This document shows positions 1 through 64,000 of a DNA stretch of 64,000 bases, piece by piece. The notes below the pieces were generated by a model. It worked only from the letters and a program-made list of their open reading frames with translations. It did not search any database and was not told the DNA's origin. Origin of the DNA: Candidatus Jettenia sp. (GTDB lineage Bacteria; Planctomycetota; Brocadiia; Brocadiales; Brocadiaceae). The stretch lies in NCBI GenBank assembly GCA_021650895.1, contig CP091278.1:463659-527658 (forward strand), written 5' to 3'. Positions within the stretch are counted from its first letter, which is position 1. Each line of letters opens with the position of its first letter. Made by a program: the position numbers and the translations under genes.

Positions 1-965
1 GCCGCTCCATAGGCGGCAATCTTCTTTCCTTTTTGTCTCAACTCCCCTAACAGACCAAATAAGGAATTTTTTATTTCCATTACTCGGTCGGCAAAATGGA
101 TATAATACGACAGGCGATCAACTCCCCTTTTTTCCTCCTCTTTCAGGAATGAATAAAGCGATTCACGCGGAGATTCATTCGGTTCAATAAAGAGCCGCAA
201 TGATCCGCCATGGAGAGAAACATGTTGTATCTCATTCAGATAAAGAGCATGTCTTTTAAACACATTGTATAATGCCGTCACTGAAAAGTAGCAGAGATGC
301 TGATGATAAATCGTGTCGAATTCACAATGGTCTATCAAATCAACGACATAAGGCACTTCGATAACCGCTATACCAGTATCTGCCAGGAGAACCCTGATAC
401 CCTCCACAAAGCCATTCAGATCAGGCACATGAGCTAAGACGTTATTAGCGAGAAAGACGTCAGCCACTAACCCTTCCTCTTCCCGAAGCTGCCGGGCAAG
501 ATCCAGGTTAAAAAAAGTACACAGCGTTTGAATACCTGCTTCTTTTGCTGCTTCAGATGGTCCTTTTGCCGGGTCTATTCCAATAACGGGAATTCCCTTT
601 TCTGCAAAATTTTTCAGCATATAGCCATCATTACTTGCAGCTTCAACGACAAGGCTGTTCGGATTTAAATTTCTCGATTGAATGATCGCCAGAGCGCTTT
701 CTCGAAAGTGTTGAAGCAGCGATCTCGATACAGAGGAAAAATAAGGATAATCTTTACAAAAAAGGATCTCTGGAGATATCGACTTTGTAATCTGCACGAG
801 CGTACAATTCGGGCAAAAGACCAGGTCAAGAGAAGCGGTAAGCTCCTCTTGCTCCAGTTGTTCTTCGGTTAACAACGCATCTGCCATCGGTGTTTGACCG
901 AGAGATAAAATTGATTGAAGATCAATATGTCCACAAGATCGGCATGTTAATGCTAAGTCATTCAT
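1..965 (-). CDS. Sugar C-methyltransferase (zinc-ribbon, SAM-dependent), C-terminus cut by window edge
   Basis: The reading frame is open from an ATG at 965 to base 1, so only the N-terminal ~320 residues are present. The N-terminus has CRSCG followed about 40 residues later by CPNC, the zinc-ribbon pair of the NovU/EvaC/TylC3-type C-methyltransferases. It continues with the SAM-binding stretch VVEAASNDGYMLKNF and then ANNVLAHVPDL and YHQHLCYFS, which are typical of this family. These enzymes place a methyl group from SAM on C-3 or C-5 of a nucleotide-linked 4-keto-deoxysugar. The ATG overlaps the stop of the upstream epimerase (ATGA), so the two are translationally coupled. It is a paralogue of the gene at 12662-13906. 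The exact sugar cannot be told from sequence. Confidence 0.88.
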   Translation of the reverse strand, partial: MNDLALTCRSCGHIDLQSILSLGQTPMADALLTEEQLEQEELTASLDLVFCPNCTLVQITKSISPEILFCKDYPYFSSVSRSLLQHFRESALAIIQSRNLNPNSLVVEAASNDGYMLKNFAEKGIPVIGIDPAKGPSEAAKEAGIQTLCTFFNLDLARQLREEEGLVADVFLANNVLAHVPDLNGFVEGIRVLLADTGIAVIEVPYVVDLIDHCEFDTIYHQHLCYFSVTALYNVFKRHALYLNEIQHVSLHGGSLRLFIEPNESPRESLYSFLKEEEKRGVDRLSYYIHFADRVMEIKNSLFGLLGELRQKGKKIAAYGA

Positions 966-2047
966 AGTGCGTAATTAATCTCCATTTCTGTTTTCGTTTC
1001 TGTCTTCATTTCTGCTCGTTTGGCATTTCTCCAGCGCAGGGTTTCATCTAACCGGCCGTTGCCTAACAATTTTTTAATGTGAGCAATGCGTTTATATCTT
1101 GGCCCCTCAAAATCTTCCAGGGTTAATCCTATTCTTTTATAAGCGGTATAGAGTTGTTCTGCGCCTAGACGGGCATTCCATTTCGGTTTAAATGCAGGCA
1201 GCGTTTGCATCAGTTTACTGAAATCAACCCGATAGCACCGTTTATCTGGTCCTGCATCTTCGGCAAAATCAATGTGACATCCCGGCACGATATCTTCGAC
1301 GATCTTAGCCAAGTCACGAATCTGATAATTCTCTTCTGTAATACCAACGTTGAACGCCTGATTATGCACAGTATCCCGTGGCGCATTGAGTATCGCTATG
1401 AATGCGCGTGATATGTCTTCTATATGGACAATAGGACGCCAGGGAGTACCATCACTTTTTATATGGACACGGCCGGTAGTAAAAGCCCATGCGACCAAGT
1501 TGTTAAGCACAAGGTCAAAACGCAGGCGGGGTGATAACCCGTAGGCTGTTGCATTGCGGAGAAACGTCGGACTAAAATTTGTATCGGCCAACTTTGCCAC
1601 TTCTTGTTCAACCAGTACTTTTGAAAAACCATAGGGGGTAACGGGATTAAAATCTGCATCCTCTTTCACCATTTTTTCACCTGCAACACCATAGGTACTG
1701 CACGATGATGAGAAGAGAAATCGGGTAATTCCTGCTTCTTTTGCTAATTTGGCTATATGCACCGAAGCGAGATGATTAATCTCGTATGTTAACGTCGGAT
1801 TTAAATCCCCCAGCGGATCATTAGAAAGACCGGCAAGATGAAATACAGCATCAAACCCTTCAAGATCAGATAGCTCAACATCCCGTATATCTTTTTTTAT
1901 TTCCGGTATCTCGTGAATTCCATCTCCAAACGTGCATTCCTCATAGAGATCACTATCCAATCCCACTACTTCATGACCTTCTGCTTGTAACATAGGCACC
2001 ATGATAACGCCTATATAACCCTTATGCCCTGTGACTAATATGCGCAT
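962..2047 (-). CDS. NAD-dependent nucleotide-sugar epimerase/dehydratase (extended SDR)
   Basis: The frame is open back to 2116, but the ATG at 2047 is preferred. It is preceded by GGGAGGAATAGT, a strong Shine-Dalgarno site, and the protein then begins MRILVTGHKGYIG with the Rossmann GxxGxxG motif at the extreme N-terminus, as the family requires. The active-site pattern is present: SSSCSTYG, then YGFSK with the YxxxK tyrosine-lysine pair. The protein is about 361 residues. It probably epimerises or dehydrates the CDP-sugar made from the product of the cytidylyltransferase that lies 2 bp upstream. The next gene is a C-methyltransferase starting inside the stop codon, so these three form one operon. 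Substrate is unknown. Confidence 0.9.
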   Translation of the reverse strand: MRILVTGHKGYIGVIMVPMLQAEGHEVVGLDSDLYEECTFGDGIHEIPEIKKDIRDVELSDLEGFDAVFHLAGLSNDPLGDLNPTLTYEINHLASVHIAKLAKEAGITRFLFSSSCSTYGVAGEKMVKEDADFNPVTPYGFSKVLVEQEVAKLADTNFSPTFLRNATAYGLSPRLRFDLVLNNLVAWAFTTGRVHIKSDGTPWRPIVHIEDISRAFIAILNAPRDTVHNQAFNVGITEENYQIRDLAKIVEDIVPGCHIDFAEDAGPDKRCYRVDFSKLMQTLPAFKPKWNARLGAEQLYTAYKRIGLTLEDFEGPRYKRIAHIKKLLGNGRLDETLRWRNAKRAEMKTETKTEMEINYAL

Positions 2048-2048
2048 A

Positions 2049-2822
2049 CTATTCCTCCCAAATTTTCCATGGTGCATTACCACCCTGCCAGAGACTTTCC
2101 AATAATCTCTTGTCACGCAGGGTATCCATACATTGCCAGAAAGATGTATGGCGGTATGCTATCAATTGACCATCTTTTGCCAGTGTCTCCATCGGTTTTC
2201 TCTCCCACTGGCTATCATCGCCATCGATATAATTAAATATTTCCGGTTCGAGAACGAAAAACGCTCCGTTAATCCAACCCTCGCTCGTTTGGGGCTTTTC
2301 AGAAAACTCAACTACCTTGTCATCCTGTAGGGAAAGGTGCCCAAAACGTGCGGCAGGTCGAACGGCAGTTAATGTAGCATATTTACCATGAGAACGATGG
2401 AATTGTAATAATTCACGTAAATTTACATCAGAGACACCATCCCCCCATGTCAGCATAAATGTCTCATTTTCTAAGTACGGAGCAAGGCGCTTAATGCGTC
2501 CGCCGGTAAGTGTCGTAACCCCGGTATCCACTAAATCGACTATCCATTCTGTTTTAACATTATTATGGATTCTTACATTGCCATCTTTTAAATTGACGGT
2601 CAAATTGCTGTTCAATGAACAATAATCCACAATATACTTTTTAATTACCTCGCCCTTATATCCAAGGGCAATCACAAAATGGTTGAATCCATACCATGAA
2701 TAGTGCATCATAATATGCCAGAGAATTGGACGGCCACCGATCTCTACCATCGGCTTTGGCTTTATTTCTGTTTCTTCAACAAGACGGGTACCTACCCCTC
2801 CTGCAAGGATTGCTACTTTCAT
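2049..2822 (-). CDS. rfbF: Glucose-1-phosphate cytidylyltransferase
   Basis: This 257-residue protein has the nucleotidyltransferase start MKVAILAGGVGTRLVEET with IKPKPMVEIGGRPILWHIM, which is diagnostic of RfbF rather than of the thymidylyl- or uridylyl-transferases. The length is normal for RfbF. The start is supported by GGAAAGGAGGAAT just before the ATG. The reaction is CTP + glucose-1-phosphate to CDP-glucose, the entry step of CDP-3,6-dideoxyhexose and related branched-sugar pathways. The epimerase and C-methyltransferase genes follow with almost no gap. The usual partner, CDP-glucose 4,6-dehydratase (RfbG), is not seen and may lie left of the window. Confidence 0.95.
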   Translation of the reverse strand: MKVAILAGGVGTRLVEETEIKPKPMVEIGGRPILWHIMMHYSWYGFNHFVIALGYKGEVIKKYIVDYCSLNSNLTVNLKDGNVRIHNNVKTEWIVDLVDTGVTTLTGGRIKRLAPYLENETFMLTWGDGVSDVNLRELLQFHRSHGKYATLTAVRPAARFGHLSLQDDKVVEFSEKPQTSEGWINGAFFVLEPEIFNYIDGDDSQWERKPMETLAKDGQLIAYRHTSFWQCMDTLRDKRLLESLWQGGNAPWKIWEE

Positions 2823-2888
2823 ATTCCTCCTTTCCTAACAAATATTGGGAAATCCATATACGTTATGAAACAGGTAAAAATTTTAATT

Positions 2889-2940
2889 CCGTAGGGCAAC
2901 CCTTCAGGGTTGCCTGGCAAGGCTAAAGCCTCGCCCTACA
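2889..2940. repeat. GTAGGGCAA palindromic repeat (family R1), short form
   Basis: The unit begins CCGTAGGGCAACCCTTCAGG and ends GCCTCGCCCTACA. It contains two hairpins, AACCCTTCAGGGTT and AAGGCTAAAGCCT, and the ends are inverted GTAGGGC/GCCCTAC. The same design recurs at about ten other intergenic places in the window. The 200-bp gap 2823-3022 contains nothing else. Confidence 0.9.
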
Positions 2941-3022
2941 TCGACTCCGTTTTTTCACGAATCGCTGCCAAAGGCAGCTTAATTTAATGCATTTGAGAAT
3001 AAACTTTTCAGAAGATCGAATA

Positions 3023-3922
3023 TTAAAAAATCCTGTATCGGTAGAGAAGTTGTTTTGTTGCTACCATCAATTCACTTGTATAGAGCTTATACCAATGAAG
3101 TGTTTTTATCGTAAGAAATCCGAATAAAAATATTTTTTCCCGCATCCTTATCTGCGCCCGCTTAACAGAGAGAAAATTTTCAAACCTGCGTCTGCACCAT
3201 GGAAGAACAATCTTGCCTTTCATTTTAGGATCGAAGAATTCCAGTTGCCGGTCAGTACTTTTGTCGTAACTCGAGGCGCCTGGGTGCGATCTTCTAAAGA
3301 ATATCTTCTCCGGAACCTCAAAAAATTTTCCATACAGGCACAGTTCTGCCATTAAACAACTATCAGATGAAATATAATTCCCTATAAGAGGAGTTTTTTC
3401 CAAAATGCTGGATCTCATCAGTCCAAAAACCGCATTGCACATTCTGATTGAATGAATAAGCTTAATAAAACGTTCCCTTGGCTTTTCATCCAGTAAATTC
3501 AGACCATCATGGTAATCTTTTACAATAGCCCCGTATTCATTGATAATTTTGGTCTTGGAATAGCAAACAACTACCTGAGGATGCCGATCTAATATATCAA
3601 CACATAAGTGAAGAAAATTTGGCGCACAGAGATCGTCGGCAGCAGCCCATTTAAAATATTTACCAACGGATAATTCAAAAACACGATTATAATTCCAGGC
3701 AGCGCCCAGGTTCTTCTCATTTCTGTAATAGCGTATACGATGATCCTTAGCCATGTAAGCCTGGCAAATTTGTTCTGTGCGATCAGTAGATGCATTATCA
3801 GATATTATTAATTCAAAATCCTGAAAGGTCTGAGCTAAAATGGAATCCAGCGTCTCTTCGAGAAATTTATCACCATTATACACTGGCATTCCAATACTTA
3901 CCTGAGGCGTATTCTTAATCAT
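3023..3922 (-). CDS. Family 2 glycosyltransferase
   Basis: This is a GT-A fold glycosyltransferase of about 299 residues that transfers a sugar from a nucleotide donor in polysaccharide assembly. The N-terminus has VSIGMPVYNGDKFLEETL, then the metal-binding region with SDNASTDRT and AADD (variant DxD at 'KWAAADDLCAPNF'). The frame is open up to 4045, but the ATG at 3922 is chosen. It puts the family's first beta strand ten residues from the start, and a conserved promoter-like element lies at 3976-3993, inside the longer reading. There are no membrane helices. It is probably controlled from the operator pair at 4091-4138. Confidence 0.88.
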   Translation of the reverse strand: MIKNTPQVSIGMPVYNGDKFLEETLDSILAQTFQDFELIISDNASTDRTEQICQAYMAKDHRIRYYRNEKNLGAAWNYNRVFELSVGKYFKWAAADDLCAPNFLHLCVDILDRHPQVVVCYSKTKIINEYGAIVKDYHDGLNLLDEKPRERFIKLIHSIRMCNAVFGLMRSSILEKTPLIGNYISSDSCLMAELCLYGKFFEVPEKIFFRRSHPGASSYDKSTDRQLEFFDPKMKGKIVLPWCRRRFENFLSVKRAQIRMREKIFLFGFLTIKTLHWYKLYTSELMVATKQLLYRYRIF

Positions 3923-3975
3923 AACATCTTTAAAAAGTATTCTACCTTTGGTCTGTATCATTGATATGAGATCAA

Positions 3976-3993
3976 TATCAAAAAATATACCAT
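3976..3993 (-). promoter_or_regulatory. Conserved promoter-like element P1
   Basis: The minus strand reads ATGGTATATTTTTTGATA. The identical 18-mer occurs at 14275-14292. Both lie about 100-140 bp downstream of a paired palindrome. The TGG-N10-TG layout resembles a sigma-54 -24/-12 promoter (TGGCAC-N5-TTGC), but the -12 C is replaced by A, so the sigma-54 reading is only a suggestion. Confidence 0.4.
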
Positions 3994-4090
3994 GAAAAGA
4001 AAAAAAATAGTTTAAAGCGTTTTGACAAGAAACAAAATACTGCACAGGGGGAAAAAATGAGATAGATTATCGAAGTATCAACAGTATAGA

Positions 4091-4138
4091 TGTGACATGT
4101 CACACGACTGTGCAGGCACATACCTGTGACATGTCGCA
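4091..4138. promoter_or_regulatory. Paired palindromic operators, copy A
   Basis: TGTGACATGTCACA at 4091-4104 is a perfect 14-bp palindrome. TGTGACATGTCGCA at 4125-4138 differs by one base. The repeat distance is 34 bp, close to three helical turns plus. Near-identical pairs occur at 14428-14475 and 19754-19800. Such tandem dyads upstream of a promoter fit the binding sites of an enhancer-binding or other dimeric regulator acting on the glycosyltransferase gene at 3023-3922. Confidence 0.75.
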
Positions 4139-4224
4139 GTACGTGATACAGGATATTTTATGAAAAAACATCATGTAAAAAAAATAGGGTTGGAAGCTGA
4201 TAGTTGAGGCGAACCCAAGCCAAT

Positions 4225-4640
4225 GCCCCATATGCATCAAGCTAAAATGTGGAAATGGTGGAGAATAACATAATCCCCCTTAGTCCCCCTTTAGAAACTT
4301 GTCCTTACCCACATCTTTAAATACCACAAAGAACACGAAGTACACGAAGAATAAGAGAGTTCCAAATCTCAATAAATTCTTTTTATGATCGATCCCTTCT
4401 TGAGGCGAAGCAACACACCCCTACCTCAATTGTAAAGACGCAAAATCTTGCGTCTCTCCATCTTTCGCAAAATCTTGCTTCTCTACGTCCTTCTTTCTTC
4501 GTGTACTTCGTGGTTTATCTTGCTTCTACCTTCGCTCCCTACCTAACTTGCGGGTAAGGATAAGTTTAGAAAAGGGGGAAATCCCTCTTTCCCTCTTTTT
4601 TAAAGGGGAGTTAGGGGGGATTAGAGGGAAAACATGGACA
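4225..4640. repeat. Composite MITE-like repeat region with nested 274-bp element
   Basis: The gap 4046-4936 has no gene. It contains a segment starting CATATGCATCAAGCTA. Inside it, at 4295-4568, is a 274-bp element with inverted ends (AAACTTGTCCTTACCC and GGGTAAGGATAAGTTT). The same element, nearly base for base, lies in the opposite orientation at 23355-23628. It includes a hairpin GACGCAAAATCTTGCGTC. It has no coding capacity, so it is a non-autonomous element. Confidence 0.85.
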
Positions 4641-4936
4641 CGCATTGCTCTTTTTCCAGGCATGAATATGAACTTTGCAGACAACCTCTTAGTATTTTTA
4701 CCATTCCCTTAATAAAGCCGATAGGAGTATAGACCATGAACAACTACGAAGAAACAATTTCGATGGAGTGAGAAATGATGAGAGAATCTGATACAACCAT
4801 TACGAATCAAATACGTTGTCTGCTACAAAAAAATCAGCATACTCTGTAACTTTTTTGTTTCATTTTATAAGGGATCTCTATCGCCTTCCGATCAGAAGAC
4901 GATTGAACTATCGATGGATTCACCAGGTATTCCAAC

Positions 4937-5875
4937 CTAGCTTTTCGTGAACTGGCAGGCTACTAATGCTTTTAATAATTTTGCAGAACTGATTGGAAAG
5001 CCAAGCTCCTGGAGGCCAGTTTTATAATAATCCCAAAATTCTTTTCTCTTTCCTCTCCGAAGAAAGATGTTTTTTATAAAGAACCTATAATATCTTTTTG
5101 TCCATTCCCTAAGGACTTTTTTATATTCTTGTTCGTCTAAATAAAGAGGACCATATTTTTTTAGTATAATGAGTTCTCCGAGAAAAAATGTGTTTAATTT
5201 CCTGGCAAATGTTGTTCCTGTTTTATTGTGCCTTCTCGTAAAGGAAAGGACTTGATATACAAAACCAAAATCGGAATTCCGGAGAACGTCGAAGCAGGCT
5301 TCTTTATCAGCATGAAAATTTCTTTCATTGTAAAAAGATTGATGACTTCTGATACGATCAGACCGTAATAAGAGAGTCGTTGGTGAACCGAAAATATATT
5401 TTCCACCAAGCATAACAGAGCGGCAGGCTTCACGGCCTGGTATAACCGTACTGGTATAGGGAAATCCATCACTGTTTACCTTAACGCCATCGAGGCGGTA
5501 AGATCCTACTATACCAACAGACGGATACTTTTCAGCTACTTCTACCATCTTTGTCAGACATTCCGGATACAACCAATCATCAGCATGCACTACCTTACAA
5601 TATCTGCTTTCCTGAGATACCAGGCGAAACGCACGGTTATGATTCTGAATGACAGGTAAAAAATAGTCATTCGTATGGATACTGATCCGTGTATCCTTTT
5701 TTGCATATGCTTTTGCAATTTCTCCGGTACGGTCGGTACTACAATTGTTTACAATACTATATTTCCAGTTCTGGTAAGTTTGTGCCAATACACTTTCTAT
5801 ACATTCTGCCAAATATCTTTCACCATTATATACAGGTGTCACGATACTGACTAAAGGCTGTGAAGTTAAATTCAT
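4937..5875 (-). CDS. Family 2 glycosyltransferase
   Basis: The 312-residue protein begins MNLTSQPLVSIVTPVYNGER and shows VNNCSTDRTGEIA and VHADDWLYPE, the nucleotide-sugar and DxD-type metal sites of GT2 enzymes. The start is supported by GGGGAG nine bases upstream. It is related to, but not a close copy of, the enzyme at 3023-3922. It is probably cytoplasmic or peripherally bound to the membrane, adding a sugar to a lipid-linked repeat unit. It lies 47 bp after the acyltransferase gene, most likely in one transcript. Donor and acceptor are unknown. Confidence 0.88.
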   Translation of the reverse strand: MNLTSQPLVSIVTPVYNGERYLAECIESVLAQTYQNWKYSIVNNCSTDRTGEIAKAYAKKDTRISIHTNDYFLPVIQNHNRAFRLVSQESRYCKVVHADDWLYPECLTKMVEVAEKYPSVGIVGSYRLDGVKVNSDGFPYTSTVIPGREACRSVMLGGKYIFGSPTTLLLRSDRIRSHQSFYNERNFHADKEACFDVLRNSDFGFVYQVLSFTRRHNKTGTTFARKLNTFFLGELIILKKYGPLYLDEQEYKKVLREWTKRYYRFFIKNIFLRRGKRKEFWDYYKTGLQELGFPISSAKLLKALVACQFTKS

Positions 5876-5922
5876 ACATTAACTCCCCAAGAGTGAGCAA
5901 AAACCTTTCCTCATGAAATTTC

Positions 5923-6645
5923 TCACTTGTTAAATACTGGTAATTTCAATAATTGAATATTCATATCGATACCATCTCTCATTTTAATAATCCGGGCAGG
6001 CACTCCAACAGCAATAGCATTATCCGGGATATCTTGATTGACTACTGCGCCTGCCCCAATAACAGCGCCATTCCCAATTCGTACACCATCCAACACGATT
6101 ACACCAAAACCCAGCCAGACATTATCCGCAATAACGATACCACCTTTCGTCTCTATAGGTTGTTTCATGATAAGCTCACCAAGGGTAAATCCATGATTAT
6201 AGGGATAAAAAGCACATTTTGGAGCTATCTGTACATTACATCCGATCTCTATCGTACCTTTGTATGCAGAAAACTGGCAATGAGGTTGAATATGGGTATT
6301 ATCGCCTATGATAAGACTACCGCCACCGCCAACTTCAATGATACTATCGTTATAAATACTAACGTTCTTACCAATAGTTACACCCCCCACACTTTTTTTA
6401 TTTTTATATATGATAACCCGGTCACCGATAAAAACGTTATTATCCAGTTTCAGGTTGTTACAATAGACTGACGCACTTGGTGAGATGTATCCTTTTTTAT
6501 TAAACTTAGCAAGATAGCGGCGGCCTTTATACGGAGGAGAAAACCAGGTGGCAAAAGCAGTGGCAATCCTTCCCATGGTGCCTAGTCCGGCGTAAAACAT
6601 CCAAAAACGAACCCAATACTGTTTAAAGAGTTTGAATAGTATCAT
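5923..6645 (-). CDS. Hexapeptide-repeat acyltransferase (LbH/CatB-like)
   Basis: From about residue 50 the 240-residue protein is built of left-handed beta-helix hexapeptides: VFIGDRVIIY, VTIGKNVSIY, LIIGDNTHIQ, IEIGCNVQIA. It then has VWLGFGVIVLDGVRIGNGAV and the family end motif VVNQDIPDNAIAVGVPARII. Such enzymes O- or N-acetylate sugars from acetyl-CoA. The hydrophobic N-terminus may associate with the membrane. The ATG is preceded by GAAGGGTG. The context, ahead of a GT2 gene, indicates modification of a surface glycan. Confidence 0.88.
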   Translation of the reverse strand: MILFKLFKQYWVRFWMFYAGLGTMGRIATAFATWFSPPYKGRRYLAKFNKKGYISPSASVYCNNLKLDNNVFIGDRVIIYKNKKSVGGVTIGKNVSIYNDSIIEVGGGGSLIIGDNTHIQPHCQFSAYKGTIEIGCNVQIAPKCAFYPYNHGFTLGELIMKQPIETKGGIVIADNVWLGFGVIVLDGVRIGNGAVIGAGAVVNQDIPDNAIAVGVPARIIKMRDGIDMNIQLLKLPVFNK

Positions 6646-6778
6646 AATGTTTCACCCTTCAACGAGGCCTTCGGCGACTTTTGAGTATCAGTAATTAGTG
6701 TTAGTGTTAGTTCGAAATTTCCAAATGTTAAAATAGTACACTGTCAACTTAATTTATCATAATAGACTCTCTCGTATG

Positions 6779-7125
6779 TGTCATTGCGAGGGTATTTTCC
6801 CGAAGCAATCTCTTTTGAAATATCCAGGGGATTGCTTCGGACACTACCCTCGCAATGACACAGCCCCATGCAGTTGAACCGATACAAATCGTATTATCAT
6901 GAATTATATTGGCAGTGTAATAGTCCTTTCGGCGAATTTTTTATAACACCGGCGTAGGGGCAGGTTTTAAACCTGCCCCTACAACAGAACATTGGAATTC
7001 CCTAAACGTTTAAACTAGGCCTTTGGCACCTTGTGTTTTTTATTAAACCGTAGGGCAAGGCTTCAGCCTTGCCTCCCCGCCTGAATATGCGCACGGCAAT
7101 AGCAACCCTGAAGGGTTGCCCTACA
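6779..7125. repeat. Intergenic repeat cluster (three families)
   Basis: The gap 6646-7152 holds no gene. At 6779-6861 is an inverted repeat whose arms read TGTCATTGCGAGGGTA and TACCCTCGCAATGACA, with inner arms around GAAGCAATC. It recurs at 9634-9716. At 6953-6984 is a short hairpin, GTAGGGGCAGG/CCTGCCCCTAC. At 7050-7124 is a full-length copy of the GTAGGGCAA family. Confidence 0.9.
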
Positions 7126-7152
7126 GACGACCTCTTCTTCTCTTAATCTCTC

Positions 7153-8672
7153 TTACCTGTAGAGATAAAGAACTGCATCACCCCAGAACGGGGCAGTAAA
7201 AGACCGTATGTCACCACCGGCCGTTTTCTGTTGTGGAATAGTCTTATCAGTTCTTGGATTGAACCATTCCACATGAAACATCTCAAAAGTTGATGAAAGA
7301 TCTACATCCACCGTACCGCCAGATGGCGCATAAATCAGGTATTCAGAGCCCGGATTAGCCAAACAGTATTTCGTAGAAGACAACTCATTATGGGGTATCA
7401 TAGCTGCCAGATTCATTCGGTTTGCATACCTCATAGTATACCCCATATTCCGGCGAATCGGATTATAAAATGGGTCTGGCTTTGAGCCTTTTGGATAATT
7501 GCGATCCTTCATATATTCAAGATACGGGTCCATAAAAAGAACGTTATGTCCCCTCGTAAAACTTTTCCATACCCAACTTCTCTGATCTCTGGCATGATCG
7601 TTTCTCAATATTGGTATGTGATCTGAATCGAGAATCGAAACATGATCTCCGTGAGCTACCGGCGGATCAACCTCGTAAGGGTCATTTTCTCGTCTGAATT
7701 TTGACGGTGATATCCAATCGGCTTTGCTCTCAAAAAGAACCTGATTCCCAAGTTTCCTGTGTGTAGTCATTCCTACCGGATGCTGCTTCCATTTTGTCTT
7801 CTCATAATTATGGATAAAATCGATCATATGATATTGCCAATCAACTGAATCCACATGATCTTCATTGGATATTTCATACAACACGTTATCAAGATCATTC
7901 ACCGTATCAATAACTCTCCGGACATATGCCTCCTGCAGGGCAGTAATTGCGGGAATCTTAAGGGTATGAGATTCCAGACCATACCCATCCCCATTGGGAT
8001 CTCCATTAATTCCATTCACATTGTTATCTTTATGAAAAGGATGCCCATCCCAGCGCCAGGGTGGCAGCGAAAACTGTATGGAATGCCCCTCGAATAACAT
8101 AATCGAGACGTAGATTCCACGATCTCTTGCGGCAATGACCCGCGAGCGTAACCGGTCAAAATATGTCTTGTTAAAGGTATCCAGATTAAATTTCGGCATA
8201 CCGTCTAACGCCATTTCCGGTCTTATCCGCAACCAGGGAAAGGAGCCGACCGTTTCCGTACTCCTTCACTTTTATACTTATGTCTCGCTAATTCCCAGGT
8301 CCAAAGCCGTATGAAATTATGATTATATTGTTGAAGGAAATCCAGGTAGGCCTCGTAGTCAAAAGGCTGTGGAGGATTCGTTGTTCCTATGTCTTTAAAA
8401 TTGTTCCACGTATGTGATCCTGTCAGATAAATCGCCTTCCCGCTTTCATCAGTAAAATAACGGGGATTAGAGGGATGTACCTTGAGGGAACCGTTGATCA
8501 GACGATTGGTTCCAGATACATACTTTTTTCTTGTCTTTTTTTTATTTTTCTCAGCCTTTACGGTTATTGGAGCATCATTACCACTGCCAGATGAGCATCC
8601 GGCATGATATACCCCCACCGTGATCATGAAAATAATAAAGATAACCAATTTGTATTTTACCGATGTCATCAT
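7153..8672 (-). pseudogene. DUF4038-type glycoside hydrolase lipoprotein, split by one frameshift
   Basis: Two consecutive frames make one protein. The upstream part (8223-8672) has a signal peptide ending in a lipobox (VYHAGCSSGSG), then HPSNPRYFTDESGKAIYLTG and HNFIRLWTWE, the start of the DUF4038/apiosidase-like TIM barrel. The frame stops at 8223, but the protein continues in the next frame without loss (WLRIRPEMALDGMPKFNL ... VLYEISNEDH ... LYLYR). The break is a one-base deletion in TTTCCC near 8240. The full product would be about 505 residues, anchored outside the cell and acting on a polysaccharide. It overlaps the preceding GMC remnant by ATGA. Either a true mutation or a sequencing error is possible. 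Confidence 0.82.
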
Positions 8673-9340
8673 AATACTCCTTGTTTAAATCCGGCTATAA
8701 TGCCCTCGGCTGTACGTGTGGCCAACGCCATAATAGTAAGTGCAGGATTGACTGCGGCACCTGTTACAAAGACGCTGCTATCTGCAATAAAAAGATTAGG
8801 GACATCGTGTGTACGGCACTAGGGGTCAACGACGGATGTATCGGGATTTTTGCTCATCCGGCAAGTACCCAGATAATGTGCCGAAGCGCCCATCTTGGGT
8901 TCCCACATCTCTCTGGCGCCTGATGCCTCAAAGACATCTTTAAAACTCCGAAATTGTCCAGCCACGCACAAGATTGTTACGTTTATTTGTCTCATAAAAA
9001 TCTTGTATTATTCCGCCTGCAGGGTTACCCCTCCATGTGTCTAAACGCTCAGAAAACAATCCATCACAAAAGAGGGCCAGGTGCTCGGTAAAATACTTGC
9101 CGACAAGGCCACTTGAATTGGCCAGACATTCCGGGAATAGTCCTGATTTACTGAGTAAGAGCAAACGGAGTGTCTCTACTGCGTTACCGGCCACAACAAT
9201 TGCAGATGCGCATATTTCCTGTTCATTACCTCCGGCATCGAAATAAATCACACTGTGTGCTTTACCGTCTGGCCTGACTGTGATTTCGCGTGCCATAGAT
9301 TGCGTTCGAATATCCACAAGCCCGGTAGCTTCAGCCTTTC
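8669..9340 (-). pseudogene. GMC-family oxidoreductase, C-terminal remnant
   Basis: The conceptual translation gives a C-terminal GMC (glucose-methanol-choline) flavoenzyme: VVAGNAVETLRLLLLSKSG, LANSSGLVGKYFTEH, HYLGTCRMSKNPDTSVVDP, then CRTHDVPNLFIADSSVFVTG and NPALTIMALATRTAEGI. The gene is dead on three counts. An extra T near 8940 shifts the frame after ISEF. A TAG sits after SVVDP. The N-terminal half with the FAD-binding fold is missing, replaced at 9341 by a palindromic repeat. The stop overlaps the ATG of the DUF4038 lipoprotein gene, so the two were once one operon. Confidence 0.85.
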
Positions 9341-9416
9341 TGTAGGGCAACCCTTTAGGGTTGCCATCCCCCGTGCGCATATTCAGGCGGGGAGCAAGGC
9401 TGAAGCCTTGCCCTAC
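9341..9416. repeat. GTAGGGCAA repeat interrupting the GMC remnant
   Basis: It runs from TGTAGGGCAACCCTTTAGGG to GCCTTGCCCTACA and sits exactly where similarity to GMC proteins ends. The open frame runs through it, so a predicted protein here would carry a repeat-coded, meaningless N-terminus. Confidence 0.9.
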
Positions 9417-9429
9417 AAAATCGGCACCG

Positions 9430-9835
9430 TTTTTTTCATGAGCTACAGAGAGACGCAAGATGTTGCGTCTCTACAGTAGAATAAACCCACCCCTAATCCC
9501 CATATGCATCAAGCTATTGTTTAGTCAAGGGTGGCACTGACAAACTCTGTTTGTCAGTGTGTTATATTCCCTATCCACGTTGGCATTTGAAGCAAGCACG
9601 AACAAATAAAGTTTATCCGTGTTGTGTTTAACTTGTCATTGCGAGGGTATTGTCCGAAGCAATCTCTTGAATAGTTTAGAAAAGATTGCTTCGGGAAAAA
9701 ACCCCTCGCAATGACAAATACTCTAGAGCCTCTTATTGTAAATTATCTTGATGTACATGCCCCTAACCCCTCCCAGGAAGGGAGTATAAAAGTCCCTTCA
9801 CGGGAGAGGATTGAAGGGTGGGTAAAATGAGTGCT
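9430..9835. repeat. Repeat-filled intergenic region
   Basis: No gene lies between 9459 and 9897. A hairpin GAGACGCAAGAT/TGTTGCGTCTC is at 9451-9474. TGACAAACTCTGTTTGTCA is at 9538-9556. The CATTGCGAGGG inverted repeat is at 9634-9716. A CCTCCC/GGGAGGG hairpin (family also at 22660, 49670, 50590, 58500) is near 9760-9830. Confidence 0.85.
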
Positions 9836-9897
9836 GTCCACTTTATAAATTCACGACGAATAGGTTTATTCTGTGTGTTCATAGGTAGTAGTCCCCT

Positions 9898-10626
9898 CTA
9901 ATCAAACTTAATAAAAGGTCTTATATTAATATCAGTAACTTCAGCGCTTCTGGGTAAGGTGAGTGCATGGATAATTACCGATGCAATATCCTGCGTTTGC
10001 ATAAACCGTTCCGGATAGTATGTCTTTCCTTCCATTTTATGAACAATCTCCTGCATAGGAGTAGCGGTTCGCCCTGGATAAATGCTTAAAACACGAATAC
10101 CATACGCATTCACTTCGGTTCTTAACGTATCTGCAATAGCCTTGAGTGCATGTTTTGTTGCTGCGTACTGACTCAAATTCGGCTTTATATTCAGTCCGGA
10201 GCTGGAATTTACAAATACGATCTGTCCGCGTCGGGAAATAATCATAGGTAAGAGCACTTGAGTAAGCAGGTAAGGAGCACGAACATTGGTCTGATATTGT
10301 TTATCAAGGTCTTTAACCGGAGCAGACTCAAGCATACCCATTGAGAAAATACCGGCGCTGTGAATGAGCATGTCAATATGTCCGAAATCTTGTTGCAGAT
10401 ATGTCTTTAACTTCTGAATATCATCATCTACGGTTAAATCAGTTTGATAACCCCTGATGCAGGATGGTGTTCCCCGGGTGTCTTTCATCATAGCCTCAAG
10501 GGAAGATATATTTCTTCCTACAAGACAAACGGTAGTGCCTTGTGCTGCAAGGCTCAAAGCAACGGCCTTGCCGATACCACTACTTGCCCCTGTTACCACT
10601 GCAATTTGATTACTTAATGTGGACAT
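9898..10626 (-). CDS. Short-chain dehydrogenase/reductase (SDR)
   Basis: The 242-residue classical SDR has VVTGASSGIGKAVAL (TGxxxGIG cofactor site), then SAGIFSMG, the catalytic serine in VNSSSGLN and YAATKHALK (YxxxK). Length is normal. The basic cofactor-loop residue in VGRN suggests NADP(H), which is weak evidence. Its place among nucleotide-sugar genes suggests that it reduces a keto group of a sugar or lipid precursor. Both flanks are repeats, so it is probably transcribed with the genes upstream at 10.8-13.9 kb. The substrate is not known. Confidence 0.88.
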   Translation of the reverse strand: MSTLSNQIAVVTGASSGIGKAVALSLAAQGTTVCLVGRNISSLEAMMKDTRGTPSCIRGYQTDLTVDDDIQKLKTYLQQDFGHIDMLIHSAGIFSMGMLESAPVKDLDKQYQTNVRAPYLLTQVLLPMIISRRGQIVFVNSSSGLNIKPNLSQYAATKHALKAIADTLRTEVNAYGIRVLSIYPGRTATPMQEIVHKMEGKTYYPERFMQTQDIASVIIHALTLPRSAEVTDINIRPFIKFD

Positions 10627-10681
10627 GGTACCTTATGAGAATTATGGTATATCTTAGTCTACTGTTTGGGAATTTCAATTC

Positions 10682-10758
10682 CGTAGGGCAACCCTTTAGG
10701 GTTGCCATTCCCCGTGCGCATATTCAGACGGGGAGGCAAGGCTGAAGCCTTGCCCTAC
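10682..10758. repeat. GTAGGGCAA palindromic repeat, full length
   Basis: The 77-bp copy runs from CGTAGGGCAACCCTTTAGGG to GCCTTGCCCTACA and lies 22 bp past the DUF4910 gene. It is nearly identical to the copy at 9341-9416. Confidence 0.9.
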
Positions 10759-10780
10759 ATCGGGCTGTTTTACCACTTAC

Positions 10781-12073
10781 TTAATGTGGACATTCTTGTA
10801 ATAAATCGTGTTTCAATAACATATCTGCTGCTTCATGAATTAGGGTGAATTCAAGTCCTGATCTATCGGATATATCTAATAAGGTATTACTTCCGTCAGA
10901 TAAATTCAAAACCCATAACATGGCAAGCTCCTTTAATTTTTTATCTTTCTGACCGCCTGTCATTTGGTATAAACCTCTTCTTCCAAGCTGTGGCTCACAT
11001 TTTGGACTCCTATTTGAATACGTCTTGTTATTCTCAAGAACGTTGAAAATGGACAGATAGAGAGAAAGCGAATCAGCGAGAGATTTAGGTTGAACAAATT
11101 CCAGGTTGTCTGCCGATGTGTGGTATTGAGGATAATGGCCGTACGGCGTCCTCATGAGGCATCCAACAGGAAGATTAAATTCAGGAGAACAGTACTGTCG
11201 CTCATCATACCCGTAAGGAATGAAATCGATTGTTTCATAAGCATTTCCTGAGTTTTTTAAGACGTTCATAACTGCCCTGTCTATTTCTGCGTTTCCCCGG
11301 CGACTTCTCTTATAAGTAAACTTTCCGGAATCTCCTAGGCATGCAGCAACGAGGCCATGTTTGATCCTTGAAACATACGGTTCATTCAGGCAGAGCCAGG
11401 TTATAGAGCCAATCGTTCCCGGAACGAAGAGAAACCGGTACGAGTAATCAAGAGACATGCTGGTAAGATGTTTTGCAAGAAAGACTGCGAGAACGATTCC
11501 CGAAAGATTATCATTACACAGGGAAGGGTGACACGTATGACATGAAATTAATATCTCTTCTGCCCTTTTCCCTTTGATGTAATATTCGCCGTATGTTAAA
11601 TAACCATCTTCAAGCGATGAATCAATAACTACTTCATATTCGTCCTCTCCCAGATTTATCAATTGATGATAACTGATACAAAATCCCCAATTTTCCTGGT
11701 AATATGATGTTCTGTAAGGTATCCACTCAGGGTATTCAGGTACCGTAAAAAGATGCTCTTTTAATTCATCCAGAGAAACACTTTTCCTTACTGGCACACT
11801 ATAGTTGAGAACATGGAGTGTGTTTTTCCTGAAATCGATTATTTTTTCGCCTTTTGAGTTTTTGACATATGCATCCTGTATATTCCATTCCTTTGGCACA
11901 GTCCAATCAAATACCTTAGTTCCCGTTGGGACTTCTTGGGTTATGAGGGGAATATGTTTTTGTAGTATCGTAAGAGTATCACGAACTCCGTTGCCGGTTA
12001 TGCTGCGGCATATCGGGTAAAGTTCAGATATGAGATTGAACATATCAAGGCCGGTTTTCGTTAGAGTATTCAT
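10781..12073 (-). CDS. DUF4910 zinc-aminopeptidase-like protein of polysaccharide clusters
   Basis: The 430-residue protein has an M28-like metallopeptidase core with candidate metal ligands in ISCHTCHPSLCNDNLSG, GYDERQYCSPEFNLP and GHYPQYHTSADNLE. A winged-helix-like C-terminal tail (about residues 360-430) follows. DUF4910 proteins are found in O-antigen and capsule gene clusters next to sugar-methyltransferase and epimerase genes, as here. Their reaction is not established, and hydrolysis of an amide on a modified sugar is one idea. It is cytoplasmic, with no signal peptide. It lies 67 bp after the RmlC-like gene in what looks like one operon. Confidence 0.85.
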   Translation of the reverse strand: MNTLTKTGLDMFNLISELYPICRSITGNGVRDTLTILQKHIPLITQEVPTGTKVFDWTVPKEWNIQDAYVKNSKGEKIIDFRKNTLHVLNYSVPVRKSVSLDELKEHLFTVPEYPEWIPYRTSYYQENWGFCISYHQLINLGEDEYEVVIDSSLEDGYLTYGEYYIKGKRAEEILISCHTCHPSLCNDNLSGIVLAVFLAKHLTSMSLDYSYRFLFVPGTIGSITWLCLNEPYVSRIKHGLVAACLGDSGKFTYKRSRRGNAEIDRAVMNVLKNSGNAYETIDFIPYGYDERQYCSPEFNLPVGCLMRTPYGHYPQYHTSADNLEFVQPKSLADSLSLYLSIFNVLENNKTYSNRSPKCEPQLGRRGLYQMTGGQKDKKLKELAMLWVLNLSDGSNTLLDISDRSGLEFTLIHEAADMLLKHDLLQECPH

Positions 12074-12140
12074 TGGTTTACTCTGTGTCGTTTCTCTTAT
12101 TCAAAGTCTGAAGTACCATATACCTGAAGTATGAAAAATG

Positions 12141-12665
12141 TTAAAAATCCGGATATTGCCTGTCTTTTTCTGAGATTACTATTACCTCTGCCGGCCAGTG
12201 TATTTGAAACGAAGGATCATTCCACCGAACACCTCGTGCTGATCCAGGCACATAGAACTCCGACATCAAATAAAAAACTTCCGTATTGTCCATAAGGGTT
12301 AAGAACCCATGAGCAAAGCCCTCCGGAATATAGAGCAATTTCTTATTTTCGGCAGTTAAATCTACGGATATCCATTGTTTAAAGGTTTCTGAATATGGCC
12401 GCAGGTCGATAATGACATCGTACATTGCCCCCCTGATACACCAAACCAGTTTCGCCTCTTCATAAGGAGCGGCCTGATAATGCATACCCCGAAGGGTGCC
12501 TCTTTTTTTGTTGAAAGAAACATTACCTTGTACCAGGTTGAAGGAAATCCCTTTTTCCTTGAACTCCCGATGACACCATGTTCGGGCAAAAAACCCCCGG
12601 TCATCTTCTAATTTCTCAAGTCCTATACAATAGGCGCCCTTGAGTTTGGTTTCGGTAAATATCAC
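12141..12665 (-). CDS. RmlC-like dTDP-4-dehydrorhamnose 3,5-epimerase family protein
   Basis: The 174-residue cupin matches RmlC throughout. DRGFFARTW is near residue 23. GTLRGMHYQAAPYEEAKLV contains the catalytic histidine and substrate arginine. IPEGFAHGFLTL carries the second histidine, followed by VFYLMSEFYVPGSARGVRWND. Length is typical. It probably epimerises C-3 and/or C-5 of a 4-keto-6-deoxy nucleotide sugar. As the neighbours make CDP-sugars and methylate them, the true substrate may not be the dTDP form. Its ATG overlaps the stop of the methyltransferase gene upstream (ATGA). Confidence 0.9.
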   Translation of the reverse strand: MIFTETKLKGAYCIGLEKLEDDRGFFARTWCHREFKEKGISFNLVQGNVSFNKKRGTLRGMHYQAAPYEEAKLVWCIRGAMYDVIIDLRPYSETFKQWISVDLTAENKKLLYIPEGFAHGFLTLMDNTEVFYLMSEFYVPGSARGVRWNDPSFQIHWPAEVIVISEKDRQYPDF

Positions 12666-13906
12666 GGATATATCTTAACCTCAGGAATGAATACAATGAA
12701 TTGACCACCCCATTCCCGTATATAAGACATTTGCTCCATGACCTCTTCTCTGATATTCCACGGGAGGATTAAGAGGTAATCAGGCTTTGTCTCTCTGATT
12801 GTATCAGGACTATGAATGGGTATATGAGTTCCCGGCAAGTAATGGCCTTGTTTATGGGGGCTGCGATCTACCGTGTAATCAATAAAATCTGAGCGAATAC
12901 TGCAGTAATTAAGAAGGGTATTCCCTTTCGCCGGAGCGCCATACCCAACGATAGATTTACCTTTTTGCTTTGTTTCAATCAGAAAGGTTAAGATATTTCT
13001 TTTTGTCTCCTTTACCTTTTCGGTAAATGAAAGATGATGTTCCAGACTCCCAAAGCCAGCAACCTTTTCTCTGGTTCTTAAATCCATTACCCTTTGGCTT
13101 ACTGGTTGAGAAGCATCTTCTGCATGTCGGGCGTAAATCCTTAAAGAACCACCATGAGTAGGCAGCTCATCCACATCAAAAATAGTTAAACCATGATGTG
13201 CAAAAATCTTCTCTACCGTGATAAAGGAAAAATATGAAAAATGCTCATGATAGATAGTGTCGAATTGATTCTCATTCATAAGTTGCATGAGATGAGGGAA
13301 TTCCATGGTAATAACACCGTTTGTTTTTAAAAATATCTTCATTCCTTTTACGAAATCATTCACGTCTGGCACATGGGCCAGAACGTTGTTTCCTATCAAA
13401 AGATCGGCCTGTTTACCCTCATTGACCAATTTCAGGGCTGTTTGAGTTCCAAAAAATGTAACGATGGTTGGAATCCCTGCCTTCTCTGCTGCTTTTGCCA
13501 CATTTTTTGCAGGCTCAATACCCAATACCGGTATCCCTCTTTCTTTAAAATATTGAAGAAGATAACCATCATTGCTCGCAATCTCAACTACGATACTCCG
13601 GAGATCAAATCCAAAACGTTCGACCATGAGTTTCGTATAATCCCGTGCGTGCTTTAGCCAGGAATCAGAATATGATGAGAAATAGGCATAATCACTGAAG
13701 ATCTTATCGGGAGATTCAAACAATGGTAACTGAACTAAAAGACACGCTTTGCATACGTATACATGCAGTGGATAAAAGGGTTCCATGTGTTGAAGTTGTT
13801 CAGTTTTTAAATAAGAATTTGCCAGGGGCGACATCCCTAAATCCACAAAGGTATGATTCAAATGAGATTTACAAAAACGACATCTATTTTCTGTGTTTGT
13901 TATCAT
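12662..13906 (-). CDS. Sugar C-methyltransferase, complete
   Basis: The 414-residue protein has the full family architecture. The N-terminal zinc ribbon is CRFCK ... CKAC. The SAM-binding Rossmann fold has VEIASNDGYLLQYF and GNNVLAHVPDVNDF. YHEHFSYFS and GGSLRIYARH follow, and the C-terminal nucleotide-fold domain has VGYGAPAKGNTLLNY. It methylates carbon of a 4-keto sugar nucleotide with SAM. It is paralogous to the gene at 1-965, so the locus may make a sugar with two branches, or two different branched sugars. It is probably the first gene of the operon running down to 10781. Confidence 0.93.
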   Translation of the reverse strand: MITNTENRCRFCKSHLNHTFVDLGMSPLANSYLKTEQLQHMEPFYPLHVYVCKACLLVQLPLFESPDKIFSDYAYFSSYSDSWLKHARDYTKLMVERFGFDLRSIVVEIASNDGYLLQYFKERGIPVLGIEPAKNVAKAAEKAGIPTIVTFFGTQTALKLVNEGKQADLLIGNNVLAHVPDVNDFVKGMKIFLKTNGVITMEFPHLMQLMNENQFDTIYHEHFSYFSFITVEKIFAHHGLTIFDVDELPTHGGSLRIYARHAEDASQPVSQRVMDLRTREKVAGFGSLEHHLSFTEKVKETKRNILTFLIETKQKGKSIVGYGAPAKGNTLLNYCSIRSDFIDYTVDRSPHKQGHYLPGTHIPIHSPDTIRETKPDYLLILPWNIREEVMEQMSYIREWGGQFIVFIPEVKIYP

Positions 13907-13973
13907 TGAAATTTACCTGATTCCCTTCATATCGTTAAATATCAAATTACTCTCGTTAAACCTCGGCTTCTTC

Positions 13974-14245
13974 CTCATATGTATCAAGTTAAGAATAGTG
14001 TTTCATAAAAAAGGGAAAGGTCTGCCTCTATTCCCCTCTAATCCCCCCTAACCCCTCTTTAAAAAGGGTTAGGGGGAATTTTCCCTTTTGTAGGGGCGGG
14101 TCTCAAACCCGCCCCTACGGAGGATTAAGGGGGATTACGGGTGGTTTGTTATTCTCCACCGTTTCCACACCCCTTGGTCCTCTCTTCCTCAAGGGAAAGT
14201 CCTGATGTTTTCACTTTTATCCATTCATAGCTTGATGCATATAGG
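13974..14245. repeat. MITE-like element with ATGCATCAAGCTA ends
   Basis: The outer ends are CATATGTATCAAGTTAAG and CATAGCTTGATGCATATAGG in inverted orientation. The interior has a GGGGGATTAG/CTAATCCCCC-type stem, a GTAGGGGCGGG/CCCGCCCCTAC hairpin at 14089-14118 and GTTATTCTCCACCGTTTCCACA, which is shared with 4225-4270 and 23045-23070. There is no open frame of note. Confidence 0.8.
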
Positions 14246-14274
14246 TTTCTTCCTTGCTATATTATGTATTTAGG

Positions 14275-14292
14275 TATCAAAAAATATACCAT
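14275..14292 (-). promoter_or_regulatory. Conserved promoter-like element P2
   Basis: It is identical over 18 bp to the element at 3976-3993 and lies in the same orientation downstream of an operator pair (136 bp here, 98 bp there). It could start a long-leader transcript of the operon beginning at 13906. A repeat element is inserted between, which may have separated promoter from gene. Confidence 0.4.
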
Positions 14293-14427
14293 CGAAGGGG
14301 AAAAAAGAATTTAATTGCAGCGAAGAGGTTAAAATATGGCATTTTCATGAGAAAAAATCGGAACAGATTTATGAGACAAAAAAGAGGAAAATGTGGGGCA
14401 AACAAAAAAGACATACCGGCACAAAAG

Positions 14428-14475
14428 TGTGGCATGTCACAAAAATGTGTCAATACAAAAGCGTGACATGTCACA
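14428..14475. promoter_or_regulatory. Paired palindromic operators, copy B
   Basis: TGTGGCATGTCACA at 14428-14441 and CGTGACATGTCACA at 14462-14475 are 34 bp apart, exactly as in copy A. The bases between are not conserved, which points to selection on the dyads themselves. Confidence 0.72.
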
Positions 14476-14940
14476 TTTTTGTATCGAAAAACATACAATA
14501 CAAGGGCTTATTATCTAAAAACTCCAGTTGAATACACAAAGAACACGTGTCTTCATACTCTCGCCTGAGCAGATAAATAAAGACTGATTTTTCAACAGGA
14601 TATACAAACAATATCAACAGAGAAATATGTGTCTTTCTCCGAAAAAACAAACATACTTTGCGGCCTTTTTGTATCATTTTTATAGCAGTTCATGTTGGTG
14701 GATTAAACGAAATGAATCCACCATTGCATCTGGAGTTTATGCAAATCCAAAATAGGTGTGTTTTTCCATAATCATGGCGAACATAAGGTGCGCCCCTACA
14801 GACAATATTGTGCCTCATTTTGAATAATTACCTAAGATTGAACAGAGCATAAAAAACGAAGATGTGTTGACGAAGAGCATTATTGCAGAATAGGGAATTG
14901 GATATAGATTTGCTGGCAGGAAACCTCTTTCAAATTATTA

Positions 14941-15046
14941 GACTTCCTGTAAAATGGGAAACAAGTTTTGTTGCCTTTAATTTTACAGGAAGTCAGGAGC
15001 GGAGCTTATGCAATTCCCTGCGGGCGATAAGCCCACAGGGAATAAA
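14941..15046. repeat. Two strong inverted repeats downstream of the propeller protein gene
   Basis: GACTTCCTGTAAAAT at 14941-14955 pairs perfectly with 14980-14994, with a loop of 24 bases. A second stem follows at about 15013-15046, ATTCCCTGCGGGC with GCCCACAGGGAAT (one G-T pair). Neither is followed by a T-run on the minus strand, so they are transcript-end or IS-end candidates rather than clear terminators. The rest of 14476-14940 shows nothing I can name. Confidence 0.6.
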
Positions 15047-15054
15047 AAATACTT

Positions 15055-18000
15055 CTAGATAATAGGTTCTGATACCTCAGAAGACAATATCAAATCACCG
15101 AATGCCGATGTATTGCGGTAATTGTCATTTTTTCCATTCCACATGAGCACATGCTCTCTTGTGTTACCGTTATCATCATCATTGTTTTGTATATCAAAGC
15201 CTATTTTCATCCCATCCGATGGCGTAATACCAAGATTACTCCACGGAATGGCCATTTCCACACTGTATCCACCTGATATAGACGTCCAGGCATGCAAAAC
15301 TCCTGTTTTGTTCTGCCTGGAGAATAGGACTGGATCGTTATAGCCTTTAATATATTGTCTGTCGTAGGTATCGTACGTTGTCTTCTGATTATGGTTTGCA
15401 TCAATATAGATCTCTATCGAATCATCTTGCCATGGATCTACTGAATCATTACGTAAGGTAGTATCCAAAACCTTCACTCCTACATAAAGATTTTTATTAT
15501 CCCACGATACTCCAAAATTTACCTCATTATCCGGGGTACCTGTTAAGACCTTATTTACATTTGTGGTAATATTCCATAGAGATTCTTTAAGATTCCCGTC
15601 TATGGTTGGACTACTCAAGGCCTTGTGCGCAAACGTTGTATTTTGCTCTACAAAGTTTACTTTAACTGCATCTACCCCTTTGTTATCTGCCTGATCTTTA
15701 GCCGTTATGGTAATAATATTCTCACCATTGAATAAGGCTATTTTAGGTATCGACCAGTTTGTTGTACCCTCAGCCGTCCCGCTACCGCCTCTGTTGTTAA
15801 CCCAGGTTATACTCGTAACGGATATATTGTCAGATGCCGTACCACTGAGACTTATCGTGTTTTGATCAGTAGTATGCGTATCCGTTGAAGTCGGCACAGT
15901 AATGGATGCAACTGGTGGAGTAACATCTTTAGCGCTCGAGTAAGGTGGCGCCAGTTTAAATGTCCCATGGTAGGAACCGGCGTACACGTAACCATTATTG
16001 GGGTTAACACTCAGAGAGCTAATGTTAATATCGGGACCTATATTGTGACTAATACTTTGCCATGTTGCGCCATAATCAGTTGATCTGAAAACACCATTTG
16101 ATTGTCCATAGGAAGGTGCAGCTCTTCCTATATAAACTACATTCGGACTCTTCGGATCAACGGTTACGGTTTGCGTCGGCTTTCTGCCAAACCAATCATT
16201 CTTCAGACCGTCAGCCGATGTTTTTTCTATCCATTTAGAACCATTCCAGACAAACAAGCCACTTGCATCAACCGCTGCATACAACCGGTTCGGGTTGGTT
16301 GGGTCAACTGCAAGCTCGTAAATCCCTGCACCGTTAGAACCTTTAAATGTTCCATAAGGAGCACTCCAGGTATTTCCGCCGTCAGTTGACCTGTAGACAA
16401 CGTTTGTTCCGTTGTTGTTCGAAGCTGAATAGACAATATTACCGTCCTTCTGGTACATAGCAACTATTCGTTTTGAAAGTTTCTTCCATGTGTAGCCCTT
16501 ATCAGTGCTTTTGAACTGACCTGCATAGATTACCTTGGTATTTTGCGGGTGAAAAGCAATAAAACGGTAACTACTTTCGGTGCTGTTTCCATTGGAATCT
16601 TTCTTTATTTGTGTCCATGTTTTACCATTATCACGGCTAATAACAATAACCTGGCTATACCATTCTCCTGCTGCAGTCACGATAACCTTGGAATCCTTGG
16701 CAGGATCAAGCGCACCTACAGGAGTAGACTTATCACCATATTTCGGGACGTCTAAGGTCCTGAATGTCGAGCCGCCATCTTCTGTAAGATAAGGGCCGTA
16801 ATCTGTCAAAAAGAATGCAAACCTGTTAGAGTTATGGGGATCCCAACTCATAGAATTGGAACCTTTAGCCACCGCAGCCCCTGTATAACCTGATGAGCCA
16901 AATCTCCAGTTAACTCCGCCATCAGTTGTTTTCTTAATGTGATAAGAATTCCCTGCAATAAGAGCTACATTCTTATTACTCGGATGAAAAGCTGTTGGCG
17001 CAGCAAGAAAACCTATGTAACTGGGACTACCAGGATCCACCATGGAACCACTGACATATCCGTAAGCATTTTTTTCATCCATACTATTCGGTGAATACCA
17101 CTTAGCGCCTCCATTATGGGTATAATAAACACTTTGTGATGCGTAAAAACTCACATAAAGACAGTTCGGATCCGCCGGACTTATAGATAGATAGCTAGCC
17201 TTCTTTCCATTGCCAAGCACCGATATCCCACTGTTTCTGGGACTAAAATTATTCCCACCATCAACCGACATATAAACGCCATACTGCCTGAGCGCCGCGT
17301 ATATGACAAGAGGTTGTTTCGGGTTAATTACAACCGTATGTGGATACGTGGGCAGGCCGGAACCGATTTTCTGCACGGTAACGCTGCCGTTATCCGTCAC
17401 CTTGTAGAAACCTTTGGAAGAGCTTGATTTAGCCGAAACATACAGGATGGAACGATTCGTAGGATGCGCCTTGACATCAAGAATCTCCTGAGATTTAAAT
17501 ACATTCATGGAACTCCATGTACTTCCTCCATCTTTTGATTTTAATAAACCCTGGTCGTGGGTACCTGCATAAACGATACTACTTGAGGCGCCAAAGGCAA
17601 AATGAGACCCACCTTTCTCATCCGCTGATGGTTTATGATAATGTGTTTGTTTCACTTGTTTCCAGGTCTCGCCTCCGTCTATAGTCCTGTAAATACCACT
17701 GCACGCCGATTTCGTTGAGCGATTAACCGTGTGAACAGAGCCTGCCACAAATGCGACCTTATCGTTTGTGGGACTTACCACCAGGGAGATACCTCCTTTT
17801 GCCGGGAATCCCCTTTTCTTCATCCTCCAGGTAGTACCACCATCTTCACTTTTCCATATTTGTGAGGTATCAGACGTTAGGTATACCATATTAGGATTAG
17901 ATTGCGCATAAGCAATGGTGTAAATCAACTGCGTTCCCTCACCGCCAGTAAGCCCTGCCGCCTTCTGTGCAGCAGTTCTTATCGGCACTTGTTGCCACTC

Positions 18001-19647
18001 TGTAGGGGAAAGCTTCAGCTGCTCACCGGAAGGATTGGCATAGTAAGGGTCTTCCGTATTTTCTCCTACTGATTCACGGTTATCCAATGATTTACTAACG
18101 GTATTATTATACTCCGCAGTATTAGATAACTCATGGGTAGTTGGTGTTCCATTCGCCACAACATCAGTTCCCTGCCCAATTGCTGCCACAGGTTCATCTG
18201 TATTTGATGTTACGGTAAAAATGTAGCCTTTGTTGACAGTATTCCGGTTCTTTAATTTTATCTCACTCCCTGTAATACTAATGTCTGCAGTACCATCTTC
18301 CGATTCAATAAAGAAGTCATCGGTGCGGTACACAGAGGTTACCTTTTCATCGGTACCAAGCTTTATCGCTCCGTTCGCAGTTAAAAATACTGCAAAAAGG
18401 TTTCCTGTCTTTGGATGGCGGGAATATATAACATCACTACTTGCATAGCTTTTCGTGCTTTGGTAAATAGTGCCATTCCATGAACGGTCGGTAAGAGGAA
18501 CATTATTAAGATTGTCCCAATTTGGTAAACACCGGATAAGTTTTAATTTAGGAGACACTTCGGTGATACTCTGAAGATCCGATGTATCTTTCGTACTGCT
18601 AAACTGTCCAAACCAGTTATACCATGCACCATTGATAGCTGCTTTAGCAGCAAAAAGACGATTTTTATCTTCGCTAAAATCACCAATTTGAGAATTACCA
18701 ACCTTATCGTGCGTAATAGGTATCCCCGAATTAAAGTTATTACCATCGTCCACAAAATTCGTATTTTGCTGACTTCCCTGACTTAACATATCCGGGATTA
18801 ATGCGTCTTTATCTGCACGGTCCTTTATCTGGTATATCCACTCATTATTATCCACCTCATTATAGAGCCAGGTTGGACGAACAATCCATTTGGGATTCTT
18901 AAATTCCTCCGCCATTCGCGTTCTTAATTTCTTATAAAATGCGGCCATTCCTTCGGCATATGTTGCATAATCATGAGTGATGGTGCCATGCACTAAACCG
19001 GAATCCATACCTGTCCAATAGGATAAAGGAACTGGCTCGTTATCGCCCTTTTCATTGAGTCGGTAAAATCCGCCAGCAAGTTTTGGTTCATCAACAATAT
19101 ACCCGCCAAAGGTAAACGGTAAATTAGGGTCCTCATACATCTTCGCTGTTTTGATAATTTCTTCGACAACCTCATCAATAACAGCTTGTTGTTGAAAATC
19201 CCATAGTACGGAAAACTTTGTTGAGGCCCCGGAAGGATGATACCCTGTCGCTAAATTGGAAGGGAATGGATCATTACTCTTCCAAACCATGCGTTGATTA
19301 TAAAAATCCCTTGCCTTCTCAGAAATAGGTTTCGTGGTATCTATGTATCTACTGTATCCGGATAAGACTTGTGGATACCAGCAAGGGTCGATGAGATAAA
19401 ACTTGAGCCCTGAACAATCAGGGTTATTTTGATAGTCTTTAAGAGCAGAAGATGGATGTATGGCAATATAATCATAACCCATTTGTTTTGCATATTTGAT
19501 ATCCTCTTCCGGTTTACCACACCAAGCAATGCCATAAAAATTCTTGTAACCTTTTATGTCTGCATTTGCATAGGCATTTTCGCTTAAGGAAAATATTTGG
19601 CTAAAAAGCAAAAATGCAAATCCTAAAAGACTAATAGTAAATTTCAT
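15055..19647 (-). CDS. Large secreted protein: TIM-barrel-like domain, Asp-box beta-propeller, Ig-like domain, CBM9-like domain
   Basis: The protein is 1530 residues. A signal peptide covers about residues 1-28, with likely cleavage after AYANA. Residues 30-480 resemble a glycosidase-type barrel (FGGYIVDEPK would hold an acidic pair). Residues 560-1250 carry at least eleven Asp-box/BNR units (SEDGGTTW, TIDGGETW, SKDGGSTW, STDGGNTW, STDYGATW), as in sialidase, sortilin and GH74 xyloglucanase propellers. An Ig-like domain follows at about 1260-1345. A CBM9/DOMON-like sugar-binding domain ends the protein. It is probably an extracellular or periplasmic glycan-binding or glycan-cleaving protein. 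No PEP-CTERM or sorting tail is visible. Operator pair C lies about 107-153 bp upstream. Confidence 0.85.
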   Translation of the reverse strand: MKFTISLLGFAFLLFSQIFSLSENAYANADIKGYKNFYGIAWCGKPEEDIKYAKQMGYDYIAIHPSSALKDYQNNPDCSGLKFYLIDPCWYPQVLSGYSRYIDTTKPISEKARDFYNQRMVWKSNDPFPSNLATGYHPSGASTKFSVLWDFQQQAVIDEVVEEIIKTAKMYEDPNLPFTFGGYIVDEPKLAGGFYRLNEKGDNEPVPLSYWTGMDSGLVHGTITHDYATYAEGMAAFYKKLRTRMAEEFKNPKWIVRPTWLYNEVDNNEWIYQIKDRADKDALIPDMLSQGSQQNTNFVDDGNNFNSGIPITHDKVGNSQIGDFSEDKNRLFAAKAAINGAWYNWFGQFSSTKDTSDLQSITEVSPKLKLIRCLPNWDNLNNVPLTDRSWNGTIYQSTKSYASSDVIYSRHPKTGNLFAVFLTANGAIKLGTDEKVTSVYRTDDFFIESEDGTADISITGSEIKLKNRNTVNKGYIFTVTSNTDEPVAAIGQGTDVVANGTPTTHELSNTAEYNNTVSKSLDNRESVGENTEDPYYANPSGEQLKLSPTEWQQVPIRTAAQKAAGLTGGEGTQLIYTIAYAQSNPNMVYLTSDTSQIWKSEDGGTTWRMKKRGFPAKGGISLVVSPTNDKVAFVAGSVHTVNRSTKSACSGIYRTIDGGETWKQVKQTHYHKPSADEKGGSHFAFGASSSIVYAGTHDQGLLKSKDGGSTWSSMNVFKSQEILDVKAHPTNRSILYVSAKSSSSKGFYKVTDNGSVTVQKIGSGLPTYPHTVVINPKQPLVIYAALRQYGVYMSVDGGNNFSPRNSGISVLGNGKKASYLSISPADPNCLYVSFYASQSVYYTHNGGAKWYSPNSMDEKNAYGYVSGSMVDPGSPSYIGFLAAPTAFHPSNKNVALIAGNSYHIKKTTDGGVNWRFGSSGYTGAAVAKGSNSMSWDPHNSNRFAFFLTDYGPYLTEDGGSTFRTLDVPKYGDKSTPVGALDPAKDSKVIVTAAGEWYSQVIVISRDNGKTWTQIKKDSNGNSTESSYRFIAFHPQNTKVIYAGQFKSTDKGYTWKKLSKRIVAMYQKDGNIVYSASNNNGTNVVYRSTDGGNTWSAPYGTFKGSNGAGIYELAVDPTNPNRLYAAVDASGLFVWNGSKWIEKTSADGLKNDWFGRKPTQTVTVDPKSPNVVYIGRAAPSYGQSNGVFRSTDYGATWQSISHNIGPDINISSLSVNPNNGYVYAGSYHGTFKLAPPYSSAKDVTPPVASITVPTSTDTHTTDQNTISLSGTASDNISVTSITWVNNRGGSGTAEGTTNWSIPKIALFNGENIITITAKDQADNKGVDAVKVNFVEQNTTFAHKALSSPTIDGNLKESLWNITTNVNKVLTGTPDNEVNFGVSWDNKNLYVGVKVLDTTLRNDSVDPWQDDSIEIYIDANHNQKTTYDTYDRQYIKGYNDPVLFSRQNKTGVLHAWTSISGGYSVEMAIPWSNLGITPSDGMKIGFDIQNNDDDNGNTREHVLMWNGKNDNYRNTSAFGDLILSSEVSEPII

Positions 19648-19753
19648 TCAAAACGTCTCCTAACAAAAGTTTTTAAATCGTTGCACCAAAACTTTACAAA
19701 ATGAACCTGCAACTGGTAAAGGTGCCTCCTTTCTATAAAAGTTTTCATATAAA

Positions 19754-19800
19754 AGTGACATGTCACATTTTACAGCGACACATCTCTGTGTCATGTCACA
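19754..19800. promoter_or_regulatory. Paired palindromic operators, copy C
   Basis: AGTGACATGTCACA at 19754-19767 and TGTGTCATGTCACA at 19787-19800 are 33 bp apart. They sit about 107-153 bp upstream of the ATG of the 1530-residue protein. The 18-mer promoter-like element of copies A and B is not found here. Confidence 0.72.
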
Positions 19801-19942
19801 TATCTATTCGTTCTTATGTAAAACTCATATACCTTATTATACGCCGTAAATGCCTTGATTTTACTGCAAGAAGAAATTATTTAGTATATTCCATTATTTG
19901 TGGCATAATATTTGTTGTAATACTCATACAAGAATTTTAATT

Positions 19943-20012
19943 CCGTAGGGTAACCCTTCAGGGTTACTACCCATGATCAAATATTCAGACGGCGAGGTAA
20001 GGCTAAAGCCTC
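19943..20012. repeat. GTAGGGCAA repeat, diverged
   Basis: It reads CCGTAGGGTAACCCTTCAGG, then TATTCAGACGGCGAGG and AAGGCTAAAGCCTCGCC, and the right end has decayed. From 20020 to 21216 I see AT-rich sequence with many stops in all frames and no convincing gene. Confidence 0.8.
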
Positions 20013-21216
20013 GCCTCTGTATTTAAACTAAAAGACTAAAGTAAAATAGTTGCAAAAGGCTAGAGAATCGTTATCGGTATTGGCAAAAATGCAAATTCCA
20101 ATAAAAATAATGAGTCTCTGTCTTTGTTTATTGTTTAATAAAAAATTATCAAACTAACCACATTACGTATAGGTTACATCTATGGTTTCTCTATTAGTAT
20201 TTTTTCATTCGAAAGAATTTTTGGCCAAAAATTCATAACTCTGTTTTGTTCTCAGTAGGTTATCCTCACCTTCCATTTGCCCTGTATTTTCACTACATAT
20301 GCGCTTTATGATAATGAATTTTCGAGGGCAGTTATTTTAGGTATAACTACTTTTTTTTGAAACAAAAGAACTATGGTCAAAAACTTGAATAAACGCTGAT
20401 CTGCACACTGATCACAGATCGTTCCTGGACGAGATTCTGGACTATGTAGGGGATTTTGGAAATTCAAGAGCATTACTGAAATGGTAAATAACAACTTTGA
20501 AGCCCAGTTTTCTCCTTGCTATGTTTAGATCTTCAGGAAGATTTAGATTGTGATTCCTTGTAATTATTGATTTAGCATACGAAGAGATGAAAAACAGTGT
20601 AAAATTTCCATCATGTCTCTGCGAATGTACGTACAAAATCTAAAATCTGAAGATATTGAATTTCTGCTCTTACAGGCTGCATGTCACCTTGGGTGCTTAA
20701 AGGTAGGATGAGGGATTATTTTATGATTGATATATAAGGCGGGAGTATATACCATTACCCTTTCGGTGATATAGAAATCGCTACCGTTCTCGTATTCCTC
20801 CTGGTTTCACAAACGATGTCGCAGTTTTAAGTGTCAAGGTTTTCCTCACTCTTTATACAAATACGTTGTAACTATATTATCCCCTGCCAGGAGATTTATA
20901 AATACCATCATATTTATATTTGAAGAAGTTGAGTCATTTCTTTTAACACTCAAAATCCAATACACAGCAAGTTGTAAACAAATTACCTCATTATTCCCGG
21001 AAATAGCAAAGTGAGGTAAACTTTTCTTTTCAAAAAGCAAATTAAAGTTTCATATTTATAACACAGCTAATTTGAAATGGCAATAAAAAAATCAAAAATT
21101 TTTTTATTTATTTTGATCTGCTGTAAAGGGTTGGTTTTATAATTTTTGATAGGTCTGCAGTTGGTAAGCTGGGACAAATTCAGATAATTGCCGCTAAATA
21201 ATTTTCATGAGCCCGC

Positions 21217-21921
21217 TTATTGTCTTATAAGCATCTTTCCTATTACCCGAAGTGGTTTAGGCAAATTTAGCTTGTTTGTATATTCATAAAGATCTTTTAA
21301 CAGAAAGGTGTATCTATTCATAATTCTATCTTTCAAAGAGGTTTGTTTCACCTTTTCAACGATAGTAATAGAATTCACAAATCTGACATTCCTGAGCTTT
21401 TTTGACTTATAGACAAGTTCTTTAACAACCTTTTTAGGTCCCGTCCATCTATTTCCGCTTGCCGTATCATGAAAGGCTAAAATACCGCCTTCTGCTACTT
21501 TTGGAAACCATAGCTCAACATCTAATTTTACATGATCATATTCATGGTTTCCATCTATAAAAATGAGTGTAATAGGCTCATCAAAGTTTTTAGCTGCTTC
21601 TTCTGAGGTTTTCACAATAGGAGTTATTATATCATCAATTTTTGCTTTCTTAATGTTCCTTTGAAACTCCTCAAAAGTTTCAATCTTATCGGGTCTGTGT
21701 TTATGTCCTTTGTGAGGATCAATTGCATAGATCTTTAATTTATTTCCTCGTTTTGAGCCCATACCTAACCATATTGTTGATTTTCCTTTCCATGAGCCAA
21801 TTTCAACAATCACATTTTCACTCGTACAATTTTTAGCTAAAGTATAAAGCAATTCTCCCTCTTTATCTGTTAACCAACCATCGACGTTATCAACTATTTT
21901 TTTAATCTCATGTATTTCCAT
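21217..21921 (-). CDS. Class I SAM-dependent methyltransferase (Methyltransf_24/CmcI type)
   Basis: The 234-residue protein has VIVEIGSWKGKSTIWLGMG (SAM motif I), YAIDPHKG (acidic end of strand 2), LIFIDGNHEYDHVKLDVELW and GILAFHDTASG. This series is typical of cephalosporin-hydroxylase-like/Methyltransf_24 enzymes found in capsule and LPS loci, which methylate sugar hydroxyls. There is no signal or membrane segment. It is isolated by AT-rich and repeat DNA on both sides, with a mean composition more AT-rich than the sugar genes to the left, so it may have been acquired separately. Confidence 0.88.
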   Translation of the reverse strand: MEIHEIKKIVDNVDGWLTDKEGELLYTLAKNCTSENVIVEIGSWKGKSTIWLGMGSKRGNKLKIYAIDPHKGHKHRPDKIETFEEFQRNIKKAKIDDIITPIVKTSEEAAKNFDEPITLIFIDGNHEYDHVKLDVELWFPKVAEGGILAFHDTASGNRWTGPKKVVKELVYKSKKLRNVRFVNSITIVEKVKQTSLKDRIMNRYTFLLKDLYEYTNKLNLPKPLRVIGKMLIRQ

Positions 21922-22664
21922 AGCTATTTTCCCATGTAAAAGTATTAACGAAATTAATATTTACCGATTCTGTTTAAGGATAAATATTCATTGTAAATAA
22001 ACCGGATAAAGGATAAATTTACGTAAGAATAACCTAACGCTGTAACTATTCCTGGTAATCAGATTATTACAATAAATATCATGGACCAAGATTAGATTAG
22101 GGGCAGTTGCAACGGGGAAACCTTATAGACAAAATGAATATTACTGAATCTGTTAAAAGCAGGCTTACCTAATATATGTTTTTAGAAGTGGCTACAAATT
22201 ATGACATTTAAATTATGAGGATTTTTTATTCATGCACTTCTCTCTATAGATATTTTATTCCCGCTATGATCCCTCCGCCTGGATAAGAATGTTCTCTTTG
22301 ATTAAAAGAACATTACTTCTATTCTTTTTATCTAAATATACGTTATTGTTTAACGAACAATGCGATATCTCGCAATATATCTGCCATAGAAATTTTATTA
22401 TAGGAATTTGTTGTAAAAATATAATTATTATGTAACTCTTTTAAATATGGATATTTAAAGTAAATAATAGAGAAATTTTATCAGGGTCAATTTTATTCCT
22501 GAAGGAGCTACTGTTATTTTTCTGTATGTGTATACATACGCAGTTATCGAACATTTGTTTTAAACGATTGCAACACAAGCATATATATTCATTTTTATAT
22601 GATTGTTTAAAAATACTCTCTGTAGGTAATTGTATACATTTGAAAAAATAGAGCAGGGACTTTT

Positions 22665-22953
22665 TTATTCCCCTCCTGGGAGGGGTTAGGGGTGGGTTAA
22701 GGGTATAATAAAAACCTTTGAAATTCCTTAACATAGATGTAGGGGTGAAGCATTTGCTGTCCAGAATACAAGATTGATCTCAAACTCATATCAGCAAATG
22801 CTTCGCCCCTACAACGAACATTGAAATTCCTAAACATTTTAAAATAGGCCTTCGGCTACTTTTGTTTTTAATCAAAACGTAGGGCAAGGCTTTAGCCTTG
22901 CTTCCCCGCATGAACGTACATGGGGGAGAGCAACCCTAAAGGGTTGCCCTACA
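22665..22953. repeat. Repeat cluster: CCTCCC hairpin and GTAGGGCAA element
   Basis: CCCCTCCTGGGAGGGG sits at about 22671-22690. At 22740-22815 a sequence about GTAGGGG/CCCCTAC and CAGCAAATGCTTCGCC folds back on itself. A full GTAGGGCAA-family copy is at 22878-22953. From 21922 to 22440 there is only AT-rich DNA with no gene seen. Confidence 0.82.
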
Positions 22954-23029
22954 GAATTGAAATTCCTATACATTAAACTAGGCCTTTGGCGGCTTTTTAT
23001 AGCATCTTTGCAAGGGGTAGGGCGAACCT

Positions 23030-23725
23030 CATATGCATTAAGCTAAAATGTGGAAACGGTGAAGAATAACATAATCCCCCTTAATCCCCCTTTTTAAAGC
23101 TTATCCTTACCCACATCTTTAGAACACTATGAAGAGATGTTTTCGCCGGGGGTGTCCCTCTAGAAATTTTTATTCTCTGTAAGCCTATTCCTGGGTGGCA
23201 CTGACAAACTCTGTTTGTCAGTGTGGTATATTCCGTATCCACGGGTGTATTCGAACACCACGGACAAACCATGTCCCCGTTCAAGACGTACGGGGACATG
23301 GTTTGTCCGTGCCACCCTGCTTTTCTAAATTTATCCTTCTTTCTCCTCCTTTTTAAACTTATCCTTACTCAAAAGTTAGGTAGGGAGCGAAGGTAGAAGC
23401 AAGATAAACCACGAAGTACACGAAGAAAGAAGGGCGTAGAGAAGCAAGATTCTGCGAAAGATGGAGAGAAGCAAGATTTTGCGCCTTTACAATTGAGGTA
23501 GGGGTGTGTTGCTTCGCCTCAAGAAGGGATCGATCATAAAAAGAATTTATTGAGATTTGGAACTCTCTTATTCTTCGTGTACTTCGTGCTCTTTGTGATA
23601 TTTAAAGATGTGGGTAAGGACAAGTTTTTAAAGAGGGGTTAGGGGGGATTAGAGGGAAACAGGGACACACGTTGTTCTTTTTACCTCCTTTCCCATGAAA
23701 CACTATTCTTAGCTTGATGCATATA
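23030..23725. repeat. Composite nested MITE (about 0.7 kb)
   Basis: The outer ends are CATATGCATTAAGCTA and TTAGCTTGATGCATATAGG, inverted. Nested inside, TGACAAACTCTGTTTGTCA lies at about 23201-23219 and a GGACATGGTTTGTCCGTG palindrome at about 23265-23313. The 274-bp element at 23355-23628 is the inverted partner of 4295-4568. There is no coding sequence. Confidence 0.82.
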
Positions 23726-23887
23726 GGAGCAAACCTTATATTCGCCAAATGAGAGACAAACAGAAATGCTTTGAATTGCGGAGGGCAAGGGCGAACACAG
23801 GTTCGCCCCTACACAAAAGAATATTGACATTCCTTAACACCGGGTGAATAGCAGATGATGTTTTTATCTGAATGCCCTTTTTACTTT

Positions 23888-24622
23888 TTAATGTGAAGAA
23901 GGAGCGCCGTGCGATGGAGGCATACTTTTACCTGCCTCATATTTTTTGAATTCGTTGAATGCCTCTTCAGCCTCGTCACTCATCCCTTTTAACAGGTAAA
24001 CAACACCTAAATAGTTATGCGCCGTTCCTAGTTTCGGATCCAGTTCAAGGGCTTTTTTATGAGCAGCAATAGCCTCATCCAATCTTTTTTGCTTACAGTA
24101 TGTTAAACCAAGCTCATTATAAGCTGAGGCAAGTTTAGGCTTTAATTCCAAAGCCCGCATCTGCATATTTACTGCATCCTCAAACTGCTCATTCATGCGA
24201 TAAACAACGCCTAAGCTAAAGTATATCATCGGATCTTCGGGTTTTAACTTCAGTTCTTTTCTATACACCTCTCCGGCTTTATCAAATTTTCCTAAGGTGT
24301 AATATGCCTTTCCAAGTTTTTCATAGGCATTAACCATGGTCGGATCAAGCTCGATTGCTTTCTCCCATGCAGCAATCGCTGCGTCAAAGCTGCCTTTTTT
24401 GATATGCTCTAATCCATAATTATAATACTCTGCTGCCGTCATTTTCTCCGGAAGCTTAACCTCTTTTTTTACTTCCTGAGTATCTGAAGATCCTTCTAAT
24501 ACGACATCTTCATTTGCATTAATACCTTCAGATGCCTCTTTTTTACTACACCCGGTTATAGATATACAGAACACTATACCGGCAATTGTTATTATTGGTA
24601 AATTTCTTCCAATCATCCCCAT
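23888..24622 (-). CDS. TPR-repeat lipoprotein
   Basis: The 244-residue protein has a lipoprotein signal peptide ending in the lipobox SITGCSKK (Cys about residue 26). After a Glu/Asp-rich linker it has four to five 34-residue TPR units (AIAAWEKAIELDPTMVNAYE, AGEVYRKELKLKPEDPMIYF, AVNMQMRALELKPKLASAYN, AIAAHKKALELDPKLGTAHN). It ends in a His/Ser-rich tail. It is probably anchored to a membrane facing the periplasm (or paryphoplasm) as a protein-assembly scaffold. The ATG is preceded by GGAG ten bases upstream. It lies 66 bp after the polyprenyl synthase gene. The specific partner is unknown. Confidence 0.9.
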   Translation of the reverse strand: MGMIGRNLPIITIAGIVFCISITGCSKKEASEGINANEDVVLEGSSDTQEVKKEVKLPEKMTAAEYYNYGLEHIKKGSFDAAIAAWEKAIELDPTMVNAYEKLGKAYYTLGKFDKAGEVYRKELKLKPEDPMIYFSLGVVYRMNEQFEDAVNMQMRALELKPKLASAYNELGLTYCKQKRLDEAIAAHKKALELDPKLGTAHNYLGVVYLLKGMSDEAEEAFNEFKKYEAGKSMPPSHGAPSSH

Positions 24623-24688
24623 CGTATTTTATCTCCAAACAATAATTACTTATTGAGCCATGAGTAAAATGGCCTTGAAAACACATTA

Positions 24689-25672
24689 CTAGGACATTCG
24701 CTGTGCCATGAAAGATGCGATTTCTTTAAATACTGTTTTGTTTTCAACAGGAATCTCATCAATAGTCTTATAAGCCTGCTTTACGAGATCTTCCGCATAA
24801 TCCTGAGCATATTGTATAGCATGATATTTTTTGTATATATCCAGTACCCATTTTATATCATTATCGGTTGTTTCATCTCTAGGTTTTAACATAATGTCGC
24901 GCAAGCATTTTTTATCATCCGCGCAAGCAACTTGCAACGTATAGGAATATAAAAAGCTTGCCTTGCCTTCTTTCACATCGGAGCCAATCACCCCTCCCCG
25001 TCCCTTTCCATGAGTCATATCAATGAGATCATCGCGGATTTGAAATGCAGGTCCCATTGTCTTTCCCAACATCCATATCTTTTCAACAACCTCTTCTGAA
25101 GCACCCGATACTATAGCCCCACCGACCATACCACAAGCAAGATAATACCCCGTCTTAAGCTCGACCATTTGCATGTAGTTATCGACTGAGAAATCCTCCG
25201 ATGCCCTTGCGCCAATATCTATTGCCTGCCCCTCAACTGTTTTCCCATAAGTCAACGTGAGCACCTGTAATAATTTTATCTTTTTTTCCAATGATACAGA
25301 ACTCGCCAGGATACTTTTATACGCGCAGGCAAGAAGGTAATCTCCTGCGTTTATCGCATGAGCTATACCGTATTTCATCCACACGGTAGGCTGATCGCGT
25401 CTTATCGTATCCCCATCTTCAATATCATCATGCATAAGAAACATATTATGCATAGCCTCGACGGCAAGAGCAAAGGGTATTGCATCTTTTGTATTTCCCC
25501 CCAATGCCTCACAGGTAATTAAACATATGGCAGGTCTCACCCTTTTCCCTCCTGTATACAGGTGATGCCATATAGGCTCGCTTAAATAATTTTTTTTATG
25601 AGGGGGTATTAACTCCTGTAATAATTGATCTATTTTTGCACCATAGGTTTTAATTGATTCATCGATCGACAT
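24689..25672 (-). CDS. Polyprenyl (geranylgeranyl/farnesyl-type) diphosphate synthase
   Basis: The first aspartate-rich motif is HDDIEDGDTIRRD and the second is RDDLIDMTHGKG, each binding Mg-diphosphate. GGKRVRPAICL near residue 45 binds IPP. The product is about 327 residues. The frame is open to 25696, but the ATG at 25672 is chosen because AAAGGA lies seven bases before it. It condenses IPP with allylic diphosphates. The residues before the first motif (MHNMFLMHDD) leave no clear small-chain block, so chain length is not decided. Together with the IspH-UbiA fusion at 29690 it places isoprenoid supply and use in this region. Confidence 0.92.
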   Translation of the reverse strand: MSIDESIKTYGAKIDQLLQELIPPHKKNYLSEPIWHHLYTGGKRVRPAICLITCEALGGNTKDAIPFALAVEAMHNMFLMHDDIEDGDTIRRDQPTVWMKYGIAHAINAGDYLLACAYKSILASSVSLEKKIKLLQVLTLTYGKTVEGQAIDIGARASEDFSVDNYMQMVELKTGYYLACGMVGGAIVSGASEEVVEKIWMLGKTMGPAFQIRDDLIDMTHGKGRGGVIGSDVKEGKASFLYSYTLQVACADDKKCLRDIMLKPRDETTDNDIKWVLDIYKKYHAIQYAQDYAEDLVKQAYKTIDEIPVENKTVFKEIASFMAQRMS

Positions 25673-25774
25673 CTCTGATCCTTTTCCAAAGCACATGAGC
25701 CTATAAAAAGATTAAGAATAAGACAAGACTGCAGAAGTAAATTTGAGAAAACTACGATACAAAATATAAAGGTA

Positions 25775-26332
25775 CTATTCCCGCCCGAGAAATTCACCCG
25801 TCCTTGTATCTACTTTAATTCTCTCACCACTATTGATAAATAACGGGACCTTTACGACAAGTCCTGTCTCTAACTTTGCAGGCTTATAGACATTCACTAC
25901 CGTGTCCCCTTTTTTACCCGGATCTGTTTCGATAATTTTTAAAACAACCGATGTTGGCAATTCTACGGAAATAGCTTTACCCTCATAAAAAGCTATCCTT
26001 GCCTGGCTGTTTAAGGTCATATAAGGAATGGCATCTTCTACTGCTTCTTTCGGTAATAATATTTGCTCATAATTTTCTGTATCCATAAAGCAATAATTTT
26101 CACCATCTTTATAAAGATATTCCATCGTGCGATGCTCCAGGAATACATCCTCCAGTTTATCGGTAGACCGAAACCTCTTCTGAACCACACTCCCCTGCTT
26201 TAGACTCTTTAACTTGGCCTGTACCATACCCCGCCAGTTTCCAGGGGTCACGTGCTGATAGTCAACTACGAGGTATAATTCACCGTCCATTTTAATCACG
26301 GTACCCCTTTTAATTTCTGTAGCGCTTACCAA
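25775..26332 (-). CDS. efp: Translation elongation factor P
   Basis: The 185-residue protein has the three OB-like domains of EF-P, ending VDTRTGEFLGRE, the conserved C-terminus. It relieves ribosome stalling at polyproline stretches. The domain I loop, which in E. coli reads PGKGQ with the modified Lys34, reads PGNWRG here. The tip residue is Asn (residue 32), so the lysine/arginine targets of EpmA or EarP are absent at that position. The loop must act unmodified or use a neighbouring residue such as Arg34. The gene lies between the prenyl synthase and hemW, all on the minus strand. Confidence 0.95.
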   Translation of the reverse strand: MVSATEIKRGTVIKMDGELYLVVDYQHVTPGNWRGMVQAKLKSLKQGSVVQKRFRSTDKLEDVFLEHRTMEYLYKDGENYCFMDTENYEQILLPKEAVEDAIPYMTLNSQARIAFYEGKAISVELPTSVVLKIIETDPGKKGDTVVNVYKPAKLETGLVVKVPLFINSGERIKVDTRTGEFLGRE

Positions 26333-26361
26333 TGTAATAACTCCTCAATAAAATGTATAAA

Positions 26362-27510
26362 CTAAATGTATATAAATTCTGCCATTACTGTATCTGCGAC
26401 AAATAATCCTTTTTCTGTAAGCTTCAATCTCTCATCATCATAACTTACCAATCCAGCCTTTCGTAATATGCTTATAGTATCTCCAAATTGATCTTGTATA
26501 GCAGAGCCAAACCGCTTATAAAAATCTGTATTTGTTATGCCTTGCCGTAATCGTAAGGCCATAATAACGGTTTCAGATACAAAATGATCTTGTGGTAAAC
26601 ATTCACGAAAGGATTTTACATCTTTATTCTCATGCATTCCATGAATATAACGAAACACATCTTTTTCGTTCGACATCCTTATACCGTCAATAAAAGAGTG
26701 CGCCCCTGCCCCCACACCCACATAGCTTGTATTCCTCCAATAAACATAATTGTGAGAGCATTCATATCCGCTTTTTGCAAAGTTTGAGATCTCATAGTGG
26801 TTATAACCATTCAGGGTTAAATACTCTATGGCCGTTTTGTACATCTCTAACTCTGTATATTCATCCAGTTTACGAATAATCTTATTCTTTAAATCCCTGG
26901 TAAGTGGCGTTTCCTCCTCATAGGTAAGGGCATACGTCGATATATGTTCGGGGTTCAATGCAATTGCAATTTCTAAATCTTTCTTCCAGTCATTAAGAGT
27001 CTGTTCCGGACATCCAAATATTAAATCGATATTAATATTCTTAAAGCCTGCATTTCTTAACAAGGTAAAGGCGTTTCTCGCATCATCGCTTGAATGGATA
27101 CGGCCGAGGAATTGTAGCTGTCTATCCTGAAATGACTGTATACCAAGACTTACACGGTTCACTGCATACTCCTTTAATAAGTTTACCTTATCTGCCGTCA
27201 GCGTACCCGGATTAGCTTCAACAGTATACTCCTGTGTTTGAGGCGTTGGATTATAACGGTTGACGCTGCGAAGGAGTTCTTCTAATTGAATTTCAGATAA
27301 GAGGCTTGGTGTTCCCCCTCCTATATAGATAGTAGTAAATGTATATTGGGATGCTAAGGTATCTAATTCCTTGCTAAGGGCGTGAAGATAGCGGTCAACT
27401 ACGCGTGATTCCGATACCATTGAATTAAAATCACAGTAGTTACACTTTTTTGCACAAAATGGGATATGTATATAAAGGGCGGTGGGAAGAATATGTTTTT
27501 TAGATGTCAT
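26362..27510 (-). CDS. hemW: HemW-like radical SAM protein
   Basis: The radical SAM cluster motif CAKKCNYCDF (CxxxCxxC) is near residue 20, followed by IYIGGGTPSLL, VEANPGTL, RVSLGIQSFQDRQLQFLGR and NIDLIFGCPEQT. These are typical of the HemN/HemW family, and the short N-terminus with no extra HemN residues favours HemW, the heme chaperone. The frame is open to 27576, but that would overlap the glycosyltransferase upstream. The ATG at 27510 leaves a 25-bp gap and places the family core at the N-terminus. The product is about 382 residues, the usual length. Confidence 0.88.
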   Translation of the reverse strand: MTSKKHILPTALYIHIPFCAKKCNYCDFNSMVSESRVVDRYLHALSKELDTLASQYTFTTIYIGGGTPSLLSEIQLEELLRSVNRYNPTPQTQEYTVEANPGTLTADKVNLLKEYAVNRVSLGIQSFQDRQLQFLGRIHSSDDARNAFTLLRNAGFKNINIDLIFGCPEQTLNDWKKDLEIAIALNPEHISTYALTYEEETPLTRDLKNKIIRKLDEYTELEMYKTAIEYLTLNGYNHYEISNFAKSGYECSHNYVYWRNTSYVGVGAGAHSFIDGIRMSNEKDVFRYIHGMHENKDVKSFRECLPQDHFVSETVIMALRLRQGITNTDFYKRFGSAIQDQFGDTISILRKAGLVSYDDERLKLTEKGLFVADTVMAEFIYI

Positions 27511-27535
27511 CGTATAATGTAAAACGAGAAGCGCA

Positions 27536-28285
27536 TTAAAAGCTAACCCTCTGTCTTCCTCTCCGCGTTGCTGCATTATGTTGATGGAGACAGGCGAGTT
27601 CTTTCTTTATAATATCTTTATAATAGCGTAATCTTGTATTGGGGTTTTCCAAAATACCTTTAAAATTTCTTTTGGGATCTTTGTAAATAAGTTTAACAGG
27701 TATCTCTTTTACCCGCAAGCCTAGCTTCCATGCTTGAATCCATAACTGTAATGGCATACCGTATCCATACTCTGTTAAATGCATTACCTTCAACTTTTTA
27801 ACTTTGTAAGCTTTAAAACCACAAAATGCATCTGTTATATGAAAACGGGTTATACAATTTAAAATCTTTGTAATCTCTTTATTGATGAGATATCGGTCTT
27901 TGGGAACCTCTTTTCCTATTTTCGTAGGGATAAAATATCGGGATCCGGATAAAATATCATAGTTGTAAAAGGGAATTTCCTTTAAAAATAGTGGTATCTG
28001 CTCTGGTTCATGTTGTCCATCGCCATCAATCGTTACTACATAATCATATCCCTTGTTTATTGCAAAGGTAAATGCATCTATGATCGTCTTGCCATATCCG
28101 AGATTTCTTGCATGGATAATCATGTGTATATCTTCGATATGCATTAAGTTCTCGCGGAACTCATCAGATGAACCGTCATCTATCACTACAATATCAAGAG
28201 AAAGGTTCTTGATTTTTTGAATGATGTCGTACACATCAATTTCATTAAAGACAGGTATGGCTACAAGGATTCTGTTTTCATCCAT
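27536..28285 (-). CDS. Family 2 glycosyltransferase (polyprenyl-phosphate mannosyl/glucosyltransferase-like)
   Basis: The 249-residue enzyme begins ILVAIPVFNE and has VVIDDGSSDEF, YVVTIDGDGQHEPEQI (DxD metal site) and AFCGFKAYKVKKL, which is the pattern of dolichol/undecaprenyl-phosphate sugar transferases. It has no C-terminal membrane helices, so it is the short soluble form. It probably charges polyprenyl phosphate with a sugar at the inner membrane. The gene lies between folD and hemW. Confidence 0.88.
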   Translation of the reverse strand: MDENRILVAIPVFNEIDVYDIIQKIKNLSLDIVVIDDGSSDEFRENLMHIEDIHMIIHARNLGYGKTIIDAFTFAINKGYDYVVTIDGDGQHEPEQIPLFLKEIPFYNYDILSGSRYFIPTKIGKEVPKDRYLINKEITKILNCITRFHITDAFCGFKAYKVKKLKVMHLTEYGYGMPLQLWIQAWKLGLRVKEIPVKLIYKDPKRNFKGILENPNTRLRYYKDIIKKELACLHQHNAATRRGRQRVSF

Positions 28286-28359
28286 AATGATTCATTGTTT
28301 GTTCATAAAAGTTAAACTGAAAGGGCTTGCCTGTATAAATATTCCAGAGGTACTATGCA

Positions 28360-29265
28360 TTAATAATTTACACTCATTTTTGATGCTTCCATAGTATTCC
28401 TTAATAATATAGCCATGGTTACTGGTTCGACTCCGCCGGGGACAGGTGTTATATATGAGGCAACTTCCTTCGCTGTTCTGAACTCAACATCGCCTGTAAT
28501 CTTCATCTTCGGTTTATCGTTTTTACTCATAACAGAGTTTCCCTGCACATCAAACTCTTTTACATGGTTAATCCCAACATCTATCACAATTGCCCCTGGT
28601 TTTATCATATCCCCTTTAATAAGTTCTGCCTTTCCAACAGCTGCAACTAAAATATCAGCCTTTTTCGTTTGGGCAGAAAGATCTTTCGTGCCTGAGTGGC
28701 ATATGGTAGGCGTCGCGGACAGATCCAACAATAGTAAACTAACTGGCTTTCCCACCATGGCGCTACGGCCAACAATTGTCGCTTCTTTTCCCCTGATCTC
28801 TACGCCTACCGATTTAATAAGTTCTACGGCAGCCATAGCTGTACACGGTACAATCCTTTTTTTATTGCCATAAACAAGCTCGCCTATATTGGCAGGATTT
28901 GTTCCCTCCACGTCTTTGTGAGGAGCAATTATCCTGTGTACCTTTTTTACATCTAAGCCATCAGGCAATGGTATTTGCAGGATAATTCCTGTCACATGAG
29001 GATCGTTATTTAATCTTTTTATATGTTCAACGAGAGCTTCTTCTCTCGTATCGGCTGTCAGCTCATCCACGGTGTAGGTAATGCCTATCGCCTCACATTG
29101 TTTTTTCTGATTTTGGATATACAGGTGCGATGCTACATTTTCACCCACTTGAACAGCTTTTACATGGGGAAAGATGCCTTTTTTCCTTAACATGCTGATC
29201 TCTTCAATCAATGGTTCCCGAATCTTTTCAGCAACAAATTCACCATCAATGATTTTCGCCGACAT
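28360..29265 (-). CDS. folD: Methylenetetrahydrofolate dehydrogenase/cyclohydrolase
   Basis: The 301-residue protein has VGENVASHLYIQNQKKQCEAIG with the catalytic Tyr and Lys (YxxxK) and GIILQIPLPDGL. It also has the signature PCTAMAAVELIKSVG, VVGRSAMVGKPVSLLLL (NADP site) and the C-terminal ITPVPGGVEPVTMAIL. It interconverts 5,10-methylene-, methenyl- and 10-formyl-tetrahydrofolate in the cytoplasm. Length and motifs are standard. It precedes the glycosyltransferase by 74 bp. Confidence 0.96.
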   Translation of the reverse strand: MSAKIIDGEFVAEKIREPLIEEISMLRKKGIFPHVKAVQVGENVASHLYIQNQKKQCEAIGITYTVDELTADTREEALVEHIKRLNNDPHVTGIILQIPLPDGLDVKKVHRIIAPHKDVEGTNPANIGELVYGNKKRIVPCTAMAAVELIKSVGVEIRGKEATIVGRSAMVGKPVSLLLLDLSATPTICHSGTKDLSAQTKKADILVAAVGKAELIKGDMIKPGAIVIDVGINHVKEFDVQGNSVMSKNDKPKMKITGDVEFRTAKEVASYITPVPGGVEPVTMAILLRNTMEASKMSVNY

Positions 29266-29458
29266 AGCCGCCCTTTTTCATATATAATATTCTCTAAATA
29301 ACCCTTCTCTCTTTCCTGCTAATCTTAAGTATTTTGCAACTTTATTATAGAAGAACAGTCAATGGTATAGCAAGGAAAAACCTCTTCAGGGAATAATACT
29401 TCTGGTAATATTAAAAGATTGACATCCCTAACCTTACTTGATAAAATTACGCTCGATT

Positions 29459-29498
29459 GTGATGAGGATTTATCCTCTGTGATGAGGATTTATCCTCT
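29459..29498. repeat. Tandem 20-bp direct repeat, two copies
   Basis: TGTGATGAGGATTTATCCTC occurs twice in a row. Each copy holds the small dyad GAGGATTTATCCTC. It lies in the 424-bp divergent gap between folD and the ispH-ubiA gene and could be an operator. Nothing else is seen in the gap. Confidence 0.7.
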
Positions 29499-29689
29499 CC
29501 TTTTACAAAGAGGAGTTAATAGAGAGGCACACCTTAACAGATAGCAGTGCAAGCCAAAACCGGATTTTTAACGAGTGAAAAATACCTTCTCCCGATACAT
29601 AATAATCTGGTTATTCCATACATACGTTAGCCCGGTTTATGGTAGAGAATTAATGCTTTTCCCAAAATCAAATTATCCGAGGTAAAAAA

Positions 29690-31432
29690 TTGAGAGTAAA
29701 AGTCGCTAAAACTGCTGGGTTTTGTATGGGCGTCCGAAGGGCGATGGACACCCTTTTAGACGCTGCAAATGAAAAAAACGGTGATGGTAAGGTTTATACC
29801 GATGGACCTCTTATCCACAATCCGCAGGTACTCGAATATTTAGAAAAAAGAGGAATCCAAATTGTTAATGGGCAGACGGATCTCTCGAAGAGTACGGTTA
29901 TTATAAGGGCGCATGGTATTACACCCAGCCGCAGAAAAGAGATCGAACAGACGGGCGCAAAGGTCTGTGATGCTACGTGTCCTCATGTAATGAGAGTCCA
30001 ATCAATAATTAAAAAATATGCTGCACAAGGATATTCAACGGTAATCGTAGGGGATAAGGGACATGCTGAGGTTATCGGCTTACTGGGGTATGCAGAAGGG
30101 AAAGGATACGTTGTACAGGAATTAGAAGAAATTGAACATCTTCCGCCTATGGATAAGGTGTGTATTGTAGCCCAGACAACTCAGGACAGACGGATGTTTA
30201 AGGAGGCGATAGAAAGGCTCAAGAAACGTTATTCTCATTGTGAGTCATTTGAGACTATTTGCAGTTCCACGTATAAACGGCAAGACGAGGTTATCAACCT
30301 TACCAAATCTGTGGATGCCATGATTGTTGTTGGCGGAAGAGGAAGCGCCAACACCACACGGCTTGTTAAAATATGCGAGTCTCAGGGAACTCCGACAATT
30401 CATGTAGAAACTGATGCAGAGCTGGACCTCGATAAGCTGAAAGATTATGATACCGTCGGTGTAACGGCAGGCGCTTCAACCCCTAACTGGATGATCAAAA
30501 GAGTCGTTGAAAAGGTGCATTCATATAAAGTTAACCGATATGAGAGATTTTTATTTGGTATAAAAAGTATTGCCAGTTTTTTCGTCGGAAGTTGCATCTT
30601 TGTAGGACTTGGAGCTGCGAGTCTCAGTTACGCAAGTGCTGCTTTACTGGGAATTGAACCCAGATTACATTTTTGTTTGATTGCAGCGTTATTTATATTC
30701 TCCATGCAAGTCCTTAATCACTTCTCCAATAAAGAAGCCGTGGCGCTGAATGAGCCGGTAAGGGCAAAATTATACGAAAAAAAGCAGAATCTTTTCATCG
30801 GTCTTGGTATCGCCGGAGCAGTGGCATCTTTTGTTTTAGGCTTTATCATCAGCAAACCCATTTTTTTCTGTATTTTCCTTGCCAGTCTCTTTGGCATTTT
30901 CTACCGGTTGGAAATAATACCAAAGAAATTATCCCGTATTATCAGGTACAGAAGTCTTGAACAAATACCTGGCTCAAAAGAGATCTTTTACGGAATTGCC
31001 TGGGGTGTCAGCACAGCCCTGATACCGTTTCTCGGAATGAGAAGAAGTTTTATGCCTTCACTCTCCATCGCTATCGCATTTACCTTCAGCATCGCATTTA
31101 TCAGAGCAGTGGTTCTTGATATACGAGATATCCAGGGTGATCGTATCCTGGGGAAAGAGACGATTCCTATTGCAATCGGAAAGGAACGAACAAAGACGAT
31201 TCTCATCATCATTACTGCATTAATAGCGATTTTATTATCCGTAAGCCCGCCTCTTGGATGGACAACTAGCCTGGGATATTATTTACTCCCCTGTATTGCA
31301 TATGCTTATGGATATCAATATCTATTTTATAAACGCATTGTTTTCGAAGGATTACTCCTTGAGACTATTGCAGATTTCAACTTTATCTTAGCTGGTATTA
31401 TTGCTTTTCTATGGAAATCCAATTATCTTTAA
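29690..31432 (+). CDS. ispH: Fusion: 4-hydroxy-3-methylbut-2-enyl diphosphate reductase (IspH) + UbiA-type prenyltransferase
   Basis: Residues 1-285 are IspH/LytB. The Fe-S ligands lie in AGFCMGVRRAM, DATCPHV and ETICSSTYKRQ. GHAEVIG and GGRGSANTTRL are also present. This is the last step of the MEP pathway, giving IPP and DMAPP. From about residue 295 there are seven to nine hydrophobic helices. A UbiA-type Asp motif DIRDIQGDRILGKETIP follows near residue 490, for transfer of a prenyl chain at the membrane. The start is TTG with GAGG seven bases upstream. The fusion ties isoprene production to a membrane prenyltransferase. The UbiA acceptor is unknown. Confidence 0.9.
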   Translation: MRVKVAKTAGFCMGVRRAMDTLLDAANEKNGDGKVYTDGPLIHNPQVLEYLEKRGIQIVNGQTDLSKSTVIIRAHGITPSRRKEIEQTGAKVCDATCPHVMRVQSIIKKYAAQGYSTVIVGDKGHAEVIGLLGYAEGKGYVVQELEEIEHLPPMDKVCIVAQTTQDRRMFKEAIERLKKRYSHCESFETICSSTYKRQDEVINLTKSVDAMIVVGGRGSANTTRLVKICESQGTPTIHVETDAELDLDKLKDYDTVGVTAGASTPNWMIKRVVEKVHSYKVNRYERFLFGIKSIASFFVGSCIFVGLGAASLSYASAALLGIEPRLHFCLIAALFIFSMQVLNHFSNKEAVALNEPVRAKLYEKKQNLFIGLGIAGAVASFVLGFIISKPIFFCIFLASLFGIFYRLEIIPKKLSRIIRYRSLEQIPGSKEIFYGIAWGVSTALIPFLGMRRSFMPSLSIAIAFTFSIAFIRAVVLDIRDIQGDRILGKETIPIAIGKERTKTILIIITALIAILLSVSPPLGWTTSLGYYLLPCIAYAYGYQYLFYKRIVFEGLLLETIADFNFILAGIIAFLWKSNYL

Positions 31433-31446
31433 CATATCAATAGATT

Positions 31447-32136
31447 ATGGAAGAAAAAACACAAGGGATATTCGCTCAATTTAAAAAAGATATCAGGAAA
31501 AGGATGTTAACAGGATTACTGTTAATCCTGCCTGTGTATGTTACCTTCTTTGTTGTAAAATTCCTTTTCAGCTTTGTAGGAGGCACCCTTGCTCCGATCA
31601 TAAAAAAAATATTACAACTTTACGGTGTTGCCTTGCCGAGAAGCTCTGTCGATGAATTTATTATTACGTTTCTTGGGCTTATCCTTACCTTTATATCATT
31701 ATACTTTATCGGTATTTTTGCAGCTAATTTTGTCGGTAAAGCCATTATCAATTATTTTGAAAATTTGTTAACAAGAACCCCTATCGTTCGAAATATATAT
31801 TCATCAGTAAAACAAATAATTCACTCAATAAGCTTGCCTGGCAAGCAAGCCTTTAAACGTGTAGTCCTTATAGATTTTCCGAAAGAAGGCACAAAATCAA
31901 TCGGATTTGTTACCGGTACTACAGAATATAACCACGGGAAAAAACTTATAAACGTGTTTATTCCAACGACACCAAATCCGACAACAGGATTTTTGATATA
32001 TACTACGGAAGACTTAGTTACCGATACCAACCTTACCGTAGAAGAGGCGTTTAAAACGCTCTTCTCAGGTGGTGTTCTGACACCTGCTGACATAACATCG
32101 GCATTTAGAAAAGCGGATATTCAGAATAAGGGTTAA
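31447..32136 (+). CDS. DUF502 membrane protein
   Basis: The 229-residue protein has two strong membrane helices, LLLILPVYVTFFVVKFLFSF near residue 25 and ITFLGLILTFISLYFIGIFA near residue 75. The DUF502 soluble part follows, with TPIVRNIYSSVKQI and IGFVTGTTEYNHGKKLINVF and an end such as TTPNPTTGFL. The function of this family is not known. It starts 14 bp after the ispH-ubiA stop, on the same strand, so the two are likely cotranscribed. Confidence 0.9.
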   Translation: MEEKTQGIFAQFKKDIRKRMLTGLLLILPVYVTFFVVKFLFSFVGGTLAPIIKKILQLYGVALPRSSVDEFIITFLGLILTFISLYFIGIFAANFVGKAIINYFENLLTRTPIVRNIYSSVKQIIHSISLPGKQAFKRVVLIDFPKEGTKSIGFVTGTTEYNHGKKLINVFIPTTPNPTTGFLIYTTEDLVTDTNLTVEEAFKTLFSGGVLTPADITSAFRKADIQNKG

Positions 32137-32194
32137 ATGAATTCTTTGTATAGCATAGTATGTATCCTCTGGCTAATTGATATAATCATTTCAC

Positions 32195-32291
32195 GGGAGT
32201 GCATGTCGGCTGGTGTCGGCGACGGACTTCAAATCCGGTCTGTCCCGCTTTTAGCGGGATAGGTGGGTTCGATTCCCACACGCTCCCGCCA
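32195..32291 (+). tRNA. selC: tRNA-Sec (anticodon TCA)
   Basis: The 97-base gene folds as a selenocysteine tRNA. The acceptor stem is GGGAGTG/CGCTCCC. The D-stem has six pairs, GTCGGC with GTCGGC including G-T pairs. The anticodon stem-loop is CGGA CTTCAAA TCCG with TCA at 32229-32231. The long variable arm is CCCGC TTTTA GCGGG. The T-arm is GTGGG TTCGATT CCCAC, the discriminator is G and CCA is encoded. TATAAT at 32181-32186 fits a -10 box. It reads UGA as selenocysteine with SelB. It is the likely attachment site of the element to its right. Confidence 0.95.
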
Positions 32292-32628
32292 TGTAACTCT
32301 TACACAGCAACAACTTACAATTTTTTACCCCCCTAAAAAACCGTCACCAAAACGACTTTTACCTGATGTAAAAATCAAGGTAGCTGCCGCTATCGATAAA
32401 TCTGTTGATAAGCTATCGTCATCAAACGGGTCCAAAGTATATGAAACTACAAAATCCACAAGGTAATAATTCCAGCACCAAAGATTACTAAGAGATTTAG
32501 TTCGTTCATTATGATTAAGAGGGCTTCTTTGAATGCTTCTGGGTATAATATACAGTATTTCCATAAGTCACATAATAGTAACAACATATATCACATAGCA
32601 TTTCCTCATGTCGTACTTACGCAGTACC

Positions 32629-33786
32629 TTATTGAGCAACTAAGGGTAATACCTTCTCTTTACTCATGCCTAAGATATGATCTGTCATTCTCTCTATAGC
32701 ATTCCTCTTTGCATCTAGTTGTTTGTGGCTATACCTCATGGTCATGCTAACATCTGAATGGCCTAATAACTCTTTGGTGGTAACAATGTCTGATCCTGTA
32801 TCGCTGGATATTGAGGCAAAGCAATGTCTCAGGCTATGGAATGAGAAGTTATCAATTCCGATACTCTTAAACAGCTTATTGAAATGCTGGCTGTATGAAG
32901 TTACAACAAGCCTGGTAATAGCTCTATCCTCAAAAATAGTATCATTGCCTTGAGTTTCCTTATAGCCCTGCATCTCTGTTGCCAGATAGTTCGATAGCGG
33001 AATTGCTACAAGCTTACCTGTTTTGCTCTGTGTGAAGGTAATCAGACCTTTGGAGAAATCAATATCAGACCACTTCAGACGTAGCACCTCACCGAGACGC
33101 ATGCCAGTAAATAAACTGGTCAGCACCATTAGGCGATCTTTACCTGTTAGCCGATCAAAGATTAAGCCAACTTCTGACTCCGACAATATCCTATCTCTTT
33201 GTTGTGTGATCTTAAATCGTTTTACCTCTTTGCATGGATTTTTATCTATAAGCCCTGTCTTGATTGCTGTATTAAAGATATGCGTAAGGATAATAACATC
33301 CAGATTGATGCTAGATTCTTTAACACCATCGAGCTTTTTACGGTCAATCCTGTATTTTTCAATGATAAAGGGTGTTATCTTATCAAGCCGAAGTTCTCCG
33401 ATATGCCGAATAATAGCATTTACTGACGTTCGTTTTGATACCAAAGTGTTTTCTTTGGCCGTCTTGTGTAACTCCAGATAGGTCTTTGAATACTCTGCTA
33501 AGGTAGGAATAGCTTTCTTCTTAGGTAAGTTCAATTGTCCTCTCTCACGATCTGAGATAAACAAGGTAAGTCGCTTTTCTGCATCTGACTTATTCCGTAT
33601 GTCCTTGAAGGTAAGAGATTGCCATTCTTTATTATCATCGAAGAACTCAATACACCATACGCCACAGGACTTGTAATCACCATTAACCCTCTTTGGCCGA
33701 TCACCTGGACAATAGCTCTTGCCTTGTCTGCCGTTGCATGGAATAGGCTTGCATTGCTGGAAATACTTTCTGAATCTAACTGCCAT
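32629..33786 (-). CDS. Tyrosine recombinase/integrase
   Basis: The 385-residue protein has the catalytic set R-H-R-H-Y: TGMRLGEVLRLKW (first Arg), FHSLRHCFAS (HxxR) and LGHSDVSMTMRYSH (His and Tyr). A SAM-like core-binding domain covers about residues 95-185. The N-terminus has a cysteine-bearing stretch (CKPIPCNG, YCPGD), as in arm-binding domains of phage integrases. It points toward the tRNA-Sec gene 340 bp away, as usual for islands using a tRNA 3' end. It overlaps the gene upstream by 11 bp. Confidence 0.93.
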   Translation of the reverse strand: MAVRFRKYFQQCKPIPCNGRQGKSYCPGDRPKRVNGDYKSCGVWCIEFFDDNKEWQSLTFKDIRNKSDAEKRLTLFISDRERGQLNLPKKKAIPTLAEYSKTYLELHKTAKENTLVSKRTSVNAIIRHIGELRLDKITPFIIEKYRIDRKKLDGVKESSINLDVIILTHIFNTAIKTGLIDKNPCKEVKRFKITQQRDRILSESEVGLIFDRLTGKDRLMVLTSLFTGMRLGEVLRLKWSDIDFSKGLITFTQSKTGKLVAIPLSNYLATEMQGYKETQGNDTIFEDRAITRLVVTSYSQHFNKLFKSIGIDNFSFHSLRHCFASISSDTGSDIVTTKELLGHSDVSMTMRYSHKQLDAKRNAIERMTDHILGMSKEKVLPLVAQ

Positions 33787-34225
33787 AGATTGCGCACCGT
33801 CCTTTCTTAAATCTTGTTTTATGAAAATAAAAAGATGGAGAGCGGACTCTACCTACAATCTTTCCAAAGCAATTATCATAGGGTTCCCCATGAAAAAATT
33901 TTTCTACTTCTCTACCGTCATTATCTTCTATAGCTACATAATCACCGTGTTGTATTTCTGCATCAGGGTCAATCCATGCAACACATGGACTTCCACTACT
34001 ATAAGCCTCAATTGGAGCAATAAAAGTATTTTCTCCATCGATTCCTGCATCAAGATATGACATACAACACTTCTCGTGTTCTCTACCGCCTTTCCGTGTG
34101 GTGTAGTAGTCGGGACATATACAAAAAACTCTATTAAAAATTCTGTTACCATTAATAGGTATCATATCTTTCCCACACCAACATTTTCTTAAAGCCTTCT
34201 TTGCCGCCATATCCTTACTCACCAT
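33776..34225 (-). CDS. Cysteine-rich hypothetical protein
   Basis: I do not recognise it. The 149 residues have an N-terminal CWCGKDM ... CICPDYYTT ... CCMSY cluster that could bind zinc. A C-terminal half, with GDYVAIEDNDGREVEKFF and GKIVGRVRS, looks like a small beta domain. The start is uncertain: AGAAAGG lies just before ATGGTG, and the GTG one codon in has better spacing. It is translationally coupled to the integrase by overlap, so it may assist or control recombination. Confidence 0.65.
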   Translation of the reverse strand: MVSKDMAAKKALRKCWCGKDMIPINGNRIFNRVFCICPDYYTTRKGGREHEKCCMSYLDAGIDGENTFIAPIEAYSSGSPCVAWIDPDAEIQHGDYVAIEDNDGREVEKFFHGEPYDNCFGKIVGRVRSPSFYFHKTRFKKGRCAIYGS

Positions 34226-34239
34226 CCCTTTCTGTTAAT

Positions 34240-34482
34240 TTAAGAGTTTTCTTTATCTTCTAATTTCCCATAAAAGAAAGCATTCTGTATCTCTTCCATC
34301 CTTTCCTCAGCTTCTAATACAATCGGAAAGAGACTTTCAGGAATGACAGTTTCACTAGGATTAGGCGTCTTGCAACATGCTAAATCCATTATCAGAGTAA
34401 GAAGACCTCTTACGTAATCCATGTTAGATTCTGTTTTTCTCCATACATCCGCACTCAATGTTACCACTTTCTCATTGGACAT
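34240..34482 (-). CDS. Small hypothetical protein of the element
   Basis: The 80-residue acidic protein begins MSNEKVVTLSADVWRKTESN and is largely helical (LTLIMDLACCKTPN, LEAEERMEEIQNAF). It has no recognised domain. Its start faces the divergent promoter region holding the palindrome at 34609-34624, and it is likely the first gene of the unit that ends with the integrase. A regulatory role is possible but not shown. Confidence 0.6.
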   Translation of the reverse strand: MSNEKVVTLSADVWRKTESNMDYVRGLLTLIMDLACCKTPNPSETVIPESLFPIVLEAEERMEEIQNAFFYGKLEDKENS

Positions 34483-34608
34483 GTCTTATTCTCCATAAAC
34501 ACAAAAGGCAGTAAGCCAGATATGGGACGGCATACCTAGCCACTGCCTTTGTTTGCCTGATTGCTCAGGCATCTCTTGTTTAGCGTCCGTCCACGCCCTT
34601 GATTTATT

Positions 34609-34624
34609 GGTAGTACGTACTACC
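34609..34624. promoter_or_regulatory. Perfect 16-bp palindrome GGTAGTACGTACTACC
   Basis: It lies in the divergent region between the small gene/integrase unit (minus) and the small membrane-protein cassette (plus). Its core AGTACG/CGTACT is the core of the twelve iterons at 37705-38024. A regulator of the element, or the Rep protein itself, may bind here. Confidence 0.7.
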
Positions 34625-34681
34625 GTACCTTTTCAGATATTGCAAGGATATTCTTGATATATTCTTATCTCTCTTTATCTT

Positions 34682-34710
34682 TTGCTATCTGTTTGTATGT
34701 GGTGTATAAT
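34682..34710 (+). promoter_or_regulatory. Promoter of membrane cassette A
   Basis: TTGCTA (-35), 17 bases, TATAAT (-10). About 70 bp around it (34660-34730) are repeated with few changes, in the opposite orientation, at 44120-44175 in front of cassette B. Start of transcription is expected about 16 bases before the ATG at 34733. Confidence 0.8.
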
Positions 34711-34732
34711 ATGCTTACATATTTGGTGAACT

Positions 34733-34927
34733 ATGAAAAACGACGACCGTCGCCGTGAAATAGGTAAAATGTTAATTAAGATTGTAGAATACTTAATTAC
34801 TATTGCTTTAATTGGTAAGATACTTACCGAAAAAGTTACCATGTCGACAACAATAAGTGTTATAGTAACTGCCTTGATTGTGCTTGTAATTGCATTCTTT
34901 ACCATTCCACAAAATAAGGAAAAATAG
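34733..34927 (+). CDS. Small two-helix membrane protein, cassette A gene 1
   Basis: The 64 residues have a charged start MKNDDRRREIG, then two hydrophobic helices (IVEYLITIALIGKIL and ISVIVTALIVLVIAFF) and a basic tail. The layout resembles small DUF6722-like membrane proteins. It is the first gene after a strong promoter and is related in layout to the broken gene at 43928-44120, which follows a copy of the same promoter. Function is unknown. Phage-satellite proteins of this kind include holin-like and exclusion proteins, which is only an analogy. Confidence 0.7.
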   Translation: MKNDDRRREIGKMLIKIVEYLITIALIGKILTEKVTMSTTISVIVTALIVLVIAFFTIPQNKEK

Positions 34928-34928
34928 T

Positions 34929-35033
34929 ATGGATACCCTTTATATTCTGCTTGGTGGTATAGTCTTTATTGCACTTTTCTTTCTAGGCCTATCATGGATT
35001 CTGGAATATCAAGAAAAGCGCAAACATAGCTAA
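34929..35033 (+). CDS. 34-residue single-helix membrane peptide, cassette A gene 2
   Basis: It starts with ATG one base after the preceding stop. It reads MDTLYILLGGIVFIALFFLG, then LSWILEYQEKRKHS. There is one membrane helix with a basic end on the inner side. The tight spacing and the similar design of its neighbours argue for a real gene. Confidence 0.6.
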   Translation: MDTLYILLGGIVFIALFFLGLSWILEYQEKRKHS

Positions 35034-35034
35034 T

Positions 35035-35127
35035 ATGGTATTAACTTTTCTAACGCTTTTCATAATAAGCCTTGTTGTTTTAGGATTGATCTATTACACC
35101 CAAAGACCTTCCAAGCGGTCATCCTAA
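35035..35127 (+). CDS. 30-residue single-helix membrane peptide, cassette A gene 3
   Basis: It begins one base after the previous stop. It reads MVLTFLTLFIISLVVLGLIY, then YTQRPSKRSS: one hydrophobic helix with a strongly basic tail. It has the same topology as the peptides on both sides. Confidence 0.58.
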   Translation: MVLTFLTLFIISLVVLGLIYYTQRPSKRSS

Positions 35128-35128
35128 C

Positions 35129-35242
35129 ATGGACAATCTAACACTTAGTTTTATAGCTGTAGGAATAATTGTGCTTTTTATTTCCATATTCGTTTATATC
35201 CAGGAGCGAAAGAAAAGCATACTCATTAGTATGTATACATAG
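35129..35242 (+). CDS. 37-residue single-helix membrane peptide, cassette A gene 4
   Basis: The ATG lies one base after the previous stop. It reads MDNLTLSFIAVGIIVLFISI, then FVYIQERKKSILISMYT. There is one membrane helix followed by a basic ERKK stretch. Confidence 0.58.
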   Translation: MDNLTLSFIAVGIIVLFISIFVYIQERKKSILISMYT

Positions 35243-35292
35243 ACCAATATACCCCAAAGCATACCACCAAGAGAATTTGATAACATATTTTT

Positions 35293-35628
35293 ATGCCTAT
35301 AACGAAAGAACTAGAAAACATCCGTAAATTTGAATCTGTTGGCTTTACTCATGAGCAAGCCGAAATCCTGGCTGAAGCCCTTGAGCAATCCCACATTGAC
35401 GGACAGCAAAGCCTAAAGGATTTTATTACCACCCAATTCAAAGAGATTGATGTTAAGTTTAAAAACCTTCATAGCGAACTTGACAACAAATTTAAAGACG
35501 TCCGTAATGAAATTAACAGCCTGGAACTCCGTATTAAAGCATCTCATACCGATTTACTCATGAAGATATTCGGCATTGTTGTTGGATGTACCAGCATTGC
35601 TATTGCCATATCAAAGGTATGGGATTAG
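35293..35628 (+). CDS. Coiled-coil membrane protein (DUF1640/CCDC90-like), cassette A gene 5
   Basis: The 111 residues contain FESVGFTHEQAEILAEALEQ, the N-terminal hallmark of DUF1640. A coiled coil follows at about residues 35-85 (heptads in FKEIDVKFKNLHSELDNKF), and a C-terminal membrane helix (IFGIVVGCTSIAIAI) ends the protein. DUF1640 proteins are common in prophages and islands and have no settled role. It is the last gene of the plus-strand cassette, 50 bp after the previous peptide. It is likely an oligomeric inner-membrane protein. Confidence 0.82.
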   Translation: MPITKELENIRKFESVGFTHEQAEILAEALEQSHIDGQQSLKDFITTQFKEIDVKFKNLHSELDNKFKDVRNEINSLELRIKASHTDLLMKIFGIVVGCTSIAIAISKVWD

Positions 35629-35697
35629 CATGACCAATGCATCCCAAAGCATGCTAGCCGTATAAGCTCAAAGCATACATACCACACAAAGAAATCG

Positions 35698-36762
35698 TTA
35701 TAATCCATTGAATAGGCTCCTTGTTTTAAATTTAGGTTCAAAGTTTGTATACAATACTTCTATAGTTCTTGGCTTCTCCTGGCCTGCATCTGCCTTGCTG
35801 CTTCCCTTGAAGGATTGAAACTCATATTTATGCCAGCCTTTATATAGCTCGTCATACAAGCCATTCTGGTAGTGTGTGACCATTACAACACCCTTTACCA
35901 TGCTGAGCATCTTTGCAAGGGCTTGGTGGTCATCTAATGAAAAGTTTTTTTCTCCATAGTATCCTTCTGCATTCAAATATGGTGGATCAATGAAGAATAA
36001 CGTATCTGGACTATCATACCTCTGGATACATTCCCGATAATCAAGGCATTCAATAGTTACTCCCTGCATTCTTCTGGCAACATCATGAAAGGTGTCGATG
36101 CTGTTTCGAAAACTCTGCGCTGGATTGCGTCCAGTTACAGAAGGTAATGCAAAGCCGCCTGATTGCATATCACCGCCGAAGCATGTCCGATTGAGGTAAT
36201 ACCATTCTGCAGCCCTTTCAATGTCATTCAACTGTGTAGTTTTAAAATCAACTGCGGAATCAACTGCGGAATTTGCTGTGTAATTTGCTGTGTAATTTGT
36301 TTTTCTTATCACGCTCACTGTTTTATTACTTACTCCCAGTTCTCTTGCAATCTGCCTGTCGGATAGTTCAGGGCTTTCCCTTAGCATGGACACTATCTTT
36401 TGATACTTCTGGCCTTTCCCCCTTCCCTTTTTAACTGATATGTTAACTGTTGCCACGTCTCTACCTCGAATCCTGTCCCGCATCTCCTGCCACAACTGCC
36501 GTGAGTATGGCATGTGCTGGAGCACCTCAACTAACTTCCCCCGTTTCTCTGGATGCTGGAGCACACAGAAGAAGTTAATCAAGTGACCATCAACATCATT
36601 CAAGACCTCGACACGGCTAGGTGACTTACTGAATAGGACATGTCCAGCACCGCCAAAGACCTCACAATAGAGCGTGTGCTGTGGTATATGCTGGATTAGC
36701 CAATCCTTCAAGAAATACTTGCCCCCCATGCGATTGATTGGACTTTTTAAAGCCATGCTCAT
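35698..36762 (-). CDS. D12-class N6-adenine DNA methyltransferase with an internal HTH insertion
   Basis: The 354-residue protein has SPINRMGGKYFLKDWL and EVFGGAGHVLFSKS (SAM motif) at the start and LFFIDPPYLNAEGYYG (catalytic DPPY) late, giving a Dam-type methylase. Between them, about residues 100-175, is a segment absent from ordinary members: a Lys/Gly-rich linker, then a homeodomain-like HTH (SPELSDRQIARELGVSNKTV), then a low-complexity stretch made of doubled NYTA and SAVD units. No cognate restriction enzyme is beside it, so it is an orphan methylase. It could protect the element's DNA or control its genes. Confidence 0.9.
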   Translation of the reverse strand: MSMALKSPINRMGGKYFLKDWLIQHIPQHTLYCEVFGGAGHVLFSKSPSRVEVLNDVDGHLINFFCVLQHPEKRGKLVEVLQHMPYSRQLWQEMRDRIRGRDVATVNISVKKGRGKGQKYQKIVSMLRESPELSDRQIARELGVSNKTVSVIRKTNYTANYTANSAVDSAVDFKTTQLNDIERAAEWYYLNRTCFGGDMQSGGFALPSVTGRNPAQSFRNSIDTFHDVARRMQGVTIECLDYRECIQRYDSPDTLFFIDPPYLNAEGYYGEKNFSLDDHQALAKMLSMVKGVVMVTHYQNGLYDELYKGWHKYEFQSFKGSSKADAGQEKPRTIEVLYTNFEPKFKTRSLFNGL

Positions 36763-36902
36763 GTGTTCGTATGTATTCTCCTGTTTTTAAAAAGGGTACT
36801 GTCAATGTCGGTACCCCCTGTTGATGGTGTCGGCTAAAGCTACGTCATCACGATGCCCTCGCCAATAGCCAGGTCAAAGGGTGTCGTTTAAAGCTACACC
36901 CT

Positions 36903-37106
36903 TTAATCCTGCCCACAGGGTCTCACCTTCATGCTTTCCATGTGTGCAATCAGGTCACCCCGCTTAAACTTCAACAATTTGCCTAGCTTGTAATGCGGTA
37001 TAGTCCTGCGCATTGTCCATGAATAAATGGTATCGGGTGATACGCCTAAGAATGTTGCAGCCTCTCTTACGTTGAGATATTCGCTATCGTTCTTTACTAT
37101 TTCCAT
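36903..37106 (-). CDS. Excisionase-family HTH protein (AlpA/Xis-like)
   Basis: The 67 residues match the HTH_17 excisionase fold: YLNVREAATFLGVSPDTIYS, then TIPHYKLGKLLKFKRGDLIA. Such small winged-helix proteins bend DNA at att sites or activate integrase genes. The length is right and there is no other domain. In this element it is the best candidate for directing excision. It lies between the methylase and the origin region. Confidence 0.85.
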   Translation of the reverse strand: MEIVKNDSEYLNVREAATFLGVSPDTIYSWTMRRTIPHYKLGKLLKFKRGDLIAHMESMKVRPCGQD

Positions 37107-37254
37107 TGTTGTGTTCTCCTAAAAAGAATTGTTTTATTTACCTACCCTATTGCCTACTTTTGCGGCCATAAACACAGGCTTGAATCACGCTCAGAAGCCT
37201 ATAGGCTGTAGAGATTTACACCCCTATAGCCGAACCGAAGGCATTGACAGGGGG

Positions 37255-37653
37255 TTAATTACCTTCAAGATAATCAGGGTGTGTATATTTTTCGATTAAA
37301 TCGCACCTGCCTAACTCTTTCAATGTAGCGCATACCGATTGGCCGCCAGGCTTCCAGTAATGGTATTTCGGATCACTATTGGAAGGAATCACCAGGACAC
37401 CAAAATTAGTAATGTAAGGCTTTACCTGGTCAGGCTCGCAATTCTCACCCATAATCGCCATCCGTTCGGCTAATTCGTATGGTATAGCCTGCAGCTCAAT
37501 CTTACCTGCCTCTATTTTTTCTGATTCTGACTTTTGCTTTCCAACTGGAAGTTTCCCTAGTTCGTTTTTTATTTCGCTTTTACCTGCATCTGTGTTTTGC
37601 TGAAACGCTTTTTGTAATTGTGGATTGGTAAAAAATTTAGAAATATCTAGCAT
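37255..37653 (-). CDS. Hypothetical protein beside the origin
   Basis: I do not recognise it. The 132 residues are basic at the N-terminus (MLDISKFFTNPQLQKAFQQN, then a Lys/Glu-rich helix region). The second half has GENCEPDQVKPYITNFGVLV and YWKPGGQSVCATLKELGRCD, with three cysteines. AAGGAG lies at a good distance before the ATG. The position between the iteron array and xis suggests a role in replication or copy control. That is inference from place only. Confidence 0.6.
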   Translation of the reverse strand: MLDISKFFTNPQLQKAFQQNTDAGKSEIKNELGKLPVGKQKSESEKIEAGKIELQAIPYELAERMAIMGENCEPDQVKPYITNFGVLVIPSNSDPKYHYWKPGGQSVCATLKELGRCDLIEKYTHPDYLEGN

Positions 37654-37704
37654 GCAATCTCCTTCATAAGTTAGCCCCTATAGGAATATGTTAAATTTAT
37701 CTCA

Positions 37705-38024
37705 CAGTACGCTTTTTTAAGGCCAGTACGCTTTTCAGTACGCTTTTCAGTACGCTTTTTTTAGGGTGTGTTTTTTGTAAGTTTAACAAAATCAACAACT
37801 TGCATTTTTGCAGTACGCCCAGTACGCTTTTTTTTGCATATACACCCCTACCCCTTTTTTTTTATATCCTCTCTTATATATATTTTCACTTTTCACCCCC
37901 CTGCGATTGTAGAGTAAAAAAATGCGTACTGGGCGTACTATTCCAGCATTTTCAAGGGATTGCGGGAAAAAAAGCGTACTGAAAAGCGTACTGGAGGCGT
38001 ACTATTTTCAAAAAAAGCGTACTG
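37705..38024. other. Putative replication origin: 12 iterons in mirror-image arrangement
   Basis: CAGTACGC occurs in forward orientation at 37705, 37724, 37736, 37748, 37811 and 37820. GCGTACT(G/A) occurs in reverse at 37924, 37933, 37974, 37986, 37997 and 38017. Distances left to right are 19, 12, 12, 63, 9 and then 9, 41, 12, 11, 20, so the two halves mirror each other. Between the inner pairs lies an AT-rich core (37828-37923) with long T runs and a TATATATAT stretch. It abuts the 3' end of the primase-helicase gene. Iterons flanking an AT-rich unwinding region next to rep is the plan of known phage-satellite origins. Confidence 0.85.
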
Positions 38025-38037
38025 TCTTTGGTGAAAA

Positions 38038-40512
38038 TTACCCATTTTTAACGATTTTGACATAAGACTTCCCGTTTCTAAAATCTCGCTTTCCATTTTT
38101 GTGTGGATTGTAGGAAAGTCCGTTATGGTTAACCCATTTTTTTACGTAGCTGGTAAAAGTGCTGCTTTTCGTTTCGGTATCACCTGTTGTGTCTTTGTAG
38201 CTAGAAAATAAATCTTCAAATTTGTGTTCAGTATTTAAAGCAATAGCCGATTCAGCCCATTCCGAAAAGCCATCGGGTGTAGAATCTAAAAGTTTTCTGG
38301 TTTCATAATTCCTGATTTTTGGAGTAATCACCCCTTCCCCTAGATATTTTTGAATGCAATAAATCACAAAACAAAAAAATGCATTCCATTCCTCTTTATC
38401 CCATGCGGTAAAAAATACTTTGCCGTGCACCTCTTTGGGGGTTTGTAGTTTGTAGTAATCTGAGAATTCAATGATGTGCTGCCTGCGGGTGAAGCTATGC
38501 CCCTCGCCTTTTAGGGTGTGATTACTGGTGATAGTCATTTTAGGCGAAACTGCGAAGGGGATTTCAAACTTCCTGGCATTTTTTCTCTCAACGGAAAAAT
38601 TGCCTGTTGACCTCTGAAATAACGCCCGAAAGTTAAACTTCCAACTTGCGTCATCGAATGCTATGACCTCTGTGTCGGGTGTCACCTGTTGAAAGCAAAA
38701 ACGGTCTGACAAATCAACGCCCTGACCGTCCATCTGTAATAAATTTTTTATCTGTGACAGTGCTTGGACTAAAAATATACTTTTGCCAGTGCCACCCTCT
38801 GACGCTCCCTTTTCACTAATTTGAGCATCACAGCCAATAACGACAAGACAGTTAGAAACATTTTTGTATCCATGCAGCATATACCCCAATGCGGTTATTT
38901 TTGACTCAAAGTCAGACATGCGCATCCATCGCTCACCATTGGGGGTATGCTGTTCTCCCTTTGCAGTTTCTGCCGCTCGTTCTTCTTCTGTTAAAACGTA
39001 TGAAGAAGTATTTACTACAAAATCAGCAAATACGCTGGGTGTTTCAATGACTTTAAAGGCATGGGATTTTATGCTTTTTCTCCAAATGAACTTTTTCATC
39101 TCTTGTAGTTTGGTGTAAGGATGCAGTATTTCCGAGTCCTTTTTGATTTCTACAAATCCGTTGTTGAAGAATAAGTAACAGGTATCAAAAGTATCCCTTA
39201 AAAAATCAATCGTGATATAGGGCAGTGAATTTATCTGCCATTCAGAAAATAAATATGCGCTGCTGCTTTGTACTTTGCGTAAAACTTTTTTCAGAATCTC
39301 TTTTCTGTTCTTGCATCCCTCTCTACCAATCTCCTCATTTAAATAGGCCAATATAAAATCTTTCATCTGAACTGGCTGAATCTGGTCAACAATGCTATCC
39401 GAAATTCTGACATACATATATGCGGTATCTTCCGGATTGACTCTATAACGCTTAAAGCCCATTGAAGGAAGAAATTCTTGGAACAGTTTTACCGTGCATA
39501 GCTCAACATCCCCATTTTCGAGAGCTACCCAAAAATCTCCAAACCCAACTATTTCCTTGTTTTTCTTTTTGGTCTTTCCTGCACCTTCAAACTTCTCCTG
39601 CCGTCTAGTTTGAGGAAGCTCAATCCCTGCCGCCTTCGCCATGTAAATGATTGTTGCAAAGGTAACATCGCCTCGATTCGTCCGAAGGCAATTGTCATAC
39701 TTCCGATCACATTCCGCCTCATCGTATTTAGAACTTCTTTGACTCAGTGCATGGAAATAACTCCTACCTGCCTCACCGAATTCATGAGCTAGTACAAAGC
39801 CCACCTTTGTCCAATCTGGATGGCCATCGTCGCCGATCATTTTGCCGCTCTTGATAATGGCCTCCATAATGCTTTTATTATTACTCTGGCCGCTTGGGTA
39901 TGCTTTCAAATCCTCTTGTGTTGATTCGCCAAAATCTTCTGCATCAGGAACAATGACCGTCTCAGCATTTTCGTTATAGTGCAGCTTAGGGTCATATGAA
40001 ACAAAACGAAGCCGTGAGACATCCTTGCATGACTTATCAATACAAAGCTCGTAGTTCTCCTGGTAATATGCCTGGAGAAACTCAAAGCTTTCCGCATGCT
40101 GGTCGCCATCAATCTTGACGATCACGAAAAGCCCCTGCCCGGAAACAGATGAAGAAACACACTCGGAATATTTATCTTTCTGTAAATTCTCCCGCACCGC
40201 TTCAAGGCTCGTCTCTAATTCGGGATTGTCTTGAAGGTCAAAATCAATCGCCAGCCGCCCGCTATGGCTTTGCAGCCCGCTTGATTTCCGCTCGGAGAAG
40301 ACACCGCTTGGAGTGAATGCAGGAAGTCTTTGTTTCAAAGCATTTCGCTTTTTGGTGTCCGCTTCGTTCCGCACTTGCTCAACTTGATTTCTCCATTTCC
40401 CGCTTTTGATACCGTCCATGACCGCATCAAGATTGCTGGTAGCGCCTGTCTTATCGAATGAATTTTGATATAAACGGATCGAAACATCTGACAAAGTAGC
40501 CGCCTCGCTCAT
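38038..40512 (-). CDS. Primase-helicase (Rep): BT4734-like N-terminal + PriCT-2-like + SF3/D5-type helicase
   Basis: The protein has 824 residues. Residues 1-190 (FTPSGVFSERKSSGLQSHSG, LAIDFDLQD, GQGLFVIVKIDGDQ) match the BT4734/VirE-N primase-related domain. Residues 210-300 resemble PriCT-2 (DWTKVGFVLAHEFGEAGRSY). The helicase has Walker A in ASEGGTGKSIFLVQA (about 570), Walker B in EVIAFDDASWKF and a sensor TITSNHTLKGEG. It would recognise the adjacent iterons, open the origin and prime synthesis. Its ATG overlaps the stop of the gene upstream (ATGA). No second-strand replication gene is present, so host polymerase is needed. Confidence 0.88.
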   Translation of the reverse strand: MSEAATLSDVSIRLYQNSFDKTGATSNLDAVMDGIKSGKWRNQVEQVRNEADTKKRNALKQRLPAFTPSGVFSERKSSGLQSHSGRLAIDFDLQDNPELETSLEAVRENLQKDKYSECVSSSVSGQGLFVIVKIDGDQHAESFEFLQAYYQENYELCIDKSCKDVSRLRFVSYDPKLHYNENAETVIVPDAEDFGESTQEDLKAYPSGQSNNKSIMEAIIKSGKMIGDDGHPDWTKVGFVLAHEFGEAGRSYFHALSQRSSKYDEAECDRKYDNCLRTNRGDVTFATIIYMAKAAGIELPQTRRQEKFEGAGKTKKKNKEIVGFGDFWVALENGDVELCTVKLFQEFLPSMGFKRYRVNPEDTAYMYVRISDSIVDQIQPVQMKDFILAYLNEEIGREGCKNRKEILKKVLRKVQSSSAYLFSEWQINSLPYITIDFLRDTFDTCYLFFNNGFVEIKKDSEILHPYTKLQEMKKFIWRKSIKSHAFKVIETPSVFADFVVNTSSYVLTEEERAAETAKGEQHTPNGERWMRMSDFESKITALGYMLHGYKNVSNCLVVIGCDAQISEKGASEGGTGKSIFLVQALSQIKNLLQMDGQGVDLSDRFCFQQVTPDTEVIAFDDASWKFNFRALFQRSTGNFSVERKNARKFEIPFAVSPKMTITSNHTLKGEGHSFTRRQHIIEFSDYYKLQTPKEVHGKVFFTAWDKEEWNAFFCFVIYCIQKYLGEGVITPKIRNYETRKLLDSTPDGFSEWAESAIALNTEHKFEDLFSSYKDTTGDTETKSSTFTSYVKKWVNHNGLSYNPHKNGKRDFRNGKSYVKIVKNG

Positions 40513-40814
40513 TCTTGCACCTCCGCCGATAACGCATCCTGGATAGTTTTTCTTAAGCCCTCTCTAATATCCACGCTAAGCAAATATCGAAGATAGCCCG
40601 GATCACTCTTTGCAATATCGGCAATGCGCTTACCCTTGTACTTGCCAAAAGGTAACACTGGCTCGGCATGTTTAATGTGCTGGATATACCGCCCGCATCC
40701 TGAACAATATGCCGACATGTGATAGCCACCGTTAGGCAATGCGATCCGCTTGACCAACGGCTCTTCCTGGTAATAGCCGCACTTCTGGCAAATAATTGTT
40801 TTGGTATCTTTCAT
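40509..40814 (-). CDS. Zinc-ribbon protein with DUF3820/ExoX-C-like domain
   Basis: The 101-residue protein has CQKCGYY ... YCSGCGRY (two CxxC) at the N-terminus. LPFGKYKGKRIADIAKSDPG with YLRYLL follows, which is the DUF3820 motif also found at the C-terminus of exonuclease X-type proteins. It overlaps both neighbours by 4 bp, forming a tight operon (regulator, this gene, rep). A role in DNA binding or processing together with Rep is likely but not proven. Confidence 0.78.
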   Translation of the reverse strand: MKDTKTIICQKCGYYQEEPLVKRIALPNGGYHMSAYCSGCGRYIQHIKHAEPVLPFGKYKGKRIADIAKSDPGYLRYLLSVDIREGLRKTIQDALSAEVQE

Positions 40815-41029
40815 TTATTGCCCACCTCGAATAAAGCCCGCCTGATCTTTTCAATGTCTGACTCCCGATAAACCCGCTCACCGCCTGGCGATTTTAAAAA
40901 GTCTTCCCCCCTCAATTTCCTCGAATCAAACAGGTAAACAATTCGATACTTCGGCACATTTAAAATTTCTACCACTTGCCCCAGTGTATACAATTTTTCC
41001 CGCCCTAAACCTTCTTCAGTCATATTCAC
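40811..41029 (-). CDS. MerR-like small HTH regulator
   Basis: The 72 residues have LYTLGQVVEILNVPKYRIVY followed by GERVYRESDIEKIRRALFEV, a MerR-type winged helix without an effector domain. As the first gene of the rep operon it probably controls the operon, and the TGTCGA direct repeats at 41074-41105 lie just upstream. It could instead serve as a second excisionase-like factor. Confidence 0.75.
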   Translation of the reverse strand: MNMTEEGLGREKLYTLGQVVEILNVPKYRIVYLFDSRKLRGEDFLKSPGGERVYRESDIEKIRRALFEVGNK

Positions 41030-41073
41030 CCCTCTTATATCAGAATCAGAAATATAAAATTCTCACCCTGATG

Positions 41074-41105
41074 TGTCGACTGTCGGAGGTTTGTCGATTT
41101 GTCGA
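41074..41105. promoter_or_regulatory. Direct-repeat operator cluster upstream of the rep operon
   Basis: TGTCGA at 41074, TGTCGG at 41081, TGTCGA at 41092 and 41100, and one more TGTCGA at 41212 inside the terminator loop. The spacing 7-11-8 fits a multimeric repressor or activator site in the 223-bp control region of the rep operon. Confidence 0.6.
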
Positions 41106-41190
41106 CGATACAAATTTTGGCGAAATGTGCTGTGAATGGCTTAGATACTGGGGTTAAATGGAATGAGAATATTTTATAAAATCTGGGAAT

Positions 41191-41225
41191 AAAAAAACCT
41201 TGCTACCGTTTTGTCGATAACAAGG
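41191..41225 (-). terminator. Rho-independent terminator of the 370-residue gene
   Basis: On the minus strand CCTTGTTA pairs with TAGCAAGG around a 12-base loop and is followed by seven T. It lies 28 bp past the stop at 41253. Confidence 0.82.
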
Positions 41226-41252
41226 CTTTTGAGAGAAAAGGGGGACTGGCTA

Positions 41253-42365
41253 TCAGTTTAGTTTATTATGGGCTTCGGTATAAATGCCATCATGGCATTC
41301 TTGACAATGGTTTGTTGTATCCTCACACACATAGCAATAATGCCTATGGTTTTTTTTGCATACTGGACATTCCGTAAGCTGAATATGGACGGGTTTCTTG
41401 CTACTAGCTTTCCTTTTACTGATCTTAAAAAGGGTTTGATTGCTCACAATTAAATCTTTATCGGTTTGAAAAAAACTCTTTAGCAATTTGTTTAATCTTT
41501 CACTACGTTTTTGTCTTGCATTATCAACCTTATGCAGGTTCCCATTATATTCGGCATAATCTTGCAAAGCATCCCATGCAGCCAATGGACGATTGTTGGT
41601 TTTAGCAGAAAGTCCCATTTGTGCATAATGGAAAGTCTTAGATTCTTCTTTAACATCAATGCGGATATTTTCATCATCCAGGAGGCACATTTTAATATCA
41701 TTTATATTAGCTCCGGGAGGCATAGGGAAAGTGTTAACCGTGTGTGGCACACCTAGCCCGTTGGCTTTCCCCTGCATCTTTTGTGCGCTCTCAAGGCTTA
41801 TCACATTTGATTCAAACACATTCATAAATACTTTTGGTATGTCTGCCGGTGGAGTTAAAGTGCTAACAATCAACACACCTTTGTTATTCTCACTGCTTTT
41901 AAAATCCCTTATTCTAGCTGTCAGTTTTTCCAAAAAATCGCTTTCTCGGCATTTCAAGCCATTAAGAAAAACAGAACTTCCACGAAATAAGCGATCTAGT
42001 AACTTCCCTTCTGTAATCTTATCATTGCCATCATAGAAACTCTCTACACGGCTAAAGATATTATTTAATTCAGTTACATCCTCACCATACAAAGAATAAT
42101 AAGGCAGTGATGTTTCTCCTCTTATACAGTAATAATAGCTCCCTAATGCTTCTAATAAATCTATATTATCTCCTACAAGCAAAACAAGTCTACCAGTAAT
42201 TCTTTTTATCTTGTCTAGTAACTCATCTTTTATTTCTTTCTCTAAATTTTCTATAATTTGTGTTTTTACACTCTTGTCTGGAAAGTCTTTATGGTGAATG
42301 TTTTCATATAAAAGTAGCTGCCTCAAAGCTGGATGTGATATAGGTGTGCTGTTTGGCGTGTTCAC
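41253..42365 (-). CDS. Hypothetical protein with C-terminal zinc cluster
   Basis: I do not recognise this 370-residue protein. Residues 50-190 alternate beta strands and helices as in P-loop proteins (GRLVLLVGDNIDLLEALGS, GSSVFLNGLKCRESDFLEKL, GVLIVSTLTPPADIPKVFMN), but a Walker A glycine-lysine loop is missing. The C-terminus has CPVCKKNHRHYCYVCED ... CQECHDG, three CxxC pairs, probably a double zinc finger. It has its own terminator and is separate from the rep operon. An ATPase-like regulator or a defence effector is possible, but neither is supported directly. Confidence 0.65.
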   Translation of the reverse strand: MNTPNSTPISHPALRQLLLYENIHHKDFPDKSVKTQIIENLEKEIKDELLDKIKRITGRLVLLVGDNIDLLEALGSYYYCIRGETSLPYYSLYGEDVTELNNIFSRVESFYDGNDKITEGKLLDRLFRGSSVFLNGLKCRESDFLEKLTARIRDFKSSENNKGVLIVSTLTPPADIPKVFMNVFESNVISLESAQKMQGKANGLGVPHTVNTFPMPPGANINDIKMCLLDDENIRIDVKEESKTFHYAQMGLSAKTNNRPLAAWDALQDYAEYNGNLHKVDNARQKRSERLNKLLKSFFQTDKDLIVSNQTLFKISKRKASSKKPVHIQLTECPVCKKNHRHYCYVCEDTTNHCQECHDGIYTEAHNKLN

Positions 42366-42494
42366 GGTATCTCCTTTGGATAATCCTTGATAGAAGAATT
42401 AAGGACAGGCCGTCAAGGTCACGGCTTTTCGCTTCGTCAAGCTAGTCCTTAATCTTTTACTATTTGATGATGGCAAGGCTTTAAACGAAACCTC

Positions 42495-42758
42495 TTATTT
42501 ATAAATATCACGCCTGTGTCCTATCTTGTGAACAATAACAACCCTTTTGGATTGATCCAGTTCATAAATAACCCGGTAAGCTCCAACCTTTAGTTTGTAA
42601 AGCCCTGAAAGCTCGCTGCGAAGTGGCAGAAGTTCCACCACTTCTATATTCTTAGAAAACCAAGCCAGTTTATCTGTAATCCTCTTTGCCATAGGCTTAT
42701 CAATCTTTGAGAGTTCATCAATAGCTTTTGGTAGAATGGTCACACTATATTTATTCAA
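42495..42758 (-). CDS. RelE/ParE-family toxin
   Basis: The 87 residues follow the RelE fold: YSVTILPKAIDELSKIDKPM at the start, PLRSELSGLYKLKVGAYRVI in the middle and VVIVHKIGHRRDIYK at the end. Basic residues in the last strands fit ribosome-dependent mRNA cleavage. It overlaps the antitoxin gene by 8 bp, the normal order for relBE. In a mobile element it would serve maintenance. Confidence 0.93.
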   Translation of the reverse strand: MNKYSVTILPKAIDELSKIDKPMAKRITDKLAWFSKNIEVVELLPLRSELSGLYKLKVGAYRVIYELDQSKRVVIVHKIGHRRDIYK

Positions 42759-42975
42759 GTCCTAGTTCCTTTACCACCGTCTCAAGTGGAATTCCTTTTG
42801 CTTTCCTCTTTAAAGATTCTTCTAATTCAAACTCAACCTCTGGTCTTAACTCAAGCCCGTAATCAGGATCAATGGCCTCCAAAACAGTATCTTTGATAAG
42901 CTTTTTAAGCTCTCCAACGGTCATGTCGCTAACCTTTTTTTCTTTCCTTGTCTTTGATATCTTTTTACCCTGCAT
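42751..42975 (-). CDS. Antitoxin of the RelE-type pair
   Basis: The frame is open to 43107, but the ATG at 42975 is preceded by GGAAGAGGAAT, a good ribosome site, giving a 74-residue antitoxin. It is Lys-rich at the start (MQGKKISKTRKEKKVSD). MTVGELKKLIKDTVLEAIDP and a C-terminal toxin-wrapping helix (LKRKAKGIPLETVVKELGLE) follow. This is typical of short antitoxins paired with RelE. Dyad TACTA...TAGTA near 43134-43155 may be its operator. Confidence 0.85.
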   Translation of the reverse strand: MQGKKISKTRKEKKVSDMTVGELKKLIKDTVLEAIDPDYGLELRPEVEFELEESLKRKAKGIPLETVVKELGLE

Positions 42976-43264
42976 ATTCCTCTTCCTAAAAACAAAAGGC
43001 CAATTGCAGAAGGTCATGGCCTCCACAATCAGCCTTTTATTAGCTTCCTGGCTTCTAATCTGATATACACCAGTATGCTTTAATTTCGTATATTCCGCAA
43101 TGACCATGACTCATTACAGAATTTATCTTTCAGTTATACTATCACGTAGGTAGTATTTTGTTCAAGCTTCATATCCACTAGACCAATTCCAGAAAATTAC
43201 ACGCACCTAAGAAGGTATCTAATATATATGATTAATAAATATCAACTTTATAGGGGGTGGGGGT

Positions 43265-43657
43265 CTAGTCTCTCATCCTAAATCTACTCAAATCTACTAT
43301 CTGATCAAAATCAACGTCAACGTTTGCGTTAAGATTAATATTCTTCTTCGGGTCAATCCTATCCTGCTGGCCTTCGATGATACGCATAGCCAGTTTGATG
43401 CATTGATCTTGCACGCTTTTCTCTTCACCACGAGTTTCAAGTGCTTCTTTGGCAATTAGTAAGACGTTCCTTGCGATCTTCTTAGACGCTTTCAAAGTTT
43501 GAGGATCAGTTAAAATTGCGTTTTTGATTCTTGTTTCCTGCTTATACGCTGATACTGCCTTGCCCGTGTAGCCTGCAAGCGCATACGCTTCTTTTATACC
43601 TTTTCCCTCCATGCGGAAAGCTTGGAACTTTTTCGCCTTTTCTGTCAATTCTTTCAT
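43265..43657 (-). CDS. Possible phage terminase small subunit
   Basis: The ATG at 43657 has GGAG seven bases upstream and overlaps the stop of the preceding gene (ATGA). The longer reading to 43753 runs through that gene and is rejected. The 130-residue product begins MKELTEKAKKFQAFRMEGKG, then EAYALAGYTGKAVSAYKQET and RIKNAILTDPQ. This HTH-plus-helix layout is usual for small terminases. A Lys/Asn-rich linker and a short acidic tail follow. Phage satellites carry their own terS to redirect packaging, which fits. The identity is not certain, and another DNA-binding protein is possible. Confidence 0.5.
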   Translation of the reverse strand: MKELTEKAKKFQAFRMEGKGIKEAYALAGYTGKAVSAYKQETRIKNAILTDPQTLKASKKIARNVLLIAKEALETRGEEKSVQDQCIKLAMRIIEGQQDRIDPKKNINLNANVDVDFDQIVDLSRFRMRD

Positions 43658-43935
43658 GTGCTGACTCCTGATTTTTGTGTTAGCATTTTTAGGTCTTGTG
43701 TCGTACTTATGTCGTACCTGATCATAGAAATATACCAAGAAAGATAAATACAAACAAGAATTAAATTCCCTTGAAAGCCTTGTGATTGCTGATAGAATAA
43801 GAGAACTTCAATAAACATCAAAATACTTAAAAAGAGATAAAAGAGGCTATTATGCTTCTGGGTATAGTATGTCAATACAAGACCTATGAAAGCAACAATA
43901 GAAAGTATCATAAAAAATATAGCCATATCACTCAT
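43654..43935 (-). CDS. Small membrane protein, cassette B gene 2
   Basis: The 93 residues have three hydrophobic segments (IFFMILSIVAFIGLVLTYY, LFYLFLSILMFIEVLLFY and LILVCIYLSWYISMI), then a polar tail. It overlaps the gene upstream by 8 bp and the terminase-like gene downstream by 4 bp, so the three form one operon from the promoter at 44133-44161. Function is unknown. Confidence 0.7.
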   Translation of the reverse strand: MSDMAIFFMILSIVAFIGLVLTYYTQKHNSLFYLFLSILMFIEVLLFYQQSQGFQGNLILVCIYLSWYISMIRYDISTTQDLKMLTQKSGVST

Positions 43936-44120
43936 GGTTAATACTCCCTTCTAAAAGAAAGGCGACAATGAAAGTAAATAATGCCGCAAGACTACCAAAA
44001 ATAATGGCAGGAATATCCCACTTATCTTTTAATAAATTGCATATAATGGCTAAAAGAGCTATTCCCTTGCTTATATCATACAAATTATTTAGAGGTGCTT
44101 TCTCTTTGCTTCTTAGTCAT
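43928..44120 (-). pseudogene. Small two-helix membrane protein, cassette B gene 1, frameshifted
   Basis: From the ATG at 44120 the frame gives MTKKQRESTSK and stops. One base later the other frame gives NNLYDISKGIALLAIICNLL and a second helix, PAIIFGSLAALFTFIVAFLL, ending at 43928. Joined, the product (about 62 residues) has the same length and two-helix layout as the intact gene at 34733 and follows the same promoter. One extra A in an AAATAA run explains the break. A TTG at 44083 could still give a shorter 51-residue product. Confidence 0.6.
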
Positions 44121-44132
44121 ATTAGTAAACAC

Positions 44133-44161
44133 ATTATACACCACATAAAAATAGATAGTAA
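44133..44161 (-). promoter_or_regulatory. Promoter of membrane cassette B (duplicate of cassette A promoter)
   Basis: On the minus strand TTACTA, 17 bases, TATAAT, with flanks matching 34660-34730 over about 70 bp (TTCTTATCTCT, TTTATCTTTT and TATGTGGTGTATAAT are shared). The ATG is only 12 bases past the -10 box, so the message would be almost leaderless. Confidence 0.78.
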
Positions 44162-44194
44162 AAGATAAAAAGAGATAAGAATATACTTGCAGAT

Positions 44195-44323
44195 GAAACC
44201 GAACAGAATATGATGCATGTTAAGTCTTTGGTTGTATACTGGTATAGGGAACGTTATGGAATCCCTAATTATGTCATTGCGGGGTAGTCTTTTCTCTATC
44301 GAGGATATGTTCGGTTTCATCTT
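44195..44323. repeat. MITE-like inverted repeat GATGAAACCGAACA
   Basis: GATGAAACCGAACA at 44195-44208 and TGTTCGGTTTCATC at 44310-44323 are inverted ends of a 129-bp unit. Similar ends lie at 49440-49455 (single) and 60130-60232 (a pair). It marks native chromosome outside the island. Confidence 0.78.
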
Positions 44324-44337
44324 TGAAATACTATAGG

Positions 44338-45279
44338 CTAAGACCTCTCCACTGAAATGCCGGGATAGTGGTCTGTCAGTGGCTCTTTGTCTCGTATTAT
44401 CCGGTCTTGTTTCTGGATGTCTTCCCGTAAATATTTCGGCAGATTAAAGAGGGCATGATGGGTAATACTATCGTAGAAACGTAGTGTAGTGGTGAGCCTC
44501 GATGAAATCCTGGTATCAATCTCATCACCCGTAATATCCAGGTTGCCCGGATTATGCGTTGCCATAGTAAACCCCCATTGCAGTGCGTAAGAAGGAATGT
44601 AGGTAACATAGGGATATACGTGAGGAAATACCTTATTAAGGGTATTACAGATGCTGGTAAACACTTCATTTTCGGTAAGAGAAGCTGCTCCAGACTGCAC
44701 AAGAAGTATGCCGTCCTTATTAAGTCTTTCAGCAATAATTTGATAAAATTCCAGGGTGAAAAGCATAAAAGAAGTACCTCCCTCCAACGGATCATTCACG
44801 TCTATAATAACGACATCAAATCGTTCCTGTGTCTGTTCCAAATATCTTCTGCCGTCTTCAATTATAAGCTCTGCACGGCTATCGTCGAATGCGCCCGCAT
44901 GGAATGAAGGAAGATACTTCCTGGCGCATACAATCATTTCCTTATCGATATCGACCATCACGGCCTTTTTTACCGTCCTGTAACGAAGCGATTCTCTGAG
45001 AGTTGCACCTTCACCACCACCTAAAATAAGCACATGTTCCGGGCATGGATGTAAAATCAGGGATGGATGCACGAGCGCCTCATGATAGATAAACTCATCC
45101 GTCTCTGCCGATTGAAGTTCATTTTCCAGGATGAGGCATCTTCCATAATTATACGTATCTACGATAATAATTTTTTGAATCCCGGATTGAACCTGATGCA
45201 CAACATCCTTGAAGGCATGCTTATGCAGTTCGTAATTGTTAAAATAATCTTCTATCCAGCTTCCTGATATTTTTTCCAT
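44338..45279 (-). CDS. speE: Spermidine synthase family aminopropyltransferase
   Basis: The 313-residue protein has the SpeE fold: IFLEN-type N-terminal barrel, YHEALVHPSLILHPCPEHVL, the nucleotide loop LILGGGEGATLRESLRY and the catalytic region VVIIDVNDPLEGG. It transfers aminopropyl from decarboxylated SAM to a polyamine. The loop reads GGGEGA rather than the common GGGDGG. This variant is seen in triamine/agmatine or thermospermine-type enzymes, so the acceptor may not be putrescine. AAAGGA precedes the ATG. It is paired with speD upstream. Confidence 0.9.
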   Translation of the reverse strand: MEKISGSWIEDYFNNYELHKHAFKDVVHQVQSGIQKIIIVDTYNYGRCLILENELQSAETDEFIYHEALVHPSLILHPCPEHVLILGGGEGATLRESLRYRTVKKAVMVDIDKEMIVCARKYLPSFHAGAFDDSRAELIIEDGRRYLEQTQERFDVVIIDVNDPLEGGTSFMLFTLEFYQIIAERLNKDGILLVQSGAASLTENEVFTSICNTLNKVFPHVYPYVTYIPSYALQWGFTMATHNPGNLDITGDEIDTRISSRLTTTLRFYDSITHHALFNLPKYLREDIQKQDRIIRDKEPLTDHYPGISVERS

Positions 45280-45342
45280 ATAGTCCTTTCATGTAGGGTA
45301 TAAAAAGAGTTGTATTCACCATAATCTTATATTTTCCTGCCA

Positions 45343-45420
45343 TGTAGGGCAAGGCTTTAGCCTTGCTTCCCCGCCTGGATACCTGTACGAGGATAGCAAC
45401 TCTAAAGAGTCTGTACAAAA
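45343..45420. repeat. GTAGGGCAA repeat between speD and speE
   Basis: The left half is intact (GTAGGGCAAGGCTTTAGCCT) and the right half decayed (AGCAACTCTAAAGAGT). It makes up part of the 282-bp gap. Nothing else is seen there. Confidence 0.8.
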
Positions 45421-45561
45421 GATCCTAAGCGAGGTTATATACCGTGTTAATCTAAATGAAAAATACCCTCTAATGTATCGTGACTAAAAATAATCATACT
45501 TTTTGCAGAAGCTCTTTAACCTTGCAAAGGCGCAAACCCAAAGGTTTGCCCTACCCATGCT

Positions 45562-45987
45562 TTAAAGCTCCTGATTCGTTTCCGTTAATTTATTCACTTG
45601 TATCTTTTTAGGCAGGAAATTTCCCCTTTTTAGTTCCAGGGTTGAAGTCTCTTTTGCCTGGAATGCCTGTATTATATGAGAAGCAGCATTTTGCGGATCG
45701 ATTATATTACCACAAATAAAGATGTCGGTAGCGGCATATCCATATTCAGGCCATGTATGAATCGAGATATGCGATTCAGCAAGTATTGCGACACCGGTTA
45801 CACCATAGGGACTAAACCGGTGACATACCACATTCACCAGAGTTGCCTTCATAGCCTCCGTAGCTTTGGTAAGGATCTCCTGTATACCATCGGCATCATC
45901 AATAATATCCTTACAACATCCCCACATCTCCAGAACGATATGTCTACCTAGCGTATCCAATACTTCTCTCCTCGTATTAAGCTGCAC
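45562..45987 (-). CDS. speD: S-adenosylmethionine decarboxylase proenzyme
   Basis: The 141-residue prokaryotic class 1B type has GRHIVLEMWGCCKDIID at the start. The self-cleavage site AESHISIHTWPEYGYAATD follows, where Ser becomes the pyruvoyl group. The conserved CG follows in DIFICGN. The start codon is GTG at 45987. It supplies decarboxylated SAM to the aminopropyltransferase encoded downstream, completing polyamine synthesis. Length is normal. Confidence 0.94.
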   Translation of the reverse strand: MQLNTRREVLDTLGRHIVLEMWGCCKDIIDDADGIQEILTKATEAMKATLVNVVCHRFSPYGVTGVAILAESHISIHTWPEYGYAATDIFICGNIIDPQNAASHIIQAFQAKETSTLELKRGNFLPKKIQVNKLTETNQEL

Positions 45988-46385
45988 AAAATCAAAATGT
46001 ACCGATGAAAAAACGGTTTGATTCTAGAACGAATTGTTAGACTTGTCAAGAATGAATCTCGATCAGAAATATTTTGACAATTCAAATTTCATCCTGTATA
46101 GTGCTAAAAAATTATGAAGAATACTGCCAGTCAAAATACCCTTCAGTCACCTCTGAATCCACATCCTTATTAATCCCCCCTAATCCCCCTTTAGCAAAGG
46201 GGGGAAATAGAGAGATTAGCAAAGGAAGGGACGGAGGAGTTTTTAGAGGGGGAGAGGGTAAGAGTGTTGCAAAATAGAGGACGGAGGGATTTGTAAAGGG
46301 AGAGATGGAGAGATTAACAAAGGGGAGAACTGAAGGATTAATAAAGGGATGTCTAGGAGAATTAGTAAAGGGAGATGGCGAGGAT

Positions 46386-47798
46386 TTGGGGAGGAATTTA
46401 GCGTTATTCTCATACCATTTTGTTGGCGTGGGTGGTATTGGCATGAGCGCCATCGCTCAAGTACTGAAGGAACAAGGCCACACGGTTAGCGGTTCTGATA
46501 GAAATTATGACAAACACATTACCCCTTATGTATTTTCCAAACTTCTGTCTCAAGGCATTTCACTCCACCCTCAGGACGGTTCAGGTGTTAACGAAAATAC
46601 ACATTTTATCGTTATCTCCTCCGCCATCGAAGAAGAAAATCCGGATATTAAAAAAGCCCGGCTGCTTAACAAAAAGATTATAAAACGCGCCAACCTCCTG
46701 GCTGAGATATTTAACCATAAATATGGAATTGCTATTGGAGGAACAAATGGAAAGACTACCGTAAGTTCTATGGTCAGTTATATCCTTGATTATGCCAACC
46801 TGTCCCCTACTATTATTGTAGGTGGATGTATCAAAAACTATGTTGATAAAGTCCATTTAGGTAATGCAAAAATGGGCACATCAGACATCATTGCCATAGA
46901 GGCTGATGAGAGTGATGGCAGTATCGTCTCTTATACACCACAAACATCTGTCATTACGAATGTGTCTAAAGACCACAATACTATCGAAGAGATATCGAAG
47001 ATGTTTGTAACCCTTTCAGAAAATACCAAAAAAATGCTCATTCTCAATGCCGATTGTCCGCATTTGAAAACAATACATTTTAAGCATAAAAACATTGTTA
47101 CCTATGGGTTACATAATGGCGCTGCTATAAGCGCAAAAAATATAACTTATAAACCATTCCAAACCCTATTCGATGTAAATGGTCAGTCTTTTGAGATACA
47201 TCTTCCCGGTTCTTATAACGTATCAAATGCACTTGCAGCTATTGCTGTTGCCAGAAGTCTGAATATCCCTGATAGTAAAACATCTGCAGCGCTCAAACAG
47301 TTCAGGGGTATACAGCGCAGGATGGATAGTATCGGAGAGGTCCATGGAATAAGGGTGATAGACGATTATGCCCACAATCCGGAAAAAGTTAAGGCAGCAA
47401 TACAGGCAGTAAAATTACACTATAAGCGCATTATCGCCATCTTTCAACCTCACGGTTACGGCCCTGCCAATTTTATGAAGGAAGAACTCGTAGATGCCTT
47501 TGTTACCGTCCTTTCCCCTCAGGATATCCTCTTTATGCCGGAGATATATTACGCTGGCGGCACTGCCAGCAAAAATATCTCTTCTGCTGATATTATTCAG
47601 CAAGTAAATAGAGCCGGTAAAAATGCCTTTTTTATTGAAAAAAGAGACGATATTATACCAATAATTGAAGGACAGACCCATGAAGGCGATTGTATCCTTG
47701 TCATGGGAGCAAGAGACTATACCCTCACTGAATTTTGCGAAAAAATCCTGCAGGGTTTGATACAGAGAGAGATGTCGAAGAATTATAGCAGCCAATAG
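46386..47798 (+). CDS. murC: UDP-N-acetylmuramate--L-alanine ligase (Mur ligase)
   Basis: The core starts YHFVGVGGIGMSAIAQVLKE (nucleotide loop). GIAIGGTNGKTTVSSMVSYI (P-loop), IAIEADESDGS and DYAHNPEKVKAA follow, all standard for MurC. It adds L-Ala to UDP-MurNAc in the cytoplasm. The frame is open from 46305, but the first ~30 codons there are a purine-rich repeat (AAAGGGAGA-type units over 46190-46400) and are unlikely to be protein. No ATG or GTG lies near the core. The TTG at 46386, with GGGAG upstream, is my best guess and is uncertain. MurC rather than Mpl is favoured by the GIGMS loop. Confidence 0.82.
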   Translation: MGRNLALFSYHFVGVGGIGMSAIAQVLKEQGHTVSGSDRNYDKHITPYVFSKLLSQGISLHPQDGSGVNENTHFIVISSAIEEENPDIKKARLLNKKIIKRANLLAEIFNHKYGIAIGGTNGKTTVSSMVSYILDYANLSPTIIVGGCIKNYVDKVHLGNAKMGTSDIIAIEADESDGSIVSYTPQTSVITNVSKDHNTIEEISKMFVTLSENTKKMLILNADCPHLKTIHFKHKNIVTYGLHNGAAISAKNITYKPFQTLFDVNGQSFEIHLPGSYNVSNALAAIAVARSLNIPDSKTSAALKQFRGIQRRMDSIGEVHGIRVIDDYAHNPEKVKAAIQAVKLHYKRIIAIFQPHGYGPANFMKEELVDAFVTVLSPQDILFMPEIYYAGGTASKNISSADIIQQVNRAGKNAFFIEKRDDIIPIIEGQTHEGDCILVMGARDYTLTEFCEKILQGLIQREMSKNYSSQ

Positions 47799-47820
47799 AT
47801 GAAACAGAACAGGATAAGAT

Positions 47821-47902
47821 GTAGGGCAAGGCTTTAGCCTTGCCGCCCCCGCCTGAGTATATATACGCGAGGACAGTACCCTAAAGGGTTGCCCTACGGA
47901 AT
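47821..47902. repeat. GTAGGGCAA palindromic repeat, full length
   Basis: It runs from GTAGGGCAAGGCTTTAGCCT to AAAGGGTTGCCCTAC and sits between the convergent murC and cobB genes. A short AGTGGCAAGGCGCGCCTTGCCACT palindrome follows directly (about 47915-47938). Confidence 0.88.
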
Positions 47903-47985
47903 TAAGAGGCGTGTAGTGGCAAGGCGCGCCTTGCCACTCCATAGCTTGTTTGAAATTCCTATATAGAAGTATTGGTTCTCCTGAA

Positions 47986-49374
47986 TTAAGCTCTTTCTAT
48001 GGTTTGCAAAAAATGCCGTGCTAAATTTGGATTGGTTGCAAAGTGAACATGAGTGTAGGAAGCCAACACACGGTCAGTAGAGAGGCCATCCTGATGTGAT
48101 GCCTTATCACCATATTTAGAAACATCGTATGCATATGATGTACCTTCGGGCACATGCAGCGATGACCAGTGAAATTCATGCGCTCTGAATACATCGCCCT
48201 TTTGACACAAAAGATTATCATGCACTGCCTGAACATTACTGTAGCCTAATCCCTGTCGCTTATTCTCCATCCTCGTTGCGCCTTTCAGTATCCCGCACAT
48301 CTCATGCGTTTTCCCTTTAAAATCTACCAAATGTTCAAGCAGATACATCATCCCCCCGCATTCTCCATATATGATCGCACCATTCTTATGGGCCTTTCGT
48401 ATCGATTCCTTCATTGTTGTATTCGAAGCAAGCAATGCAGCATGGAGTTCCGGAAATCCACCGCCAATATATAAGCCTTTGATATCAGCAGGTATATATT
48501 TATCATACAATGGACTAAAGTACGTAAGCTCCGCACCATACAATTCCAGGAGATCAAGATTATCCTGATAATAAAAATTAAACGCTTCATCCGAAGCAAC
48601 AGCAATCCTGAAATGAAACCCCTTATCTATTTCCCTGAATACCGTCCTCTCAAATGCAGGGAGGCTGTTTGGCGCAGATGCAATACTGAGTAATACGTCA
48701 ATATCAACAGTAGCCGACAGTATATTTCCAATTTTTCGATACGTTGACTTTGAGAATTCCTGCTCTACTGATGGCACCAGACCCAGGTGACGTTCCGGTA
48801 ATGCTATCTCCTTATCAAACGGCAGGTATCCCAGCACAGGAATATTGCAATTTTCTTCGATAGAGTTCTTGAGGGAAGTGTAATGACGTTCACTTCTCAC
48901 CCGATTTAAAATCACACCCTGAATTTTCACCTCTCTGTCAAAATGTTTATATCCCAGGACAACAGCGCCCGCGCTTCTTGACATCCCTTTTGCGTCCATT
49001 ACCAGTATTACGGGCATATTCAATATCCTGGCAAGATGCGCTGTGCTGCCAAATTCCGTTCCATCCAGGCATCCATCGTAGAGACCCATCACTCCCTCGA
49101 TCACAGCTATATCTGAGTCCGTTAAAGCATGCTCAAACAATTCCAAACAAACATCCCTGCTCATAAGCCATGTATCCAGGTTGCGGGAGGGACGTTCGGT
49201 AACAGCCATATGATGTGAGGGATCAATATAGTCAGGTCCTACCTTAAAACCTTGCACCTTATATCCCTTTTCTATGAGTGCAGACATCAGGCCAAGGGTG
49301 ATAGTTGTTTTTCCTGCACCGCTGTGTGTTCCGGCAATTAATATTCTTGGAAAATTAGATAACATATGATTCAT
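47986..49374 (-). CDS. cobB: Cobyrinate a,c-diamide synthase
   Basis: The 462-residue protein has a dethiobiotin-synthetase-like ATPase half (ILIAGTHSGAGKTTITLGLM P-loop; FKVGPDYIDPSHH; VMGLYDG) and a class I glutamine amidotransferase half. In the latter, GLYIGGGFPELHAALLA and YGECGGMMYLLEHL carry the catalytic Cys. It amidates the a and c side chains of cobyrinate (or hydrogenobyrinate) during B12 synthesis. Two possible ATGs lie three codons apart at the start. It stands alone among repeats, and no cobalamin riboswitch was seen in front of it. Confidence 0.95.
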   Translation of the reverse strand: MNHMLSNFPRILIAGTHSGAGKTTITLGLMSALIEKGYKVQGFKVGPDYIDPSHHMAVTERPSRNLDTWLMSRDVCLELFEHALTDSDIAVIEGVMGLYDGCLDGTEFGSTAHLARILNMPVILVMDAKGMSRSAGAVVLGYKHFDREVKIQGVILNRVRSERHYTSLKNSIEENCNIPVLGYLPFDKEIALPERHLGLVPSVEQEFSKSTYRKIGNILSATVDIDVLLSIASAPNSLPAFERTVFREIDKGFHFRIAVASDEAFNFYYQDNLDLLELYGAELTYFSPLYDKYIPADIKGLYIGGGFPELHAALLASNTTMKESIRKAHKNGAIIYGECGGMMYLLEHLVDFKGKTHEMCGILKGATRMENKRQGLGYSNVQAVHDNLLCQKGDVFRAHEFHWSSLHVPEGTSYAYDVSKYGDKASHQDGLSTDRVLASYTHVHFATNPNLARHFLQTIERA

Positions 49375-49439
49375 AAGTCCTTCTTTACTGTAAGAAAATT
49401 ATCAGGGAGAATGGAGGAAATATCGTATAGTACTCCAAA

Positions 49440-50810
49440 AATGAAACCGAACATAATGAATTAAGATATAATTTCATCAACACGGACAAACCCTCCCTGT
49501 TCAGGACGCACAGGGACAGGGTTTGCCCGTGCCACCCCAAATACCGCTTAAGGTAACGCTTATGCCCCTCAATCCCTTCCCAGAATGGGACTAAGGGGTA
49601 GATTTCCCTCCTGATTTACCCAATCCTTTTACCTACTCCTATTACCCCTTTTACCCACCCCTCAATCCCCTCCCGAGAGGGGACTTTTTATTCCCCTCTT
49701 GGGAGGGGTTAGGGGTGGGTTCACTCCCATATACATCAAGCTAAGCTTCTTTACCGCATGAAATAAGTTTTTGTTGAAGCAAGAACTCAATACAACGGGT
49801 ATGACTGTTCAGCGCTTGACGGGTTGTTTTCCGTTTCCTTTGTTGTTTGCAAAGCCATTTTGGTATATCCACCTTTCTATATCCAGGGCAAACATAAAGT
49901 TCTCCCCTACCCTGTATAAGAATTTCAATTCTGTAGGACAATACTTTAGGGTTGCTACCCGACACATGTATTTTGGCGGGGAAGCAAGGCTAAAGCCTTG
50001 CCCTACGTCGCAGACACCGTTTTTTATCTGGTTTTTCTGGTGGCGTATTCTAGCTGAAATTTGTAGTTCAATCAATAAGATTAAACTAAACAAAATATAA
50101 TACAGTATTTACCATATAAGAACAACGAGAATTGCTCAGCCCGTTTTGAGTGACACTGACAAACTCTGTTTGTCAGCATTTTCTCTTCCCTCCTGTGTGC
50201 ATTCAAACAGGCATGGACAAACCACATCCCTGTTCAAGACATACAGGGATAAGGTTTGTCCGTGTTCAACCTGAGAGATGGGGTTATAGTCATAAGGTAA
50301 GATTTATTTTACTTCTTAAGGTAATGCATATGCCCATAATCCCCCTTGATCCCCCTTTAGGAACTTATCCTTACCCATAAACCAGACTGTCCTGGGCAGT
50401 AGCTCATAAAAAAACAGCATGATGTAGGGCAAGGCTTTAGCCTTGCCTCCCCACCTGAATACATGCGCACGGAGATGGCAACTCTAAAATTGTTTTGTAA
50501 ATCAAATGCTCTCCAGTGTATTGATCAATCTTTACCATGTGCACAAAGTAGAGACGCAAGATGTTGCGTCTCTCCATGTGAATGAACCCACCCCTAACCC
50601 CTCCCAAGAGGGGAATAAAAAAGTCCCCTCTTGGGAGGGGATTGAGGGGTGGGTAAAAAAGAAAAGTTGTTGGGTTTTGCCCTTTAAAACCCGACCTAAT
50701 TAAATGTATAGGAATTTCAATTCCGTAGGGCACAGCCCTTCATGGTTATCATCCCCGTCCACGTTCAGACAAGGATTGTGAACCCCGAAGGGGTGACATA
50801 GGATATCCGC
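49440..50810. repeat. Repeat-filled gap between cobB and the dehydrogenase gene
   Basis: No gene is supported in 49375-51044. The gap holds an end of the ATGAAACCGAACA family (49442), GGACAAACC/GGTTTGCCC hairpins (49485-49540) and CTCCC/GGGAG hairpins (49670-49735 and 50585-50655). GTAGGGCAA copies lie at 49932-50007, 50423-50480 and 50725-50760. TGACAAACTCTGTTTGTCA is near 50156-50174. An AACCCCGAAGGGGT palindrome at about 50780 is repeated, inverted, near 53895. Confidence 0.85.
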
Positions 50811-51044
50811 GTTGAGATGCCATCTCTTCGAGATTTGATGGTAGGGTGTATTGTATCCAGAATCATTTCACCCCTTCGGGGTTGAATGCGGTATGTTTGG
50901 CTTCATACAAAGTGTCCTATAGCTCCACAGGAGCGGTCTGCTTCTTTTATGTATCAAGCACACATGGATAATCTCAAAGTTCTTCAGGCATCACACCTTA
51001 TCAGGTCGCTTCTGCGGAGCTTCTTTGGGTATTGAAATTTCATT

Positions 51045-52366
51045 TTAACATTTATAGATCTTTTTACTCTTTATGCCATTCCTCTCAAATGCATTTCTTG
51101 TATCCACAATATGTTCTGCATGCCTTTCTATAAAAGCATAGTCATACAGGGAATGGTCTGTCAAAAGAAGTGTAATATGCGCCTTTTTTAAAACCTCCTC
51201 GGTAAGCGTAACAGAACTCATATCAATATCAGGATAATGACGATGCCCCCTGCACTCGGGAACGTATGGGTCATGGTATATCACATTCGCACCATTTTTC
51301 TTTAAGAGCTGGATAATACGCAACGATGGTGATTCCCTCTGATCATCCACATCTTTTTTATATGCCGTTCCCAACACAAGGATTTGAGAACCATGTAAAG
51401 ACTTCCCGATGGTATTTAAAACCTGTCCGACCTTCTCAACGACATAATACGGCATATTCGTATTTATCTCTCCTGCAAGCTCTATAAACCTGGTTGAGAA
51501 TTCATATTCCCTTGCCTTCCATGTCAGGTAAAACGGGTCTATCGGGATACAATGCCCGCCAAGCCCCGGTCCCGGATAGAAGGCCTGGAACCCGAAAGGT
51601 TTCGTTTTTGCTGCTTCTATTACCTCCCATACATCAATCCCCATCTTATCAAAGAGCATCTTAAGTTCATTGACAAGGGCAATATTCACTGCCCGGTAAA
51701 TATTCTCAAGCAGCTTTGTCGCCTCAGCAACCTTTGTTGATGATACCGGTATGGTTTTAACAACGACTGAATCATACAGCGCCCCGGTAGCTGCAAGGCA
51801 TTTTTCTGTATAGCCGCTTACTATCTTTGGAATAGTTGAGGTAGAAAAATCTTTCCGGTTCGGGTCTTCTCTTTCAGGAGAGAATGCCAGATGAAAGTCT
51901 TCACCCGCCTTTAAACCCGTCTCTTCTAATATCGATCTCATATCCTCATCCGTAGTACCCGGATAGGTAGTTGACTCAAGAACGATTAACTGCCCCTTCC
52001 TGAGATACTGAGCAATGATTCTTGTCGTGCCGAATACATAGGTCATGTCTGGCTCACGGTTTTTATTCAGAGGGGTTGGAACGCAGATGATAATACAATC
52101 CATATCGGAAAGTTTCGAGAAATCGGAAGTAGGAGAGAATTGTGACCCATTGGCCATGATCCGTGAACTATCGATATGTTTGATATAACTCTTCCCTTGT
52201 TTTAGTAATGCTACTTTTTTATCATCGATGTCGAAACCTGTTACCGGAAAACCTGCCTTGCAGAATTCAATGGCAAGGGAAGACCCACGTAGCCAAGACC
52301 GATAATACCGATCAGAGATTGTTTGGTTTGAATTTTTTCGAGTAAACTTCCTGAAATTCTATTCAT
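51045..52366 (-). pseudogene. Nucleotide-sugar dehydrogenase (UDP-HexNAc 6-dehydrogenase type) with one frameshift
   Basis: From the ATG at 52366 the frame gives SLIGIIGLGYVGLPL (NAD site) and then shifts at about 52275. Restoring one G gives AIEFCKAGFPVTGFD in the frame that runs to 51045 intact. That part has PTPLNKNREPDM, FGFQAFYPGPGLGGHCIPID (catalytic Cys) and LGTAYKKDVDDQRESPSLRI. The family (WecC/WbpA) oxidises UDP-ManNAc or UDP-GlcNAc to the uronic acid. WecB- and WecG-type neighbours favour UDP-ManNAcA. A single-base deletion or an assembly error would both explain it. The ATG-led 370-residue remainder lacks the NAD loop. Confidence 0.85.
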
Positions 52367-52560
52367 TTATTTTGTAAATGCGTGGTTAACATTACCTCCC
52401 CGGGTTATCGTATATCTCCTGAAATAACTCATAAGAAATCATCCTCCAAAAACCGTATACTATAGATAAGGTGTATCCTATTGTCTAGATAATTTTATGG
52501 TAAAATTTGTGCTGGTTCTCAGACCCCAGCAGAATTAGTTTTACAGAACAGGGTAATTTT

Positions 52561-53376
52561 TTACAACATAATCCTTCTGAACAAGGCTAATAAACATTTT
52601 TCGAATAAAGCCCTTACCAGCATCCAGGCAAAGACGGTATTTGTCACCAGGTATCTCCTCCACATTCTTTTGGGCTCACTCAAGAATCTGAAAAACCACT
52701 CTAACCCAATCTGTTGCATCCACACAGGGGCGCGTTTTATCTTCCCTGCTACAACGTCAAAACTCCCGCCAACCCCCATAGTAAAGGGCACTCCAAGAGA
52801 ATCGAGGTATTTATTCAAGAATAATTCTTTTTTAGGACTACTCATTGCCACGAATAGTATATCAGCATGAGAATTTTGAATATTTGCAACAATTTCGCTT
52901 TCTTCTCTCTCGGAGAAATAGCCGTTCCTATAACCAGCAATTTCAAGGTTAGGATACTGCGTATACCACACGTTAACTACCGTTTTAATAACTTCTTCGC
53001 TAGCGCCTAAAAGATATACTCTATATCCCTTCCATGCAGCATGCTTTATCAGATCTTGCATCAGGTCAATTCCAGCAACCCGTTCCGGCACATAAAAGTT
53101 CATCAGCTGCGCTCCCCACACAATTCCCTGACCATCAACATTTATCAATCCACAGGAGTTAATAATTTCCCGTAAATGGTTATCTTTTTGCATCATTACC
53201 AACTTTGCAACATTTATCACTACATGTTGGGTTACTTTACGATTTCTGATTATTTCATCTATCCGCCCAAGTGTCTCTTCCATAGTCAGAGGGTCAATAT
53301 GAGCGCCGAAAAAATTAAACCTTTTCCGAATATTAAGATTAGTCCCTGTCTTATCTTTTTGTACTATTTTGCTCAC
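52561..53376 (-). CDS. WecG/TagA/CpsF-family glycosyltransferase
   Basis: The 271-residue protein has FFGAHIDPLTMEETLGRIDE, VNVAKLVMMQKDNHLREIIN, DGQGIVWGAQLM with the conserved Asp, GYRVYLLGASEEVIKTVVNV and LFVAMSSPKKELFLNKYLD. It ends KRAPVWMQQIGLEWFFRFLSEP with a C-terminal amphipathic/hydrophobic stretch for membrane contact. This is the GT26 family that transfers ManNAc or ManNAcA to a lipid-linked sugar on the cytoplasmic face. It matches the WecB and dehydrogenase genes beside it. Confidence 0.92.
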   Translation of the reverse strand: MSKIVQKDKTGTNLNIRKRFNFFGAHIDPLTMEETLGRIDEIIRNRKVTQHVVINVAKLVMMQKDNHLREIINSCGLINVDGQGIVWGAQLMNFYVPERVAGIDLMQDLIKHAAWKGYRVYLLGASEEVIKTVVNVWYTQYPNLEIAGYRNGYFSEREESEIVANIQNSHADILFVAMSSPKKELFLNKYLDSLGVPFTMGVGGSFDVVAGKIKRAPVWMQQIGLEWFFRFLSEPKRMWRRYLVTNTVFAWMLVRALFEKCLLALFRRIML

Positions 53377-53625
53377 GCTATGATTTAACCTTTATAAAAT
53401 TATATCATCATGTTACGGTTTCAAGGTTCATAGAGAAAAAACTATACCAACGACCACAATCATGAAAATAAAAGGCATAACTCATTGCAGTATTTAAATA
53501 TAGAGAAAGTAAAGTGTTTACAAGGGATAAGAGAAGAAAATACTATGGATGTTAAGAAGATAACACTAAGAGGTAAAAACAAGGAAAAATGAATTGTTTA
53601 ACTATTTACAGAATTGTTAGTTATA

Positions 53626-53662
53626 TAAAAAACTAAAAAGCTAACACCATACTGTTAGCTTT
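53626..53662 (-). terminator. Probable rho-independent terminator
   Basis: On the minus strand AAAGCTAACA pairs with TGTTAGCTTT around six bases and is followed by TTAGTTTTTT. It lies between wecB and the WecG-type gene. Confidence 0.72.
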
Positions 53663-53869
53663 CTAACATTTCTTATAACCTTATATAATGTGAAGAATTA
53701 CGTAGTTACATGAGGCTGCCTTTGATAACAGGGGCAGGTTTTCAAATCCACCCCCTACTCATGAAAAAAATAGAGACATTTGTTCAAAATTCTTATGGGA
53801 CTATCTCATGCCTCGCTATAAAAGACGAATATAGATAAAATATACCTTACCATGAAATCCTGAAGAGAT

Positions 53870-54140
53870 GACATCTCAACGCAGATATCCCATGTCACCC
53901 CTTCGGGGTTGAAGGGCTTTTTTTCTGCCTTTTCTATAATCATGACATCCCTACGGGATTCGGCAGGAAAAGGAAAGTGGATGCGCAAGATTTTGCGTCT
54001 CTACAACCGACAAACGCAACATTGCGCGTCTCCAAAATCCTGCGTCTGTACCATTGCAACATCGTGTATCTCTGTGTTTAACGTTGAGAAATTTCAATTA
54101 CGTAGGGCATGCCTGGCAAGGCTAAAGCCTCGCCCTACAT
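53870..54140. repeat. Repeats between wecB and the WecG-type gene
   Basis: In the gap 53377-54176, ACATCTCAACGCAGATATCC with CACCCCTTCGGGGTT (inverted copy of 50780-50830) is near 53870-53912. Hairpins of the GCAAGATTTTGCGTCTC type are at 53987-54060. A short GTAGGGC...GCCCTAC unit is at 54102-54139. There is no gene. Confidence 0.8.
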
Positions 54141-54176
54141 CGACTCCGTAACCTGCCTGATATTGCCAATACCTAT

Positions 54177-55277
54177 TTATAGAGCGGATAGAACCTTCAC
54201 AATCCTCTGTGCAGCCTTTCCATCCCAAAACTGAGGAATTTTATTCTTTTTCCGCTCCTTTTCTCCCTGCAAGATTTTGTTTACCGAGCTGATAATCTTT
54301 CTCTTATTTCTCCCTACCAGTATATTTGTCCCTTCCTGTATCGTAACAGGCCGTTCCGTATTCTCTCTCATGGTAAGGCATGGGATATTCAGGACCGTTG
54401 TCTCTTCCTGAATGCCACCCGAATCGGTAATAACCAACTTTGATTCCTTCACTAACTTGACAAAATCTACATACCCTAACGGTTCAATCATCGCCAGATT
54501 TGTCAGGTTATTAAATTTATCCATCATATGAAACAACTTCATCTTCTCCTTTGTCCGTACATGGATAGGATACACAATCTTGAGCTTTTGAGATACCGAC
54601 CCGATAATATCGTATATTTCTGCAAGGGCTTGCTGTGAATCGACATTACTCGGACGGTGAAGGGTCAGCACGGCATAAGACCCGGGCTGCAATGAGAAGT
54701 TTTTCAGAACAGAGGATGCGTTAATCTTTTTCATATTGGACAGTAACGCATCGATCATGATATTACCGGTAAAGAAGACCTTCCTTTTCTTTACACCTTC
54801 ATTTTTCAAATTAGCCAGTCCGCTCTTTTCGCTTACAAAGAGGTAGTCTGATATTGAATCGGTAACCACCCTGTTAATTTCTTCCGGCATGGTTCTGTCG
54901 AAACTCCTTAAACCTGCCTCAATATGGGCAACTCTGATATGCATCTTGGAAGCAACCAAAGAACAGGCCAGCGTGGAATTCACATCACCGACAACAATAA
55001 CCAGGTCAGGTTTTTCTTTTAAAAGAACCTCCTCAAATGCCATCATAATCCTGGCCGATTGCATAGCATGGGAAGCAGAACCGACATTTAAGTAGATATC
55101 TGCTTGAGAAATGCCCAGGTCTTTGAAAAAGACATCAGACATCAGGAAATCATAATGTTGGCCGGTATGGACGAGAACGGGTTTTATTGATGGATATTTT
55201 TTTAATTCCTTCATGAGTGGGGCAATCTTCATAAAATTAGGTCTTGCCCCGGCGACAATAATAAATTTTTTTTTCAT
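54177..55277 (-). CDS. wecB: UDP-N-acetylglucosamine 2-epimerase (non-hydrolysing)
   Basis: The 366-residue protein has IIVAGARPNFMKIAPLM, VHTGQHYDFLMSD, VVGDVNSTLACSLVA, HIEAGLRSFDRTMPEEINR and VITDSGGIQEET, the full WecB set. It interconverts UDP-GlcNAc and UDP-ManNAc in the cytoplasm. With the dehydrogenase and the WecG/TagA transferase downstream on the same strand it forms a pathway that would place ManNAc or ManNAcA in a surface polymer. Confidence 0.95.
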   Translation of the reverse strand: MKKKFIIVAGARPNFMKIAPLMKELKKYPSIKPVLVHTGQHYDFLMSDVFFKDLGISQADIYLNVGSASHAMQSARIMMAFEEVLLKEKPDLVIVVGDVNSTLACSLVASKMHIRVAHIEAGLRSFDRTMPEEINRVVTDSISDYLFVSEKSGLANLKNEGVKKRKVFFTGNIMIDALLSNMKKINASSVLKNFSLQPGSYAVLTLHRPSNVDSQQALAEIYDIIGSVSQKLKIVYPIHVRTKEKMKLFHMMDKFNNLTNLAMIEPLGYVDFVKLVKESKLVITDSGGIQEETTVLNIPCLTMRENTERPVTIQEGTNILVGRNKRKIISSVNKILQGEKERKKNKIPQFWDGKAAQRIVKVLSAL

Positions 55278-55580
55278 AAAAATGCTTTCTCAGGTAAAGC
55301 CCTCTATCGGGTTTTGGCTTGCAAGCCAGAACCCATAATTTTAATGTATAGGAAATTCAAAGTTTTTCATTGTTAGCCACGAATGAACACGAATAGACAC
55401 GAATACCTATGAAAATAAAAGATTCGTGTTCATTCGTGGCTTAAAAGAGTCGCCGAAGACCTAATGTAATGCACATGAGATTGTAAACCAGGATATACCA
55501 TAATTCTGATGAATTTATCTATAGTACCTTGTCAAGATAATTTGTAATAACAGATTATAGGTAAATACCTTTTTATTAAA

Positions 55581-55958
55581 CTATTTTGCAAAAGATATTA
55601 CTATCTCTTTTATAACTTCAATAATGTCCACATTTTGAGAAGGTAAAACTTCATTTTCGATATGCTTGTGATGTGGATAGGTTTCAATTTCTGTATAGTG
55701 TTCTGCATTATCATATCTAAAAATTAATCTCTTATCATGAGTCTGATAATGGTAGGAATAGGCCAATCTCTTTAAAACAGGAATGGCAATAAAGTATTCT
55801 TTAAAATGCAATTCACTTTTATCAGCAAATACAATTTCTCCTTTGATATACAATGCAACATCGCCTCTATTTTCCGACTGAATATTGGTAAGGAGTTTAA
55901 ACGGCACATCATTGAGAGACTTATCCAATTGAGCAAGATATTCTTTTATGACTGACAT
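55581..55958 (-). CDS. TumE-like (DUF6516) toxin
   Basis: The 125-residue protein shows the DUF6516 pattern: FADKSELHFKEYFIAIPVLK, YSYHYQTHDKRLIFRYDNAE and TYPHHKHIE, with the paired histidines. It overlaps the upstream gene by 13 bp, as toxins of this type do with their TumA antitoxins. These are predicted RNA-targeting toxins. It is the first module of a toxin-antitoxin island. Confidence 0.8.
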   Translation of the reverse strand: MSVIKEYLAQLDKSLNDVPFKLLTNIQSENRGDVALYIKGEIVFADKSELHFKEYFIAIPVLKRLAYSYHYQTHDKRLIFRYDNAEHYTEIETYPHHKHIENEVLPSQNVDIIEVIKEIVISFAK

Positions 55959-56299
55959 ATCTCAATGTTTTCAATTATTGATAGTTTTTGTTTCAGTTCA
56001 TTTACGAGTTTTTCTTCTGCCCACCAGTTAAAGGTATCATCACTCTCTTCGATTTCTCTATTTTTGAACTTCTCAATGAAGGCATTTGTAGAAATTTTGT
56101 ATTTCTCCTCGTATTTTTTTATCTTCGACGCTGATATTTCTATGGCAAATTTTATTCTTCTTTTTTCCTCTTCCAGCCCTCCAGACAAAAGCTTCTTTAT
56201 TATTCCGGCCTCTCCTGAAATACTTTTTACATGTATAGTAACCATATCAGTAATTATCTCCTCTTTATTAAGATCAATACGCCTTTTTCGTTTCACCAT
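55946..56299 (-). CDS. TumA-like antitoxin partner
   Basis: The protein has 117 residues if started at 56299; the ATG at 56245 (MVTIHVKSISGEAGIIKKLL) is an alternative and may be the true start. It is helical and Lys/Glu-rich (KFAIEISASKIKKYEEKYKI), ending WWAEEKLVNELKQKLSIIEN. Antitoxin identity is inferred from pairing and overlap with the DUF6516 gene. The 5' end runs up to the truncated PIN gene, so its promoter may have been replaced by repeat DNA. Confidence 0.7.
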   Translation of the reverse strand: MVKRKRRIDLNKEEIITDMVTIHVKSISGEAGIIKKLLSGGLEEEKRRIKFAIEISASKIKKYEEKYKISTNAFIEKFKNREIEESDDTFNWWAEEKLVNELKQKLSIIENIEICQS

Positions 56300-56411
56300 A
56301 TAACTTTAACCCCTTTAGCATGGATTTCTCTGTCATTGCTAACAAGGGGACTGCCAGTTAATCGTGCGGTTGCGAGTATTACCCTATCGTGTACTTCTAA
56401 TCCTCTTATGG
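56293..56411 (-). pseudogene. Truncated PIN-domain (VapC) duplicate
   Basis: The last 39 codons (TIRGLEVHDRVILATARLTG and so on, to KGVKVIW) match the C-terminus of the intact PIN gene at 57605-57991 with three changes. Upstream, the frame passes into a repeat (56412-56560), so the N-terminal two thirds and the antitoxin are lost. The open frame to 56598 is therefore chimeric and not a real protein. Confidence 0.85.
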
Positions 56412-56560
56412 TCCCTCCGGCGGGTTCAGGTTTGCAACCTGAACCCATAATTTTAACAGCACTATGCCGTATAAACCATAAGAGAGCGAAACCAATTCCA
56501 GAGGACATATTCCCCTTATGGGAATCCAGTACCTTTCCTGTTTTCTTCCCTATACTGGAT
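56412..56560. repeat. GGTTCAGGTTTGCAACC element, 150-bp form, copy 1
   Basis: It begins GGCGGGTTCAGGTTTGCAAC (palindromic GGTTCAGGTTTGCAACCTGAACC). It continues through AACCATAAGAGAGCGAAACC to CCCTATAC. Copy 2 at 57370-57510 is nearly identical and in the same orientation. It abuts the truncated PIN sequence. Confidence 0.88.
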
Positions 56561-56679
56561 TCCCGACAAAGACATTCGGGAGTGAAATCAGGAACCATCG
56601 TAGGTTCAAACCCATATGTTTACTTATTTACGGCATTCACTATAAGTACACTTTATTTGTCCGTGTATTTCCTGATTTT

Positions 56680-57015
56680 TTATCGTAAAAATGGCCATAG
56701 TTCAGACAAAAGTTTTATAATTTCATCGACAGTCTTCTTTTCTATATTTTGATGGGCTTCTGGATCTTTTAGTGGGTGTAAGTGCCAACCCCTCATATTA
56801 TCGCAATCTATACCCCAAATTCGCTTACCTCTTTCAATAAGTGCGAAGGCTATAGTTCCGGTAAGCTCATTAAAATATACCTGCAGGAAACGATTTTCTT
56901 TTAAGATTGCACGGCCTTTTACAATAAATACTTCGGTATCAACATCTACCTTCTCAACAAAGTCAAGTTCAGAAAGGCCTTTGAGCAGCAACAGGAGAAA
57001 TTGACTTATATCCAT
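56680..57015 (-). CDS. TumE-like toxin, second pair
   Basis: The 111-residue protein has VFIVKGRAILKENRFLQVYF, FALIERGKRIWGIDCDNMRG and WHLHPLKDPEAHQNIEKKTV. This recalls DUF6516 toxins of the 'WHxHP' subgroup. It overlaps the upstream helical gene by 10 bp in the same order as the first pair. The assignment rests on motif and layout. Confidence 0.68.
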   Translation of the reverse strand: MDISQFLLLLLKGLSELDFVEKVDVDTEVFIVKGRAILKENRFLQVYFNELTGTIAFALIERGKRIWGIDCDNMRGWHLHPLKDPEAHQNIEKKTVDEIIKLLSELWPFLR

Positions 57016-57311
57016 TGTTTTTTAATTTCTTCATAGTGTTTCTTTAATGTCTCAGCCTCTTCCCATTCCCAAAAATCTTTTTCTACATTGAAAGTATAGA
57101 CATCTTTCGTTAAAGTTGCATCTTTAAAATGTTTTTTGAATTCCTCAAAGTTCATGTTCCACTTCTTTTGGAATAGAGTAATCGTTTCTTGTAATGTTTT
57201 TAACTTTAACACGAGGTATTCAGAAAAAATTTTATTTAAGGCATCATCTAAGTCTTTTGAGTGTGTTGTTTTAACTAAGATCTCACCCAGTTTTGGCGAC
57301 ATGATAGCCAT
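57006..57311 (-). CDS. Antitoxin partner of the second TumE-like toxin
   Basis: The 101 residues are largely helical (LVLKLKTLQETITLFQKKWN, FEEFKKHFKDATLTKDVYTF) and end in an acidic/aromatic segment (DFWEWEEAETLKKHYEEIKK). The order, the overlap and the length match the pair at 55581-56299, though the sequences differ. Either M1 or M4 (MAIM) could be the start. Confidence 0.62.
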   Translation of the reverse strand: MAIMSPKLGEILVKTTHSKDLDDALNKIFSEYLVLKLKTLQETITLFQKKWNMNFEEFKKHFKDATLTKDVYTFNVEKDFWEWEEAETLKKHYEEIKKQWI

Positions 57312-57369
57312 TTTGGCTCCTTTTCAAAAACAAATTACTTTATGTGTTAAAAAAATCACTCTCTTGAAG

Positions 57370-57510
57370 ATTCCAGCGGGTTCAGGTTTGCAACCTGAAC
57401 CCATAATTTTAACAGTACTATGCCGTATAGACCATAAGAGAGCGAAACCAATTCCAGAGGACATATTCCCCTTATGGGAATCCAGTACCTTTTCTATTTT
57501 CTTCCCTATA
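57370..57510. repeat. GGTTCAGGTTTGCAACC element, 150-bp form, copy 2
   Basis: It matches 56412-56560 from CAGCGGGTTCAGGTTTGCAA to CTTCCCTATAC. With the PIN 3' end on its right, the order is the same as in copy 1, pointing to duplication of a repeat-vapC block. Confidence 0.88.
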
Positions 57511-57524
57511 CATGAAGGATTGCA

Positions 57525-57600
57525 CTCTTTCCCTACTTATACAAATGCCCTCTCGTCTTAATGCCTCTCTTATCTTGTGACTCCCATGGAATGGACTTTT
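57525..57600 (-). pseudogene. IS3-family transposase scrap
   Basis: About 25 codons read HGSHKIREALRREGICISRE and RVQSFM, which is the 'YGSRRIxxALRREGxxISRKRVxRLM' motif of IS3-family OrfB. Nothing else of the transposase is left. It shows that an IS element once entered the toxin-antitoxin island. Confidence 0.75.
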
Positions 57601-57604
57601 CGTT

Positions 57605-57991
57605 TCACCATATAACTTTAACCCCTTTGGCATGGATTTCTCTGTCATTGCTAACAAGGTGACTGCCAGTTAATCGTGCGGTTGCGAGTATTAACTTATC
57701 GTGTACTTCTAATCCTCTTATGGTCTCCACTATTTTTAACAATCTTGTATCGAAGGGAACTATCTCATAATTGTTACTTTTTTCTAAGTTTGATAAGAGC
57801 TTATGAAACGATACATTAACACGCCCCTTTTCTATTAAATAAAGTACTTCCATCAAAACTATTATTGGTAAGTAAATGGTATATAAACCCTCAGCCTCTT
57901 TAATGGTCTTTAATGCCTTTTGAGATAACTTATTATTCAGGCTTTTATCCAAATACCAAATAAAGGAGTGAGTATCTAAAGTTATTTCCAT
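57605..57991 (-). CDS. PIN-domain toxin (VapC-like)
   Basis: The 128-residue PIN domain protein has MEITLDTHSFIWYLD with the first Asp, VLMEVLYLIEKGRV with the second acidic residue, IRGLEVHDKLILATARLTG with the third, and LVSNDREI with the fourth. It is a Mg-dependent RNase. It overlaps the antitoxin gene upstream by 10 bp. The start and 5' part are intact, unlike in the duplicate at 56293. Confidence 0.92.
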   Translation of the reverse strand: MEITLDTHSFIWYLDKSLNNKLSQKALKTIKEAEGLYTIYLPIIVLMEVLYLIEKGRVNVSFHKLLSNLEKSNNYEIVPFDTRLLKIVETIRGLEVHDKLILATARLTGSHLVSNDREIHAKGVKVIW

Positions 57992-58260
57992 ATGCCTTTT
58001 GCTTCTTCAATATCTTTTTCGGTTACTTTACTATTGCTTGTTATTCCGTGCAGGGAAATACGAGCCTCTTTTTTTATCTCCTGTGTCTCTTTGAAATATT
58101 CTCTCAGGGCATCCTCTGTCACAAGCCATTTAGTCCCCATTTTCCTTGCCCGGAGCTTTCCCTGTCGAATGTATGTCCTCAAAGTAAACGTTGTGATACC
58201 CAGACTCTTTGATAACTCTTTTAGTGAGTAAAGTTTTAATTCCCCTAATTGAATAGGCAT
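57982..58260 (-). CDS. HTH antitoxin of the PIN toxin
   Basis: From the ATG at 58260 the 92-residue protein begins MPIQLGELKLYSLKELSKSL. Its HTH_17/excisionase-type DNA-binding domain includes TTFTLRTYIRQGKLRARKMG and KWLVTEDALREYF. The tail ARISLHGITSNSKVTEKDIE with EAKGIWK is typical of antitoxins that wrap PIN toxins. The longer frame (to 58284) adds eight unlikely residues. Confidence 0.85.
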   Translation of the reverse strand: MPIQLGELKLYSLKELSKSLGITTFTLRTYIRQGKLRARKMGTKWLVTEDALREYFKETQEIKKEARISLHGITSNSKVTEKDIEEAKGIWK

Positions 58261-58377
58261 TCTGTATCTCCTGTGGTTAAGCAATTAACATTTTTCATAA
58301 TAATACTCAAATAAATATTATTTATCAATATGTTATGTTTTTACGTTTACATTATATATACTATAGTATTTATAAAT

Positions 58378-58745
58378 TGCTTTATAAATTAAGCATGGAC
58401 AAACAAAGTTTGTCCATGCCACCCTTGTTTGAATTTCCTAAACATTTAATTAGGTTGGGTTTTAAAAGGCAAAACCCAACGACTTTTTACCCACCCCTCA
58501 ATCCCCTCCCAAGAGGGGACTTTTATACTCCCCTCTTGAGAGGGGGTTGGGGGTGTGTTTATTCTCCTCCTGGGAGGAGTTAGGGGTAAGTTCATTCCTC
58601 TGGGGAGAGACGCAACATCTTGCGTCTCTACAATTGGAGTTAGGGATGTGTTAATGGCATAACGAAAAACTTTGAATTTCCTAAACATCAAGATACTCTT
58701 TTATGACTGACATATCTCAATGTTTTCAATTATTGATAATTTCTG
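58378..58745. repeat. Mixed repeats and a copy of the TumE/TumA junction
   Basis: GGACAAACAAAGTTTGTCC is near 58395, CCCTCCC/GGGAGGG hairpins at 58485-58580, and a GAGACGCAACATCTTGCGTCTC hairpin at 58604-58627. At 58688-58745 a 58-bp stretch repeats 55938-55995 (the overlap of the first TumE/TumA pair) with few changes, so a further copy of that pair once lay here. No gene lies between 58285 and 58875. Confidence 0.78.
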
Positions 58746-58875
58746 TTAACAGCAAAACCCCTTAAACGTGCAATTTTTCTTCTTATTTAATAAACTTATA
58801 CTATTACTAGAAGACAGATAGATAATTGGCGATGTATTTACAACAACAATATTTTCAGTCAATGGTGACTTTCGT

Positions 58876-59091
58876 ATCCTTCCAGCGGGTTCAGGTTTGC
58901 AACCTGAACCCTATATTTGTAATACCGATTCAACGTTAGTTCCTCCTGCCAGTATTTACAGACGATCATACTCTATCTTCAGGATTCTTCACAACTCTTT
59001 GCATATTGGGTTAGTATGAACGGGACATATCTTATGGAATATGCAGCGTTCAAATTATGAGTTCAGGTTGCAAACCTGAACCCGCATAGGG
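58876..59091. repeat. GGTTCAGGTTTGCAACC element, about 220-bp form
   Basis: The ends are CAGCGGGTTCAGGTTTGCAA and GGTTGCAAACCTGAACCCGC. The interior contains GATTCAACGTTAGTTCCTCC and CTTCAGGATTCTTCACAACT. It is repeated at 60715-60940 and, in part, at 61060-61180. It truncates the carbamoyltransferase remnant on its right. Confidence 0.85.
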
Positions 59092-59406
59092 TAAATCTGA
59101 ACCCACATAGGCATCTTTTGGGTCATGTACAATCGGGAAGCCATGCAAGTTAAACGATGTATTCAAAACAGCCCCAATTCCTGTCAAATTTCTAAATTCG
59201 TTTATTAATCTGTGATATTGTTCATTATGTGTTTTTAAGACTACTTGTAGCCGTATCGTATTATCATACGGATGTGTTCCAGCCTTAATATTATTCACTT
59301 TTTCTGTAGTATCGAATGTTAAAATCATGTACGGAGCACTGATGTTTTTAAAATTTATCAAATATTCGCTTGCACACTCTTCTAGTACTGAACATGCAAA
59401 AGGCAT
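59092..59406 (-). pseudogene. Carbamoyltransferase (NodU/CmcH family) C-terminal remnant
   Basis: The remnant reads MPFACSVLEECASEYLINFK, GTHPYDNTIRLQVVLKTHNE, FRNLTGIGAVLNTSFNLHGF and PIVHDPKDAY, the conserved end of NodU/CmcH carbamoyltransferases (about 100 of 550-600 residues). The N-terminal YrdC-like/kinase-fold part is missing, and the last residues run into the repeat element. An O-carbamoyl group on a sugar may once have been part of this locus. Confidence 0.85.
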
Positions 59407-59438
59407 CCAGAAATAGCGATTTTTTACTATCTTATTAT

Positions 59439-59840
59439 TTAGTATAACACCTTTGCAGGTACTATTCTTCCGCGTTCAGTACGATCAAAATCAGAATCAA
59501 AACTAACTATTGTTAGCCCATATTTTTCAGCAGTTACGTATTGGTAAGCATCATCAAAATCAAGATTAAAACCTTGTGAGACTTTGATAATGGCTTCCAT
59601 GTCATTAACAGATAACGAGATTATTATGACGCCTGCATTGGAAATCATGTCATTTATGAACTTATGAAAAATATTGTATTGTTGCCTGTAAAATAATATA
59701 ATTCCCAGTGAATGCAAAGAAAAGTCTGACATGAAAAACTCGTAAATCTCAGTTTTTGATAGCAAGGCCTTTGCCTCTACGCTTTTTTCTTGCTCTAAAA
59801 TTACTTCAAGAAAGATATTGGTATCTATAAATAGTTTCAT
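59439..59840 (-). CDS. PIN-domain toxin, second
   Basis: The 133-residue protein has MKLFIDTNIFLEVIL (first Asp), KSVEAKALLSKTEIYEFFMS, GFNLDFDDAYQYVTAEKYGL (Asp pair) and TIVSFDSDFD (last Asp), giving a complete PIN active site for RNA cleavage. It overlaps the DUF2281 gene by 4 bp (ATGA). It is not closely related to the PIN protein at 57605. Confidence 0.92.
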   Translation of the reverse strand: MKLFIDTNIFLEVILEQEKSVEAKALLSKTEIYEFFMSDFSLHSLGIILFYRQQYNIFHKFINDMISNAGVIIISLSVNDMEAIIKVSQGFNLDFDDAYQYVTAEKYGLTIVSFDSDFDRTERGRIVPAKVLY

Positions 59841-60049
59841 AGCTTTTCAGACCTTAACTCTGAAATCTTATGTTGAAGTTCTACCGAGGTATATTGGTTC
59901 CTCAAATCCCTGAGCGCACCGGCCCATTCAAATGTAGGTTTACCCTTCTGTTTCTTTTTTTTCTTTTCCAGGAGAAATTCAATAAAATCCTGTACCTCTT
60001 GCTCATATTCAGGGGGTAATTTTTTAATTAATTCATCTAAAGATTTCAT
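59837..60049 (-). CDS. DUF2281-type antitoxin
   Basis: The 70 residues have LDELIKKLPPEYEQEVQDFI with EFLLEKKKKKQK, then PTFEWAGALRDLRNQYTSVE and LQHKISELR, the standard DUF2281/VapB-like antitoxin that precedes PIN toxins. A DNA-binding N-terminus and a toxin-binding tail (WAGALRDL...) are expected. Confidence 0.9.
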   Translation of the reverse strand: MKSLDELIKKLPPEYEQEVQDFIEFLLEKKKKKQKGKPTFEWAGALRDLRNQYTSVELQHKISELRSEKL

Positions 60050-60129
60050 GTATATTAGCCTCCAGTTTTATTTCAGTATGTTTCACTAAGGGAATTTGCA
60101 TAATGTGAGATTAAACATATCTAATTTAC

Positions 60130-60232
60130 AAAATGATGAAACCGGACATCAGTAAGATAGAGTGGCACTGACAAGCTAGCTTGTCAGTGTTTATGTGAGC
60201 AATTCTGATTCGTTCTGTTCGGTTTCATTTTT
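60130..60232. repeat. ATGAAACCG inverted-repeat element with GCTAGC core
   Basis: GATGAAACCGGACA at the left and TGTTCGGTTTCATT at the right form the ends. CACTGACAAGCTAGCTTGTCAGTG in the middle is a perfect 24-bp palindrome. The end family is the same as at 44195-44323. Confidence 0.82.
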
Positions 60233-60510
60233 AGATTACTATATACTGATATTTTACTGAAATTGCAATACTTCCTGGTATATTTTTTCTAACCTTGTTG
60301 CGATTTTTAAAGTCCAAAATCGTTCTTTGGCATAATTATGGAAAGAATTGTTTCTATATAATTCCTTATTTAAATAAAGTTTTTCAATACATGCTATTCC
60401 ACACATGTTTTATTCATTATATCCCTTGACAAAAAACATCATATATATTAGAAATAAGGCTGTGCAAAGTTAGATGTTCATAAGAGATTTTTTGAAAGGT
60501 AGAAACTATT

Positions 60511-60678
60511 ATGAAAAAGAATGCTCCCAATGGCAGTATTGATATGTTCCATAAAATCGAGACCATTGAAAAGAAGGTTATGGATTTAAAATTATCTGTT
60601 CTCAAAAAACTCACTCCAACAGATAAAAAAGTTGTATCACTCAAGGGAATTCTTAAAGGTATAGATATTACCGATTAG
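60511..60678 (+). CDS. Small antitoxin-like protein (orphan)
   Basis: The 55-residue product begins MKKNAPNGSIDMFHKIETIE, has KKVMDLKLSVLKKLTPTDKK and ends SLKGILKGIDITD. The last part resembles the toxin-binding end of VapB-like antitoxins but stops before the usual acidic helix. It is one of few plus-strand genes here. A second, truncated copy follows at 60968. No toxin lies beside it. Confidence 0.6.
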   Translation: MKKNAPNGSIDMFHKIETIEKKVMDLKLSVLKKLTPTDKKVVSLKGILKGIDITD

Positions 60679-60714
60679 CAAAGTAAAAATATAGAATTAT
60701 GAATTTTGCGACCG

Positions 60715-60940
60715 ATTCCAGCGGGTTCAGGTTTGCAACCTGAACCCTACATTTATAATACCGATTCAACGTTAGTTCCTCCTGCCAGTATTTACAGATA
60801 ACCATACCCTATCTTCGGGATTCTTCACAACTCTTTGCATGGTGGATTGTCATGAATGAGATATATCTTCTGGAATATACAGTATGGCATAGCGCTATTA
60901 AAATTATGGATTCAGGTTGCAAACCTGAACCCGCGTAGGG
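60715..60940. repeat. GGTTCAGGTTTGCAACC element, about 220-bp form, second copy
   Basis: It is nearly identical to 58876-59091, from CAGCGGGTTCAGGTTTGCAA to GGTTGCAAACCTGAACCCGC. It lies between the two copies of the small plus-strand gene. Confidence 0.86.
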
Positions 60941-60967
60941 AGACTTTTTTAAAAGGTAGAAACTACT

Positions 60968-61144
60968 ATGAAAAAAAGTGCTCTCAATGGCAGTGTTAAT
61001 ATGCTCTACAAAATCGAGACCATTAAAAAGAAGGTTATGGATTTAAAACTATCTATTCTTCCATCGGGTTCAGGTTTGCAACCTGAACCCTATATTTGTA
61101 ATACTGATTCAACGTTAGTTCTTCCTGCTGGTATTTACAGATGA
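60968..61144 (+). pseudogene. Truncated copy of the small antitoxin-like gene
   Basis: MKKSALNGSVNMLYKIETIK and KKVMDLKLSIL match the gene at 60511 over 31 codons. After that the frame enters the GGTTCAGG element at about 61061 (PSGSGLQPEP) and continues to a TGA at 61142-61144. The 3' part with SLKGILKG is gone. It overlaps the end of the heparinase gene on the other strand. Confidence 0.75.
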
Positions 61145-63190
61145 CCATACCCTGTCTTCAGGATTCTTCACAACTCTCTGCATATCTGAAAAACCAAATT
61201 TTTTAACATTCGCCTTACCTGTATTTTTGATAGCTATGAGCGTCTCAAAAACACAAGACCCTTTCCATTCAATTCTGTTTACCATGGTTCTTATTTCTTC
61301 CTTGACATCGAAACGTTCTGATTGCCATCCTAAGATAGGCTTTAAACTTCCACTTATAATTTCAGTATTAAATTTATTATCAGTTTTTAAAATCATTCCC
61401 TTATCGTCATTCTTTATTTCCCATTCTCTTTCCTGTATTTTTGATACCAGGCAATCCTTAGAAAAATGAAAAAACTGTTCAATAACATGACTTTTCCTTG
61501 CGTTGATTTTATCGATAATCTTAAATATACCCTTTCTTTTATTAAAAAATATCCCTCTCCAATGAATTACAGGATCTTTAAGGCGGCTGTATCCATTATG
61601 TTCGCTCTTTATAAAATCATACCCTTCAGTAGATTCCCATTTAATAACCTTTACTTGTGCCTTTCTTAACCACATAAAATTACCACCAGAAACAGACTGA
61701 TCTTCTCCATCAATACGTATCGTATTATGTGCTGATGTGCCTTTAAAATAGTCTCGCCATTCTTGATGTGTATGATAGGAGTAAGTCCCAGGATCAACAA
61801 GAAATTTCTTACCACCTATAGATAAGGTAAAGCTCAGGGCATCACTGTGGCCGTGTGCGGCAATGCTGAGATACCCTAAAGGACCACAATCAAATATGGC
61901 TTTTACCTCATCTTCAGTATCATCATAAATACTTAGAATAAAATATCCACCTTTATAAAAGCTCTTTACAGGGGTAAAACTTTTCACCTCTATCGATCTA
62001 AATTGCTCATATCCGTCAATTCCTAACAACCAAAAAGATTTTTCATCAAACCTCCCTGCCCTTCTCTTAAAATCGCCTCTATTGAATATAACTGCGCCAG
62101 TTGCCAGGAGTGATTGGTATGAATTAAAATTTTTCTCATCTGATAATATAATAGCATATCCATCATCTGCATCGCCAATATTAGGCATATTGCCATGGAC
62201 ATCCATCATTGAAGCAATATACTCCATCATTCTTTCAATATGGTCCCAGTATTTTTGCGGAAAAATTATATCGTTTTTTTTGCTTAAGAGCCCTGCCAAA
62301 AGAAAAAAATCCAGTACAAATTGCTGATAAGAAATTGCCTGTTCTTTATTAACACCATCATCGTAATTCTGTTTCCCTATTTCATCTACAAGTATTTTAT
62401 AGCTTTTATCTCGCCATATCTTCGATTCCCTCTCAAATGGCCATATGATACTTGCAATAAATAATCCCGATGCTTCACCTATTAAGTGATTGTTTGCTGA
62501 CGAATATTGTGAAAGATTTTTATCTATGAATTTACAATGTTTAAAAATACAATCAATCCATCTTTCCCTCAGACCGGTCTCTATTTCTCCTAAAAAATTC
62601 CATATCCAGCTCCAGGAAATAAGACGTATAGCAAGTTCCAGAGAACTCGTCCAGTTTACCCCTTTAAGGTAAGGATTGCTCTCAATCCAGCTACTTATCT
62701 GCGAACAAACTTCTTCCTTATATAGTACATCCCCGGTTAAGTAATATATCTTTGCAAGTGTAATGAGATGTTGATGTCTATTCACTTCCCAGATGTATTT
62801 GATATTCCCTATACGGTTAAAGTCTTTAAAATCAATATCTTTGTAAAAAATAATTGATGATTCCTTCTTGTTCTTATAGTCGTAATGCCAGTTAATTTCT
62901 TTCCCAAAGAATTCCTTATCAAATGAAAAAAAAGAGAATTTATGTTCTAAAAGTATCTTCCCTTTATTCTGATCCAGTAAATTGTTCTCTTTTATAAATG
63001 AAATAATTTTCTCTCTATCCTTTAAATTTGTATACCGATGTATATTTAACGTTACTTCAGGAATATCTATCCTTATAGCGTTAAAGTATTTTTTCTCAGC
63101 AATCTTTTTGATTTCCTCTTTTATTCGATATCCTATTTCCAATGGAGACATCAATGTCAGTCTATTAATATACCAGTTAATTTTGCTCAT
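61115..63190 (-). CDS. Heparinase II/III family polysaccharide lyase-like protein
   Basis: The 691-residue protein begins INWYINRLTLMSPLEIGYRI. The N-terminal alpha/alpha toroid domain holds WTSSLELAIRLISWSW and SSANNHLIGEASGLFIASI. The C-terminal beta-sandwich follows from about residue 340, with LSIAAHGHSDALSFTLSIGG (catalytic His region), LVDPGTYSYH and GTSAHNTIRIDGEDQSV. Family members cleave uronic-acid glycans and are usual in exopolysaccharide loci. No signal peptide is evident. The last ~22 codons (MQRVVKNPEDRVWSSVNTSR) lie in the GGTTCAGG element shared with 58940-59010, so the natural C-terminus is uncertain. Confidence 0.88.
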   Translation of the reverse strand: MSKINWYINRLTLMSPLEIGYRIKEEIKKIAEKKYFNAIRIDIPEVTLNIHRYTNLKDREKIISFIKENNLLDQNKGKILLEHKFSFFSFDKEFFGKEINWHYDYKNKKESSIIFYKDIDFKDFNRIGNIKYIWEVNRHQHLITLAKIYYLTGDVLYKEEVCSQISSWIESNPYLKGVNWTSSLELAIRLISWSWIWNFLGEIETGLRERWIDCIFKHCKFIDKNLSQYSSANNHLIGEASGLFIASIIWPFERESKIWRDKSYKILVDEIGKQNYDDGVNKEQAISYQQFVLDFFLLAGLLSKKNDIIFPQKYWDHIERMMEYIASMMDVHGNMPNIGDADDGYAIILSDEKNFNSYQSLLATGAVIFNRGDFKRRAGRFDEKSFWLLGIDGYEQFRSIEVKSFTPVKSFYKGGYFILSIYDDTEDEVKAIFDCGPLGYLSIAAHGHSDALSFTLSIGGKKFLVDPGTYSYHTHQEWRDYFKGTSAHNTIRIDGEDQSVSGGNFMWLRKAQVKVIKWESTEGYDFIKSEHNGYSRLKDPVIHWRGIFFNKRKGIFKIIDKINARKSHVIEQFFHFSKDCLVSKIQEREWEIKNDDKGMILKTDNKFNTEIISGSLKPILGWQSERFDVKEEIRTMVNRIEWKGSCVFETLIAIKNTGKANVKKFGFSDMQRVVKNPEDRVWSSVNTSRKN

Positions 63191-63998
63191 GACTTGCGAT
63201 TTTAATCACCTTTAATTCATTGTCTTTATAAATCACTTCCCAATTTTCTATACGCACCCCATTCAGAATCTTTTTGACTACTGGTGGATTGGCTTTACTT
63301 TTTTCTCCTGGTATTAAAACATTTAAGTAATGGGTTTCTTTCTGAGGGGGGTTTTCTCTTAATTCAACCCGCCAGGAGCCAGACCATTTTTCTACATCAT
63401 CTTTCTTTGTTGTATCAGGCGGGTAATTTATTCCATTCACCTCAAATTCACGACCTTTACCACCCACGAGCCGAATATCAAAATCATCAGGTTGTACAAC
63501 ATAACACCAGAGTTTCCCACCATCGTTAACAATTGTTATAAGATTATCCTCTATCTTTGGCTTATTTATTGAATGGAGCAGCCATGTCTTCGCATACTCT
63601 TGCTTTGTTGAAATAACCTTATCAAATACCACGATAATTGGATGTTTCCAATTCTCAATTCTTTTAAGAAATACAAAGTATCTCTTAAATTGCCCGCATT
63701 TATGTGGACTATATGCACGGGTGGCATCACCTACTGCAAGGGCATAGTCTTCGTTATCTTCCAATAGCTGTGAATCTGTAACATGAAATGCCTTCCTTTT
63801 CAAGTCCTCTACATTATAAGGTTGTTCATGATGCCATTGACTGAACCGTTGACCACCATCATTAGACTTTACTTTATCCCATGTGGTAATTATTTCATTT
63901 GGATCATATATCAGGACAGTATTGTGTGCTATGGACCGGATATAGTAATTAAACCAGTGGGGGGAACCATACCAATCGTAATATCCACTATCAATAGC
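63177..63998 (-). CDS. Heparinase II/III-like protein, N-terminus beyond window edge
   Basis: The frame is open to the right edge (at least 273 codons). It reads AIDSGYYDWYGSPHWFNYYI, then RSIAHNTVLIYDPNE, the beta-sandwich core with the HNTV motif. VGDATRAYSP, FVFLKRIENWKHPIIVVFDK, KTWLLHSINKPKI and VEKWSGSWRVELRENPP follow. This is the C-terminal half of a heparinase II/III-like or related lyase. Its stop overlaps the next gene's start by 14 bp, so the two lyase-like genes are coupled. An apparent TTG start at 63803 is internal. Confidence 0.82.
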   Translation of the reverse strand, partial: AIDSGYYDWYGSPHWFNYYIRSIAHNTVLIYDPNEIITTWDKVKSNDGGQRFSQWHHEQPYNVEDLKRKAFHVTDSQLLEDNEDYALAVGDATRAYSPHKCGQFKRYFVFLKRIENWKHPIIVVFDKVISTKQEYAKTWLLHSINKPKIEDNLITIVNDGGKLWCYVVQPDDFDIRLVGGKGREFEVNGINYPPDTTKKDDVEKWSGSWRVELRENPPQKETHYLNVLIPGEKSKANPPVVKKILNGVRIENWEVIYKDNELKVIKIASHEQN

Positions 63999-64000
63999 AA

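Follow-up and report, generated by a model that had tools for sequence, protein, structure and literature searches.

The closest described counterparts of the locus analyzed here are the origins of PICIs, in which two sets of iterons flank a central region immediately 3' of the primase-helicase gene rep (PMC6092414), and of SaPIs, whose Rep reportedly acts through its C-terminal domain on iterons lying downstream, apparently as a pair of hexamers (PMC7581432). Reading the functional origin of the Escherichia coli PICI EcCICFT073 directly, we found eleven copies of GGTAGA with five pairs mirrored to the base, in agreement with the statement in an initial annotation of the present DNA that known phage-satellite origins carry short repeats on both sides of an AT-rich region at the end of rep. 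In SCCmec, the D5-type self-loading helicase Cch2 binds short repeats downstream of its own gene through its C-terminal domain (PMC7581432), and in the Vibrio cholerae PLE a satellite-encoded initiator binds iterons at its own origin (PMC7145576).

Here we analyzed an iteron array in a 64-kb stretch of Candidatus Jettenia DNA, referred to in full as the window. We propose that an integrative island of ~11.3 kb replicates from this array, which would be fired as its origin by the island's own Rep, a reading to which we assign a probability of about 85%. We favor it because the array is unique in its genome, is conserved in the related island of Ca. Jettenia ecosi, covaries with the C-terminal helicase half of Rep, and has counterparts next to this type of helicase on plasmids, all of which supports the initial suggestion of an origin. 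In the literature library searched, no paper on planctomycete or anammox phage satellites was found, consistent with the earlier impression that nothing similar had been described from planctomycetes. This kind of origin is new to Planctomycetota and is not restricted to PICIs.

Anatomy and uniqueness of the iteron array

Twelve exact copies of AGTACGC lie at 37706-38023, six on the + strand followed by six on the - strand (Table 1), as initially annotated, and the annotated spacings of 19-12-12-63-9 | 9-41-12-11-20 were reproduced exactly. By iteron number, the layout of the array is 4-2|2-4. The final repeat extends to 38023 and the 3' end of rep lies at 38038, leaving a gap of 14 bp between them and bearing out the position originally given for the array.

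Only one further copy of AGTACGC occurs in the window, and 100 dinucleotide shuffles of the window contained a mean of 2.7 and a maximum of 9 copies; the Poisson probability of finding twelve within ~320 bp is ~1e-31. The array is also the sole place in the window where nine or more exact 7-mers cluster in a span of 400 bp. Furthermore, a genome-wide enrichment check, which had been proposed at the outset, showed that the genome (one contig of 3,822,769 bp) has eight perfect CAGTACGCTTTT sites, each of them inside the array, and CAGTACGCTTTT sites with one mismatch were scattered outside it.

A near-exact mirror had also been claimed for the array. The inner pairs mirror each other exactly and the outer quartets nearly so, but the centers of these two sets differ by ~11 bp, and a symmetry test on position only (+/-1 bp) was not significant, either here (P 0.20) or for the corresponding array of Ca. 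Jettenia ecosi (genome G001; SULG01000034.1, G001:C34; P 0.77). Permuting the spacings within each side gave 2/120 for the window array and 6/120 for the G001 array. The symmetry signal is carried by orientation, with six iterons pointing right and then six pointing left, identically in G001.

The 96-bp core between the inner pairs had been described as AT-rich, which holds in that it is ~69% A+T, but this value is only moderately above that of the surroundings. More striking is the strand asymmetry of the core, with a composition of A43 C6 G24 T23 on the rep-sense strand, on which it is purine rich and contains G-runs (GGGGGGT ... GGGGTAGGGGTGTATAT).

Table 1. Coordinates of the array, rep, and other features of the island in the window
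Feature	Position	Strand	Basis or remark
tRNA-Sec (selC), adjoining island	32195..32291	+	
Candidate att repeat, left, ATGCTTCTGGGTATA	32533..32547	+	15-bp direct repeat
Tyrosine integrase of island	32629..33786	-	Domain match
D12 (Dam-type) adenine DNA methyltransferase with inserted HTH	35698..36762	-	Domain match
HTH_17/excisionase-like regulator	36903..37106	-	Domain match
132-aa ORF, on array side opposite rep	37255..37653	-	Homologue at same place in G001 (L023 5744-6169)
Proposed replication origin, mirror-symmetric iteron array (entire)	37705..38024	.	
Outer iteron quartet, rep-distal side, CAGTACGC	37705..37755	+	Starts 37706, 37725, 37737, 37749
Inner iteron pair facing core, 9 bp apart	37811..37827	+	Starts 37812, 37821
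Core between inner pairs, proposed melting region	37828..37923	.	
Inner iteron pair facing core, 9 bp apart	37924..37940	-	Starts 37924, 37933
Outer iteron quartet adjoining rep	37974..38024	-	Starts 37974, 37986, 37997, 38017
rep, primase-helicase, 824 aa	38038..40512	-	Domain matches and structure model
Coding part for Rep C-terminal winged helix	38041..38289	-	Structure model
Small Zn-ribbon/ExoX-C-like ORF, directly upstream of rep	40509..40814	-	Domain match
Small MerR/HTH_17-like regulator	40811..41029	-	Domain match
370-aa ORF, C-terminal part common to island 2	41253..42365	-	
ParE/RelE-like toxin	42495..42758	-	Domain match
Possible terminase small subunit	43265..43753	-	Marginal PHROG match (phrog_641, E 0.005); no Pfam match
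Candidate att repeat, right, ATGCTTCTGGGTATA	43852..43866	+	15-bp direct repeat

The island carrying the array

The array is borne by an integrase island that probably spans 32533-43866. An attachment site at the 3' end of tRNA-Sec was rejected, since the tRNA end is not repeated over 12 bp anywhere in the region. Because this search was negative, we adopted the 15-bp direct repeat as the candidate attachment site, a choice supported by another island of the same genome, island 3 (L177:8111-16378; G000:C1, about 929110-937377), located just downstream of selA/selB. The integrase region of island 3 is 88% identical to that of the window island, and island 3 begins and ends at matching points, from which we infer the boundaries given above. 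Island 3 has no iteron array and combines its closely related integrase with a different replication module, composed of genes for a CHC2/TOPRIM-type primase and a RepA-like ATPase. A second copy of the right end lies just left of island 3 and suggests a tandem insertion.

Like a PICI, the window island has its own integrase and a candidate attachment site in the form of the 15-bp repeat at both ends. No capsid, tail, or large-terminase gene was matched among the island ORFs scanned, and the marginal TerS-like match weakly suggests that the island may be a phage satellite. Near both island ends lies a 61-bp inverted repeat, 90% identical between its copies (34658-34718 and 44125-44185), and related sequence is also present inside island 2 (see below) and the G001 island. 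Dispersed short repeats (about 57-88 bp) at 44191-44335 and 45342-45400 recur dozens of times throughout the three Jettenia genomes.

A clean empty site for the window island was found in neither G002 nor G001, whose selC-speE intervals vary, the conserved flanks lying about 0.9 and 3 kb apart. This difference between species in the region where the island adjoins tRNA-Sec would fit a decayed or domesticated origin, with correct anatomy in an island that no longer replicates, as would a further rep copy of this genome, which is broken, with a TGA inside the gene and no array following (L022:11600-13800; G000:C1, about 2689640-2691790). We consider such decay unlikely, as the window rep retains an intact reading frame of 824 aa, the array has uniform iterons, and the att-like repeats match exactly.

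Rep and its covariation with the iterons

Consistent with the initial annotation of rep as a primase-helicase gene, Rep contains a BT4734-like/VirE-type prim-pol domain (aa 59-179), a PriCT_2 domain (230-292), an SF3/D5-like helicase of the phrog_28855 type (about aa 326-754), and a C-terminal winged helix (about 749-822). The alignment revealed a Walker A motif, EGGTGKS, and a Walker B-like motif in the helicase. Our domain scan detected neither a Rep_3 nor a RepA_N initiator domain in Rep, and we rejected the classical iteron plasmid type (RepA/Rep_3) because Rep has no such domain and the iterons are arranged in two opposed sets.

A phmmer search of Rep against PDB sequences gave no match, and single-sequence structure prediction was unusable (pLDDT 35). 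For the C-terminal 499 residues, AlphaFold modeling from an alignment of 33 sequences reached a mean pLDDT of 67.7 (moderate confidence), with the winged helix modeled well and the helicase center and ATPase core at low confidence. The best structural match of this model was the SaPI5 primase-helicase 7om0 (Z 13.7, rmsd 5.5, 378 residues), followed by poxvirus D5/E5 (Z about 13). As modeled, Rep combines an SF3 helicase fold of the D5 kind and a winged helix at the C terminus, as in the SaPI5-type/D5 family. The last ~75 residues form the predicted winged helix, whose single-domain matches include the RFX-type 1dp7 (Z 6.6, rmsd 2.5, 67 residues). RFX proteins contact DNA largely via the wing. 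Within the winged helix of Rep, we propose SSTFTSYVKKWVNH as the recognition helix and NPHKNGKRDFRNGK as the wing, the latter mapped from the plasmids pSR14 and pSR31 described below.

Full-length Rep as a query detected no relatives among genome contigs and viral contigs, and its helicase relatives there were retrieved with an alignment query instead. In G001, a Rep 67% identical to that of the window is followed on its 3' side by an array of AGTACGC(A) with 6+6 iterons in 4-2|2-4 order and inner pairs 9 bp apart. The gap between inner and outer iterons is shorter on the rep side in both arrays (41/63 bp here and 40/66 bp in G001).

Island 2 (L021), in the same genome as the window, encodes a Rep whose aa 1-304 are 98% identical to those of the window Rep; a sharp DNA breakpoint occurs near codon 305, and the remainder is a D5_N/Pox_D5 helicase of a different family. 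The array in the same place consists of 13 copies of AACGTACT. This iteron retains AGTACG despite the different helicase, and the N-terminal half of Rep or a similar winged helix may therefore contribute to recognition. Island 2 is flanked by TTATTTTACGGTAAAT, one copy of which is present at the uninterrupted site in G002.

Salinibacter ruber plasmids pSR14 and pSR31 encode a homologous Rep helicase (about 30% identical) behind a TOPRIM-type N terminus, and within the 380-420 bp gap after rep both carry arrays of the form 4-2|2-~4. The iterons of these arrays, GTGGTCCA and GTGTCACA, form facing inner pairs, left quartets, and partly degenerate right quartets around cores with sequence runs comparable to those of the Jettenia core (CAGGGGGT ... 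GGGGTGTGTGTA). The cores of these plasmids are about 50% A+T, a value that, like the only moderate A+T content of the Jettenia core, weighs against the origin reading. The helicase parts of the two plasmids are 96.8% identical, and their differences are concentrated in the last 40 aa (10/40 versus 6/434 in the preceding residues; P 3e-8), mostly in the modeled wing, with the recognition helix unchanged. Between pSR14 and pSR31, the identical replacement occurs in every iteron. Substitutions were not significantly enriched in the iterons relative to the flanks (31/71 versus 103/303; P 0.13), and our argument for concerted change is therefore based on the identical replacement and not on substitution rate. 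Since pSR14 (14.9 kb) has no other initiator-like annotated gene, this Rep probably maintains the plasmid. Halves of a terminase large subunit lie beside rep on pSR14 (L055:6614-8040), suggesting a phage-plasmid or satellite.

These comparisons bear on the possibility that the array serves Rep or the HTH_17 protein as an operator or incompatibility site for transcriptional repression and copy counting, with the true origin elsewhere. Iterons of plasmids often serve copy control as well as initiation, and small HTH regulators lie on both sides of the replication genes. We nevertheless regard an operator as quite improbable: the repeats change together with the helicase half of Rep, even between the near-identical Reps of the two plasmids; two facing sets around a core of ~100 bp are unlike a promoter operator; and the window contains no other comparable repeat cluster.

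In a wider survey, array-like sets sharing the inner-pair geometry followed the 3' end of rep in a genome of Ignavibacteriota (L144) and in a MAG of Bacteroidota (L147). The layout varies, with outer sets pointing the same way in L144 and a mirror array 5' of rep instead of 3' in Tenacibaculum (L151:4673-4950). None of the 76 evaluable IMG/VR relatives of the helicase had such an array, nor did the Rep homologue of G030. These results led us to reject the generalization that an origin of this type accompanies all phrog_28855-type helicases and indicate that the helicase does not require the array, which is, as judged from the sequences surveyed, a feature of a subset of replicons and not of the whole helicase family. 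The G030 homologue (L027:1153-8827), next to which lie genes for a large SNF2-like helicase and for an AAA/TOPRIM-like product, is possibly a recruit to a defense locus. In G009 (L028:6861-7400), interleaved repeat families, ATATCAAACC and CGTCCCA, occur upstream of a distant rep homologue and possibly represent another type of origin.

Repeats are typical of centromeres, pSR14 carries parA, and the window island has a possible TerS-like ORF, but a partition (centromere-like) or packaging (pac/cos) site is very improbable given that the arrays lie mostly immediately 3' of rep, that their sequence follows the Rep C terminus, that the pSR14 parA is ~8 kb from the array, and that no ParA or ParB was recognized among the window island ORFs scanned.

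Proposed mechanism and comparison with known systems

For the array as the replication origin of the island, we envisage that the integrase would first excise the island and that Rep would bind the AGTACGC iterons via its C-terminal winged helix. The outer quartets, whose sites recur at roughly every helical turn, together with the inner pairs and their 9-bp spacing, would position a facing pair of Rep hexamers, one on each edge of the ~100-bp purine-rich core. Binding from two sides would constrain and melt the core, the SF3/D5-type helicase rings would unwind it, the prim-pol N terminus would prime, and host polymerase would extend both ways for bidirectional replication; a trigger of island replication is presumed as well.

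We see evenly balanced odds for a broader model, in which a cross-phylum family of self-loading primase-helicase replicons (in Planctomycetota, Rhodothermota, and probably also Ignavibacteriota and Bacteroidota) preserves a single origin geometry, with facing inner pairs 8-11 bp apart, a core of ~85-116 bp, and about four outer sites per side, and in which the 6-8-bp iteron and the winged-helix tip (wing) of Rep switch jointly. If this model is true, islands and plasmids in one cell would avoid cross-activation through the switched iteron and wing, and an origin plan once called exclusive to PICIs would be a general module of mobile elements.

Our analysis extends the SaPI/PICI-style origin to anammox planctomycetes and to plasmids of another phylum, and it provides three natural experiments on initiator-origin recognition: one iteron shared by 67%-identical Reps, a swapped helicase half together with a swapped iteron, and plasmid Reps that are nearly identical yet accompany different iterons. 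The last of these, the pSR14/pSR31 pair, predicts that the wing sets iteron specificity. With the array as a signature, unrecognized islands and phage satellites can also be searched for in phyla that are poorly cultured.

Among known systems, the V. cholerae PLE, with its satellite-encoded initiator, resembles the reading proposed for the Jettenia island in that an element's own initiator binds iterons at its own origin but differs in using a RepA_N initiator without helicase or primase domains and an unrelated mechanism. SCCmec Cch2 shares a D5-type helicase with repeats downstream of its gene, whereas its iterons are three direct 5-bp repeats without mirror symmetry and its primase is a separate, polymerase-type protein. 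The plasmids pSR14 and pSR31 have a homologous helicase and a 4-2|2-4 type array 3' of rep, and they differ in their TOPRIM-type N terminus, their other iterons, their G+C-richer core, their partly degenerate right quartet, and their status as autonomous plasmids. The Jettenia array matches, and probably works like, the PICI/SaPI origins of SaPIbov1, SaPI5, and EcCICFT073, with which it shares facing iteron sets around a core 3' of a primase-helicase rep. Relative to these origins, the Jettenia locus has its own iteron, a 4-2|2-4 plan of number and spacing, a BT4734-like prim-pol, a phrog_28855 helicase, and a planctomycete host, and arrays of its type also occur on plasmids.
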